The notes below the pieces were generated by a model. It worked only from the letters and a program-made list of their open reading frames with translations, was not told the DNA's origin and searched no databases. This document shows, piece by piece, positions 1 to 64,000 of a DNA stretch of 64,000 nt. The DNA is from Dioscorea cayenensis subsp. rotundata (taxonomy: Eukaryota; Streptophyta; Magnoliopsida; Dioscoreales; Dioscoreaceae): contig NC_052475.1 of NCBI RefSeq assembly GCF_009730915.1, positions 30,503,016-30,567,015 on the forward strand, in the 5' to 3' direction. The translations under genes were made by a program, and so were the position numbers. The first letter of the stretch is position 1. The number at the start of each line of letters is the position of its first letter.

Positions 1-167
1 GTCATATGGGTATTCTTGCTGCTCTCAATGCTGCTTATCGTCCTCCCGGTGCTGCTGCTGCTGCTGCTGCTGCTGGAGATGGTAATGGAGGTGGTGCAGG
101 AGGGTCATCTCAGCAAGCTCATGGAGGTGGTGATCGGCATGACACCATGAGCACCAGTGATTCTTAG
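1..167 (+). CDS. 3' end of a probable class I TCP transcription factor (partial)
   Basis: Only the last 55 codons or so are in the window. The frame is set by the stop TAG at 165-167. The visible peptide begins HMGILAALNAAYRPP, then an alanine run, a Gly-rich stretch and an acidic-polar tail ending DTMSTSDS. The 'GxLAALNA' motif followed by low-complexity Ala/Gly/His is what I recall from the C-termini of class I (PCF-type) TCP proteins, plant DNA-binding regulators of growth. The TCP domain itself lies upstream of the window, so the call rests on this tail alone. The alanine run is encoded by a (GCT)n trinucleotide tract around 50-76. Other Ala/Gly-rich transcription factors remain possible. 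Confidence 0.5.
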   Translation, partial: HMGILAALNAAYRPPGAAAAAAAAGDGNGGGAGGSSQQAHGGGDRHDTMSTSDS

Positions 168-1090
168 GTTTGATGAATGTTTTTAATTATTATCTTTTTC
201 CATTTGGGTTTTAATTTGTTTCTTCTTTGAATTTCTCTATGATCATTTCTTCTTATATTTGTTGAATATAAAGATGCTGGTGAAAATACAGTCAAGCAGT
301 GAAGCTGGCCATTCTTTGATATATGATGATCAGTGAGTGGAAAGAAAGAAAGAAAGAAAGAAAGATCAAATTAAAGTGAGGGGGATGAATCATGAATGGA
401 TATTGATCAACATATATATCTTTTTTTTTTTTTAGGGTTTATATATATATATATATGAGTTGGTTGGGCTGTAGCTAGTAGTACTAGTCCTGAATGAATT
501 TGCTGGCTTTTTTCTTTTCTTTTTGAGAGGTGTGGTTATGAGTTTTGATTCAGCAAAGTGTTTGTCATACAATGATGATCATATTTCCATTATTCTTTTT
601 AGTCCTTTTGTTTCACCACCTTTTTCCATGGTTGGCTTCATCTCTCCATGGACTTTGGATCCCTAAAACCATTAACTACACACTAGCATTAGTAGACAGA
701 GAAAGAGAAAAGAGAAAGGGAAGAGAAAGAGATGGTGAAAGGAAGTATAACATAACAAAACACTGCAAACAGTGAAGAGATAGGGAGCATATATGATCAG
801 CATTAAGGTCTATAGTGAGTCAGCTCCAAAAACTCAAACACACAGTGCAATCTTATCAAGGATCTCTCATGGCCCTTGTGGTGGGTTTCAATCAACTTTT
901 TCCTCCCTTTTCTTTATGAAACTAAATCATAAAAGAATATATCTCTTACCTGTTCTCCCACTTTTAATATACTCATCCACCTTTAAACAAACCAATGTGG
1001 TGTTGGGGAACAAGTTCATAACTCACTGCCTGAGTGCTGAGTGTGTTCTCTCTTGTTTATTTGGGGGTTTGTGTTTCTCATGTCATGTGT

Positions 1091-1121
<31 letters not shown>

Positions 1122-2822
1122 TGATGATAAAAGAGTAGAGCTTTGGCAAGGTGCCAAATGAGCATAATACCATGCTTGAGCTGTCGGTTGTTTTGTTCCC
1201 ACATTAGACCTGTCACATGTTATATGTCATGGTTGGTTTGGTTTGAGAATGCCTAACACCTTCTTCTCTCTTTTATACCACATGTACATATATATCTATA
1301 TATCTATATATTTATTCTTATACTTTTTCTTCCTCGTTTTACCTTTTTTTTTTTAAACATCTATAATAATACACTAGGTTGGTCTGTGTGATATATCTTA
1401 AGTTAAAAATATTCTTTATGTTTCATAATATTATTATTGTTAAATAAAGTGTATTTAATAGTTCAATTTATTTCTGGATATTCTTCTTCATCCCCAAAAA
1501 AAGGGCTTTGTTGATTTTTTTATTTTATTTTATTTTATATGGTTATATGATAAAAGAGTATTCTCTCTTATCCACCTTGAACTGACACCAAATGCTCTAT
1601 TTCTTTGAGTGTTTTAATTTTGATGTTGATGGGGAGAACAGTGAACATGAAACAGTAGCTAGCTAGATCTACACCTGAATTTTCTTGGTCAGTGGTTTTT
1701 TTAATTATTATATATTGTCTCAAAGTTGTCTAATTAGCACAATGTCAAAAGGTTGTCCATCCTTTTCAATCTATATTTCACATTATTTGAGGAGATATAT
1801 AATTGATTTTTTTTTTTTCATGTCAATCATCTTGACATGTATGAAGCATTCATGAACCATGATTCCAAAGTGGTTGGATGTTTGAACCTAGATTTTGTAT
1901 TCATTAGTGCTTTGAACTTAGTCTCCTAACTAGTTGATTCAAATTCTATCATCAATGCCACATTAATGCTTATCTAATTAGATTTTCAATTGAAGACACC
2001 TCTTTATGGCTTTGTTCATTCACTCCTATTTTTCTTTTTCATGTTGCTTAATCTATGTTATTGCTGAAATTTAAAATTTAATATATTAGACATAAGCGCC
2101 GGTCAAGATTATATATATACTTCATCAATAAAGTTGGCCCAAATGATAAGAGTATGTGTTAATTAATTAAATGATGTTGAATTAGAATTTTTATACATTC
2201 AAAAACATATATTTATTGAGACAAATATATCCAAATAAAGTTTTCAATATATCGCATGCACTTCTCACTTATTTTATTTAAATTATATGAAATAAAATTA
2301 TTATTTAAAATTAATATAAAATTTATTGTCATATTTGACATATTGCGTAGATTTATTGTATTAGCAAAAAAAAACCTACTCTCATATATTAATTTGTTTA
2401 TTTTAATATGATATCTAATTACTCAAAACAACTGCTATAAATTCTAACAAATAAAAAAAATGAGAGAAATAATTCAACAGTTGATATTGAACATTCAATT
2501 ATTGAATTATTTTCAGAATTATAAGTTGTTTTGACTTACTTAATTTCTCTAGTAAACAAAACCCTTTAATTAACTTCAAACGGCCATGGACCAAATAATT
2601 ACAGTGTGTTTTTTTTTTTTTACCAATTAGTAGTAATTTTGCAAGAAAAGGGATATATGATTTTAGAATTTATAGAGATATACATGCAAATACGCACAAA
2701 TAGTGTTCGCCAATCGTGAACTGCCACGTAATCACCGTAGCGAGTTCAATGATGGTCAGTCCTAGGTTAGTTAACGTGATCCGCGGTCCACCAGATCACT
2801 CAACCTCCATTCCGACAACGAA
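168..2822. other. Intergenic, AT-rich, with microsatellites
   Basis: This stretch holds the 3' UTR of the upstream gene and the promoter of the next. It includes an (AAAG)n run at 341-364, a (TA)n run near 437-456 and a (CT)n run at 1094-1121. Short open frames here are low complexity and show no splice structure. I see no convincing gene. Confidence 0.6.
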
Positions 2823-5800
2823 ATGGCGAGGATTCGAAACCAGCTCGGTCGCGGGGGGGCTCCCGCTGCGATCTGGATCTCCTCCTTGCTTCTCTTCTAC
2901 CTCGCATTTAGATCGATCAAGGAGAATTCCAGTCCTGGTACTCCATCTTCGTAGTTATCCGCTTTCAGATTTTCCCCAATTTTTTTAGGAATTTTTCGGT
3001 CCTGGAATCAGAGTCAATGGTGTTGGTCTCAGATCAGAGGTCTAGGTTATATGAGAAGATGTCCCGGGATCTGGATGAGAAAGGGGCTGCGTTTCTCAGA
3101 GGTGGAGAGACCTCTCAGTCGCTCTCCCTTTCCGATATCTTCGATTTGAGAGATGGGGTCGTGACGCCGAAGCTCAAGGTTTGGTTGAATTCTTGATGTG
3201 GTTTTGTTGTATTTTAAAGTAAAAATTAATTTTTCCCTCTTTTTTGTTAGATTAGGCTGCGGATCCTCCTGTTCGGGCTACTGTGCTTTATATGGGTACC
3301 GATTTTTCGATGCCTATCTCGTAAGTTTTATTTAATTTTTATCATTATTATTTTTCATGTTTTTCCTCTGAATTTTCCCTCATAATTCATTGGCATGGAA
3401 TTTAGTTCTTATAGAATGCTTGGATTTTTTTTATCCAAAATTTGTTTTGGTTGGTTTGCTACAGGGAAGCTGTAAGAGATGTATTTCTTCCCTATTTTGG
3501 TCAAGGTAACACCTTTTGTTTGATATGATTTAATTTTGTACTCTGTTGTAAGATGCAAAGATTGTTATATAGAATAGAATAAGCACATTTGGAGTCTCTT
3601 CAATTCATTTGTTTGATTTATGTAGTGAGAAGATTGATAAAATCTTTGGTTGCCTTGGGCAGCTATTTGGTTTCAGAATTCAAGTCTCTACCATTTCAGT
3701 ATGTTTCATGCCTCCCATCATATTACTTCTGTTGTCGCAACTGATAGTGAGGTATGCTGTGAAATTGCTGTTATTTTCAGCATCGTGGTGAGTTTGTATT
3801 ATGGTACTGATTTTATTTTTTCTGATTCTTGAGATTGAAGCTGAGGCAAATGCTATCAAAGTTGTTGCAGAGAGCCTTTGTCCTTTGGATATTGTTTTAG
3901 ATAGAGTGATATTGACATCAACTGGGGTGCTTCTAGGTTGTTGGCAGGTTTGTACATTACTATCGTGGGAGTTTTTTAGAACATCATGCATTGCTAATCT
4001 TGTTTGGAGTCCTTTGAATTTATTTATTTATTTATTTTTAAATGGCTGCTTATTGTGTGCTTTACCTTGCAAAAATTTTGAATCTCTCCGCAATATGATC
4101 TATTACTCCATTATATACTTATTGTACTTGTTTTGTTTATTGTTTTCTTATAATATGAAGATTTCACCACTTGTAATGATCCTGATTAACCAATTAACAT
4201 GGCTGAGAAAACTTTTGTGCGCCCCTAATGTTCTGGTTTGCTCAGTATTGTTATGATTTGAGTGGCTGTAGAGTGTGGCAATTTTGTTTTATGATATGAT
4301 CTTGATGGTTTACTGCTTGCTAATTGTAAAGAATGATATGGGATACCATATGGCACATCGTACATTATGTAACTCAAACACAATTTAGAACTTAAAGGAT
4401 GCAATTTCTAATGTAACAAATCATATTTCCTCAGAGAGCATATATTTTAAATCCATATTGTTTCCCTGCTGAGGCTTGCGTCCATGCCTGGTTCTTAGCA
4501 ATAATGTCCATATTGATCGCTGTAGGGGAAAAAAAAAAAAACCCGACAACAGATCATCTCAGGATTGGACCATAGGTGAAGGGACATAGAAAGAAAGAGG
4601 GAGAAGATAATAATATATTATAATAAACCAAACTTTTATAATATATTCTCCAGAGTCATACCTTAGACTTTTTATGATCATATAGGCTTGTTTATTTCTT
4701 TCTAAATATCAGATACTTCCTAATGAAATGATAATATTTTGAAATACATGTAATTTCTAAATAACAATGCAACTAAATATAAACTCACCAAGCATATTTA
4801 AAATCCTAAACATATTCTAAAAATGATTTGATGTGGTATAATTTTCTTTTTGTTGAGTTTCTTTCTTCTTAGACATCTATGGTTTTTCAGAACTCATCTT
4901 TCCCATATTCCAGGTCCTCTCTGGTACAGATCCTGTGACAATTCGGAAAAAGTTGAAAGATGCCCTTCCCCGTGCACCAGAAAAGCAATTAGTAAGACAA
5001 TGGCTCTTTTGGCTATCCTTTGCACAAAAACTAGTTCTTCTTATGCTTTTCATGCTACTAATAAAATAATAAATTATGGAATATGAGTTTTCATAGCCAT
5101 TAAAAAAATACACCTGTTCATCTTCCCTGCTTATGTGTCATTCTCCCTGAAGAACAATTACAGCACAATCTTTTTTCTTTGAAGGAATTACATGCTTCAC
5201 ATTGTTGGATTGGCATAACATGCACGAATTGTTATTGTGAATACTTTTTCTCCATTTTAATTTTGTGTTTCCTGTTATGTGTGCAGTATGATCCTCTTAT
5301 ACTTCATACTTCATTTGCAAGGGTTTTGGGACCTCCAAAGGTTCCAGTGGAGGTACTTTTTTAACTGCAGCATGAATTTTGTTAGCATAAATATGTCTTA
5401 ATTGTTGTTCCATCTTTACTCGCAAGTGAGAGCAAATCGTTTACTCATGCACATTGGCAATATTTTTTTTTTTATCTCATAAAATATATCTCCAACAAGA
5501 AATGAATAATTCCTTATTTTCCAATTTGTTAACATACAATACCTGTTTTCCATGATCATTTCTAAAATATTCATGTCATTTTTTAAATTATCTTATGCAA
5601 CACTGTTGTCTTCTAGGAGATGGAGAAGCCCTTCAATCAACTTCAGTTTTTCCACAATCTTGTTGAACGCATCAACAGCAAGATTCATGGTTTTAAGGTA
5701 GAAGTACATTCCAGTGTCCTCACCTGAGCAGGTTTCTGTTTGTTTACAATTGAGTTGCAATGACATTGTCTACAAATATCTTACAGATGTTTTTCTTTGT

Positions 5801-6004
5801 TGCTTTCCAACAATATCAATCTACTTATAATTTCTCGTGACGCATTATCTTGTGGCTTATAAATCTATTATGGTGAATATTCATGCTTAACTGCAGGCAA
5901 GAGTATCAGAGCTATGGTTTGTCGAGGAATATGACGTCCTGGCACTAGCACTGAATGGTAGAATGAATGTACACAGGTTTCATCTCGGTTGCTCCCCGAA
6001 TTGA
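2823..6004 (+). CDS. Membrane-anchored 2H-phosphoesterase-like protein
   Basis: Ten exons stay in phase: 2823-2937, 3012-3178, 3256-3320, 3465-3505, 3663-3751, 3834-3947, 4914-4991, 5287-5352, 5617-5697 and 5897-6004 (TGA), giving 307 aa. Residues about 15-30 form one hydrophobic segment (AAIWISSLLLFYLAF) preceded by Arg, so a signal anchor is likely. Two H-x-S-h motifs, HFSM at 140-143 and HTSF at 230-233, are spaced like the paired histidine motifs of the 2H (LigT/AKAP7-like) superfamily, which cleaves cyclic or 2'-5' phosphodiesters. Between them sits a block containing LTSTGVLLGCWQ that I recall from uncharacterised plant proteins. The start is the first ATG giving the hydrophobic N-terminus. 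Function and substrate are unknown; the family call is inference from the motif pair. Confidence 0.62.
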
Positions 6005-7863
6005 AACCTTTTAAAGTTGACTGTCGTATGCGCTGCTGATGGTGTATGTATCAACTTGTAGATTCTGCATTTGATGTTGAGTGTTCATAGTTTTCTTTCC
6101 ACACTTTGTGAGTTCTTACCTGTAAAAGTACTATTGACATTTTCTAAGGATGAAGTTATATTTAGGTACCAAATATACCCATGTGTTCCTCTTCTCATTT
6201 GAGCACTTGAGTATCTGATTCCTTTGATGGTTGATAAATTATTCATCTTCTTGTTATAAAGCTGTCAATTTAATTAATTAATTTATTATTGCATTAGTTT
6301 AAACAAAATTGTTTTTATAAATTTATTATTATTATTTTTTTTTTGTGGATGTGATAAGTCTCGACTCTTGACTTAGGATAGGATCTGTAAACGCAGCGAT
6401 GTGAATCTTTTGCTGATCCAATGTACACGTGTCATATTATGATTTGATAGTCATGTGGGCTCCACAAACGTGGAGAACGTGTTATCCACGAGTGTGCCAC
6501 GAGCTTCATTGTGTTAAATCAGTGACGCGTCTCTCTTCCGCTCCATGCCATGCAGCCCACAGAGAAATATAGACTGCTGATGTGGCAACCAACCATACCA
6601 CAATTACCAAAATAACCTCCAATGCATATTTATTTTTCAATTTTTTTTGGTTGTCAATTTTTTTTTAAAGTTTTAACATACACAGAAAGCAATAAGTTAT
6701 ATATCAATTTTTTTTCCATTTTAAATTATAATTATACATGCAATAAATCTGTACTTTATAAACTGTATTTTTTTATATAACCTAAATATATATATCTAAG
6801 AAAAATATATTAAACTACTATTACAATAAGAGAGTGGTATTCTATCTCTCCCAAATTTAAAGTTAATAGGGTTTAAATAAATTAAAATATTTAAAATATT
6901 TAAATTAAAATTATAAAACTAGAAATTAATCTACTCACCCTTTAACTGTATATAAGTAAGAATATCAATTCATAGGATATGGGAGATAAGAGGATATATA
7001 TATATATATATATATATAAATATCTGGAGAATTGGAAGGGCAAAGAGGTAAAAGGGGCAAATATTATTAAAGAAAAGAGCGGGTGGGGGCATATTTGGTT
7101 AGGTAGGGAGGAGGAGTGTGAGGGTGGAGAGGACACGTGGCGGCACAGGCGGTGGGTAGGACGGATAGTGCGAAGGAGGGTGGTCGCCACGCGCGGTTGC
7201 GTGGGATCCGACCACCCAAAAACCATAAACAATACCATCAAGCTCCAAACTCTCCCCAACTCAAAGCCCGCAACACGCCCCTTCTCTCTGGATCCATCTC
7301 TTCTCCTCGTTTTGGTATCTCATATACATCCTTTCTTTCTCAAAATCGGATTTTTTTTTGTTGAGCTTTGGTGGTTTATGTTAATTTGATGTATGGTGTT
7401 GGATTTATGTAGATATCTCTGATTTTTTTTTTTCTTTCTTTTTTCGCCTTTTGATGTGGTTTTAGGGTTTAAAGTCTTACACTTTCTGTACCTCTTGATT
7501 TGTTTGTTTTACTTGTTTTTTTTTTTCTCTTTGAGATGTTGTTTTAGGGAAAAAGTTGGAAATGGTTGAAAGGCTTGATTTTTTTTTTTTTTAAGGAGGT
7601 TTGTGTAAAGAAAGAATTTTTGTGCATTAGTTGTGAATAATGAAGTATATAGTAGTATCTATTTCTCCTTGTTTTAGTACTCTATGAGTATGAGATGATT
7701 CTCTATAGATTAGTGTTGAGGCTAGTGAGTAGCTTAATGTTGCTGTTTGTTGGGTTTCACCTTTTCATCTGTGTCTCTTTTGTTTAAAATTTTTTTTTTT
7801 TAATTTTTTTAAGGATTACTTACTGACATCTGACTCAATTTTTGCAGATACTATAACTTGGGC
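6005..7863. promoter_or_regulatory. Intergenic region and 5' region of the bHLH47-like gene, with G-box
   Basis: 6005-7080 is AT-rich 3' UTR and spacer with nothing gene-like. A (TA)n run lies at 6994-7018. A palindromic G-box CACGTG is at 7134-7139 in a locally GC-rich patch (7080-7300) that probably includes the promoter and first, untranslated exon. A plausible 5' UTR intron runs from a GT near 7315 to the AG at 7846-7847, placing the ATG (7864) just after the acceptor. The transcription start is not determined. Confidence 0.45.
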
Positions 7864-9743
7864 ATGACCCCAAATCAATCTCCCTCAATGGTTGATGATG
7901 CAAATGTCATAGCAGAGAATATGGCTGGAGAGTTAGTTCATATTTGCTCCCTTCCTGATCAATTGGAGATATCATTGTTCTTTCATTTTCTACATGGAAA
8001 AACCATGATTTGTGCTTGCTTATTTCTCTTTTGCATATGATTGGTAGTTTAGTAAGTAGAATGAACAGTGTAGTTTGTGAAATAGTATAACTGGGATTCA
8101 GTTTGCACTGTAGAGGGTCTTTTGCCAACCAGTCTACGTTATGTTTGCTTGCCAAAATTGATGTACATTTTTCAATGGATTAGTAGTGTTTTTTCAAGTT
8201 TCCTCTTCAAAAGAGTAGCTTTGTTTGCTAATCTTTTAGTGATAGTTTTAGGAATTTGCTGAGAAACTTTAGAAATGTTCTTCAGGTACTTAGTTTTCCT
8301 GTAAATAGTGCAAATTAGTCTCTTTTACGAGTTCTTGTAAGGACAAAATCACCATTGAACAGAATGTGTGAAGTTATTTTTCTCTTTTGTGCAAGCATGC
8401 ATCAGTTGATGAAAAATGTCTTGAATGTCTATTTTATGATCTACCTGCATTTCATTCTCCCAGTTTAACCCTAATTTCTCCTCTTTTTGGATGTCATATC
8501 ACAGTAAATGGTGTTACAATTGTGGCAACTCTCATTCCTGGGGTTTCATGTGTGATTTTTTTTTTTTTTGTTGGCAGAGCTCTTCCGAACAGAAAAAACA
8601 ATGGAAAGATTCCTAAGAAGATACACAAGGCTGAGAGAGAGAAGCTGAAACGTGATCATCTGAATGAACTTTTTCTTGAGCTGGGTCATGTGCTTGGTAA
8701 TTTACTTAAATTTCTGAATCCTTTTTTATTCAGATTTCCATTAATCCTATGATTAAACTGGGTCAAGCCTCCATTCTTCTCATATGCATAGGTCAATCAT
8801 TTTATTGAAATAAAAATTCATTTGATGATATTGAACATGTTCTTATTCCTGAATTAAGATAATAACTTTTTCTCCCTTTTTCTTTCTAAAGATAGTTTAT
8901 CTATTTTTCAGAGCCATCTCGGCAGAATAATGGCAAAGCCTGTATATTGGGTGACGCCACTCGGTTGCTGCGAGATCTTATCGCACAAGTTAAATCTCTG
9001 CGAAAAGAAAATGCGGCTTTGGTGTCTGAATCTAGCTATGTATGTGGTCTTCAATCCCTGATCAATGCCTGTTTAACTAGTGAGCTTTCTTCTATTTCTT
9101 TTATACACTCAAACCTGTTAAAATTATGAGCATCTATACTCAATAAATTAAGCACATCAAATCAATTTATGTAGATATAATATGCAACCAGGAGCTAACT
9201 AAAGGCTGGTCAGCTTATACAGAGAAATTTGTTTTGCAAGTTTTTGTCTGGAAATATAATCTGTTAAATGCCATCAAAACAATGAAAGTTATCCAAATTT
9301 GATAACGGATTGAAGGAGGCATGTATAATTTTCTGGTCACCAAAATCATAATTTATTGAAACTGTTAACAGGTCACTGTGGAGAAGAACGAGCTCAAAGA
9401 TGAGAACTTGGTCCTAGAAGCCGAAATTGAGAGACTACAAAATGAGCTTCGCGGGAGGCTGCAGACTGATTCTGCGCCCCCTCAGACTACAACGGTCACC
9501 AGTGCACAGCCGATGCAGCAACCCCCGCTGGTCGGGCCATTGTTCGTGGTTCCCCTCCATCAAGGGATTCATCAAGAGATCGAACCATGCAATGAGGCCG
9601 AAGCGGCTCCCAAACCACCCTCGTTAGTTAGGAGACCACAGGCCAGATACCCAGCGCCATCAGACTCATGGCCATTGGAGCTACTCTCTAGGCATCAACA
9701 TAGTGCTAGCAGTTCCAGTGCCACTACAAACAGTGGAGACTGA
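7864..9743 (+). CDS. bHLH47: bHLH transcription factor, subgroup IVb, POPEYE/bHLH47-like
   Basis: Coding exons 7864-7931, 8578-8696, 8912-9039 and 9372-9743 give 228 aa. The basic helix 1 (HKAEREKLKRDHLNELF, residues 39-55), a loop with ILGDATRLLRDL and a long heptad-rich zipper (about 85-135) make a bHLH-leucine zipper. The sequence matches my memory of Arabidopsis PYE/bHLH47 and rice IRO3, negative regulators of the iron-deficiency response that act in the nucleus as E-box/G-box binding dimers. Length (about 230-240 aa) fits. The C-terminal 95 residues are Pro/Gln/Ser-rich. The ATG at 7864 lies 16 nt after a splice acceptor; an in-frame TTG two codons upstream is not a likely start. The close relatives bHLH11 and bHLH121 are the alternatives. 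Confidence 0.78.
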
Positions 9744-10334
9744 AAGCCAAGATCACCGTAAATGAGCAGTCAAATTCTTATTCCCTTAAATCTTGTCTTT
9801 CAATTCCTTGCTGAGTTTTAGCCATTAGTCATTTCTTAAGCAATTGATGATGTTGAAAAAAAAAATCCATGTTTTCTCTTCTGTTTCTAGAGGTCAGGGA
9901 TCAGTTCTTGTAAATTCTGACAATGCTGTATGAAAGATTTTTCAGGGAACAACACATTGAATTGCAGAGCCAACACAATTATTAGTACATCATGCCAATA
10001 TAAAAAAGTGGAAGCTTTATTCATTATCTGATACCATACATAGTTTTAAACGTGCCACAAAACAACATAGGATCATGAGATTTACAATCAAGACAAAGAG
10101 TGTTATTAAAAGCACCACAGAACATCAACAAAGGCATGGCGCTTAACCTGTGTAAACGTCTTTTAAAAAGTGAAGTGAATTAACCTTTATACTAAATCTA
10201 AGATTCTAACCTATTGTTCGCACCATCATATTATCATTCGCTTGTCTGTCAAGTATAAGCGCATCATCTTCCTAACAAGAATGGCAAATATCTGCACTTC
10301 ATAGTGAGAAGTTGGCACTGCATTTGCCATAGCT
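9744..10334. other. Convergent 3' region between bHLH47-like and AP2 genes
   Basis: The two genes converge here with about 590 bp between stop codons. The stretch holds both 3' UTRs. No additional gene is seen. Confidence 0.6.
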
Positions 10335-12834
10335 TCAGGCTTCTCCTTGTACCCGCCTAAAGCTGCCCTCCAAGTAGTTACTGATGTCAAAGTTTGTTAC
10401 AGCATTTGGGCCACGAAGCTCTACAGCAGCAATATCGTAAGCAACAGCAGCTTCCTCCTCGGTTTCTAATTTGACATAACTTGTGTGAATTCAGACATGG
10501 TTATGCCAAAAGACTCAAGGCAGAGGTGCATGATAACTTACTGAAGGTTCCAAGATAGATATCTCTTGTGCCTGCAACCGAGCCCAATCGAGCTTGCCAT
10601 CTCCCATCTTTCTGCCGCCTAATGTTTTCGGGAAGTATTTTCAGTGTTGACTCGGTAAACATTTATATAATGAATAAAAATAACAGAATCTGATGGCAAA
10701 TGAATGGAGGCTTACCTTGTCACTCCCCGATAAGCAGAAATTCCTCGTGAAAAACAACTACTCCTCCTGACAACACATACAACCCCACACAGTAAGAACA
10801 AGGTAATAACTAGAAAGGCGAGTAAAAGAACAAGAGATTCAGCTAAGCAAAGCCGCAAAATATCACCTTCTCAAATATTGAACCCACTCATCCTTGGTCA
10901 TCTTCTTCATCTCATCAAGTTCGTGCTCGTACTCAGAAATCTGCAGAAATGTTGTAAGTCATAAAAATGCATTTAATATCTAGAAAAGAGCTTGGATATG
11001 GAAGTCTTCTTTTGTTTCAAAGAGCAAGAGTTGTACATTTAAGACAAAAGGGCGTAGGCATTAAAACAAAGTACTAACAGGAAAATTCATCTTGGTAGTA
11101 GAGTGTGCTCCCCAATACTTAAGAGCTGCAAGGTCATATGCTCTTGCTGCTTTCTGCTCAGAGTCATAACCGCCTGCATGTAATCCCCAGAATACCCTTA
11201 AGAAATCACAAACTTCATGCAAAATTTAAGTGTAATCTTAGCCAAACTCAATTGGATAAGTCTTTACCTAAATAAACTGATGTTCCATTGCAGAAGCGAT
11301 CATCGTGACCAAGCACAACCAGTTAGTTAAGAGAACGGAAGAAAAGGCGAATAGTAAGTGAAACGAAAGGATTTCATAAATCCAATGACACTTTCACGCT
11401 CATGGAGACTTGTAAAACTATCATGACAGCCATCCGTTAGTGCAGATTTATTCTAGGCATGCATTACTTCAACGAAAACAAATTTATAATGACTTTAATA
11501 AAATTAAAAGGCTCAGGGCTTCTACTTGTCAACAGATGTAAACGGACAGGAGCAGAGATGGCAAAAGCTAAACCATAAATCATTTCCCATCTCCATCCCT
11601 CACAGATTAAAGCTCAACCAAATAATAAGTGTATCATTTATATAAGCAATGAGATCCATTTCCAAATGGCTATGTACTTTTCATAAATAACAATATGTGT
11701 ATCAAACTGTAATAACTAAGCGAGAGCACAAAACTACAGATAACAGAGTAGTAAACATGTGTATCAAACTGTAACAAATAAACAGAGCACAAAACCACAG
11801 ACAACAGAGTAGTAAATTTAACACGTTGAAGTAGAAAATAACACAAAACAATGGCATTTCCATTTTCACTCCCTCTGAGAAAACCATTCAAAACAAAATT
11901 TTCTACGCCAGAGAAAATGCATTCTTGTATCATGGTAAGAAAACACAATACCTTGTTTCCCTTTGCGTTTCCTGCTTTCTATGTTGATAGTGCCATCCCA
12001 TAAATGAGCTTCAAATTTTCCAGTCCATCTATGCCTGTAATTCACAAACAATTACCCATAACAAATGCCATTCATTCTTATGTTTTGCAACAGACCAATA
12101 ATACTCCAAGTCTTTGCATGAATAGTGTCCAAACTGCAGTCTTATTAACATTAGCACCGAACAACACAAATTCCATGTTACTAAGATGCCAATGGAACTT
12201 CCATCATTCATGATAAAATTGAATAACTTGATGAAAATCTGCAAAAATACCAGACAAGAAAGAAGCAACAAACATACCTAGTCACCCCATGATAACTGGA
12301 AGTTCTTGGTATTGCTGGTTTCTTTCCCTGTACACACACAAGGCCATCTCCGACTTTCTTATCCAATACTTTATCAACGACACAACCACTAGTACCACTA
12401 TCCAAAGGCCCATCTTTCACAAAAGCCTTCTCATCAATGAAAACGAAAGAACCATCGCCAGCTTCCCAAGTGCCATCTTTTTTTTCAAAAGTCTTCTGAT
12501 CACTCTCCACAATAACTATAGAATCATCACCAGATCCCAAAATGCCATTTTCTCTCTCGGAAGACTTCTTATGCATCTCTATAACAACTGCAGAGCCATA
12601 CCTACCTCCAAGCATCCCATCTTTTCTCTCAAAATCCTTCTCATGGTTCTCAGTGGCAACTATAGAACCACAAACACATTCCACATCGCCATCTTTCTCC
12701 AAATTTCCACCATTGAAGGCCCCAAATGAGCCATCCTTCTCCTCAACTCCGCTATCCGATGGCGGAGCATCCATAGAACAGCAAGAGATCGTCACGGCCA
12801 CTGATGCATCCGATCTTCCATCAAATTGCTCCAT
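10335..12834 (-). CDS. AP2-family transcription factor with two AP2 domains (AINTEGUMENTA/WRI-like)
   Basis: Minus-strand coding exons, 5' to 3': 12278-12834, 11952-12034, 11268-11276 (9 nt), 11079-11173, 10867-10940, 10716-10766, 10542-10618 and 10335-10465; 358 aa. AP2 domain 1 spans about 181-248 ([19 protein letters not shown], then VYLGGYD and [14 protein letters not shown]). The linker is 249-282. AP2 domain 2 spans about 285-346 ([28 protein letters not shown]). The linker and exon structure are those of euAP2/AIL/WRI genes, nuclear DNA-binding regulators of growth or metabolism. Domain 2 is diverged: YRGVTRRQKDG replaces the usual H-rich stretch, and [14 protein letters not shown] resembles WRI. 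The N-terminal 178 residues are acidic and carry a 24-residue tandem repeat. A 5' UTR intron (about 12862-13065) is supported by a GT/AG pair. Exact subgroup is unresolved. Confidence 0.8.
11268..11276 (-). other. 9-nt microexon of the AP2 gene (encodes VYL of domain 1)
   Basis: On the minus strand this reads cag, then nine bases TTTATTTAG, then gtaaag. Inserting it between exon 2 (ending in phase 1 with G) and exon 4 (starting GC) restores V-Y-L-G at the first beta strand of AP2 domain 1 without changing frame. A 9-nt exon at this place is a known feature of AP2/AIL/WRI genes. Direct joining of the neighbours would also stay in frame but delete VYL. Confidence 0.8.
12412..12690 (-). repeat. 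72-bp coding tandem repeat (24 aa units) in the AP2 gene N-terminus
   Basis: Glycines following an acidic-Lys stretch recur at residues 49, 73, 97 and 121, exactly 24 apart, and again at 142. Each unit follows a pattern of Gly, hydrophobic pair, small/acidic stretch, GS or DS, V-V-I-E-like strand, then Lys and E-(K/R)-(K/E)-D/N. There are three full units and a 21-residue fourth. I know of no such repeat in AP2 proteins. Confidence 0.75.
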
Positions 12835-13651
12835 CTTAGCTCCACTTTCTCATTAAATTCTCTGCTTGAGAGTCAAAAAAATAGCCCAAATTATCAAAGA
12901 AAAAGGTTACAATAAGTAAAACAACCAAAACACTTCAAAATTGCAACTTTCTCAGCTAAAAACAAAAAACAAAAACAAAAATCCAAAGAGATCAGCTAAA
13001 GCTCAAAAACAACACACACACACACACACACAACGAAAACACAAGAAAATCGATAGAATTTGTACCTCAATAGAGAGAAGAGTGTTCACAAAGAGGGAAA
13101 TAATCGAAAAACTTCGAAAATTTAGGTTAAATTTAAGAAGCGAACGCGAGATAGAGCGGAAGGATGGAGATAGGAGAAGAGAGGCCTTGCGGTTTTTATC
13201 GGGCGCATAGGGATGCGTGCCAGGCTGGAGCCAGACGTACGTTTTTGGCCGTAGATTGCCGTCGTGGGTGTGAATCTCAATGCAACCATGCCTCGTGATT
13301 ATCTCCGAGGTTTCTACGGCACATGGTGAACAACGGTGAATGAGCGCGGATCTCGAGACGCCAGCCTACTGCAAAACATGTGTGTGTGGACCCCTTGCAT
13401 CGAGATCTGTGGTACCTGGAGATCCGGATCTTCCATAACGTCTGATATACATATCTCGAGGCGTCTTGAACGGTCTCGATCAAAGGATTCACTCGACCTC
13501 GTTGGCGCCGGTGCTTTGATAAAGGGTGACATCCCTTGCCCACGTGGCGGCGGTGCCAAAGCCCTAAAACTAAAACCCTCGCCAAACCTCAGGCTTTCTT
13601 CAGCGCTAAAACCCTAATCTTGGCTTTGTGCTCTCGCCTCCGCTGGTGGTC
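12835..13651. promoter_or_regulatory. Divergent AP2/PELP1 promoter region with telo-box
   Basis: The ATGs of the two genes are 817 bp apart and point away from each other. A telo-box AAACCCTAA sits at 13609-13617, 35 bp before the PELP1 ATG, with a related CCCTAAAAC at 13562-13570. Telo-boxes are common near the starts of plant ribosomal-protein and ribosome-biogenesis genes. An (AC)n microsatellite (about 13010-13032) lies in the inferred AP2 5' UTR intron. Confidence 0.55.
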
Positions 13652-16492
13652 ATGGACTACCTCGATGGTATGAATGATGTTAGGTTGAAGCCCCGCTTGC
13701 TCCGATCTCTCCTCCGGGACCGACTTCCCGATGAGAAGCAACTGTCGCCTGGCCCTTCTGAGTTGGCGACCGTCCTCTGTGACGTGAAGACTTATGGTCT
13801 TCTCTCTGAGCGTGCGCCAGGCCCTGCCGCAGATCCAAAGTTGATGGAGAGTTGGAAATTGGCTGTGGATGAGTGGGTAGATCGCTTGATGTCGTTGATC
13901 TCAAGCAAGATGGTTAGTGATTGGGTCCTCCTTATCGTTGTGTTTTAGATTTTTTTTCCTTAGATTATGAATTTGTTGGTTCATTATTGGAGTACTAGAA
14001 CTACATTAGCTCTAAGATTTCAGCTGAATTTAAAGGAAAAGACCAATTTTTGGCTAGTTTTCGGAATGTATTTGCAATTAGGAACTGTCTCCATTTCGCT
14101 TGCTCATTAGATAAATTATGTATTTTGATTGTGTCTCTGCTCCTTCTGTTTGTGACAACCTCGATGCATTGTTAAAGTGGTTCTGGATTTTTTTTTTTCC
14201 CTCCTTTCTTGAAGGTGTAGTTATATTGATGTGAAGATTTCGTTCAGTTTGCCTTGTAATAGATAATAGTTTTATGTGATTCTTTTAACCAGCATTGATC
14301 ACATTTTTCTTTTAAATGGTCTAGCCAGATAAATGCTGGGCTGGTACTTGCTTGCTAGGGGTGACTTGTGAAGAGTGCAGCTCAGAACGTTTCATAGGAT
14401 CATACTCTGTCTGGTTCCAACAGCTTCTGTTAAATCTTCAGGTACTGTGTATCAACTATTACGGTTGATCCCCTTTTCTCTAGCTTTATGATGATTTGCT
14501 AATGTTATATTTTTTGCTTTGAGCAGCCATTGTCTAGCTCTCAATTTGTTAAAGTGGCTTCATGTGCTTCCTTGGCAGATCTTTTCACAAGGTTTGTTTC
14601 TTCCCATATAACTGTTCTTAGATGGGGATGGTACTGACTTCTTATAATTGAATTTTGTTCAAGTGGGAGTTAGTGCCTTCTGGAAGATGCTGAAGCCAAT
14701 TGTTGTGTTTGTAATTACTCAACATCCAAAATCTGTCTTCTCATCGGAATTTTGTGCTGATGCGGGAGGCACACTTCTTATTCTTTCTCATATCATTTAG
14801 CAAAGTAAATATTTTTCTTCCTTATTGTGTTGTCAGGTTAGTTGCCTATTCAAGTGTTAAGAAAGATGCGACATCTTTGGCTGGCAAGCTTGTTCAACCA
14901 GTTCTGCAGCTGTTAAGTGAGGATGACAATGCATCTGTATGGCTTGACTTTTTTCCTTCTTGAATTTCATTTTTCTGTTTGATATCACTCTTTCTGGCTT
15001 AAGATGACGTGTTTATTCTCACTATTCACGGCAACAGCTGGAAGGAGCATTACAGTTGTTAAACACCCTCACATCCATTTTTCCATCTTCAATCCATCGT
15101 CACTATGATAATGTAAGCATTGCTTATTGTTTTTTTTTTTAAAGCTTGTGATTGTGCCCGAGTTAAAATCCTAAGCTCATTAATTCTGAATGGCTTACTG
15201 TGACAGACTTGTTTTAGCTTAATTTGTAGCTGTAATTCTGCCATGCTATATGCATAAATCATGAAAACTATTAATTCTAGACGTTTGCTGACATCTAGAA
15301 TATTGTTGGAAAGATTTGCCAATGTTGTTTGTATTGTTGTATTTTCTATATAATCATTCAATTAGCATGTTAAGTCTTGATGTAGTTACTAGATCTTTGC
15401 TATGAAATTACTTCATTGCATATGGATGAATGATCTGTGATGTCAATGCTTTATAAAAATGTCAACACAAGGTCCTGTATTATCTTCTCATATTAGAGTA
15501 GATTATTCTTTTCATCCATGAAGGATCTATTTAGGCCGCATTATGTCTTAAGAAGGTGGTTATTGATTATGGGAAGCTGTAGAAATTCTTTTGAATGGAA
15601 ATGAAGAATTTGATGAGTCCAGACCTAGTTTATTCCTCAATGCTAAGGAGTGAATGTAGTTACTAGATCATTTATATCACTTGTGTGTGTGTGTGCCCGT
15701 GCGTGCGCGCGCATGCACATGTGGCTTAGAAATTCTTTTTCACGCATGTACTCATGTGGTTTGGAAATTCCTTTTCGCGCATGCACACATGTGGTTCAGA
15801 AATTCTTTGGGGCTTGCTGAGTGTGCGTGTGTGTGACATTTAGAAATTGTTTTGAATGAAAATGAAGACTTTGATGAGTCCAGACCTAGTTTATTTCTCA
15901 ATGCTAAGGAGTGAATGTGTGTACTGGATCATTTATATCACTTGTTAGTTAGTTAGTGTGTGTGTGTAAAGATATATTGTAACCAGCTCATTGGAACAGT
16001 TAACCACATATGTATCGGTGGGGCAAAGAAATCATTATTTTAACTTCTTTTACTGGTTTAAATGGTTCAAAAGAGAATGCAAATCAGAAGTGAAGGAAAT
16101 TTCAGTTCTTTCATATAAGATTCGAGATGTTGCACCTTGACCTAGATTTTGTTATGTTCAATGGTAATCTAGGTGTCATAATTTTGAGGAGCAAAAAACT
16201 TCTATATTTGTAGAACTCTACCCTAGCCCTGCTTTAGTAGAACCTTGTGTTTTTGGATCTTGTATCTTTGTGGGCATGATTTAAGTAAAAAATGATTCTT
16301 ATGTTACATGCTTTTCATGGTAATAATATGGTTGAATCTTCATTTTTATTTCCCATTTTGATTATTAAGACCACTGTAGGAAAGAATGGTTATTCATTAT
16401 ATTATGTTTCATAGGTTGAATCTGCTCTAGTGTCAATTATCTTGTCAGGGAGATGCAATGCAGATGTGTCAATGGTGAGTAGTTACCATTTC

Positions 16493-16529
<37 letters not shown>

Positions 16530-19500
16530 TACTTTGGAAAGCTAAAGTATGTGTTTTGATAATCCATTATTAGAAAGTTGCATGCTGTTTAGCATTACTT
16601 CCGAAGGTGAAAGGTGATGAAGATACTTGGTCATTGATGATGCGAAGGATTTTAATATCCATAAATATGCTATTGAATGATGCCTTCCAAGGTCTAGAAG
16701 AAGGTACGGAAGACTCTGATTTGGACATTTAAACAGCCGAGTATTTTTAACTGGGGCTTACTCTGCCCTCATGTTGCAGAAACAAAAAACATTGAGATCA
16801 TGAGACTATTAGTCCCCCCAGGAAAAGATCCACCTCCTCCTTTGGGAGATCAGCTATTGATTGAAGGAATACCTGAACGAACCACAAAACGTCTTCATGA
16901 CATCCTTATTCCAAGAATTTCTACTCTAATGTATTGTTGCTGTAAGATGCTTACCAATCCTTATCCTATCCAGGTAGTCACATCTTCGTTGCGTTGTTTC
17001 TACTTTAAGATTCACGTTTGCCTTTTCATGTGCCAATAATGCCATTCCACCAATTTTCTGAAAAGGTAGTCATACCCATTCGTGCTTTGCTGGCTTTGGT
17101 TGGAAGAGTGCTTCTACAGGATGGTTCTTTGCACCAAAAGTTATTGCCATTCACAACTAGCTTACATCAAGAACTTCTTTGCTCTGAACTTTCATCCTTG
17201 CATTCAAATAGCTTGGATCTTCTAATTGCAATCATTAAAGGTGTTAGAAGGTGAGTGGTCCTGTCTGTCTTCTATCAAGTCTTTAAGTACATTGCCAAAT
17301 TTATGCGAAAAATTCTTACATGGAGTTCTTTATATTATGTATAGTTATGACAATATGCTTTAGCATTCTAATTTATGCTGCAATAGCCGTACTATTATGC
17401 AAAATTGATGATATATTCTTGTGCTAATATCTTGAGTTTTCACCTGATCAATTATCTCTCCTATGATGGATTTATGGTATGCGACTTCATTTGCAAAGGT
17501 TCTTTCTGATAGTAATTGCTATTCTGTGTGCAGCCAACTCTTGCCACATGCTGCTAATGTTGTGCGACTTGTAACAGAGTACTTTAGGAGAGCTGTGCTG
17601 GCTCCTATAAGGATAAAACTTTATTCTATCATTCAGATTTTACTGATCTCCATGGGTGTTGGTAAATACTTCTTGAAGCATTCTCAAAATTATATTCTTT
17701 CTTTCTTTTCCCACTAGCTTTTACGGAGTATTTATGGTCTGGCTTATATTTCAGCGGCTTCAAATCCATCTATTTTCTGACAATTTGGACACCACTGTTT
17801 CATGGTGCCTTTTGTGCACATTCTTCATATTTGTGAAATTTGTAACAGCTTGTCATGGTAGTCACCAGTCTTGCAATTAAATCTGTTTGTTAATCCTACC
17901 AATTCCACATATTGGGTTCCCTTTTTTTTCCTTTTTAAATTCTTCCTGCAGCATAGGATACTCTTGTTAGTAATGACAAGTAAAGAAGTATGAGAGGGTT
18001 ATGCTCATCTAACTTGATTTATATCTTTCTCCAATATCCTGACCATGTGTCATTCTTCTCTACAGTTTTTTTTTAAATGATATTATGAGTGTCAAAATTA
18101 CAACTATGACTGCTCCTCTAAAGAAGTAAATATATGATGTATATGCAAATTATGATTGAGATGTGTAGGTCTGTTGCCTTAAAACCTACTTGTTTGCTGA
18201 AAGTGGCAAAATCACATAAGTAAATGTGAAAGTTCTTTTCTTCCATTCTGTGAATGTAACAGAAGTACAGTACCACTCAGATTTGATTTTATTCTTTATG
18301 TTTGAACATCTTTTTCAGGTGTGTGTATATGTCAAACTGACCTCTATGGCTTTTTAGGTTTTTTTTTTTAATTAGGTTAATGTTATTACTAATTCTCAGG
18401 GTTGGGTCTTGACCAGGAATGGCTTTGTACCTTACTCAAGAAGTGATCAGTAATGCTTTTGCTGATCTGAACGATCATCCTGTGTGTGGTTTGCCCTCTT
18501 CTAATACAAACTCTGCAAAAGTAGTGAGTGAAGTATCAGGTCAAAGCACCAGTAGGAAGAGGAAACATGGTTATGGAGCACCAATGGAGCATCCAAATGG
18601 TGTTGATCTTGAGGCTGAAGCTGCCAGCAGAAAGCTGCCAGCGCCTCTTGCTGTTAAAATAGCTGCATTAAGAGCACTTGAAGCTCTTTTAACTGTGGTA
18701 AGCTATTACTCCAAGTTTTTGCTTTGATATCCCAACCAAAGAAATCTAGGGCATGGGAGATGGTACTGCATTTACTTGTCAGCATAGTTGCTGCAGTGAG
18801 AAATTTTTCAGCTTCTCTTAATTTTCTGAGGGCTAGTAATTTAATGACTGGCAACTGTTGATTGCAGGAGCAGAGAATCATGTTTTTAGGTTGTCTAACT
18901 TTAAATGTGTTTTGTTGGAAGTATATATTATTCTTGACTCTTCCATAATGATTACTATTTTGTTTGACTTTCTCACAGGGTGGTTCTTTGAGATCAGAGT
19001 TTTGGCGCTCTGATGTGGATCTCCTGTTGATAACTGTCACAACCAATGCTTGTGATGCAGGATGGGCTAGTGAAGGAAAGCTCACTCTTCCAACAGACCA
19101 ACCAGCCTCTTCTCGAGCAGATTTTCAGCTTGCATCATTGAAAGCATTGTTAGCATCCCTTCTATCCAGTGCCCATGTTAGGCCGCCGTACTTATCACAA
19201 GGGCTTGAACTTTTCTGCAGAGGTGACACATTTTGGAGTAATCCTACACTCATATAAGACTTTGGAGTACATGGATTGTGGATATGAATGACATTGCAAA
19301 ATAATGCGAGTTGCTTGGTTGTTTCTTTTTCTCAGGAAAGCAAGAAACTGGTACAGAACTTGCTGCCTTCTGCACCCATGCTCTACTAGCGTTGGAAGTT
19401 CTCATTCATCCTCGTGCTCTTCCGCTTGTGGACTTACCTGTTGCGAAGATCTCAATGAATGATGGGTTTAATAGCATACATCAGAAAAGTACAGCCCTTT

Positions 19501-20150
19501 CTAATCAGAAACTCAACATGCCCCCTTTCCTAAGGGGTAATATTGAAGCAATCAGTGATTTAGAAGATGATGAACTTTACAGCAGTTGGCTGCGCAGCGA
19601 GGAAGAAGCACCAGTCGGAGATGACCAGCTTGGTGTGGATATTATGGACACCGAGCAATTAGTGAAACATCCTATAGTTGATTCAGAAAGAAATGCTGAG
19701 TCTGTGGACAAGACTCCAGTGCCGCCACACACTATTGACGTGGAAATTAGAGAGGTGGTCTCGACCGACACCAGTAAGTCGCAAGAGCCGAGCCATAACA
19801 ATGGTGCTGATCATGCATGGGATGATGCAAATTGTTTGGTACCTGCTGCCGCCATTCCTAGTACTAGTGAGTTGGAAGCAGGAAACAAAGATGCTCCAAC
19901 CGGCAACACTGCAAATCTAATGAAAGATGTTGAGAGCACGCCTGCAGGCTCAGGTCCTGTTCTTAACAGGAATGAGATGGTCACAAGTGCACCGATCAAT
20001 GTTATGAATCAATTGGAGGATGGAAGCCCTGCTCCTGGAAAAATGAGTATATCGAGCAAGGGGAAGGGCTCAGCTCCTTTATATAATTTGGATTCCGAGT
20101 CTTCTGATTCATTACCAGATATAGTTGATGATGATCCAGATTCAGACTAG
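13652..20150 (+). CDS. PELP1: PELP1/RIX1-type ribosome-biogenesis protein
   Basis: Thirteen coding exons: 13652-13912, 14325-14441, 14527-14591, 14837-14936, 15038-15112, 16415-16474, 16574-16703, 16780-16973, 17066-17250, 17534-17661, 18417-18697, 18979-19222 and 19336-20150; 884 aa. The N-terminal half has the RIX1-domain signature CWAGTCLLGVTCEECSSERF (from about residue 90) and the ALLPKVKGDEDTWSLMM block, both recalled from plant PELP1 (At1g30240-like) proteins. In yeast and animals RIX1/PELP1 scaffolds the complex that drives ITS2 processing and 60S maturation in the nucleolus and nucleoplasm. A basic NLS-like SRKRKHG lies in exon 11. The last exon (271 codons) is acidic and Ser-rich, ending DIVDDDPDSD, typical of the family. 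The start is the first ATG after the telo-box; an in-frame GTG lies upstream and is unlikely. Confidence 0.85.
15580..15944 (+). repeat. Tandem duplication inside PELP1 intron 5
   Basis: A block of about 103 bp at 15580-15682 recurs at 15841-15944 with roughly 90% identity (shared core GATGAGTCCAGACCTAG). Between the copies lie an alternating purine-pyrimidine GT/GC tract (15682-15723) and about 2.7 copies of a 35-bp unit (15714-15809; core CATGTGGYTYRGAAATTC). Confidence 0.75.
16491..16530 (+). repeat. Compound (TC)n(AC)n microsatellite in PELP1 intron 6
   Basis: A dinucleotide TC run passes directly into an AC run just downstream of the exon 6 donor (16475). It is intronic and likely length-variable. 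Confidence 0.8.
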
Positions 20151-20517
20151 TTCTAATGAGATTTTGTACCTCAGGTTTTGTTTACATGTGTTTCTATATG
20201 CTTTCCACCAGCTTGATTAATTGTAATTCCGCCTTATTATTATCTTCTTGAAGAAAATGTGTATGAGCAGGTTGCTCTTTATAAATAGTTTTCTCAAGAT
20301 TAAATTGCAATCGAAACTTAAATATATGATGAAAAAGAGCATGATCTCCCCTTGTCTTGCAAAGGAAGACATTCTCAATGCTGTTCAGAAACCATTCAGC
20401 TGGAAGACATGAAGAATCAAGATTGTTTATAAGCGATTATCTTGTACATGTGAAAAGGGCGGCAATCAGCATTAGCAGATGATGCTATCTCTAGAGGTCA
20501 TTAGACACATAATGCGA
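20151..20517. other. Convergent 3' region between PELP1 and EB1
   Basis: The stop codons of the two genes are only 367 bp apart, so their 3' UTRs probably meet or overlap. No other gene is seen. Confidence 0.6.
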
Positions 20518-23500
20518 TCACTGAGTTTCTTCAGCTTCGGCTTCACCGTCATCCACTGTGCTGCTGCTAATAAGTTCTTCAGCTTCAGTCAGTGCTGATT
20601 CCCGTGCGTCCGCGGCATACAAAATCTTCCTGATAGCATTAGTCATCTGTCAAAAGCAATAGCAAGCCATTATCAACACATCATTGAACCGCAATTATGT
20701 CCTTATTATGATAATCCCTTAGAGAAACCACTTACTCAGTAGTCCTAAGTATCATTAGTTTCTTATTCGCAAGAGAAGCCCATTAATTATTCAATGAAAG
20801 ATATAGACTAACGTTGCCATGAATATTCCTTGTTCAAGATGGTGTGATGTGGGATGCTATTTCTCACACAGGCAATAATAGTATGTGGGTATGCACCATG
20901 TTTAATCTGACAAAGCAGATGACTCTTTGCAAATATTACTTGAAAATGGATAGTTCAGGCCAAAAACACATGCTGGAATATGCTCCAGTTCTTAGTGTGT
21001 GTGTGTATATCACGTTTAATCTGTAAATCAGATAACTCTTGCAAATAGAACTCGAAAGGGATAGTTAAGGTCAAAAACACATACTGGAAGATGCTCCAGT
21101 TCAGGCCGTTGGCAGAGTATTTCAATATCTCGCAACTTGGTGAAATAGAAGTCTCTTTCTTTCTCCATATTATCCACTGAGAGCTTAAGATCCACAATCT
21201 GCATATAAACAACATTTTTTTTTAGGTTGGGATATTGAACAGGAGAAAGGCAGAATAAATTGATTTTCAGGAGTATAAAACCTTTTACATTCAAACATAA
21301 GTGGTGAAGATAACAAGAACCATCAGAGAGAAAGAAGAAAGATTTCTACAATTAACAACAGACAGTTATGACGCGTAAGGTTGCAAAAACATCAAAGGTT
21401 TGTTGCTGGGATCAATCATGGCTCAAGCTTATAAAATCATCAGTATGGACCAGCAAAGTTGAGCCAGATAATTTTTATAAATAGCATTGGTCAGACAAGA
21501 CAATTTGAATGTCATTTAGAATTTGATTTGGTAATATGAAATCCCAACTTGATCTAAAAAAAACTCAGGGTTGAATGAGTAAAACTAGAGTCCAGCTCCC
21601 AACCTGAAATCCATTTTGCTCATGTTGGATTGGCTAATCCAGACAAACAGTATCTCATATGTCCCTAACATGATTTATTGAAGATCACCAAGATCTCTTC
21701 CCACAGGGAAATCACACTGAAGAAAATCTTTAAAAGTGAATCTCAGTTTTGATCAAGTAAAGAGAAAAGAAAATGTATTGGATCAAGCAAAAGAAACCAT
21801 GAAGGAAATCTGATTCTAACACAGTATTTTTAAAATGCCAATAACTAACCAAACTATTAGAGTCAGTGTAGAAGTTTCAACAAATTTGAGTATAAAACTA
21901 AAACAGGCTATTGTTGCAGACCAACGTATGATGTCTTTGCACACCATATATCCAGCCTTAATGAAGATTCCACAAAAATAGAAATTTCAAGAAAGTTGCT
22001 CAACCAAATCAAAAAATAGCTTGAAAATTGGAATCTTAAGACCTTCTCAGATAGTTCTTGAATCTGATAAGCAGATTGTTCTGCATAGAACGAATCAGAT
22101 GCCTTCCCCTGTTTATGGCCTACATCAGAGATTCAGAAAGTTGAACAATTAATGCCAAGCAGGTAACTATCAATCTACAAAATCCAACTAAATATAAAAG
22201 CATTGTGAATTATACCATCAATAGTGCCACGGTTAGGTAAATTGTTTGCTTGCAGTGATTTGAAAGATTTATGAGAACCCCTAAGACTCCGTTCTTTTCC
22301 ACCTTTGGTTCGTCTCTCCACTGGGTTATAATTTCTGAAGCATGAAAAATATCAGATGGGTCCATTGATTTTCTAGATTCTAGAAAAGAAGTCGTCACTA
22401 CAAGCTCATGTAATAAGAAAAAGAAAAGAAGGAAAACTCCAATACTCATTTGTAATTCCTCCATTCACAGAATCACAATAGCGCTTCAGCCATTGCAGGA
22501 ACTCTAAGTTGTCCAATGGTCGCCCTTTAACAAGCTTGTTGACATCAATGTGCTGAGAAAGACCAATCAAAGAAAATAATGAAACCAAATCAACAAACTG
22601 TGAGAATTATACTCATAAAGTGGTCCTCACAATGTGATGGAATACAAAAAGAAGACTCTTCGGTTGACAAAGCAAGGGCATACATCTTATTGAAGGTATT
22701 TTCTATTTTTATTTTATACAGAAATGAGTCCATTACATGCACACATAAAAATTAAAAACAAAAGGAAAGTGATTGAAGAGTGATAGGAACAACTAGCATA
22801 GCAGGGATATGGAAGGTAATCCACAAAACAAATCAACAAACATCATTGGCACGTAAATAACATCACATTTCTACTTCCGCTGTAAACTCAATACCTTCTC
22901 AATTTTCAGTTTGTTGAACACCTCTTGCAGAAGTTTATAGTTCTGAATCATGTCATACTCTGACTTTGCATCAAAGTTCACCTAAAAGTAATACATTACA
23001 CACCCAATCAGCCGTTTTGAACAAAATAAAGAGAAAAAAAAGATATACCTTATGCATTGGAACTACTCCAGGGTGAACCATATCCATCATTTGACACTGA
23101 ACAGCACCAGATGCAGCCTACAAGAGACGTTTTCATGGCTTACAGGATGATCAATTTAGTATTTACCTAATTATTTCATAAAGATTTGTGATTGCAAATT
23201 CAAACTCAGTAAAAGTTCAAAGTTCCTACGATAACAACCACCACAATTCAATTATTTAGCTTGTCCTGTCATTGTCTTCAAATGTATAGATTGGGATACA
23301 ATTCCAAATTAAAATGGCTCAACAATACCAAAAAAAAAAATACTCATTTGCACTAATTGTCTGCTAACCCATCCATCAATGAATCCCCGCAAATGATCTT
23401 CACCCAAAATGCCACATTTCAGCAAACCCAAGTACTCAACATACAAGATCACAAAAATCCAAACCCTCCACGCCACGCCGGCTCAATTACAGTCGGGAGA

Positions 23501-23969
23501 TCTATAACTACAAATGCAAACTCCTCGTATTCATCCCCCCCAAAACCCATGCAAACCCTGCATCCATTGATGAATCCCTACAAATGATCTTCACCCAAAA
23601 TGCCACATAACAGCAAACCCGAGTACACATCATACAATATCACAAAAATTCAAACACACTCCAATTTGCAATCGGGATATCTATACCACAAATGCTGCGA
23701 ATGCCTCGTACTCATTGTCCTTAAATCCAAGCAGTTCGCGAGGTCCACCAGCTTAACAGAAGGTTAAAAAAACAAAACCAAAAACACAAGATTCCGATCG
23801 AGAAGCAGAACAATCCAAGAAAAAACAAAGGAAAAATGGGAGAATGAGACACCTCTTCGACTCGAGAGAGGGAGAGCTGCAGAGTGGCGTTGATCCATGA
23901 GAGAATCTCGTTCCTCCCAACGAAGTAAGCACCATCCATCATCCCAATGTTCACTGCCGACATCGCCAT
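20518..23969 (-). CDS. EB1: EB1 microtubule plus-end tracking protein
   Basis: Minus-strand exons, 5' to 3': 23853-23969, 23049-23117, 22895-22981, 22446-22552, 22216-22334, 22043-22119, 21085-21198 and 20518-20646; 272 aa. The N-terminal calponin-homology domain (about 10-118) carries [40 protein letters not shown] and [18 protein letters not shown]. It is followed by a basic linker ([13 protein letters not shown]) and the EB1 homology coiled coil (about 185-222, ending [15 protein letters not shown]). EB1 binds growing microtubule ends and recruits partners. There is no C-terminal EEY/F motif; the tail is short and acidic (EAEAEETQ). Sequence mixes features I associate with Arabidopsis EB1A/B and EB1C, so the subtype is not assigned. 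The start gives MAMSAVNIG; a second ATG two codons on is possible. Confidence 0.92.
20894..21102 (-). repeat. Tandem duplication spanning the exon 7 donor of EB1
   Basis: About 95 bp at 21009-21102, including the last 18 nt of exon 7 and its GT donor, is repeated at 20894-20991 inside intron 7. The distal copy keeps GAACTGGAGCATATTCCA but reads gc where the original has the gt donor. Confidence 0.75.
23370..23716. repeat. Tandem duplication in EB1 intron 1
   Basis: A unit of about 160 bp at 23370-23533 recurs at 23561-23716, offset by about 190 bp (shared core ATCTTCACCCAAAATGCCAC). It lies wholly within the first intron. An open frame running across it is a by-product. Confidence 0.75.
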
Positions 23970-24015
23970 TCTTGATCGCCGACGACGAGAGAAAACCAAA
24001 TCGGAAAAGCACTCA

Positions 24016-24064
<49 letters not shown>

Positions 24065-27000
24065 CCAGCTTTGATGGTATATAAAGCAACGCATAAAGTT
24101 CTCATTACCGCCTCAGGTATGATTACCACACCATCTCACTAATTTTCAAAACTTAGACAGTTAGCCGCAGCTCCTATAGCTTCAATTCCTTGGATTGAAA
24201 TAATAAATCACAAACAATAAAGGTCAATTTTTGAGAAAGGCGTCAAGCAACAGAATCCCGTGCACGTGTGGGGAGCAAGGCTGCGTAGGACATGAGGTTC
24301 GATTTCGGGTTCTCTCTAAAATGAACGCTCTACGCAAAGGACTCGATACCAATTGATCCAAACGCCGTTAGTTAAAGCTCAAAAATTTTATTTATAAGAA
24401 AAGGACGGCTATTATTAAAAAAAATGATAATAAAACCTAATAATTAAATATATATACCAAGACCCTCTTGGTTTTTTGGTATTAAATAGTTTGCGTAAAA
24501 TATTTGTTTCACTAAAAATTTAAAACCCCAAAACCCACCTATTAAAAGCACAAATGTCTATTGGGATTATTTCATACTTGTTTGTGCATGTCATTGATTT
24601 TTTAAAAAAATAGACAATTTTTAATTTTTAAATTAGATAAATTTTAAAATGTATTGCAGTTGTCAAAACAATATGTTCATTTATTTAGTGGTTATGAGAT
24701 AATGTAAATTATACAGTTAAATTTTAGATTTAAGAGGCTAGTTAAATTTTAGTGGTTATAAAACATAAATCTTATATATCCTTCATAAATTTAAAATCTA
24801 CAACAGTATTACTGTGTTTATAAATAGTCCACGGTGAAACGTGAGATTTAAAGGTGTAAAATTTTTTAATCTAAACCATAAATTGTAATCATAACAATAA
24901 CTGAATCAATCACAATCGTCAAATTTTATCTATAATACCCGACCAACATGTTCAGTGATGGTACCATAGTTTTTGCTCAAGCAACTGTTCGTCTAATCTT
25001 TTTTTTTATCTCTCATTGGGATTTTTCTCTAGTTTAAAAAAAATCTGAGGATGTTTTTGTGAACACCCCTGATGATGATGATGATGTATTCGCATATATA
25101 TATATATATATATATAATAACCATCTCTTAAAATTTTAGGACTAAGCCGAAAAACTTTGCCGCCGAGACTAGTGGGAGCGGTGATCGCACCTCGTCTTTA
25201 AAAGTTAAATCCACCGGCGGACGGCAATTGGGCCCACATCTCCGGCTAATTGATTAATCATTAATGACTGGTGATCCCAAATCAGCTGAACCGTTACAAA
25301 CAGAATCAGATACTTAACATGGCAATGTTATGCCATGACACGTGTCCCATTTGCACAAAGTGGATCCCGTTGGATGAGCTGGTTTTCATGCGGGGCAGGT
25401 AAAGGAACAATAACGTAGAGACATGGACTCGTCTAATGGCAGACAAAAAAATAATTTATTTTACGTGCATTTGCATGGCATGATGCCAATTGCAAGCTAA
25501 TTGGAATCACACTTCAATATTCCATAATATAAATACTACTATTTTTAATTTCAACAATTTACAATTTGAAATAAATAATTATCAAGTATTAAATTTCTCA
25601 AAATAATTCTAAAAAGTATATGCATGCTTGTTTGCATTCAAGATTTGCATGTCATATTCAAACCAATTATATATGAACCAAACTATATGCCACAATGCAT
25701 GAAAACATAAGATGGGGATATATCTCTCCCAAAAACCATATATGTAATAATGTAACTGCTAGAGGGCATATATGCAAAAATTCATGTATATATTAATATA
25801 TATACATGCACCTCAACATAATTTTTTTTAAAATTTTTATTTTTGGTGAGTTCTGTTTAAACTAGAACTTTCTGGAGTGGTTCACTTAGCACTTACTATG
25901 TAGCCAAAGTATCTTAAATTGAGCATTTGTTATTACTATTAATTGTAATCCCTGTTTTTTTCTCTTTGTTTGTATTTGAAAATTGTTTTTAAAAATTCCA
26001 AAAAATGAGTTGAAATTGTTGATTGTATTTTTTACACATTAGTCATAAGTATGATTGACTATAGATCTCTGGCACAAAATATTATTATTTAAAAAGGTAT
26101 TGATCAGCTTAATTTAAGTTTACTAGTCATGCATGCATGCTTTAATCTAACAGGTCTGTATGTCATACTAGAAAGAAGACTTTGCTTTTGCTGGTGTGAT
26201 GCTAATGGAGCAAATTGCTTTGCTTTCTACCTCTTCTCGTTTTCATATTTGTATTTTTTTTTTTTTTAAATTCATTCAAACATTCTTCTTTTCTTGTTTT
26301 ATATTTTCAAGTGATAGATTCCTATTTTATAGAAAGCATCCATGTAAATGCATCTGCAATGGTGAATTCTTATTATATATAGAATGCAATCATGTGATCA
26401 ATGCATCTGCACTCATGTACACGGTAAATATTATTCATATTTATGGTGTTTTAATAAAAATTTAATCGATAGTTGTCAACTGTTTTACTAAATAACCTTC
26501 CTCTTTTCTCATACAGATTTGAGAACCAAAAATAATTTTAAGATTAATTTATCTATTTTTTTTTTTTAATAGAAAACCCTGGGAGAGAAAATTTATACAA
26601 CCAACCCCAAATAGTTAAAACTATTAATTTGTCTTCAGTCAACCCCAAATAATTAAGGCTATTCATTAGTCTTTATTGCTGTTGTTTGTGTATGTGTGTG
26701 TGTATATATATATTGAGATGCTACAACTTATAACTCTGAATTTCATGTTTAAATTTTAAAAGATTATTCAACTATCAGCACATACATCCACCTTTTCTTA
26801 AGCATTATTGTTGCAGGATTGTGTCATGAGGTTTTAAATATAAATATATATATATATATATATTTAAGTATTTTATAAAACAATAATGAAACTAATAGTT
26901 TTTATTTATTATAAAAAATAAAAAATACATATTTCTAATTTGATAAATAAAAAATGAGTTAAATAAAAATTTTAGAAATCAAGTGACTACAATTTTTTAA

Positions 27001-27323
27001 AATAGGATAATTTTTATCATTTCATCAATATGTTTTTAATAAAGAACATTTATAATAAAGGTAAACATTTGATAAAACAACAATTAACGCACGTGTAACA
27101 TATGCATTACGAAAAAAAAGAAAACGTTTATAATTTAAAACGGCAAAGTAAAACGGAGTCATCGAATACCGTTACGTCAAGTGTAACAGCGTAACTCCAC
27201 CGATCAAAGACGGCCACGAGTTTGACACGTGTCCCGAGGTGGCGATAGCCTTATAACGAAGCGGTCATCATTCCCGTTCTCCTTCAAATAGTCATCCCAA
27301 AACCAACCTCTGAGAACCCAACC
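23970..27323. other. Intergenic: EB1 5' UTR microsatellite, then AT-rich spacer
   Basis: A (TC)19 run at 24021-24058, 52 bp upstream of the EB1 ATG, reads as GA in the transcript and is probably 5' UTR. The rest is AT-rich with a (TA)n run near 25095-25118 and another near 26845-26865. A palindromic GACACGTGTC (27224-27233, containing a G-box) lies about 90 bp before the next ATG. No further gene is seen. Confidence 0.6.
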
Positions 27324-27593
27324 ATGGCCGCTATCCCCATGGACACACACTCCGAGAAGCCCTGCCACGCTGCTATCATTCACAGCCAGGTCCGCCGGAT
27401 CAGGGAGGAGGATCTCCTCATCCGAGAGGCCACCGGCGAGGTACGAAGCTTCCGTGATCGTGATCGTGATCGTGATCGGATCGCTCTCCTCAATCTCACC
27501 AAGCACATCGACGCCTTCCTCTCCTCCCGCCCCATCCTCCCTTCTTCCCCCCTCGGCCATCGGACGTCCGCAATCGATCCTTCTGTCCAATGA
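27324..27593 (+). CDS. Small conserved plant protein, DIP2-like
   Basis: A single-exon frame of 89 aa starts MAAIPMDTHSEKPCHAAII. The segment CHAAIIHSQVRRIREED resembles, from memory, the CHxAIIHSQVxKIKxE motif of the short Arabidopsis protein At5g03210 (DBP-interacting protein 2 group). The end SSPLGHRTSAI resembles its RSPLG-R-I tail. Function of that family is poorly known. Residues about 43-52 are an Arg-Asp repeat encoded by a (CGTGAT)n tract. The frame is preceded by a G-box and a TATA-like element (ttataac near 27251). A splice donor-like gttagt follows the stop at 27614, so a 3' UTR intron is possible. The opposite strand also has a 128-aa frame, which I take as a shadow. Confidence 0.55.
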   Translation: MAAIPMDTHSEKPCHAAIIHSQVRRIREEDLLIREATGEVRSFRDRDRDRDRIALLNLTKHIDAFLSSRPILPSSPLGHRTSAIDPSVQ

Positions 27594-29295
27594 TCCGCCT
27601 CCGTTCCGACGAGGTTAGTTCCTTTCTTCTAATTCTTCGCCGATGTTTTCTCTAGTTTGATTGATTTTAGTTTTATTAATCGGGATTCCTTTTTGATTAT
27701 TTATAATTGTTTTTCAAGTTTTTAGTGTTTCTAATGGATCGCCGATGTGTTGCTTTTCTTCGCGCTTTACGATGTTTCGATTCCCAAAGCGTTGGTATTT
27801 CGCGGGCCTTTTCGAAAGCAAAAAATCCTTCGATTTTTTCGAAATCCATATCTCTGCCCCTATTTCTTTCCACGGATGCCCACCTGACAGATGGGTAAAA
27901 CAGTCTTTTCATTTATGAGATTCTGTTTTTTTGTAAAATTCCAGATATGCCCCTGTCAGTTATTTCCCAAACTGACCGCCTGGCGTTCTTTCTGAAAAAT
28001 TTAGACTTTTGGCAAGGGTTGGGGGAAACGCGCTTTGCAGCGGGATCAGAGCAAGCACGGACGCACAGTCTTGCCTACTTATTTTTACTATTTTGCCCTC
28101 CTCGTTACTTGTACATAATAATCTTCTCGCTTTTCTTACTTTCCTGAACCTTCTTAAAGGTTAATATCGTAAATGAAGTTTTTTTTTATATTCATTTATT
28201 GTCTTAACGGGTCGTGTTTGAGAAGCTGAGAACCCGATAAGGAGGACCCTACTTGCCACACATCCAACCGTCGTGTGTAACTAACTGCTCCTGCTTTCCA
28301 ACCGTAAGAGAGAGAGAGAGGGAGCGGGGCCCACTGAGATAAGGTGGGCCCGAATAGGCACTAATGGGCTCAAAGCCCAAGATGCTGACGTCTAGGCCCA
28401 AGTTGTTGTCCTTTGACTGGTATCTTTGAAGCCCGTGGGCCCCACGATATAGGGCTATCGGTGGGCCTCCCTCGCCTGCTATGCTTGTCTTTGCCCGCCC
28501 CTCCCCTGTTCCAATGTTCCGCCGGTCTACCACCCTCCCCCCTATCCTTTCCTATTCTCTCACCTCACCTCACCTCACCTCGTTGGTGTTGACTAGTGAG
28601 TACTGACTTCATGAATTTTGAGTTTTAATTAATCAAATAAATATATAATATTATTTTTTATTTTTTAAAATTGGATTTCTATTTAAAGATATTTTTGTTA
28701 TGAAAGTAGAATATTGTACTCACTCCAGACCACATACCACACGGCACCAGCACCAGCACCAGCAACAGCACCAGCACCATTGATAGAATGAATGTTATTG
28801 ATGTGGTTGCCGTTGCCACTCTTTTTCAGTGGTTGGCCCAGAGGATTATTGTGACACATATTGAGTAGATAAAGAAAAAGCAAAGAAAATATAATATATA
28901 TATATATAAAAATAAAAATACAGAAGCTGCTCTAACATGAATAGGAACATGAATAGAAACATGAACAGGAAAAGTAAGGAGTCATGCTGGTGGAGAGGAA
29001 GTAGGACAAACATAAGTAGCTGATAAGATGCTGAATTACATTATATTTTATCATTTTGCATAGTGGGTGGTTGGTTGTCATTTAGGAAACAACTCAAGCC
29101 AAGCCCTGTAACTTAATGTAAGCCATGACATAGAGAAAATAAGAGAGACCAAGAGAGAGCCAGCAAAATAAGAGAAATAGAGTAAATAAACTACATTCCG
29201 AAGCTTGGATAGGCTAGTCCTAGCTATCATATGAATACACAGACCCAATGAAGGAAGGAGAAGAAGAAGAAGAAGAAGAATAAGACTAACTAGGT
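27594..29295. other. Intergenic, with a GC-rich TGGGCC-motif block
   Basis: 28330-28470 is unusually GC-rich and holds many GGGCCCA/TGGGC elements. (CTCAC)n occurs at about 28558-28580 and (CAGCAC)n at about 28743-28778. From about 28920 the sequence is probably 3' UTR of the minus-strand PRE gene. I see no coding gene. Confidence 0.5.
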
Positions 29296-29704
29296 TTAAG
29301 AACGAAGTAGGCTCCTGATAATCTCTGCCTGAGCACTGTTGGTGTCCATAGTGGCCATGAGGCCTGAAAGCCTGTCACTAAGGTCATCAACCTCCCTGTG
29401 CAAACTCTTGATGTAGTTGCATGTCTCTTTGAGTAACTTTGATGCAGATGCCTGCATTATATATATATATTTATTTATTTATATATTCAGTGAACATGAT
29501 AGATACAAATTAAATTAAGTTTAGTTAACATGCATACAGTTCTCAAAGAGAAGGAGAAAGAGAGAGTAATGTGGGTAGCTAGGTATGTAGGTGACTCACT
29601 CTCCCTGCACCTCGGCGCCTGGTCTCTGGTAACAAAGACTGGAGCTTGGAGATAAGCTCATTGATCTCTTCCTCTGTGATATCCCTGCTCCTCCTGCTAG
29701 ACAT
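29296..29704 (-). CDS. PRE: PRE/ILI-type atypical bHLH (non-DNA-binding), copy 1
   Basis: Two exons, 29600-29704 and 29296-29451 (minus), give 86 aa. The peptide [20 protein letters not shown] leads into helix 1 ([12 protein letters not shown]), a short loop and helix 2 ([20 protein letters not shown]), ending IIRSLLRS. A true basic region with the E-box-contacting Glu is missing, as in PRE/ILI/ATBS1/KIDARI proteins, which bind and titrate other bHLHs to promote cell elongation in gibberellin, brassinosteroid and light responses. The intron sits between the RR/GAGR loop and helix 2, as in the second copy at 60770. It is a few residues shorter than the usual 92 because the N-terminal Ser/Arg stretch is short. 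Confidence 0.9.
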
Positions 29705-32700
29705 TGTTGTCACTTCTCTACTTCTCTTCTTCTCTTCTCTCTAAGAATTTTTTGGGACCAAAAGGGAGTGGAGATGAGGAGAAAAGGGTGAGAGGGACAA
29801 GGAGGGAGTGGGAGAGGACTTTATAGCAGAGGTTGGCCTTATGAAAGCTAAAGGCTACTAGGACAACTTATATTAAGTATGACCTAGGTCCTACTTGTCT
29901 CCCAAACAAACCCTTCTTCTTTCTATTGTGGGCCCTTTTCTTTTGGCCCATGGGCTCCCGTCCCCATCTCTTACTTCAAATTAATCTCATTTAAAAATAA
30001 AAATTTAAAATTAAATACTATTTACGTAGTTGTAGTTCTCTCATAAGAAAATGCTTGCTTTGTCTTTCTCGCGACATGTGACTTGATGTCTTGTTTTCTG
30101 GAGACCTAACCTTCTAATAATATACATGTACTATTAATATATTCTTCTTTTTTTCTTTTTAATAATTTTTAAATTTTAATAAATAAGATTTATGTTTGTT
30201 AGTCATTGCGGTGAAAATTGGTTTGTTTGAGTCACACAACATACTTTTCATTATTATGTCTCAGCTATATATTATAAAAAAGTTAAACTTATAATTTTTG
30301 TATGAGAGCCAAATGCTTTAACCTTTGAGTTTATATATTTTAAAAATTAGCGAGTCAAAAAATCACAATAGAATATAGACTTTAGAAAATAGCATACAAG
30401 ATATGAAAATTAAGAATTAGCAACTACTACAGATGAGTAGTAGTGTAATTAACTCTTATACAGAAAATTAAAATTTTATTAAGAATTTACGATGCATGTT
30501 ATATTGTGTTGTGTTTATTTGAAAAAAAAAAAAAAAAAACTTGAGGGATAAAAACATGATATGCCAATTATTAAATTAATCAGATAAAAACTGATGAAAT
30601 CAGTTAGGATATAAGGATGTATTTTTACAGGGTATAGGGAGTATATAAATATAGTCTCCTATGTCCTACAAGCGACACATGGTGGGCCCGAATACGGCGG
30701 GCGAAATCCGACGTGGACGTATGGCGGCCACATGTCGGGCAATGGAGTCGTCCACTTGGGACCATGGGGTACGGCCACGTGACCATCAAATGGTGCGGCG
30801 GTGACTAATGGGCCCCCTATCTTGTCCAATACGGGCCCAGACAGCATGGCCCATGGGCCTTTATTACCATCATGTGATCTCACTGTTTACGAGGCAACTC
30901 AACCACCCACGTTGTGTTTATCTCCCCCTCCTCCCCCTTTGCATTGTTTCATATATCTCATTAAATTTAATATTATTATTATCATTTTTATTTTATTTTT
31001 TCTTTAATGACCATTGACTATATACAAGCATGTATATACATATATATTTTTCACTATATTTTTTTATATAAAAAAATTGAGAAATAATAATAATAAAAAA
31101 GTAAAGTAAAAGTAAAAAGAAGAAGAAGAGGGAAAATGCCAAAAGAAGAAGATGGTGGGGAGGAGAACATGTGAGGTTGCTACAACAAGGAACCCACATG
31201 GAGGCTGTGAACCCCATGTTTAGATGTGAATGGGAATGGATCCCAAATTAAAGAGGGACAAGCTGCGTGACTTTCTCCATTGCTTCTTCCCATTTATCCC
31301 ATGTGAAAAAGTCCTTTCTCTTTCTCTCTCTCTCTCTTTATCAATTCTTCTTTTAATTAAGTTTCCAATTCTCTTAAATATTTTAAATAAATTTTGAGGT
31401 TTATATATTCTTTGGGTTGTGTTTTTTTTTATTTTTATTTTTTGTGAACTGAAATATAATAATTAAATTATTTCTAATAACTAACAATTATATTAAACAT
31501 GAAGGCCAAAATCCAAAACAAAGACACCTAGATTAAGTGCATGAAGTCTCTACCACTGTTTTAACATGGTAGACAACCACATGATGTTGCACTACTCCCA
31601 TGTTTCTCTAGCTAGGTGTGCATGAGCCTATAGTTTCCGCCCAAATTTTCTTCGAATTTAATTCTAAATATATAAATCAATCAAACAAGTACCACTTGCC
31701 ATTCCAATCCCTATCATCAAGCCTTTTTTTATGGAACTCTTCTTTAGTTTTATTTATTTTTTTTTTAAATGAAAAAAAACTAACATTGCACATTTATTTT
31801 ACTAGTGTTCAGAGCTTATATAGATAAAATTCCATATATAACCGTTTTTGAATATATCAACCCAATGGATAACATGAATAATAGATTTACATTGATATAT
31901 ATATATATATATATAATAAAAGAAAAAAAAAATTTTAAAAAAAAAAAAATGGTGGGGCGAGAGAAAACTTAATTCATGACTCTGGACTCACTTTGCATGG
32001 CTTGCCTCCCATGCATTCCACACTCACACGTGCTTATGTTCTTCCCTTCTTATAAATTCCAATCCTCACATCCAATGAATTCACCCTCGTTATTTAATTA
32101 TTTCACCACTTAATTTAATCTCCTCTTTAAGATTAAAAATTAAATTAAATTAAAAAAACAATTTTCATTTTTTTTTAAAAAAAGACAATATTCTAAAAAC
32201 TCTACAGTACATTAACTTAAAACATAGTAATTAATTATTCATGACAAATATGAATACGCAAGTACTAAGATCGAAAATGAGTCAATGATGTTCACTATCA
32301 CATCAAGAAGAAACGAGACGACATCGTCTAATATGAGACAACTAGGTCGGACCAAGATTGTGATTGGTGCTAACCCAAGTTGTGAACACAACTAACTTTG
32401 TACCATGATCAACCACCATAGGCAGAGAATAACCTAATTGTCTCATCTTGAACATAAATCCAACATCCTCACTAGAGATCTAGAAACATGGTGGTTAGGC
32501 CATCTTGTTGAGAGATGCACCATTTTGTTTCTGTTTGGAACTATCATGCATGCATTCATGATGCCTTTTGAGCCTATTTTGATCCTTTCCTTGAATTCAC
32601 TGAGTAAAAATAAAAACATTCATCATATTTTTCATCTTGTTCATATAATTAATACATATATATCATGTGATGATATATCAAAAAGGGAAAACCGGCTCGT

Positions 32701-35123
32701 CCCTTTCGGTGAATTGCATTAAATAATTAGCTTTAGTTTGTAATCAGTTATTTCCACAGGCTTTCTGTGATCATCAAGCTATTTAATTAATTAGATCAAA
32801 TGGAGGTATTTTTTTAGAAATAAATAAATACATACATAAATAGTTTGAGAAAGCAAGTAATGTAGTACGCATTTAGAATTGCAGTTAAAACCATACATTT
32901 ATGTTTAAATAATAAAGCCATATAATTAATTAAGACAAAATATATTGTTTGGATTTGCTAATTAAGTACAATATTTCTAATGCTATGGTATTATAATGTG
33001 TGTACTTTTTAGCTGGCTGTTCTTGTGATTGATTGATTTAGATTGTTAACAGCTATATGTGTGCATATACCTGCTCATAAACTAAAAAAGAAAAAGAAAA
33101 AATAATATAATATAATATAATATTATATTATAGTAATAAAGTTCTTAATTAGATTAAACTAAACAACATTCTATGTAGGTTTTGCAAATAGTTTGGTGAG
33201 GGTGATGTGCTTTAAAGGCATAACTGCAGACACACAACTAAATCTCAGTATCCATCAAGACCTAACTACCAATGCATTATGCATGCATAAATATATGGAT
33301 ATATTGAAATATATGCATATATACAAATATATCACTCTAAAAAAAAGCTTTTTAGGTTATAATCACTAGAGAGGAGAAATGTTGAGTTTGAAAGGCAAGG
33401 TTATAATATAAAGGTCATGCATGGCCTACAAAGTCCTCTCCATGTGATGGTTGTCTAAATGTTGTCCAAGCATAGAGTCCTTTCCTAGTCACTCCCAATT
33501 ATTTGAACAACTTAAGGATGCATTGAAATTACCATACAAGTTTAGTCAAATGGATTAGACAATGATGATTGTAAAGTGGTCCATTTGAACTCATTTGGAG
33601 CAGACAATGCACTTTAAACATGAATAGAGTCTAGTCCACAACAAACTCATATGCCACTGCACACAACTTCATACAGAAATAAAAAACACAAGATTGATCA
33701 ACCAAGTTGTGCAATTTGGAGGTCCAGGAGCAGCTCCTTTCAGAAATCTTCACTCAGGACCAGTTCTTGGATCTTGTGGTCCTGTTTATATATATAAACT
33801 CAAAATACATAATTAAATACAAATATATATATATATATATACACCTTACATTTAATTTGGAGAACAAGAATATCATCATGGATTTAATTAATTTGATCAA
33901 TTCCACAAACTCATTAAAATGATGCACCGTAAGTGTGTCAATATCAAACCAAAACAAAAGACACAGACATTGTCTCAAGCTGTCGGTCCCCGGGATCTTT
34001 ACGTCGGTCGGCCTTTAGCGCCGACAGGTTGTGGGCCTGGTTGTCGCCGTTGCATTAGCTGGTACTCTCTATATGCTTCTGTCTTAATTTTGTCCAATCT
34101 TTAAGCTTCTCCCTCTCTTACATTCTCATCTCCTCTATACCCCCTTGACGATATTTTATCGATATATTTCTATCCATGCAATTAATTGTTTAGCATAAGC
34201 ATGCATGTCTTTAATTAGCAGCCATGCATGCATGTTTTCTTAATTAGCTTGACTATAATCAATAATATATATAGTATGTTTATGTCTTTAATAACAGTAA
34301 CCAATATACACAAACATATATATACATGATATCTTAACATGTCAGCATGTGTTTTAGGTACTTCACCAAGAATGATATGCTTGAATATAATGTGTTTGTG
34401 TCTTTGCCAACAGTCTACTAGATTTTGTATATATATACACACACTGACACAAGTATGTACTGTTGTTTAGCATGTCATTAATTGGGATTTGTTTTTCTAA
34501 CAAGAATCACATGCATGCTTGAAACTATATATAGTGTTTCTAATTAATTAATAAATTTGGCTCATATATTTCTTCGATATGATGATGTTTCATCGATATG
34601 TACATACCGTTGTGGACTTGATCAGAAGAGGATGTGTACAAAGGGTTTGTAACAAGAATGGCATGCTTCAATCCAGTGCATTTTGTACATGAAGGAACAT
34701 GCAAAGATGCTGTTATGTTGGTTGTTAGGGCAACACTGTAAGGTTGTTCCTTGACTAGCTGAGATTTGATGGAACTATATATGTTTGCTAATTGTTCTCA
34801 AACACAACTGCAAACAGTTTTTGTTTATGTTATATGTCTCTAATCTTTTTTTTTCTTTTTTTCTTTTTTAACCAAGATTAGTTTTAAATTCATTTTTATG
34901 CAAACAAATATGGGCAGAGAGTCTGTCAAGGGATTTTGTTTTAGTTCATAAAACATGGGCCGTTAAGTAACATATATAGCCCATATTTTGTAGATGGGCC
35001 CTGCTCTGGGCTGGCCTTTCTGTCATTTCAAAATAGCCTGTATATATATATATATATTATTATTATTATTATTATTATTATAATTATTATTGTGGAAGAT
35101 TTCTTTGGATGCCATAAAAGTAA
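29705..35123. other. Gene-poor AT-rich spacer
   Basis: The first few hundred bases are PRE promoter and 5' UTR. 30660-30870 is a GC-rich island with TGGGCC motifs and no credible coding frame. The remainder is AT-rich with many (TA)n and poly-A/T tracts, for example 31898-31914 and 35040-35075. No gene was recognised in this 5.4 kb. Confidence 0.55.
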
Positions 35124-35521
35124 GGGATCGTTTGGTTCGTGATAATGACATATTACCACATAACAAAATTACCATGGTAATATGAGTGGGAATGTTATAT
35201 GGTTGGGAATATTGCGGTAATCTGAAATAACCATATTTGGTTGGGAACTCTTATTACCGAGAATAGTTCATTGTTGTGTTTGGTTGTCATAGTAATCAAT
35301 TTGCTAAAATATAAAAAGTTATAAGATTACCACGGTAATCCAAGATAGACGTCAAATTTGGTGGTAATAGGATTAATAACTTTTTTAGTAATATTTATAA
35401 GTTGGTAAATGTGATATTACCATCCAGACTACCATCAGTGCAATGCCAAATGTGGTAATATTTTCATATTACCACGTAACACGTGATAATATTTCTACAT
35501 TACCTCGAACCAAACGGCCCC
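35124..35521. mobile_element. Tourist-like MITE (PIF/Harbinger)
   Basis: 398 bp with terminal inverted repeats: the left end reads GGGATCGTTTGGTTCG and the right end, reverse-complemented, GGGGCCGTTTGGTTCG. It is flanked on both sides by TAA (35121-35123 and 35522-35524), the 3-bp target duplication of PIF/Harbinger elements. It has no coding capacity and carries internal copies of a GGTAATAT-type motif. Confidence 0.85.
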
Positions 35522-36234
35522 TAAAGTTACTCCTTTCATGTTTTATTGAAGAAAATAGTAATAAAGTATTAATTAATTAAAGATAATAACTTAATTTAGA
35601 CGTGTTATTTTTTTTTTTTGCAGTTTTTTTTGCATAAATAACTTTCTCGCTCAAATAGACAATTTTGATTAATGAAAATTGGTCCGTAGAATAATTGTTG
35701 GGTCACTTAGGCATATAATTTCAAATTCAAATCCTTGTATATGTGAAAAATACTCGCGATGAGAGGTCTATTTTTTTTTTTTTATAGGGCTCTTAGCATT
35801 GCACCTCAAATTAGTTTAGAGCCCATTGCTCATTAAAAATCAGTGAGTCAAAAAGCCTAAAATAATAAATAATTATTTTAACATTTTATTTTAAAAAAAT
35901 TGAGAGAAAAATGGTGATAAATTTACATTGATTATTAATAAAAAAAAATAGTTTGAAAATAATAATAATAATAATAATTGTTATTATTTTGTTAAGAACA
36001 AAGATATTATCAAATTATTCCGAAATTGGTAAATATAGTTCTTTGTTAAAGAAAACGAAAGGAAGATAATATGGCTATTTTTAATTAAATATGAATGAAA
36101 TAGATCTCTAATAGAAGGAGGCTAGGAGCAATCTTTCAATGACTTCTAATTAAACAATTAACCAAAAATCATAAGTCTAACTATAATAATAATAATAATA
36201 ATAATAACAATAATAATAATAATAATAATAACTG

Positions 36235-36505
36235 AATTGGTCTTTCTACTTAGTTCACTCTGCCATTTTAGTCCCTTTACTTAAAAATGCTTCAAACTAG
36301 TCTCTCTACTTTTAAAAATGAGCCCACTTAATCTTTTTAAGCTTAAAAATGACCCAACTAGCCCCTCGACTATAGGGGCTAGTTGGGTCATGTTCAAGTG
36401 TAAAAAGACTAAGTGGTTTTATTTTTAAGAGTAGAAAGACTAGTTGAATTTCTGAGTAGAGAGACTAAAAGGCAAAGTGACTTAAATAAAGGGACCATTT
36501 AGGGT
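36235..36505. mobile_element. Fold-back MITE (long hairpin)
   Basis: Two arms of about 132 bp (36235-36366 and 36374-36505) are inverted copies around a 7-nt loop. The innermost 16 bp is a perfect stem (GACCCAACTAGCCCCT at 36351-36366 with its complement at 36374-36389). The arms carry repeated TTTAGTCYCTYTACT motifs known to me from abundant plant MITEs. Outer arm identity is lower. Superfamily is not determined. Confidence 0.75.
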
Positions 36506-36540
36506 ATTCTACCTAATAATAATAATAATAATATTTAAAG

Positions 36541-36654
36541 AATAATGCTATATACAATGAAGAAACCACACGACACCAGCCACACGACTGATGTCGCTGG
36601 TGACATGGAATTTTTTTTAATTAAAAAAAATATTGATAAAGTAACACGTGAGTT

Positions 36655-36693
<39 letters not shown>

Positions 36694-36920
36694 GCTACCC
36701 TCCCCCACTCTCGGCCTCGTCCCGGCTGCCGTTTCTCTCCCCGCCTCGGCCCCAGTCTGCCGCTTCTCTCCCCGCCACGTCCCACGGCCCCGTCCCGGCC
36801 CTGCTTTCTCTCCCCGTTCCGGCCCCGTCCCTGCCGCTTCTCTCCCTTCTCTCCCTCGCCCCCGGCCCCCGTCCCGGTTACCGCTTCTCGTACACCAGAA
36901 TTTCAGAGAACCAGCCACAC

Positions 36921-36955
<35 letters not shown>

Positions 36956-37241
36956 TCCCACACAAAAGAGACACAAACTATGGTCGACCTGTGCCCTAGT
37001 TTCTCTTCAAAGCCAAACGAGAAAGGGGTGACGGCCGGGAACGGGGAGGAAAGCGGCGGCCTGGAGCACAGAGCCACACGAGAGAGAGAGAGATTGAGAG
37101 AGTCCGACACGAAAGAGACACGACCTGTGCCCTAATGTTTATTTAATATATTTTTTTTAATTAAAAAAATATCCACGTCACCAACCACATCAGTCGTGTG
37201 GCTGGTGTCGTGGGGTTTTCTTCGCTCTATATAGCATTATT
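36541..37241. mobile_element. Short Mutator-like non-autonomous element
   Basis: 701 bp with TIRs of about 92 bp. The left begins AATAATGCTATATACAATGA and the right, reverse-complemented, AATAATGCTATATAGAGCGA; both continue with CCACACGACACCAGCCACAC. The interior is very GC-rich and built of degenerate (CCGCTTCTCTCCCCG)-like units plus CT and GA runs. Long TIRs point to Mutator. A clear 9-bp target duplication was not found. There is no transposase frame. Confidence 0.72.
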
Positions 37242-37491
37242 TAATAATAAATTTGAAAAAGAGTAAAGCAGTTTAAGCACCACGAATGAGAGATAGCCAG
37301 ATGGATATATAGATATATAGAGTAGCATAGATGCTTGTCTTGTACCAAAGGAACAACATCATTCAAGAATGCATCAATCGTGCGGCCAATAATGCTCCCC
37401 TCTTTCATGCATCGACTTCTTATCAAGGGCATCAATTACTTCTATTTCAATTTAAATCTTATATATTTTTTCTATTCAAAGAAAATTCTAA

Positions 37492-37536
<45 letters not shown>

Positions 37537-39596
37537 TGGATAATTGAGGGAGGACTTTTCTCTAATTATAAATGATTTCTTGGATCTATTTGCAAAAAAA
37601 GTCTTTTCTTTTTTTTCCTTTATATATAAAAAAAAGGCCACGGTCTGATGGTACTACTAAGTGTTGTACTTTTAAAGTGGTCTTTTCCTTCCAACCAATC
37701 ATGTGCGCCAGGCCGCGCGGGGCGACCGGGTGTTCGGTTTCTCTCTGTATGCCACGTGGCAAATGCCGCAGCTGTACGGTTCTCCTAAAGCACAGTGGAT
37801 CTTCCTTCGTACATGGGCCGTTGACGCTTTAACAAGCTTATTTATTAGGCCATTTTTTTTTCCTAGAACATGATTAAGCCTGAAATTAAGCTTAATAACA
37901 ACAAAAAATAGTAAATTATGCATATAATTTCAATTTGTAATCATAGTTTAGAGCATTCAAACCTAAACTCTTCAAAGCATTCAAGAAATTTCACTCACCT
38001 GAAAAGAAGGAAACAATACCCAAAAAAAAAAAAACAACAACAAAAAGAAGTACAATGAAACAATTTCCTGTGAAGAAACGAGTACTGAATCAAGAGTTTT
38101 CAACTTTCAGATGGCACCAAAAACTTTCAGAAAACAAGTATATGTAAAACAAAATGGAATAGTTCTCATACAAACTAAATGAAAAGAAATCTGGCATGTT
38201 TTTTATGATTTATTCGAAAAAACACGACAACCACGGCATCAGAAACTTTCTTAAAGCAAGATGCGAAAACAAAAATACTGCCAAGACCACCACATCATCA
38301 TTACTAAACAATGCAAAGTTCGACATCAGCCTAACATGGATTCCCAACTTCCCAGTATTATCTTTTTTTTTTTTTTTGTAATAATATGATGAATTTCAGA
38401 ATACGAATTGCGCAAGATGCAATAACCCCTGAAGCAGGATTCAATGTAGGAAAAAATAGATTGATGGGAACTTCACAATATGAAAACCATCATATAACCA
38501 CAGTTTTGCAGAAACAGAAACCAGTCATCCTACCTTGTTTAATTACAGTAAAAGCATGCAAGGGAACCTAATTCTGATTCAAACAGAAGAATTCAGTGAT
38601 ACGAAAATGCTGTATCTGTTAAAAGAGCAAATTAGGATAAATAGTATGATCGGAAAGGAAATATATAGATCTTAGTTGCATGATATTGTTATGTTCACTA
38701 ATTTAATTTGATATATAGGAAATATATATATATATATATATATTGAGATCCATCAGAGACGTGAAACAGAAGACATTTTGAGAAGGATTACAAACTACAC
38801 AATCAAATTTATAATGCATCAAAACTGGCAGAGGTTTTCACCAGTTCCTTGTAAAAATATCAAAAAGCATGAAGCTGTGACATATACTTAATGATATCAG
38901 TACAATTCAGATGAGGAACAACAGTTACTAAATTGCATGGAGATCTATGATATTAAAAATGCAACAAATGTGATACGCTAGTTTCTAAATAGCATCCTAA
39001 ATTCCTACCATTTTGATATATAATACATAACCCATCAATTTCAGCCATATATGTCATGCCATTAAACTTGTGACTTTCAAGGCTGCTCACTTGAAGCTCA
39101 GCACGAGTCAAATTCTTGTGATTCATAACACGAAAATAAGAACTACACCTAGATGGATGTTAAAGTTGACAAAGAATTTAGGCCATTAACTATTTACAAT
39201 GAAAGCACATCAAATACAGCATGCAAGGAAAATAAAACCCATGGTCATCCTTAGTCTATTTAAGACACAGACAAAATTAATCAAGTCATCAGCTTCATTG
39301 AATTATTAGTCCATCACAGTAATGCATGATCCGAAATCTCTACTCCATTTTAACAGAATAATAGCGCAGAATTAATATTTTGCTGAAAATTAAATGAGGG
39401 GGTAACAAAAAAAAAAGGAACTCAAGAGTTACATAGAAGACATCGTTCTATTAAACCTTGAGTAAAATCTGAAATCTCAAAATGGCAGAGATTACCCATT
39501 AGGCATAATCAGTGTTTTATGCCTTCGAACAGACCAATCTTGTACATCCTCCCTCTGGATAGGGAATGCCGGTGTATGCGGGATCAATAAATCTAA
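37242..39596. other. Intergenic AT-rich spacer and F-box/kelch 3' region
   Basis: (AAT)n occurs at 37493-37537. A GC-richer patch at 37690-37830 has no credible frame. (TA)n occurs at about 38719-38742. The part next to 39597 is probably 3' UTR of the minus-strand gene. No other gene is seen. Confidence 0.55.
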
Positions 39597-40922
39597 TCAG
39601 CAACCCATAACAGCGCAGTTATAGACAAAGCTTCCAGAATGCTTACTGGCTATCATGGTCCACTCTGGAGGCCCGTCTTTAGGTATCCATGAATGAAGCT
39701 CAATCATTCCCCCACCTAATACCCTTGGTCCACCGATCACAATCAGTCGTTCACCGCATGCCCGAAAAGCAAGGCCCCAACCATTCATCGAAGCTGGTCT
39801 CTCAGGTAATCTCCCGAGAGTGATCCAAGAGTTAGTGTCCTTGTCATATTTCCTGATCTCCTTCTCTGAATAATGAGCTGCGTACAAATTATTATTAACC
39901 ACTGCAACGAGCGGAGGTGCACCGCTGGCACCATTGAGGCCTGAAGACATGTTGGGAATGAGCCTCCAGGTACCCCTCTCCAAATCATACTCTTCACCAC
40001 ATGTCAATAATTGTGTGTTGCTTGACATGCCTCCAATGACATAGAACTTTCCATTCATAAATACCCCGGAACACATCTTTCTGGGTGTAATCATGCTCGG
40101 CAAAGTAGTCCAAGTCTGCTTCTCAGAATTATAAAGCTCAGCAGAACTCAATATGTTACCATGAGCATCAGTTCCACCAGCTACAATAGCTTTCTCTCCG
40201 AGGCTTGCAGATCCAAACAAGCATCTGGGAGAGTTCATCGCCTTACCTGAACTCCAAGAGTTTGTGAGAATACTATATCTAAGAACAATATGCGAGGTTA
40301 CTTCCTTCCCAAAAACAAGGAGCTCAGTGCCTACAGCCAATGACTCCTTATCCGAGCACATGAAGCACTCATTATGAGGCAATCTAGGCAGTGTCAGCCA
40401 TCGACCACGGTAGGGATCATAAGCCTCCCACTCAAGAACATGGCAAGAGAAGTAGACCCAGTGCTCAGTTATCCCCATCTGTCGTCTGAGCCGGTAAAGC
40501 TCACCACTCTGAATAAGCGAACGGAAGCTCTTGTTGAGTGATGCGAGAGAGCCATAATCAGATCGAGAACAGCGGAGAAGGCAATTGATTGAATTATCCC
40601 GGCCAATCGAGCTGATGAGGGAGTTCGAATCAGGGTAATCCCCACCGGATCCATTTCCATCAGTCTCATCAGGACACTCCATTTCTTCAATGGTCTCCAG
40701 AGAATTTGGCTCCATTTCTTCGATATTGGGTGATAGAGGGCTCCTTGGAGACTTCTTTCTCTTAATTTTGTGCCCTTTTTCTTGTTCTCTTGATTCATCA
40801 TTCATATGCCGTTTATTCTTTGATTGGTCAAGGAGCTGGCAAGCCATGTAGATCCACTTGGGTTCCTGCTCACAGGAGCTCGGCACTGCCCTTGAGATCA
40901 TGTAGGATTGACCTTCCAACAT
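39597..40922 (-). CDS. F-box/kelch-repeat protein (At1g74510/SKIP11-like)
   Basis: A single coding exon of 441 aa starts MLEGQSYMISRAVPSSCEQE, which matches the conserved N-terminus of plant SKIP11/At1g74510 proteins. A Lys-rich NLS-like HKIKRKKSPRSP lies at about 50-62, an acidic stretch at 66-95 and a divergent F-box at about 100-145 (LISSIGRDNSINCLLRCSRS). Kelch repeats run from about 160 to 420 (SAELYNSEKQTWTTLPSM, FYVIGGMSS, ERLIVIGGPRVLGGG), ending in the family's FVYNCAVMGC. F-box/kelch proteins are substrate receptors of SCF ubiquitin ligases. A 5' UTR intron, 40933-41669, is supported by an AG before the ATG and a gtaagt donor. The untranslated first exon then holds a CT-rich tract (about 41744-41790). 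Confidence 0.93.
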   Translation of the reverse strand: MLEGQSYMISRAVPSSCEQEPKWIYMACQLLDQSKNKRHMNDESREQEKGHKIKRKKSPRSPLSPNIEEMEPNSLETIEEMECPDETDGNGSGGDYPDSNSLISSIGRDNSINCLLRCSRSDYGSLASLNKSFRSLIQSGELYRLRRQMGITEHWVYFSCHVLEWEAYDPYRGRWLTLPRLPHNECFMCSDKESLAVGTELLVFGKEVTSHIVLRYSILTNSWSSGKAMNSPRCLFGSASLGEKAIVAGGTDAHGNILSSAELYNSEKQTWTTLPSMITPRKMCSGVFMNGKFYVIGGMSSNTQLLTCGEEYDLERGTWRLIPNMSSGLNGASGAPPLVAVVNNNLYAAHYSEKEIRKYDKDTNSWITLGRLPERPASMNGWGLAFRACGERLIVIGGPRVLGGGMIELHSWIPKDGPPEWTMIASKHSGSFVYNCAVMGC

Positions 40923-41741
40923 GTCTCCAGAGCTAAAAAGAGACCACAGCGTCAGGATTCAGAGATCTAATCCTCTACAAATGAGCCAAAAAAGAACAAT
41001 CCCTTTTGTCCCTCCAAGACCTATCAATCTACAACCAGAAAGCACAGATGATAAGAAGCTATCAGAGTTATATCATACCCAATTCATCATCATCATTATC
41101 ACCATCATCATCATCATCCCCACCAGCCAAGCTTTTTGCCCATCATATCCAAATCTAATCAAAATAAAGAAAAGCAATACAGATTGAAAAATTCCATCTT
41201 TTTCAGCATAGCCAGATCCAATAACCTCGTTTGCAGATCAATCTCAAAGCATAAATTCTCTCAAAAATCGAATCTTTCCATGTTTCCCAAGACAACAAAC
41301 AACAATAATCCACAAGTCCAATCTCTCAAGAACTAGAACACAAGCATCCAATAAAACCAGAACGATCTAACCAAAAAAACTCAGCGAAAACCCCAAAGAA
41401 AACATCAAAATAATACGCAACACAAAATAAACGATAGACAAAAAAAATCACCCACGCTATAACAAAACACAAAACTAGATCACACAAATCCCACTAACAA
41501 GACCCAAACTTTGCAAAAATTTTCCATCAATATCCTGATCATAAATACCAAATCCATCGAAACAAAAAAATATATAGCAAATAATCTGAAAAAAAATCTC
41601 ATCTTTCTACTTCCAACAGCCTCAAAAACATAAAATTTAAGTAATTAAAATAAGATCAAACTCACTTACAATTTTGGGGATGGATTTAAATCAGAGTAGA
41701 CCCGTATTGAAACAAAACACCAATCCCCTTCCCTTCCCTAC

Positions 41742-41775
<34 letters not shown>

Positions 41776-44700
41776 CTCTCGCTCTCTCTTCTCCTTCTAC
41801 TTCTTCTACTCCTTCTCCGTCCTTTGGATTCTTCTCCGCAGAGAGAGCTTCGCGCCGGGCCCTGAGAGGGCCTTAATCTCTTTCTCTTTGGCACCTTTAT
41901 CACCACCCCCCTCCTTTTTCTTCTTTTTTTATATTTCCCCCTCTCTCTCTCTTTCTTTTTAACATCCTTTTCTTTCCCCCTGTTTTGTCTTCATTTTTAT
42001 TTCCCTATTTGGGCCCCACCTCCAAATTTCACCATGTTTTTCTCTTTCTTTCTTTTTTCGTTCTCATATTTAATTTTCTAATTAATAATTGAATATCATA
42101 TATTTATAATATTGTATGTGTGTGTATGTGTGTATGTATTTTTAATATTTTGTCCATCTGAGTGAGATGACACAAAGAAGCCTACAAATTATGTTCCAAT
42201 ATATCAAGTTGTTTACCATAACTTTCTTTTTTTCTTTAAAATAACAATAATAATAATAATAAATTGTGGAGCGTGGTATATGTCATGAGAGAAGAAAATG
42301 AGGTTAAATTAGAAAAAAAAAATTAAAAAAAAGTGTCACTCCTTGTCACTATTTGTGGCATTTAAAAAATTAAAAAAAAACATATATACGTGCTAAGGGA
42401 TGACACTCTCTAAGTTGTACTTTTTGTTTATTTAAATTTATACCATTAATGTTGATATATATGTATATATATATAATAATAAACATAAATTGATCAAATA
42501 CATTTAAACATATTTTAACATTGTGAATATTGGCCATTACTACTTGCATGTATATATATATATATAATTCGGATTGACCATAAATCAATACTAACCCAAC
42601 CCACATCAACACTAAACCAAGTTTTTTTTTAAAAAAAAATAAATAAATAATAATATGGTTTGGTTACTAATAATATTATGAAAAAAAAATTAGGGAATTA
42701 AAAGAGTGAGAAAGAGGCAAAGGAAATGAATGATTTGGGGGGGGGGGGTTTGGAAGGTGATTGGGTGCAATGTCTTAGTCTGGCATGGTCCACATCCAGC
42801 TACGGTGGTCCCTGGGCCACTGACAGCCCACCATTCCCCTCCTTTGATTAGACCATTGGACGGCCCATGTTCCTTTGGGCCCACCATCCAGATCAATTCC
42901 GGTCAACCGATTGGATCCTATACCCCCAAACCAACCCTAACGGAACCCAACGGAACGGAACGGAACCATCTTTTCCTAATTTATCATTCCTCATTAGCAT
43001 TTAACACCCTTCCTTTTAAATCCTTTCCATTTGCCACGTTTGGATGCATTCAATCTTAAATCCAACCAATGTTTGTCCAAATTTTTTTTTTAAAAAAAAA
43101 TATTTTTATTTTTGTGTAGCTTACAATCCTCCCTTGTTTTGTACAAAGGGGATTATTTCTTTATATTTAATGATTAAATTAGAAATGTTAATTTTTGACT
43201 AATTCTTATTTTTAACTAAGATTTTATATTTTGAGTTGAATTCTATATGCATATGGACGTTGTGGTAGTTGAGTTAGTCTTTTTGTTTTCTCTTATGTCA
43301 AATACCATCATCTAGGGACGTCCCTAGATTTCTAATCTAAGAATGTCCATAGTAGCCATCGGATGAAAATCTGACGGCTCTTATTATTATGAACAGTAGA
43401 GACCGCGTTCTACAGTGTTGTACAGTGATCATGAACAGTAAAAAGATGTACAGTATTTATATAATCAATCAACCATCGGATGATGATCCAACGGCTTAAA
43501 TTTAAAACGTCCCTAGATTTCAAATCTAGGGACTTACTTAGATGATGTTTTCCCTATATATATATATATATATATATTCATGTACTTTTTGCACCATGAT
43601 TAAATTCATAGACTTTCTAAATTTACTTTTTATTTAAACCACCAACGGTTGTTATTAAACAAACTAATAGTAATTATTGAAATTTAAATGGGATATGCTC
43701 TTGCAAGCACTAAGCTCGAAGAAATCCAAAACATCTTCAACAAGAAGCATAGAAATATTATAGAATTTGCACCATAAGTTTGGATAGATTAGCACCAAGT
43801 AAGTTGATAACATTTATCAAGGGAGATGACAAAAAAGAGGCCTAGTTGACAATGACTCTATTAAGTATAAATGTTCCAACCTTGTTTAACTCACTAACCC
43901 CAATTGTTTTTCACTCTCATTCCTTTTCATCATACTATTATTTTAATTTCTGCCAACTTGCACTAGTTTAATCCATATTATATATGTTGGTGCTTTCTCT
44001 ATTTACAAAGATCCTTAGATATTTTATTTACTAATCCTTCTAATTTTATTTAAAATTTTTTGATTTTTAATATATATATATATATATTGACGAAATACGA
44101 TAAGTGCATGTCAGGTGCACGGAGCAAGTTCAATAAACACCAGTGATCTCTCAACTAAATGAATACTTTACATAAAGATGATGTTATTAATGGTTCAAAA
44201 GATTTTTAATAGTATTATATAATTAAAATTTTACCATTTAATCTATATTTAAGTTTTTATTTTTGTTTTGGTTTTTTTTATTTTTTATGGATTGAGGGAT
44301 TATGAAACTTTTATTGGAGGCAATTGGTGAAGAACCTTTTTAAAATAATGTATGGTATAATTAACATCATTATCTTAATGAAAAAAAATTAGGTATATAA
44401 ACTACCACTGCAATTAGTTATGCATGCAATGATAAACAAATGGCACATTTGATCCTTGATGTTAGGGCCTAAATCGGCCAATCATGGCTTTCCACGTGTC
44501 AATATAGGTCATGTGATGCATTATTGGATGGTGGGAAAGTTGGTTGAAGATTTGAGAGAAGTGTTTGTCTAATGCGCTAAAATACATACAAATGAACTGT
44601 CATTGATCAGGATGATGAGTGCTTTTATTGAATTTTTTTTTTTTGGATAAATTATTTCAGTATTTAATTTCTCATGATAATTTATTGCTAATAATTTCCT

Positions 44701-46591
44701 TTTGTTTTAAAAAGGAAAAACAATAAAATTAGAAAATGATGTAAATATAACCATTTGTTTAATATCTCCAAACGAGTGATTACAAATGAGCCAGCCATTT
44801 GTAAGGGTTTTTTTTTTTCAAATATAAAAATGACTAAAGCCAATTATCACTATTAAAAATTGAATTAAATTGTAAATTACTTATAAAAAAACATTTGAAG
44901 TGATTGGGCAAAATAAAAAATTAATAGAAAACATGTATATGAAAACAATCACATATAGCATCATTTATCTCTGAACACTATTAGCAAACAAAGAACAACT
45001 CAATCATATTCTATCCTAACTTAGCAGAAGGAGCCAAACAACCATGATTTATTAAAGTTTTGTTTCTTTTGTTTTTGAGAAAGGGAAAATTAATGAAATA
45101 ATATTTAATCATTTTTACTAACGGTTTATTAGTTTTGCGTTTTTTTATATAAGATGTTCGTGTATTTGTTAAAAAGATGGATTCGAATCTCAATTTATAT
45201 AAGGTGAGAACATAGATATGTTTAAATAATAACTTTATGTTTATTTACACCCATGTCATGGTTTGTCTAGATTTCGTTAAAAAAAATTAATAAATTCCAA
45301 TCATAATACAATTAATTAGAAGAAACTTATACATAAAAAAAAAGAATATTTTTGTTCATGTTATTAACAAAATCAATAATCAACATTACAACAAGCATTT
45401 AAATCACTATAATTTTTTTTAAATAATTCAAAATACACAAAGGGCATTTTTAACAATATATTGCATGTGTTTTCAAAACCCTTGTACTAACTAAGCAGTT
45501 GTTTAACTAACAATGAATAGGATAATGGTTCTCTTTTCTTTTTAAATCAAAATTAACTGAAAATAAAACCAGTGGATTGCATGCTAACAGTACTATTTAA
45601 TTATAAAAATAGGGAAATGAAAAACAGTGAATTGCATGCTAAGAAGCACTAATTTCCAAATAGTGATTATATGATTGTAAGAAATGTTCTTTTTCTTGCT
45701 AGCTTTGTGATGATGATGATGATGATGATGCCATTTGGGTTCTTGTGGGACGTTGATGTCTTTACGCGTTTGAACCTAACTCTTTAAGTAAGAAACAAGC
45801 AACTAGCAGCAATAATGTCCAAATTCAATTTATAAAAGAGATTAAAAAAAAAAAAAAAACCAAATTCAAACAAATAAAACTTTCTTATTATGTTCTTAAA
45901 TTCTCTGAGTGTATGAGCACACAACACACTAATCAAACTCAAAACCAACCAAATGATGCTCACTTTGATCACTATCTGATATCTATCCATCACACATCCT
46001 ACAAAATTATGCTTTAGAATTTGGAGTAGAAAGAATAAATTCCCTTAATTTTTTTTGGTTCAATGTTTTAAAAGATAATTATTCCTCTTTAAATGAATTA
46101 TTGAGAAGAATAAAAAGGGGCATATAAGAAGAAAAACATGGGACCAAAAAGAAAAATAAAGGGATTGATTATTCCTACATCACAAGACTTGAACCACCCA
46201 CCATCTCTCTCATCATGGATGGTTGCATCAAATGAAGAACCTTGTGCTTACTTAAATTCCACCACCACCATCACCAAATTGAGGAATATAATTTCATGGT
46301 TCCCTTCTCTCTTCTTCTCTCATGTGGGTGAGATGGATCCCTCAATGAAACCCCATCACTGCCTCTAAGAACAACAACCCCCCACTTGCCCCCCCTTACC
46401 CCTAATTAAACCCCAATTATTTAGCCTAAATATTTATCCTCTATACCTATGTACCTCACATTATAACATTTTTACTTTGCATGTAATAAAAAGAGAAAAC
46501 AAGAAAGAACACTGATTTCACTAGAACAAAACAAGCAAGGAAACAATGATAGACAAAGCATCTATCTATTTTTAATGTATCTAAATTCAAT
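40923..46591. other. F-box gene 5' region, then gene-poor spacer
   Basis: 40933-41669 is an inferred 5' UTR intron, and 41670 to about 41860 the first exon with (CT)n. Beyond this the sequence is AT-rich with (TA)n tracts (42455-42475, 43555-43576, 44071-44086), a G13 run near 42737-42749 and a GC-richer block at 42770-42900 with TGGGCC-like motifs. A MITE lies at 43306-43547. No credible gene is seen; 46138-46368 is an open frame without family features. Confidence 0.55.
43306..43547. mobile_element. Small MITE with CATCATCTAGGGAC-type ends
   Basis: About 242 bp. The left end CATCATCT matches the complement of the right end, and an inner inverted pair built on CGTCCCTAGATTT / AAATCTAGGGAC extends the terminal repeats. 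Two internal copies of CCATCGGATGA...CGGCT occur. There is no coding capacity. Superfamily and target duplication are unclear. Confidence 0.6.
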
Positions 46592-48108
<1,517 letters not shown>

Positions 48109-48319
48109 CTAGAAGAATGAGAGAGCTCTGAGGAGAAGGCGATCAAAAGAGAAGTTAGTGTGATAGAATGAGTGACAAAAAAGACTCCGGAGTTGGACAA
48201 AATTTATAACTGGATTGGATTGGAGGGAGATATAACCGTTGGGATTTTGAATTTGAATTAGAGTGGGAAAGTAGCCGTTTGAATTTTGAATTTTTTTTTT
48301 TTTAATTTTTTGTGGGGGT

Positions 48320-48375
48320 GTACTAGTATGGGTGGGCCATGGGCCTATTACGTCATGTGCTTTATATTTTATATG
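48320..48375 (-). promoter_or_regulatory. Alpha-tubulin upstream region with TGGGCC/TGGGCT elements
   Basis: About 230-280 bp upstream of the ATG are two TGGGCC-type (site II-like, TCP-binding) elements, a TGACGT core (in reverse) and a further TGGGCT. Such elements are typical of growth-associated plant promoters. Function is inferred from motif type only. Confidence 0.4.
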
Positions 48376-48701
48376 GGCTATCCGTCCATTCTTTGTTTGG
48401 TATTTTCTTTTTAAATTTTTTTTTTTAATCTTGTCAGTTAATCTAAAGTTTTTTCAACATTTTTCATTTTTGCGGTCACTCACATTATGTACTCTTACAT
48501 ATAATTTTTTTTCCACTCATTATAGCACTTAATATGTCGATAAACTAATTATTTTGTGTTTAAAATAGATTATCATTTCATTTTAATAGTAATATTTTGC
48601 AAATAGTATTCAATATCTATAAAAAAAAAAAAGTTAAAATGTCTAGTATCCAATATTATCCTTAAATTTTGATATCTAAATATGATTAATATTATCAATA
48701 T

Positions 48702-49105
48702 TGTTAAGAATATATATGTTATAAATGTAAAGATAGTAATAAGAATAGAGAGCCAGAGTATTTACCAAAAACCCAAAAACCCTGAAGAATTAAGTTCTTC
48801 TTCTTCTTTCTTCTTTTATTTCTCTCTTTTCTTTCTCTTCTCTATATATTTTTAAAGTATACAAAATGAGGGGGTATTTATAGGGTTACAAGAGTTGAAT
48901 GAACGCCCAGGATCGATTCGATCCGACGGTCCAAAATACCCTGGTTGGTGGAATAGTAACAGTACCGGCGGCTGCTACAGTACCACGTGGCGGCTGCTAC
49001 AGTGTTGCGCCTGCTACAGTAATATCTAGAAGTTGCTATGGTAATGCCGTCTGCTACAGTGAAATTGCTACAGTATGCATCCATTAAAAATATTTGTTTA
49101 TAACA
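48702..49105 (-). mobile_element. Solo LTR (404 bp)
   Basis: Starts TGTTA and ends TAACA, a perfect 5-bp inverted terminus, flanked by the 5-bp duplication AATAT at 48697-48701 and 49106-49110. On the minus strand a TATAAATA box lies at 48875-48882, placing promoter motifs (repeated CTACAGT, seen on the plus strand at about 48974-49075) upstream of it. No internal domain or second LTR is nearby, so it is a solo LTR fossil. Lineage (Copia or Gypsy) cannot be told. Confidence 0.75.
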
Positions 49106-49199
49106 AATATGATTAATTTGACCCTTTTTAACTTTACAATAGCACACTAGTTGAGAAAAACAACAAGAGAATTCACACGTCTTTCTAATGAGATTCTAT

Positions 49200-50034
49200 G
49201 GGTGCGTTTGATACGCAGCTAACTACAGCATAAACAGTATAGAACAAAACAAAAAGTTGTGGTACAGCACAACTATTTGTCTTGTACCATGTTTGATATT
49301 CTATGGATAGCTTTTCGAATACTGGACAAAAATACTATAAAATTACTTCTAATACCCTTTATATCATCTTATATTTATTTTACAATAAACAACTTCACAA
49401 TAAGATATGTTTGCAATATTTTAATTAATTTTTTATAATTAATCAATTTAGTAAATCATAATTATATTTTTTAAAAAATTTCAAAATATATGCAAAATTA
49501 ATTTTTTGTTAAAAAATACATGATAAATTCCGTTAATATATCAATCAGTTAAATAATATTATTTTTTATACGAGATTGCTAATATATTAATATATCTATG
49601 AAAATCATATCTATGATTCAGGATATATGATATAAAGAGATTTATGTTTATTTTTTATACAATTTAAAATTTTAATTTTTAAATTGAAATACTAAAAAAA
49701 TTTATGTTAATTTTTATGATTTAAAATTTTAATTTTAAGATATTGATCTTACATTTAAAAAATATTATATTATTAAAATTGATTAGCGTCGTGGACTTGA
49801 TGAGCGTCGTGGGATGTGATATACATGATTGTATTTTTTATTCTTTATTATAGGTAATTTAGTCTTTAGTTGTGCTGTACCACGATAAAACTTTTGTACC
49901 GAGGTTTTGATCGTACAAAAATTTCAACTCTGACATCTTCTTGTGCAGTACTTTCAACTTTTTAACAAACCAAACAAAGAACAAAAGAAGTTGTGTTGTG
50001 TTGTACCTCAAAATTTTGCTTATCAAACGGACCC
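49200..50034. mobile_element. Non-autonomous TIR DNA transposon (835 bp)
   Basis: Ends GGGTGCGTTTGATACGCA (left) and, reverse-complemented, GGGTCCGTTTGATAAGCA (right), 16 of 18 identical. Subterminal inverted copies of TGGTACAGCACAAC occur near 49260 and 49868. Both flanks read TAT, a possible 3-bp target duplication, which would fit a Harbinger-like origin. There is no coding capacity. Confidence 0.72.
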
Positions 50035-50398
50035 TATAGTTATTTTTCATGAGATATTTTCAATTAATAAACGGGGTATTCTTTTGTTGAGAAAGCACGG
50101 TTACTCTTAACAAGGGAGTTGGTTGATACCAATTTAGTTCACTTAAAAGGTTAATCTCATCAAACCAAGACACAATATAACACACAAGAGATGAGTAAAG
50201 AAATAATAGAAGAAATATTTCTCTCCGCACTCTAAAAAATATTATTTGTTTTTGAAAAAAAAAAAACAATCTTCAAGATAGAAAAGTGATGTAGTTCAAA
50301 ATAGAAGTATAAAATTTATTTTTCTTCCACGTAAAAAACCGAAAGGTTCATATTTTTCTAACTAAATGATTGATTGTTTATAGCTTGTCACATTTATA

Positions 50399-50400
<2 letters not shown>

Positions 50401-50456
<56 letters not shown>
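50401..50456 (+). repeat. (TAA)n microsatellite
   Basis: About 19 uninterrupted TAA units ending just 10 bp before the large Mutator-like element. Likely highly polymorphic. Confidence 0.9.
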
Positions 50457-50466
50457 GTTTTTTAAA

Positions 50467-50804
50467 GAGTAATGCTATATCTGCCGAAGGAGTTACACAA
50501 ACTGATTGCACGAATGACGTGGCATCCACGTGTTCGTGCACAGTTCTAGTGTCAGCCTTATATTAAATAAATAAATTAATAACAATTAAATCAAATCTGA
50601 TGAAAAAAAGAGAGCATCAAAGTAGGGCATCTTCTCCCCGTGACCTCTAAATCTCCTCCTATACTCCACTAGGGCTCTCTTCTCTTTTCTCACCGTGGCA
50701 TTCTCCGCCCACCGGCGTCGAACCCAGCTAGGGCTCTCTTCTCTTTTCTTGCCGAACCCCATCAACTTTATATCTACCTCTCTTAAAACATACTCTCTCT
50801 TAAA

Positions 50805-50839
<35 letters not shown>

Positions 50840-53800
50840 CCCTAGCTGCCGCTCTCCGGTGGCTAGCCGCCGGAGTGTCTCCCACCTCAGATGCCGCTCT
50901 CCGCCTCCCTAAGCTCTCCCGTGCCCTAGCCCGCAGAGTTTCTCCGACCACGGATGCCGGTCTCCTCACTCATACTTCTCCCTGAATTCTGATTATGGTG
51001 AGAAATTTGTTCATGAGTTGGTTTTGTGTATATATGAAACCTACTTGATTAACAAATTATTAAGTTTCTTGCATTACATGTTTCTAATGTATTTTGTTTG
51101 TTGTACATAATAGGGATGATTTTGTTTGGCGATGTTCCTATACCTTCAGGCATTTCATGTGGTGATGAAGCTATTAGTGTCGAGACAATTGAAGTTGCAT
51201 ATGCATAAATGCTTTTATTTATGTTTGGCTGTTGTGAATTGGAACTCCTTTTGATTGTGAAATTGTTGATGGCTTATAATCAAATTTCTTCAAAAGGTGC
51301 ATGTTGTTGATGCTTGAATGCTTGCACCATTTTTGATAATTTTGTGTTTGTGATTTCCTTTCATTATAATAGTTTAAAAAAAAAAAGTCAATCTTTGATC
51401 TATTTATTTATTAAATTATGTTCTTTAATATAGTCTTGGTATATATATTGATTGGGTGATCATCAGGAACATGAAAGATAGATTCCTCAAAAAAACATAG
51501 AAACCAGTTATGATAACTTTCTCTATTTGTGTTTGATTCATCAGTTTATAAAAGATGATAACTTTCTCGATTTGTGCTGTATGGTTTTGAAAACTAAATA
51601 GAATGGTTTCGTATGGTTTTCTGGATGCATCCTTTGTGTTGTTTGTGTAGTATGGCTTGATTCAAGCTTTGTGTTCTTCATGAATGCAAAGTTGCTGTAG
51701 TTTTCATGATTTTGGGAACTTTAGTTGATGCTGATTAGAGATGTCTGTTAAAGGCCAATTACATATTCAACTGATTACTGTTTAAATTCAATATTACAGA
51801 CCAAATATAGAATTCATTTTGGTCAAGAAAAATACAGAATTCAAACCTTGCATTCCAGAATTGATCTCATATACATTAGCTTCAACAATTTTTCAAATTA
51901 TTCATAATACAACTCTTAGCATTATACAACTTCAAAATATGCATTTCAGAATTATCTCATACTACAACTCTTAGCATAAAACAAAACTTCACAGTGAATT
52001 GGTATACCTGAACAAGAAATCAGCCTGCAAAGATGAAATATCAATAATAATAACACAAAAGAATCATTTTGTTGGTATACCTGAACAAAGATGTATACCT
52101 GAACAAGAGACAGCAACCCTTGATTTCCATCATTCTTATGAACATAAAAAATAAAAAATAAAACAACTCCTCCCAAAGCTTTTTAAACAAGAAAAATATA
52201 AAATCCTCAAAACTAAGAAGAATACCATATTTCAAGTGTTCTCACCAATTGCAATTTGTTAAGGAATATGACAATGATTTTCAACAGATTTCTCTACCCA
52301 AATTCTCAATAGTGCAAGAAAAAGACAGATAAATACATCTAATCACATGGTTGAGCAATAACTTTTAAATAAACATGTTTCAAAGACAACAATAATTCAA
52401 AGCTGTATATCCTAAACTATATATCAAAACTTCACACTGAATTGGTCTTTAAACCAATCTAATCTAAATTTAAAGGTCAGAATCAAAATAAAGCACAAGT
52501 AAATGGATTTACAAAGCTAATAAAAAATATATAGCAATGTAACTCCTTGACTTGTTTCTCATATGCCCCAAGTTCCGATAGTGCTTGTTAACATTATCCG
52601 CTTGAAAATTATCAATTTCTTCGTGGAAATTAACACAATCTTATATTTTCAAACAGTGGAAGAACTAGTAAACAAAATGAATGACTGATAAATTTGAAAG
52701 CAAGTAAGCTTGAACTAAATCTCAAAATCACTTCCTCAATAGAATAGAAGCTATGACTGATAAATTTGAATGTACAACAATAAACAATAAGAAACATAGA
52801 ATCATAGAAACATAGAAAGCAAGCAAGCATGAATTTCAAGCACATCCATGTCTATTCAGAGACATATGCATGATGAAATCCATTAAGTTTGATGGCTCAG
52901 ATGTGCATAATCTCTATTAGGGACGAACATTGAATCGATGGCTGCAGCAGTAGTTGCCACGCTAGTCGATGTTAGGTTGCGCCTCAACACAGCCATTCCC
53001 TCCAACACCACTAACACCCCTCTATCCCTCAACACCAATTCCCTGCAGTAGCATATGAGTGGCGGTTGCCTACTGAGGAGCAGGCCGTCCAAGCCACTAC
53101 ACCACTGCTACAGAGACAAAGGAGAAGCAAAAAAGAGGAGAAAATGAGAAGAGAAACGCTATATGAGACGAAGAGATTAGATTAATACTATATTCGCTAA
53201 AGGAAAGGGAGACAAGGAGATGAGGAGAGTTAGGGCCAAAGCGGGAAATGACGAGAGTGGGAGATGATGCGACTAAAATCAGGGCTAAGGCACCGGACTG
53301 AAATTAGGAGGAGTAGGGTTCTCGGCGGCGGAGGAGGAATGGCAGAGTTCTCGGCGAAGATGAAAAATTAATTAACTAAAATATAATCACACACACACAA
53401 GTGAGATGGGTTCAGAGATGACCTTGGTGGTGCGATGATAGGTTCAAAGATGATCGGAGTTGGCTTCGGTGAAGGGGTCATCGTCTGCAGGACTTGGTTG
53501 CCGCCGGAGAAGGGGTTCGAAGACGATGAAAGGAGTCGGCGTCTGCATCGTTGTTGGTGATGGGTCAGTGTCGGTAGGGCTAGGATGGCACCAAAGAAAA
53601 GGGGTTCGAAGATGATGAATTGTGTCGACGTTGGTGTTGTTGTCAACGTCAGTGTTGGGGTTCGGTGAGAAAAGAGAAGAGAGCCCTAGTGGAGTATAGG
53701 AGGAGATTTAGAGGTCACGAGGAGAAGATGCCTTACTTTGATGCTCTTTTTTTTCATCAGATTTAATTTAATTATTATTAATTTATTTATTTAATATAAG

Positions 53801-53890
53801 GTTGATATCGGAACTGTGCACAAACACGTGGATGCCACGTCGTTCGTGCAATCAGTTCGTGTAAGTCCTTCTACAGATATAGAATTACTC
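50467..53890. mobile_element. Mutator-like element with long TIRs (3.4 kb), apparently non-autonomous
   Basis: A perfect 9-bp target duplication TTTTTTAAA lies at 50458-50466 and 53891-53899. The inverted repeats, about 229 bp each (50467-50695 and 53663-53890), begin GAGTAATGCTATATCTG (left) and, reverse-complemented, GAGTAATTCTATATCTG (right), with about 90% identity along their length. The 2.97-kb interior lacks any mudrA transposase frame I can recognise. It has a (CT)n tract, a GC-rich left part (50850-50990) with a splice-like donor and a downstream AG, and a GC-rich right part (53280-53650). This could be a Pack-MULE holding copied host fragments, or a deletion derivative. Confidence 0.9.
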
Positions 53891-54032
53891 TTTTTTAAAG
53901 CGAGAAACAAACACCGACTATAATCAAATTTTACACATTTATGATATTTGTAAAATTTGATAATTAAATACGGAGAATTACTACACTCAAAACCTTTTTA
54001 CATGTTTTTTGTTTTTACCCAAAAAAAAATCT

Positions 54033-55241
54033 TGTAAGTTAAGCATTAATAGTACGACCCTAATTGATTGAAACCTCTTGATTGCAGGTGCAACATGGAA
54101 CCTGTCACGGTCCTCCCGATCGCACCAACCATCACCGTGAGATGCTCGTCACACCACCAAGGCGCCGAGGCAACCTCCAAGGATGCCTATGAAGTAAACA
54201 AGGCAAACAAGCATACAAGCATCATCAAAGACATCATGACCAGGGTCCAAGAAGTTTCAGAAGGAACAAGCTTAAGACAAAAAACTAGGGAGAAAAGATA
54301 AACTCTCAATTAGAATGAATCCGAGATACACCATGAGCCACCTGACACAGCTAAGAGCTTCACTCCCCCAAGGAATGAAGGTGAACAAAGCCCTTGAGAG
54401 CTAGCTTTACTCCAAGTGAAGCCAAACTTGCCCAAGTTCTCTAGCTGCCATCTCAAGAGGAAGGAGAGGGATATTTATAGCCAAACCCTCTCAATGGATA
54501 AGGGAACCGACCCTTGATCCAATGGCCAAGATATGCTAAGTTGTTCAATCACAACAAGCACGGTGCTACAGTGCAAGAAAACACACTGCTACAGTGCACC
54601 AGACTCAACCGGCCACCATCAGGATCGTACTATAGTGCCGCATAACGGTACTGTTCACTTGATTGGTAACGGCCTCGGTATCACCCTGCCGATGCGCCCC
54701 AGCCTGCCGGTAGCGCCAGCCTATCCGCACAAGAGTGCCGATGCTCATCGGTAGTCAGTCTGATACTCGGTCCTTTCTCTCGGTAAAGACACTTGATAGC
54801 GCCCACGCGCCTCGCGTCATGCTGGCCCACGGCTACCTAAGAGCTCCCACTCTGCCCATCCAATCCGCGGATCGACCGTACAAGTATATATCGACCGTAC
54901 CGCCGATACTAATGCCGATCTGGCTCCTTTGGCCCATACTTAGCCAAATATCTATGGTCATGAGATCATCCCAGTCACTTGGTCGCGATCCCATCACCAC
55001 GCGCATCACGCCATGCGCGCTGCCTAGCGAGCTCCCGGTAATGTGCGGCACCATACCCGCGCACCTCTTGCTCGGCACCCCCGGTGGGGAATCTTAATCA
55101 TATGCGGCACAACCCGCACATAGGCCACCGGACGACTAACGTCTTGTTCAGACTTGAAGTTTGATCTATCTTGGCTTCATCGGTCATCCTCTCTCGGCAT
55201 GGAACCATCCTCCGCCGAGCGCATAAAGTAAAACCCTTACA
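54033..55241 (-). mobile_element. LTR-like GC-rich block (1.2 kb)
   Basis: Ends TGTAAG and CTTACA are perfect 6-bp inverted termini. A minus-strand TATAAATA at 54472-54479 precedes a CT-rich leader, with CTACAGT motifs upstream, the same arrangement as the LTR at 48702-49105. GC content is far above its surroundings. No convincing target duplication (AATCT versus AAACC), no internal domain and no second copy are visible. It may be a solo LTR or only resemble one. Confidence 0.4.
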
Positions 55242-57416
55242 AAACCTCATTAGCCATTTGAAAATCTTAGATCCTTCATTGGCTACGTCATGGCTTATAT
55301 CATTTTGTTTTATTTTTATTTTCTCTTGTTGTTTTCTCTAATAGCTGAGTACTATTATCTTTGGTTTTTGGCCAATTATTTATTGGTTTTTTAATGCATT
55401 GTGGTACATCTACATTTATACAAAAATAAAAAATATGAAAATCATGGTGCAAAGTTATGATCTAAACAACCAGCCCTGATTGTATATGGACTATGACTAA
55501 CACATTATTAGCTTGATGATAATACCATTAATTTTACAAGCTAAGATGACACAAAAGCATCCAACTTTGCCATCTTCTTCCAAATCTAATCATGCTTACT
55601 ATTTCCTTTCCACTCACTAGACCCATTCTCTATTCTATTCTTAGCGCATGATGTAATTATTACAATCATTTTTTTCCAATCTTTTCAAAAAGTTAATCTC
55701 ATAACTATAAACCAGATAGTTTGCATGCTCTTTACAACTACTGATCAAACAAACTAAATTAGTTAAATTAGCAATACATGTACTTCAAATCTAATTAGAA
55801 TAACTTGTCCTAATTAGAAACTATACTCAAATTCATTAAATTTTCCATTCAAACTCTCCCATATTGTTAAATATTTTTAATTAATTAGAAACTTATTGAT
55901 TAATCAGGATGAAAACAAGTAAGAAAACAGAAGAAAGGAGAAGATGGTCGGAAGATGGTGGAACAAGCCAAATGTACTTTTAAAGTTACTTGGTCATGTT
56001 CATGTAGAGTGGTTGGGAGAGGATATCATGGACAAGGCTCAAAAAAGGTTCAAATAATGACTTATTTGAATACCTTAATTACTTGATTAGGAGACACTTA
56101 ATATTCCCTTAATTGGAAAATGGAGACATGGGTCCCTTAAATTAGGCTTTTTAACAATTAAATTCTAGTGACATTAACTAAACCATCTAAGTCTAGCTCT
56201 TTCTTTTATTTTTTTATTTTTAAGAGCTTATTCAAAGAATCAAACTATTAATTCAAAGTGTGCCTAGGCTGAGATTGGAATCGTGTTGTAGGTTTTCTTT
56301 TTTTTTTTAAGACAAATAATTAAATGTGTGGTGTTCATGTTTAGTCTAGTCATGAGTCATATCTTACGGTCCATTTGGATCAAGAAATATAAATGATAAT
56401 GGAAAAAAAACCCTCCATTTGGATGATAGAATAGGGATGGGGATGGGAATGAAGAGAATCGAAGGGGGATGGGGATGGGAATGGGAATGGGGCAATGAAT
56501 AGAATGAAAACTTTGTTTTATTAAAAGGATAATTTTTTAGGAAGAGAAAAAGTAAAATGATGGGATTTGAAGAAATTACCTTCATATCCTTTAAAATAAA
56601 ATAAGTGATATAAAAATATTTAAATGATTTTAATTTTTAATGTATTTCAAATGTGATTATTTATTTTAATAATATAATTAAATAGTTTAATTGTAAATTC
56701 ATTTTCTTAGTCTTGCAATATTTTTTTTTAGTTTTTTAATTAATTACTTAAAGTAAATATTTTAATTAAATATTTTAAGTTGATTAAATTGATTAATTAT
56801 ATTTTTTAATTCAAGCTAAATAGTACTTTATTAAATCTAAACATCCAAATATATAACCAAACTTATGGTATAATTCATACAACACATCACACACAACAAT
56901 CCTGCAACACACTATACTCACCTTACTCAGGGGTGGACCCACATGGGTGACAGCCGGGGCTGAAATAACTCGGTCAAAAATCAGGTGACTCGGCCGGTTT
57001 ACTAGAGAACCGATAATTAACCCGGCCGGGTATAACCGACACCTGAGCCAATGGAAGTGATATTTTAATTTTAATTTTTTGTTTTTTTGAGTCCCGATGA
57101 AGCCTAGGGTGAGAGGGTTATCATTAGATTTTTTTTTTTAAAAAAATTATATATTTTTAAATATTAAATTTATATTTCAGATATTTTAAAAATTAAGAAA
57201 AATATATAAAATAAAATTTTACATATCACTTTTATTTAATTATATTTTTAATTATTAAAATATAGATTATATTATTTTTTCTATTATTAATAATTATTAT
57301 ATTTTTTTTAATATTTTATTATTAACCCCGGTTTAACCCCGGTTTGATTCGATCAAACCCATAAACTCTTGACCACTTAGCTTGACTGGGTTAATACCGG
57401 GCCGAATCTGACTACC
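55242..57416. other. AT-rich spacer with G-rich tract and repeat remnants
   Basis: A G-quadruplex-type tract lies at 56464-56492. 56936-57412 contains CGG-rich patches at both ends (for example around 56990-57050 and 57325-57410) that may be remnants of a small transposon; clear paired termini were not found. No gene is seen. Confidence 0.45.
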
Positions 57417-58841
57417 TTGGCTGAAACTGTGAGCTTTGCCCCTGAGATTATCCGTGGTGGTGAGTCTATTCGGTCAATCTTCTCCATTCTCAATCGTGGC
57501 ACCCGCATGAACTCTGATGACCCAGAAGCTGAGCCAGTGGACTCAATACATGGTGACATTAAGCTCCGGCATGTGGACTTCTCCTATCCATCACGACCTG
57601 AGGTCCCCATCTTCAAGGAATTTAACATTCGCATTTGTGCTGGTCACAACAAGGTGATGGTAGGATCAAGTGGGGCAGGGAAGAGCACAGTCATTACCCT
57701 TATCGAACGGTTTTATGATCCTACTGATGGGAAAGTATTGATCGACGGCAAGGACATCAGAAGACTGCATTTGAAATCCCTGGTGCTCAAGATTGGGTTG
57801 GTGCAGCAAGAGCCTGTGCTATTTGTCTTTGACAACATTGCTTATGGAAGAGATGGCGTGACAGAGGAGGAAGTGCTTGACACAGTGAAAACTGCAAATG
57901 TGCATGGTTTCATAAGTGCATTTCCAGATGGATACAAGATTGCAGTTGGAGAAAGTGGCGTGCAACTATCAAGTGGTCAAAAGTAGAGGATTGCCATTGC
58001 TCGAGAGGTGCTCAAAGACCCTGCAGTGCTGTAACTGAATGAGGGAACTAGCTAGGGATGACAACGGGTCGGATCCGGGGTTTGCCATATCTGTACCTGC
58101 ACCCGCTATCCCGCCTCCATACCCGAACCCGAACCCAAACCTGACAGGTTTTCAAAACCCCAACCCACACCCGCACCCGATGGGTAATCAGGTACCCGCG
58201 GAGATACCCACCCTGCCATGACCATATTTAAAAATATTTAAAATAAAAATAAAATATAAAGTAAAAATTAAAATGTTAATCCAAAATCATAGTTTTTTTG
58301 TTTTTGTTTAAATGAACACCATAGAGTAAGAATTGAAAATAAAAATTGAAAGCAACACAAAATAAACAAATTTAACACCATGGAGTTGGAGTGGGAATTT
58401 AAAACCCTAACAAAAAAAAATTGAAAATTTATATAATTGAATATATTTGTTAATTGAATTTCGGGTTCGGGTTCGGGTCGGGTATCAGAATTCCCATATC
58501 CGCACCCGTACCTGCTTTATATTAGTCAGGATTTACCCGAACCTGACCCGAAACCTGGTCAAACCAAGTTTTATTCGTCAAACTCGAGTCGAGTCGGATT
58601 TGGGGATTATTGTCATCCTTGCAACAAGCTCATTGGATGCAGAATCAGAAACCGTGCTGCAAGATGCTCTAATCGTTGCACACTGGCTATCGACTATTCG
58701 AGGTGTGGAGAATGTAGCAGTGGTGCAAGACGGATGTATTACCGAACAAGGGAGTCACTCTTAATGGTGCACGCCTACTCAAGACTGTAGCAGCTGCAGC
58801 ATCACCACATCTGAGTGAAGAACCAAAACACACCTCAGGGA
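57417..58841 (+). pseudogene. ABCB19: ABCB19-like (P-glycoprotein) pseudogene, second NBD fragment
   Basis: From 57417 an open stretch of 189 codons reads AETVSFAPEIIRGGESI, then Walker A (GSSGAGKST), the Q-loop (GLVQQEP) and a signature LSSGQ (family LSGGQ), matching the second nucleotide-binding domain of plant ABCB19-type auxin exporters. TAG then replaces the next codon. Walker B is damaged: a stop interrupts it and Asn replaces its Asp (LNEGTS for LDEATS). The frame resumes after an inserted element as TSSLDAESE... [10 protein letters not shown]... ITEQGSHS, with some residues lost before the H-loop. The 5' part of the gene and all transmembrane segments are missing, and no intron interrupts 600 bp. 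It is a non-functional fragment, possibly from retroposition or transposon capture. Confidence 0.9.
58053..58621. mobile_element. hAT-type MITE inserted in the ABCB pseudogene
   Basis: 569 bp, left end TAGGGATGACAA and right end reverse-complemented CAAGGATGACAA. Flanks are GAACTAGC (58045-58052) and CAACAAGC (58622-58629), an 8-bp target duplication with two differences. The subterminal regions are rich in GGGTTCGGGT / ACCCGAACCC repeats. The insertion lies exactly between Walker B and the D-loop of the ABCB fragment; removing it would bring the D-loop (SSLDAESE) next to LNEGTS. Confidence 0.85.
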
Positions 58842-59006
58842 TGTTGGAAATATAGTACCACATCGGTTGTGTAATAGAAGTGTAATGGGTTTATATATAG
58901 GTATAGAGGTTGAGCCACTAAGTCTTGAGACTTTTTGGTGTAAGACCCCTAAGCCCATATAAAGCCCATATAGGGCCCACTAGTACCAAAAATATAAAAT
59001 CTAACA
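58842..59006 (+). mobile_element. Short solo LTR (165 bp), TRIM-like
   Basis: Starts TGTTGG and ends CTAACA, with the 5-bp duplication AGGGA at 58837-58841 and 59007-59011. It contains CCACATCGGTTG near its start and a TATATATA-like box, features I associate with short plant TRIM/Copia-type LTRs. No internal domain is present. It sits at the 3' edge of the ABCB similarity. Confidence 0.8.
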
Positions 59007-59011
59007 AGGGA

Positions 59012-60769
59012 TCTCCCCACATTGTCTTGATAAGTTTGTTTTTAGTTTGTGTTATGCATTATATCCAGCATCCTTCTTGTGATATCTATTGACTGGCTGA
59101 GTAGAGCAAGGTGTTCGATGTGTTCTCTAAGTTCTTAATGGCATGCATGCATGCATGAATGCTCCATAACCATTCAAGTTATCTCAGGAAGACTAATGCT
59201 TAACCAACATGCAGTTATAATCAAATCAGTTCAAAGTTTTGTGTAGTAAATGGCAGCAATAATCAAATAGAAGAATCTTTGTGTTTTTTTATATAACCAT
59301 GGTCATGTTAAACGCTAATGATCTACATTCGTGAGTGGAAGTTGGGTTAGGGTTAGGTTTAGCGTTTCAATGCGTACACGTGCATCTCTCCTTGTTGCTC
59401 TTTACTTTCAGTGATTCTCACAAGATGCACATAAGTCACTTCATCTTATTTTATAAGGATATGTAATCCCAAGTATCCAAAAGAACACAGAACTAATTAA
59501 TCATTTCACTGTGGATCTTATCCCGGAGATAATGAGATAATTAACTATTAATTATTTTATTCTAAATGGTCGGTGTTGACTGCTTGCTCTTCTCTCAATG
59601 TACAGAGAAACTATAACTCTCAATATTGCACCGACCATTTGAGAAGTTCACATGAAATGCTACTAAAATTTATTGTTCCATTTGATGCCTTGTTCTCTCA
59701 TAAATGAACCCCAATTCACTGCATGCTCTGGTGATTCACAAGGATCACTGTCTTTATTTATTTTTTCTCTTCCAAACCCACACAACTTCACTTTGGCATA
59801 ATGATAACATAATAAAATCAATTTTATGGCATGCATTGGATGTTTTATTGTCGAATATGTTTATGAATAGTTTGAGATTCGTTTATTTATTTTTTTTCTT
59901 TTTGGAGATCATGTATATACTTATCTTTGTCTATATCGATCATCACTGATCCGTCGTAATCTAGTTAAACAGCACATTACAGAATGCTTAATCAGCGCCA
60001 TGCACCTTGTATCCTTGATCATGTCACTGATGAAGTAGTTTATGACCAAACTGGCACAAGTTCCATAAAATGAAAAATTATCTTTTCTGACATGAAATCA
60101 CAAACCAGCCTATCACCAATGATCACTAAAAAGACTGAATCTTTGAATTTGTTTCCGTTATATATATGTACATTGATATCACATTCCATAACATGCCAAC
60201 CATTAAATATATATACAAACAAGATTCACAAATTAATTTCAAAGATCATTCACTCACTTTATCCTGTTGTTCATCAACTTAAAACCATATAATATGATTG
60301 TTAATTATTCTACATCTTCAGTATAACATCTGACTGATCTATAGTGCTTTCAACTGATCAGATCATGAACATAAAGTGACTTCAAATTAACCCCTCACAC
60401 TTTTTTATCTTCTTTATCTATATATTTATACATATACAATAAACTAAAGTTTTTACATGTGATTCCCTCTGATCTCTACACAATAAAAACACTATTTATA
60501 ATCAACACAAGTCCATTTCTTTCCCCCATGAACCTTATTACCTTCTCTAGTGTTCTATCTCACTCACTCACTCTCTGTCTCTCTTCACATTACTTCTTCT
60601 GACATCTGCTGCTCCTTGTCTCTTTTCTCCTTTCATCTCTGGCTAGCTAGAACCTTTGCCATCACTCAAACTGAAATCTCACCATCTATATATCCCTAGT
60701 CTGAGATCTCTGACACCAATTACTTAACTCTCACATTCCACACTCAACAACAGAAACAACAACCAGAAG
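59012..60769. other. Intergenic and PRE copy 2 promoter/5' UTR
   Basis: AT-rich with no coding frames of note. From about 60500 the sequence is CT-rich and likely 5' UTR of the following gene. Confidence 0.55.
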
Positions 60770-61154
60770 ATGTCAAGCAGGAGATCTCGTTCAAGACCGT
60801 CATCCTCTTCAAGAATCACTGATGAGCAGATCATTGATCTCATCTCCAAGTTACAAACTTTACTTCCAGAGGCTCATACTAGGAACAATGACAGGGTTTG
60901 CATGCAAATTGCAAACTAATTTCAATATTAATTTTCATGTTGTTTTTTATACATATATATATATATATATATACTGACTAGTGTGTGAAATATTATTTCA
61001 GGTTCCTGCATCTAAGGTGTTGCAAGATACATGCAATTACATTAGAAGTTTGCACCAAGAGGTTGATGACTTGAGTGAGAGACTCTCTGAGCTTTTAGCA
61101 ACAACTGGGACAAATAGCGCTCAAGCTGCCATTATTCGCAGTCTATTTATGTGA
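60770..61154 (+). CDS. PRE: PRE/ILI-type atypical bHLH, copy 2
   Basis: Exons 60770-60895 and 61002-61154 give 92 aa, the standard family length. It starts [20 protein letters not shown], then helix 1 ([14 protein letters not shown]), a loop, and helix 2 ([20 protein letters not shown]), ending AAIIRSLFM. There is no DNA-contacting basic region. These proteins dimerise with inhibitory bHLHs such as IBH1 and so promote elongation. The intron position equals that of copy 1 at 29296-29704. Confidence 0.95.
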
Positions 61155-62925
61155 TTCATCTTCATTTATTTGCCTTTTTTCCCCTCTCTATCTGTAGTTT
61201 GCTTTGTTTTCTCCTTCACAAGATGAGCATTGCATGAACTTAATTATAAGTCTTGTGTTTGTAATGTTGGATTTAATTAGCTTAATATAGTTATGCTTGG
61301 AAAATTTAGATCAGTGACCATTGACTGAGTTCCAAGTTCTGAGATTTAATTCATCACTGTAAATTAACAAACACAAGAACTGTCAACTTCTTTCAGTTCC
61401 ATTCCACTTTCATCTCACTTCTAGAGTTTGATGGAAACAATAAATAATTCATCACTTCTAGAGTTTGATGGGGCACAATAAATAATTAAGTGCTCTTTAA
61501 TTGAATGGAAATGCATCATAAATGTATGGAAGTAAGCAAAAACAAGTGGACTTGTTCTTTTTGATATCAAGAAAAAGATTATCAAAAAGATGATTTTGCC
61601 TAGACTTCATTCACAAAGGCTGCACGGGCTTCAAACTTTTGGTGTTGGCCCTGGCCTGTTGGGCCTGAGCCCATTTTCTTTAAAAAAAAAAAACCCAATT
61701 TGATGTTGATATTATAATTCTAATAAAAAATAACAGAAAATAACAAAAAGACAAGAATAAACATTGACAAGGCTCGTTTGGGCCCCACTCCAAAGTAGAT
61801 CAAACCGAACATCTCAATAACCATTCACCCCTTAAACGTCCACTAAATTACAAGAAAAACCATGTCTTCCAAGCAAAACAATGTGAAGGGCATTTTAGTA
61901 CTTTCATATATCCACGTAAGCTGATAAAGATGGCTGGCCAAACACCGTTTTGTGGGCAAAGTGTTAGAACTTGCTTTGCTTTTCCATTTCTCATTCCCAA
62001 CCCTGCGTGGTAAGCATTTGATTTCTCATCTTCAATCTTTGTTTTTGAATTTGATGTTGCTGTTGTTGGATTTGGTTTCTTGATCACTTTGAAGGATTCA
62101 TTAAGTTCTTAATTTGATTGGTAATTGTTCAGCTGCTTGGTTTCTAGTCAAATTTGTCACCTTTGGGAAGGTATGGATTTTGGGTTTGATTCATCTTCAA
62201 TCTTTGTTCTTCTTGTTGTTTGAGTTTCATGCTGTTGATATAGGGTATGATTTGGTTGCCATTGATTTTTTATTTTCGAGTTCTTTAAGATGATTTCTTG
62301 ATTTTTGGTTGAATTTGGGATTTCTTCCAGGACTTTTTGGTTTGTTAAAAATTTCTTTTTTTTAAAAAAAATTATATTTTGGCATGGCTTATCAGAAATT
62401 AGGGTTTGACATTCCCGATTTGCTTGCTTGTAAAATGTCATAACAGTTTATGTTTTCTTTACCCTTCCGTTGTCCAAAACAACAAAATATTGTATTTTAA
62501 ATAAGTAGTTATCAGAAATGCATTAGAACAAAACAATCCCAATATTGTTCTTTAAATTATGTATAGTTAGATTGATTTGTTATGTTTTTTTATTTAATAT
62601 ATGGACAAGAACTTTTGGTGATGGAGTTAAATTAACCCAAGGACAAGAACTTCTTTGGTTGTGGATTTTGGACATTCAAAAGGATTGGGAGTCTTATTGT
62701 TGTTTATCAGATTATCTTTAAAGCTGGTTGTTTGATGAATTTCTTGAGATGTACCTGCAGAACCAAAAATTGCGATTGATTATTTTGTATGCTTTTTGTG
62801 GGCAATGAAGAGCTGATTTGTATTTTTCCATGGATGTTTCATTCCCTTCTCTTATTAGTGGCTCAACATTCAGGTAGGTTGATGCTCATGCCCTTTGTTG
62901 GTTTTGTTGATCTTTTTGCAGAATC
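61155..62925. other. Intergenic and 5' UTR intron of the BPA1-like gene
   Basis: 61155-61850 is spacer. An untranslated exon probably ends at 62009 with the donor gtaagc. The intron runs to the acceptor AG at 62920-62921, and the ATG follows at 62926. Confidence 0.5.
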
Positions 62926-64000
62926 ATGAGTTCAAATGGGTACATTGTGGAAGTCACGAACCTCTCTCCAAATGCAACTGAGAGAGATGTTTATGATTTC
63001 TTTTCGTTTTCTGGTGCTATTGAGCACATTGAAATCATCAGGTGATATCATTTCTGCAAATGTACTAAATCACATTTATCATGTGAAAATACTGCATGCA
63101 AAACTAACATTTTTGAAATCAGCGAAAAGTTGTTCTGTATGTTTCATTGTCTCTATGTAATTGTTATCTTTTCCTAATTTGCTTCCTTGAGGTGCTCTAA
63201 TTGGCAAATAACCTGTCTTGCTGTTGATGTTTGAAATATCTATCCTATGATTGGACTGATTAGGCTGTAAGAGCTTGCCTGCTCTTTTGGAAGACGATTT
63301 AGAATTACCTTGTCTAGTTTTTCATTTAAATGAGCTTTTATGATGCAATTTTTTTTAGCATGAAATTTTTATTTTTGGCTATTTACAGATCTGGAGATTA
63401 TGCTTCGACTGCATATGTAACGTTTAAAGAACCGCACTCCTTGGAAACTGCTGTCCTGCTCAGTGTAAGTTCTTGTGCAAGCATCTAGATTTGCAATCAG
63501 TCTTCATATTGACATCACTGTGAACTTCAATGAAATCATGCCCTTGCTTGTGATATTAACATGAAATAAACATCGTTCAATAAATTTGCAAACTTTCTTT
63601 GCAGCTTCTATTCTAATATCTCCTTATCTAAAACTGCTGCAAGCATGCCCCATTGAAATTACACTGAGTGACATATGTTAGACACATTCAATACATGTCT
63701 GTTCTGAACTTGTTCACAGATTTTGAAGAATGAACTCTTCAGACGTCGGCCAGACTTTTCTGCTTGAAGATAACACTGTTTTGAACTTTTTCTTTTTCAA
63801 TTTGTACTCAGAAGCCTTGTGTTGTCTATAAGTTTTTCTAATTCACTTCTCGTTTCCAAGATATAGATCCATTTTGTTGGTGGTTCTAATTTAATAAATG
63901 CTTGTAAAATGAACTTATATTTGTCATTGTCAGTTTTTTGAGTAACCCTTCAGCTATTGATTTTGTATGTGCTGAATTTTCTCAGGGAGCTACTATTGTT
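62926..64000 (+). CDS. BPA1-like RRM protein (partial, 3' end outside window)
   Basis: Exons 62926-63041, 63389-63464 and 63986 onward are in phase. The peptide MSSNGYIVEVTNLSPNATER, then DVYDFFSFSGAIEHIEIIRS, ASTAYVTFKEPHSLETAVLLS and GATIV, is the N-terminal RRM of plant Binding Partner of ACD11 (BPA1) family proteins as I recall them. These are RNA-recognition-motif proteins that bind the lipid-transfer protein ACD11 and affect defence and cell death. The domain is cut by the window edge, so length and C-terminal regions cannot be judged. Confidence 0.85.

Follow-up and report, generated by a model that had tools for sequence, protein, structure and literature searches.

A mosaic Mutator-like element, probably of the Jittery/FAR1 type, with largely non-coding host-type cargo in Dioscorea cayenensis subsp. 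rotundata

The closest described systems are Jittery-type Mutator-like elements (MULEs), Pack-MULEs and MULE families with transduplicated gene sequence. In the part of PMC6446971 compared here, group 36 is a Jittery sub-group of dicots and monocots with FAR1 at the N-terminus and SWIM or CCHC at the C-terminus, TIRs of 39–292 bp or none, and a target-site duplication that is either 8 bp or not indicated. Pack-MULEs, in the portion of PMC4858842 used for comparison, are defined by captured protein fragments, and their parents are mainly GC-rich in rice and relatives. The relevant portion of PMC2528002 describes a grapevine MULE family with intronic and exonic cellulose synthase gene sequence as well as captures in other superfamilies. 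For tomato MULEs with additional TIRs, acquisition is given as one suggested cause in the corresponding part of PMC3310237; an extract of PMC8277862 treats the breakpoints of captured pieces in animals, with a median microhomology of 2 bp and a discussion of template switching, and PMC13317346, likewise considered in part, reviews capture.

The element described here lies in a stretch of 64,000 nucleotides (the window; C5:30503016–30567015), and the genome searched comprises 584 Mb in 2249 contigs. As far as the compared portions of these sources go, the window element resembles the Jittery/FAR1 MULEs of PMC6446971 in a TIR length within 39–292 bp, in a short target duplication and in having relatives whose transposase includes FAR1 and SWIM parts; unlike them, the window copy encodes nothing and its duplication is 9 bp. 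It shares with the Pack-MULEs of PMC4858842 that it is non-autonomous, has TIRs and a duplication, and has more than one parent, the parents being without TIRs; however, its cargo is AT-rich, resembles intron and 3' non-coding sequence, and has its two main pieces in antisense orientation. The likeness to the grapevine transduplications of PMC2528002, where Jittery-like families also occur, is MULE capture of intronic/exonic sequence; the parents are different, and the window element adds a block from a second MULE family. Terminus-like sequence inside the element recalls the additional-TIR MULEs of PMC3310237, but amounts to a pair of short degenerate motifs, both on the 3' side, rather than a full second TIR. 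Because intron capture has already been published (PMC2528002), the element belongs to a known kind, and nothing in the compared parts of this literature makes it a new one.

Borders, relatives and coding capacity

The element occupies 3.4 kb (50467–53890), and its features are collected in Table 1. Its TIRs align over 229 columns, 212 of which are identical (92.6%, or 93.0% if the single gap column is left out), slightly more than the approximately 90% given in a preliminary description of this DNA. They end in GAGTAATGCTATATCTG on the left and GAGTAATTCTATATCTG on the right, and both flanks read TTTTTTAAA, a perfect 9-bp duplication; the TIR pair and this duplication bear out the exact borders proposed in that description. 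Matches to the left TIR number at least 23 in the genome, the element's own two ends among them, so that further genomic copies of the TIRs are present, and long TIRs are common to dispersed copies, as in MULEs. Eleven TIR-matching stretches (L009–L019) were compared. Both ends were fixed in L009, L010, L011, L012 and L013; L014–L019, in which both ends were not fixed, are left out of the count of delimited copies. TIRs together with a duplication occur in six of six elements delimited at both ends, the window element included. The duplication is perfect in L009 on C11 (CAAAGAATA), in L012 (ATAAAGAAA) and in L010 (10 bp), and is 9 bp long with one mismatch in L011 and L013; the flanks of L009–L013 were compared by eye, and the ends of L012 and L013 lie a few bases off the preset ends. 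A length of 9–10 bp in the window copy and in all five other delimited copies is inside the 8–11 bp of MULEs. Given the number of genomic TIR matches and the duplications in five other elements, the TIR/duplication structure is beyond chance.

Table 1. Features of the element and its segments (window position = element position + 50466)
Feature	Window position	Element position	Strand	Content or similarity
Left target-site duplication TTTTTTAAA	50458..50466		.	flank sequence
Left TIR, 229 bp	50467..50695		+	212/229 columns identical to right TIR
TIR region		1-298
Second FAR1-type MULE family blocks		295-517 and 517-1038
Fragment like inner TIR of second FAR1-type MULE family (L036/L037)	50761..50983		+
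Fragment like stretch 3' of L036/L037 transposase	50983..51504		+	similarity to L036, L037
Stretch like HD-ZIP IV 3'UTR intron-like sequence (L053)	51039..51123		+	74% of 123 columns
Stretch like locus L043 (C8:13.65 Mb)	51215..51462		+	79.5% of 259 columns; also in L036/L037
Interior holding host-type pieces		1044-2391
Stretch like locus L052 (C15:1.875 Mb)	51671..51764		-	86.7% of 90 columns
Glycine-rich-protein gene 3' side, second part	51814..52003		-	L044, 86% of 129 columns; contains short internal direct repeat
Sequence upstream of DPM3 gene (L041), presumed leader intron	52001..52684		-	75.7% of 794 columns
Glycine-rich-protein gene end, first part	52717..52857		-	L044, 81% of 145 columns; about six last codons, stop, start of 3' side
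Family tail and right TIR		2411-3424
MULE 3' tail block, common with transposase-bearing relatives	52877..53244		+
Inner continuation of right TIR	53363..53662		-
Right TIR, 228 bp	53663..53890		-	alignment with left TIR
Right target-site duplication TTTTTTAAA	53891..53899		.	flank sequence

Transposase-bearing relatives, which were sought, are represented by L013 (5.4 kb; TIRs 70–78% like those of the window element). Between its TIRs, Pfam recognizes PF10551 (MULE, 1e-32) and PF04434 (SWIM, 2e-6) in two separate open frames, and tblastn with the transposase pieces of L036, L037 and L047 finds a FAR1-like part. This relative, the TIRs and the 9-bp duplication uphold the classification as a Mutator-like element. 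PF10551 and PF04434 were likewise found in L045, and PF03101 in L036, L037 and L038; a transposase of the L013 kind, accompanied by the shared 3' tail block, is present in L015, L018 and L045–L049. Candidates for the MULE domain number 3312 in the genome, 150 of which were scored. In the comparison of loci, matches of at least 45 bases were kept, up to 40 per locus, and an unrelated repeat in the L042 query, which gives long matches to L046–L049, was disregarded. Because the transposase of L013 has MULE, SWIM and FAR1-like parts, the family looks to be of the Jittery/FAR1 type, where the FAR1 and SWIM parts are those of the relatives' transposase only and none is in the window copy.

Judged by its translated frames, the window copy itself is non-autonomous and encodes no transposase, as in Pack-MULEs and in line with the preliminary description. 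In six frames of the element, with stops read as X, no Pfam family exceeded its cut-off, and five transposase pieces of relatives gave a single 22-residue tblastn match (E 0.51) within the TIR. The longest stop-to-stop frame (127 codons) lies in simple TIR-side sequence. Two unrelated families below their cut-offs, XAF1_C (E 0.014) and ITAM_Cys-rich (E 0.15), were taken as chance.

Three further observations concern the surroundings. At 36540–37242, the window contains a second, short MULE-like terminus pair (GAATAATGCTATAT, AAATAATGCTATAT) with an adjoining AAT repeat and no clear 9-bp duplication by eye. A tubulin gene on the minus strand (46595–48093), which we take to be alpha-type, starts ∼2.4 kb from the element. 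A piece of an ABC-transporter gene on the plus strand (57381–58761) is seemingly interrupted.

A mosaic of MULE-derived and host-type pieces

The GC content per 500 bases is 0.43–0.50 near both ends of the element and 0.28–0.30 between 51000 and 52749. The preliminary description had read the GC-rich parts as host fragments; their matches to MULE ends rule this out, the left part being the TIR plus the inner TIR of another family and the right part the extended 3' end of the element's own family. The other family is represented by L036 and L037, which have their own TIRs and their own transposase. The longer of its two blocks is 93% identical to L036, in two pieces, and 82% identical to L037, with 62 gap positions; among the genome matches listed, the two second-family pieces are nowhere else adjacent. 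At the first join (left break, ∼50761), ATCA is found in both partners, L009 and L036, and at the second (50983), TG is found on both sides in L036 and L037 differs. The third join, near 51504, is not sharp, and no short match is definable there. The short matches at the first two joins (2–4 bp) are possibly fortuitous. The assigned segments cover the element apart from 51510–51670 and some short gaps.

A sister copy, L009, retains the L013-type 5' leader as far as the transposase region (886–1475 versus L013 5578–4816); the window copy is without this leader and has the L036/L037-type pieces in its place. The inner continuation of the TIR is present on both sides in L009 (∼590-bp TIRs) and on the right side only in the window copy. 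In L009, part of the DPM3-containing stretch is also duplicated in tandem (3059–3550 and 3567 onwards), and ∼1 kb (2018–3058) is without assigned origin. The ends and the 3' tail of the window element are colinear with transposase-bearing relatives, and the tail region has matches on C3, C18, C21, C888 and C736; at C3:16.53–16.85 Mb (e.g., L051), several clustered copies are 72–85% like parts of the 3' tail block. Within the tail, terminus-like motifs are seen at window positions 53151 and 53180. Such a pair, ∼30 bp apart, recurs in L009, L013, L019, L045, L046 and L048, and a single motif in L015, L018 and L047; these motifs may represent an ancient additional TIR or sites to which the transposase binds.

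Host-type sequence makes up ∼1.4 of 3.4 kb, about 40% of the element with the L043 and L052 pieces included, and is AT-rich, with hardly any coding sequence. The longest such piece (window 52002–52684, minus strand) corresponds to L041 4080–4861 and stops at an acceptor-like CAG/GTATAC; shortly past this motif, an open frame of L041 leads to DPM3 (PF08285, 6e-12). From this position just before the DPM3 open frame, the stretch is presumed to be a leader intron. It matches the window element at E 3e-101 and L009 at E 6e-115, and otherwise only its own locus among 29 sequences. Searching the genome with the interior returned it on C11 (L009), on C79 (L041) and in the window, among the matches listed; being in so few places, it is seemingly not a common repeat. 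In L044, the second likely parent, a glycine-rich open frame runs up to 4615. The name of this gene rests on composition, because Pfam GRP (0.0065) is under its cut-off and nothing was found at 0.001. L044 4597–4727 and 4736–4891 have counterparts in the window element, L009 and L012 and weaker ones in L010, L011 and L042; among the 29 sequences, these pieces occur in the six MULEs and their own locus only.

The smaller pieces are of several kinds. L053 encodes a PDF2-type C-terminus (PF25797 PDF2_C, 1e-32), i.e., it is an HD-ZIP IV gene, and past its stop lies sequence with an intron-like acceptor that is matched in L036, L037 and the window element. The L052-like stretch is common to L009–L012 and L042. 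L043 and L052 are two more loci that lie outside the MULEs; no Pfam family was found at 0.01 in six frames of L043 2500–6201, in six frames each of L052 and its neighbor L058, or in two of six frames of its neighbor L059. L053 (C15:1858186) and L052 (C15:1875326) are 17 kb apart, and their pieces seemingly entered via different MULE families. As a control, the rest of the window and the reversed element were searched with the six host queries, and neither gave a match at E ≤ 0.01. The host-gene parents, i.e., the DPM3 and glycine-rich-protein loci, are without MULE TIRs, as are the parents of Pack-MULEs.

These matches bear on what kind of derivative the element is. A plain internal deletion of one autonomous MULE, in which the outside matches would be other degenerate MULEs and no host material would be present, agrees with the colinear ends and 3' tail. 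However, L041 has the DPM3 gene, L053 an HD-ZIP IV C-terminus and L044 a glycine-rich open frame, and the transposase pieces have no match at 1e-3 in L041, L043 or L044. We regard an internal deletion as very improbable; it is contradicted for the DPM3 and glycine-rich-gene pieces and possible for the L043 and L052 pieces. The simpler proposal that the interior is MULE sequence only was overturned by the gene context of L041 and L044.

As the preliminary description had supposed, matches of the interior in the same genome go beyond repeats, to the DPM3, glycine-rich-protein and HD-ZIP IV loci. Its designation of the element as a candidate Pack-MULE holds insofar as this is a non-autonomous MULE with host fragments; the grounds were partly wrong, and the strict definition barely applies. 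The splice-like signals adduced there are in part inherited from parent sequences: GTGAGA (50998) and TACAT (51104) are GTGAGT and TACAG in L036 and L037, and the minus-strand CAG/GTATAC at 52002–52011 matches the sequence directly before the DPM3 open frame. Pack-MULE status in the strict sense would imply that coding fragments were captured and are expressed in a chimeric transcript; in its favor is the only coding cargo, namely some six codons plus the stop from the glycine-rich-protein gene. Against it stand the six frames without a Pfam family above cut-off, the simple sequence of the longest frame, and the minus-strand, nearly all non-coding DPM3 and gene-end pieces, and we give it hardly any credence. 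Because the cargo is nearly all non-coding, the strict definition is borderline, and the element, a real and well-delimited MULE of apparent Jittery/FAR1 type, is best called a Pack-MULE with non-coding cargo.

Direction of copying and proposed origin

MULEs frequently insert into non-coding parts of genes. It is conceivable that sequence moved from transposon to gene. In that case, old MULE insertions would have contributed to the intron of the DPM3 gene, to the 3' side of the glycine-rich-protein gene and to the 3' stretch of the HD-ZIP gene, and the element would be all transposon. The homology to L041 does stop near an acceptor-like site. Moreover, MULE-type sequence adjoins the second gene-end piece in L010, L011 and L012, where the neighboring sequence matches transposase-bearing relatives (E ∼1e-3 to 1e-10), and the alignment of L012 2740–3054 with L045 (E 6e-10) crosses this piece. 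Host-type pieces and old MULE family sequence are thus intermingled in the interior, which slightly lowers our confidence in the origin proposed below.

Several lines of evidence nevertheless oppose insertion into the genes as the general explanation. First, and as the best argument for copying from gene to transposon, just 8 bp separate the two gene-end pieces in the gene, as against 0.8–2.4 kb in all six MULEs, where the fillers differ: the window copy and L009 have the DPM3 stretch, L010, L011 and L042 share another filler, and L012 has sequence without match to the filler of those three. Second, the gene-end match starts within the reading frame of the glycine-rich-protein gene. Third, the DPM3, gene-end and L052 pieces are without a good match in 13 relatives, most of them transposase-bearing (L013, L015, L016, L018, L019, L036–L038 and L045–L049): the gene-end and L052 profiles alone had no match at E ≤ 0.9 (best 0.94), and the DPM3 profile had just two 32-base matches (E 0.18 and 0.66). 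Fourth, the terminus motif, allowing ≤2 mismatches, is absent from the seven host-side stretches examined. Thus, we consider transposon-to-gene transfer unlikely. The contiguity argument applies to the glycine-rich-protein gene only; for the DPM3, L043, L052 and HD-ZIP pieces, we presume the same gene-to-transposon direction. The breakpoints are blurred because the host pieces are old (74–87% identity).

We suggest, with considerable confidence, that the element is a non-autonomous Jittery/FAR1-type MULE that grew into a mosaic by repeated faulty gap filling, in which host DNA was copied in. Gap filling itself we infer from the segment mosaic. The relatives would supply, or would formerly have supplied, a FAR1-MULE-SWIM transposase; this enzyme would act on the long TIRs and leave a duplication of 9 bp. 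On excision of a copy, or after a break in its interior, repair synthesis would have moved to unrelated loci as template, and in at least two joins it would have done so at short matches. The transposase gene would have been lost, and the glycine-rich-protein gene end and the L052-like piece would have entered; in a later step, the DPM3 intron would have come to sit inside the captured gene end. In a separate event, in the window copy and not in L009, two pieces of the second FAR1-type MULE family, which would already have carried host-like 3' sequence, would have replaced the 5' leader. Last, the window copy would have transposed to its present site.

One point inside the captured gene end has at least three different fillers (window element and L009; L010, L011 and L042; L012). 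A bolder version of the gap-filling origin, which we put forward tentatively and consider rather unlikely, is that these MULEs have in their middle a slot that has been refilled again and again and that whole ends are swapped between FAR1-type families.

The copies with and without each insert form an ordered capture series in which the likely parents are still readable, and this series helps to test how MULEs acquire host DNA. It also cautions against taking the GC-rich ends of a MULE for host sequence as a matter of course, and against dismissing an AT-rich interior as a possible site of such sequence. The refilled slot, if true, would represent modular evolution via recurrent gap filling with non-coding host DNA, and the captured pieces might then give rise to antisense RNA directed at both DPM3 and the gene for the glycine-rich protein.
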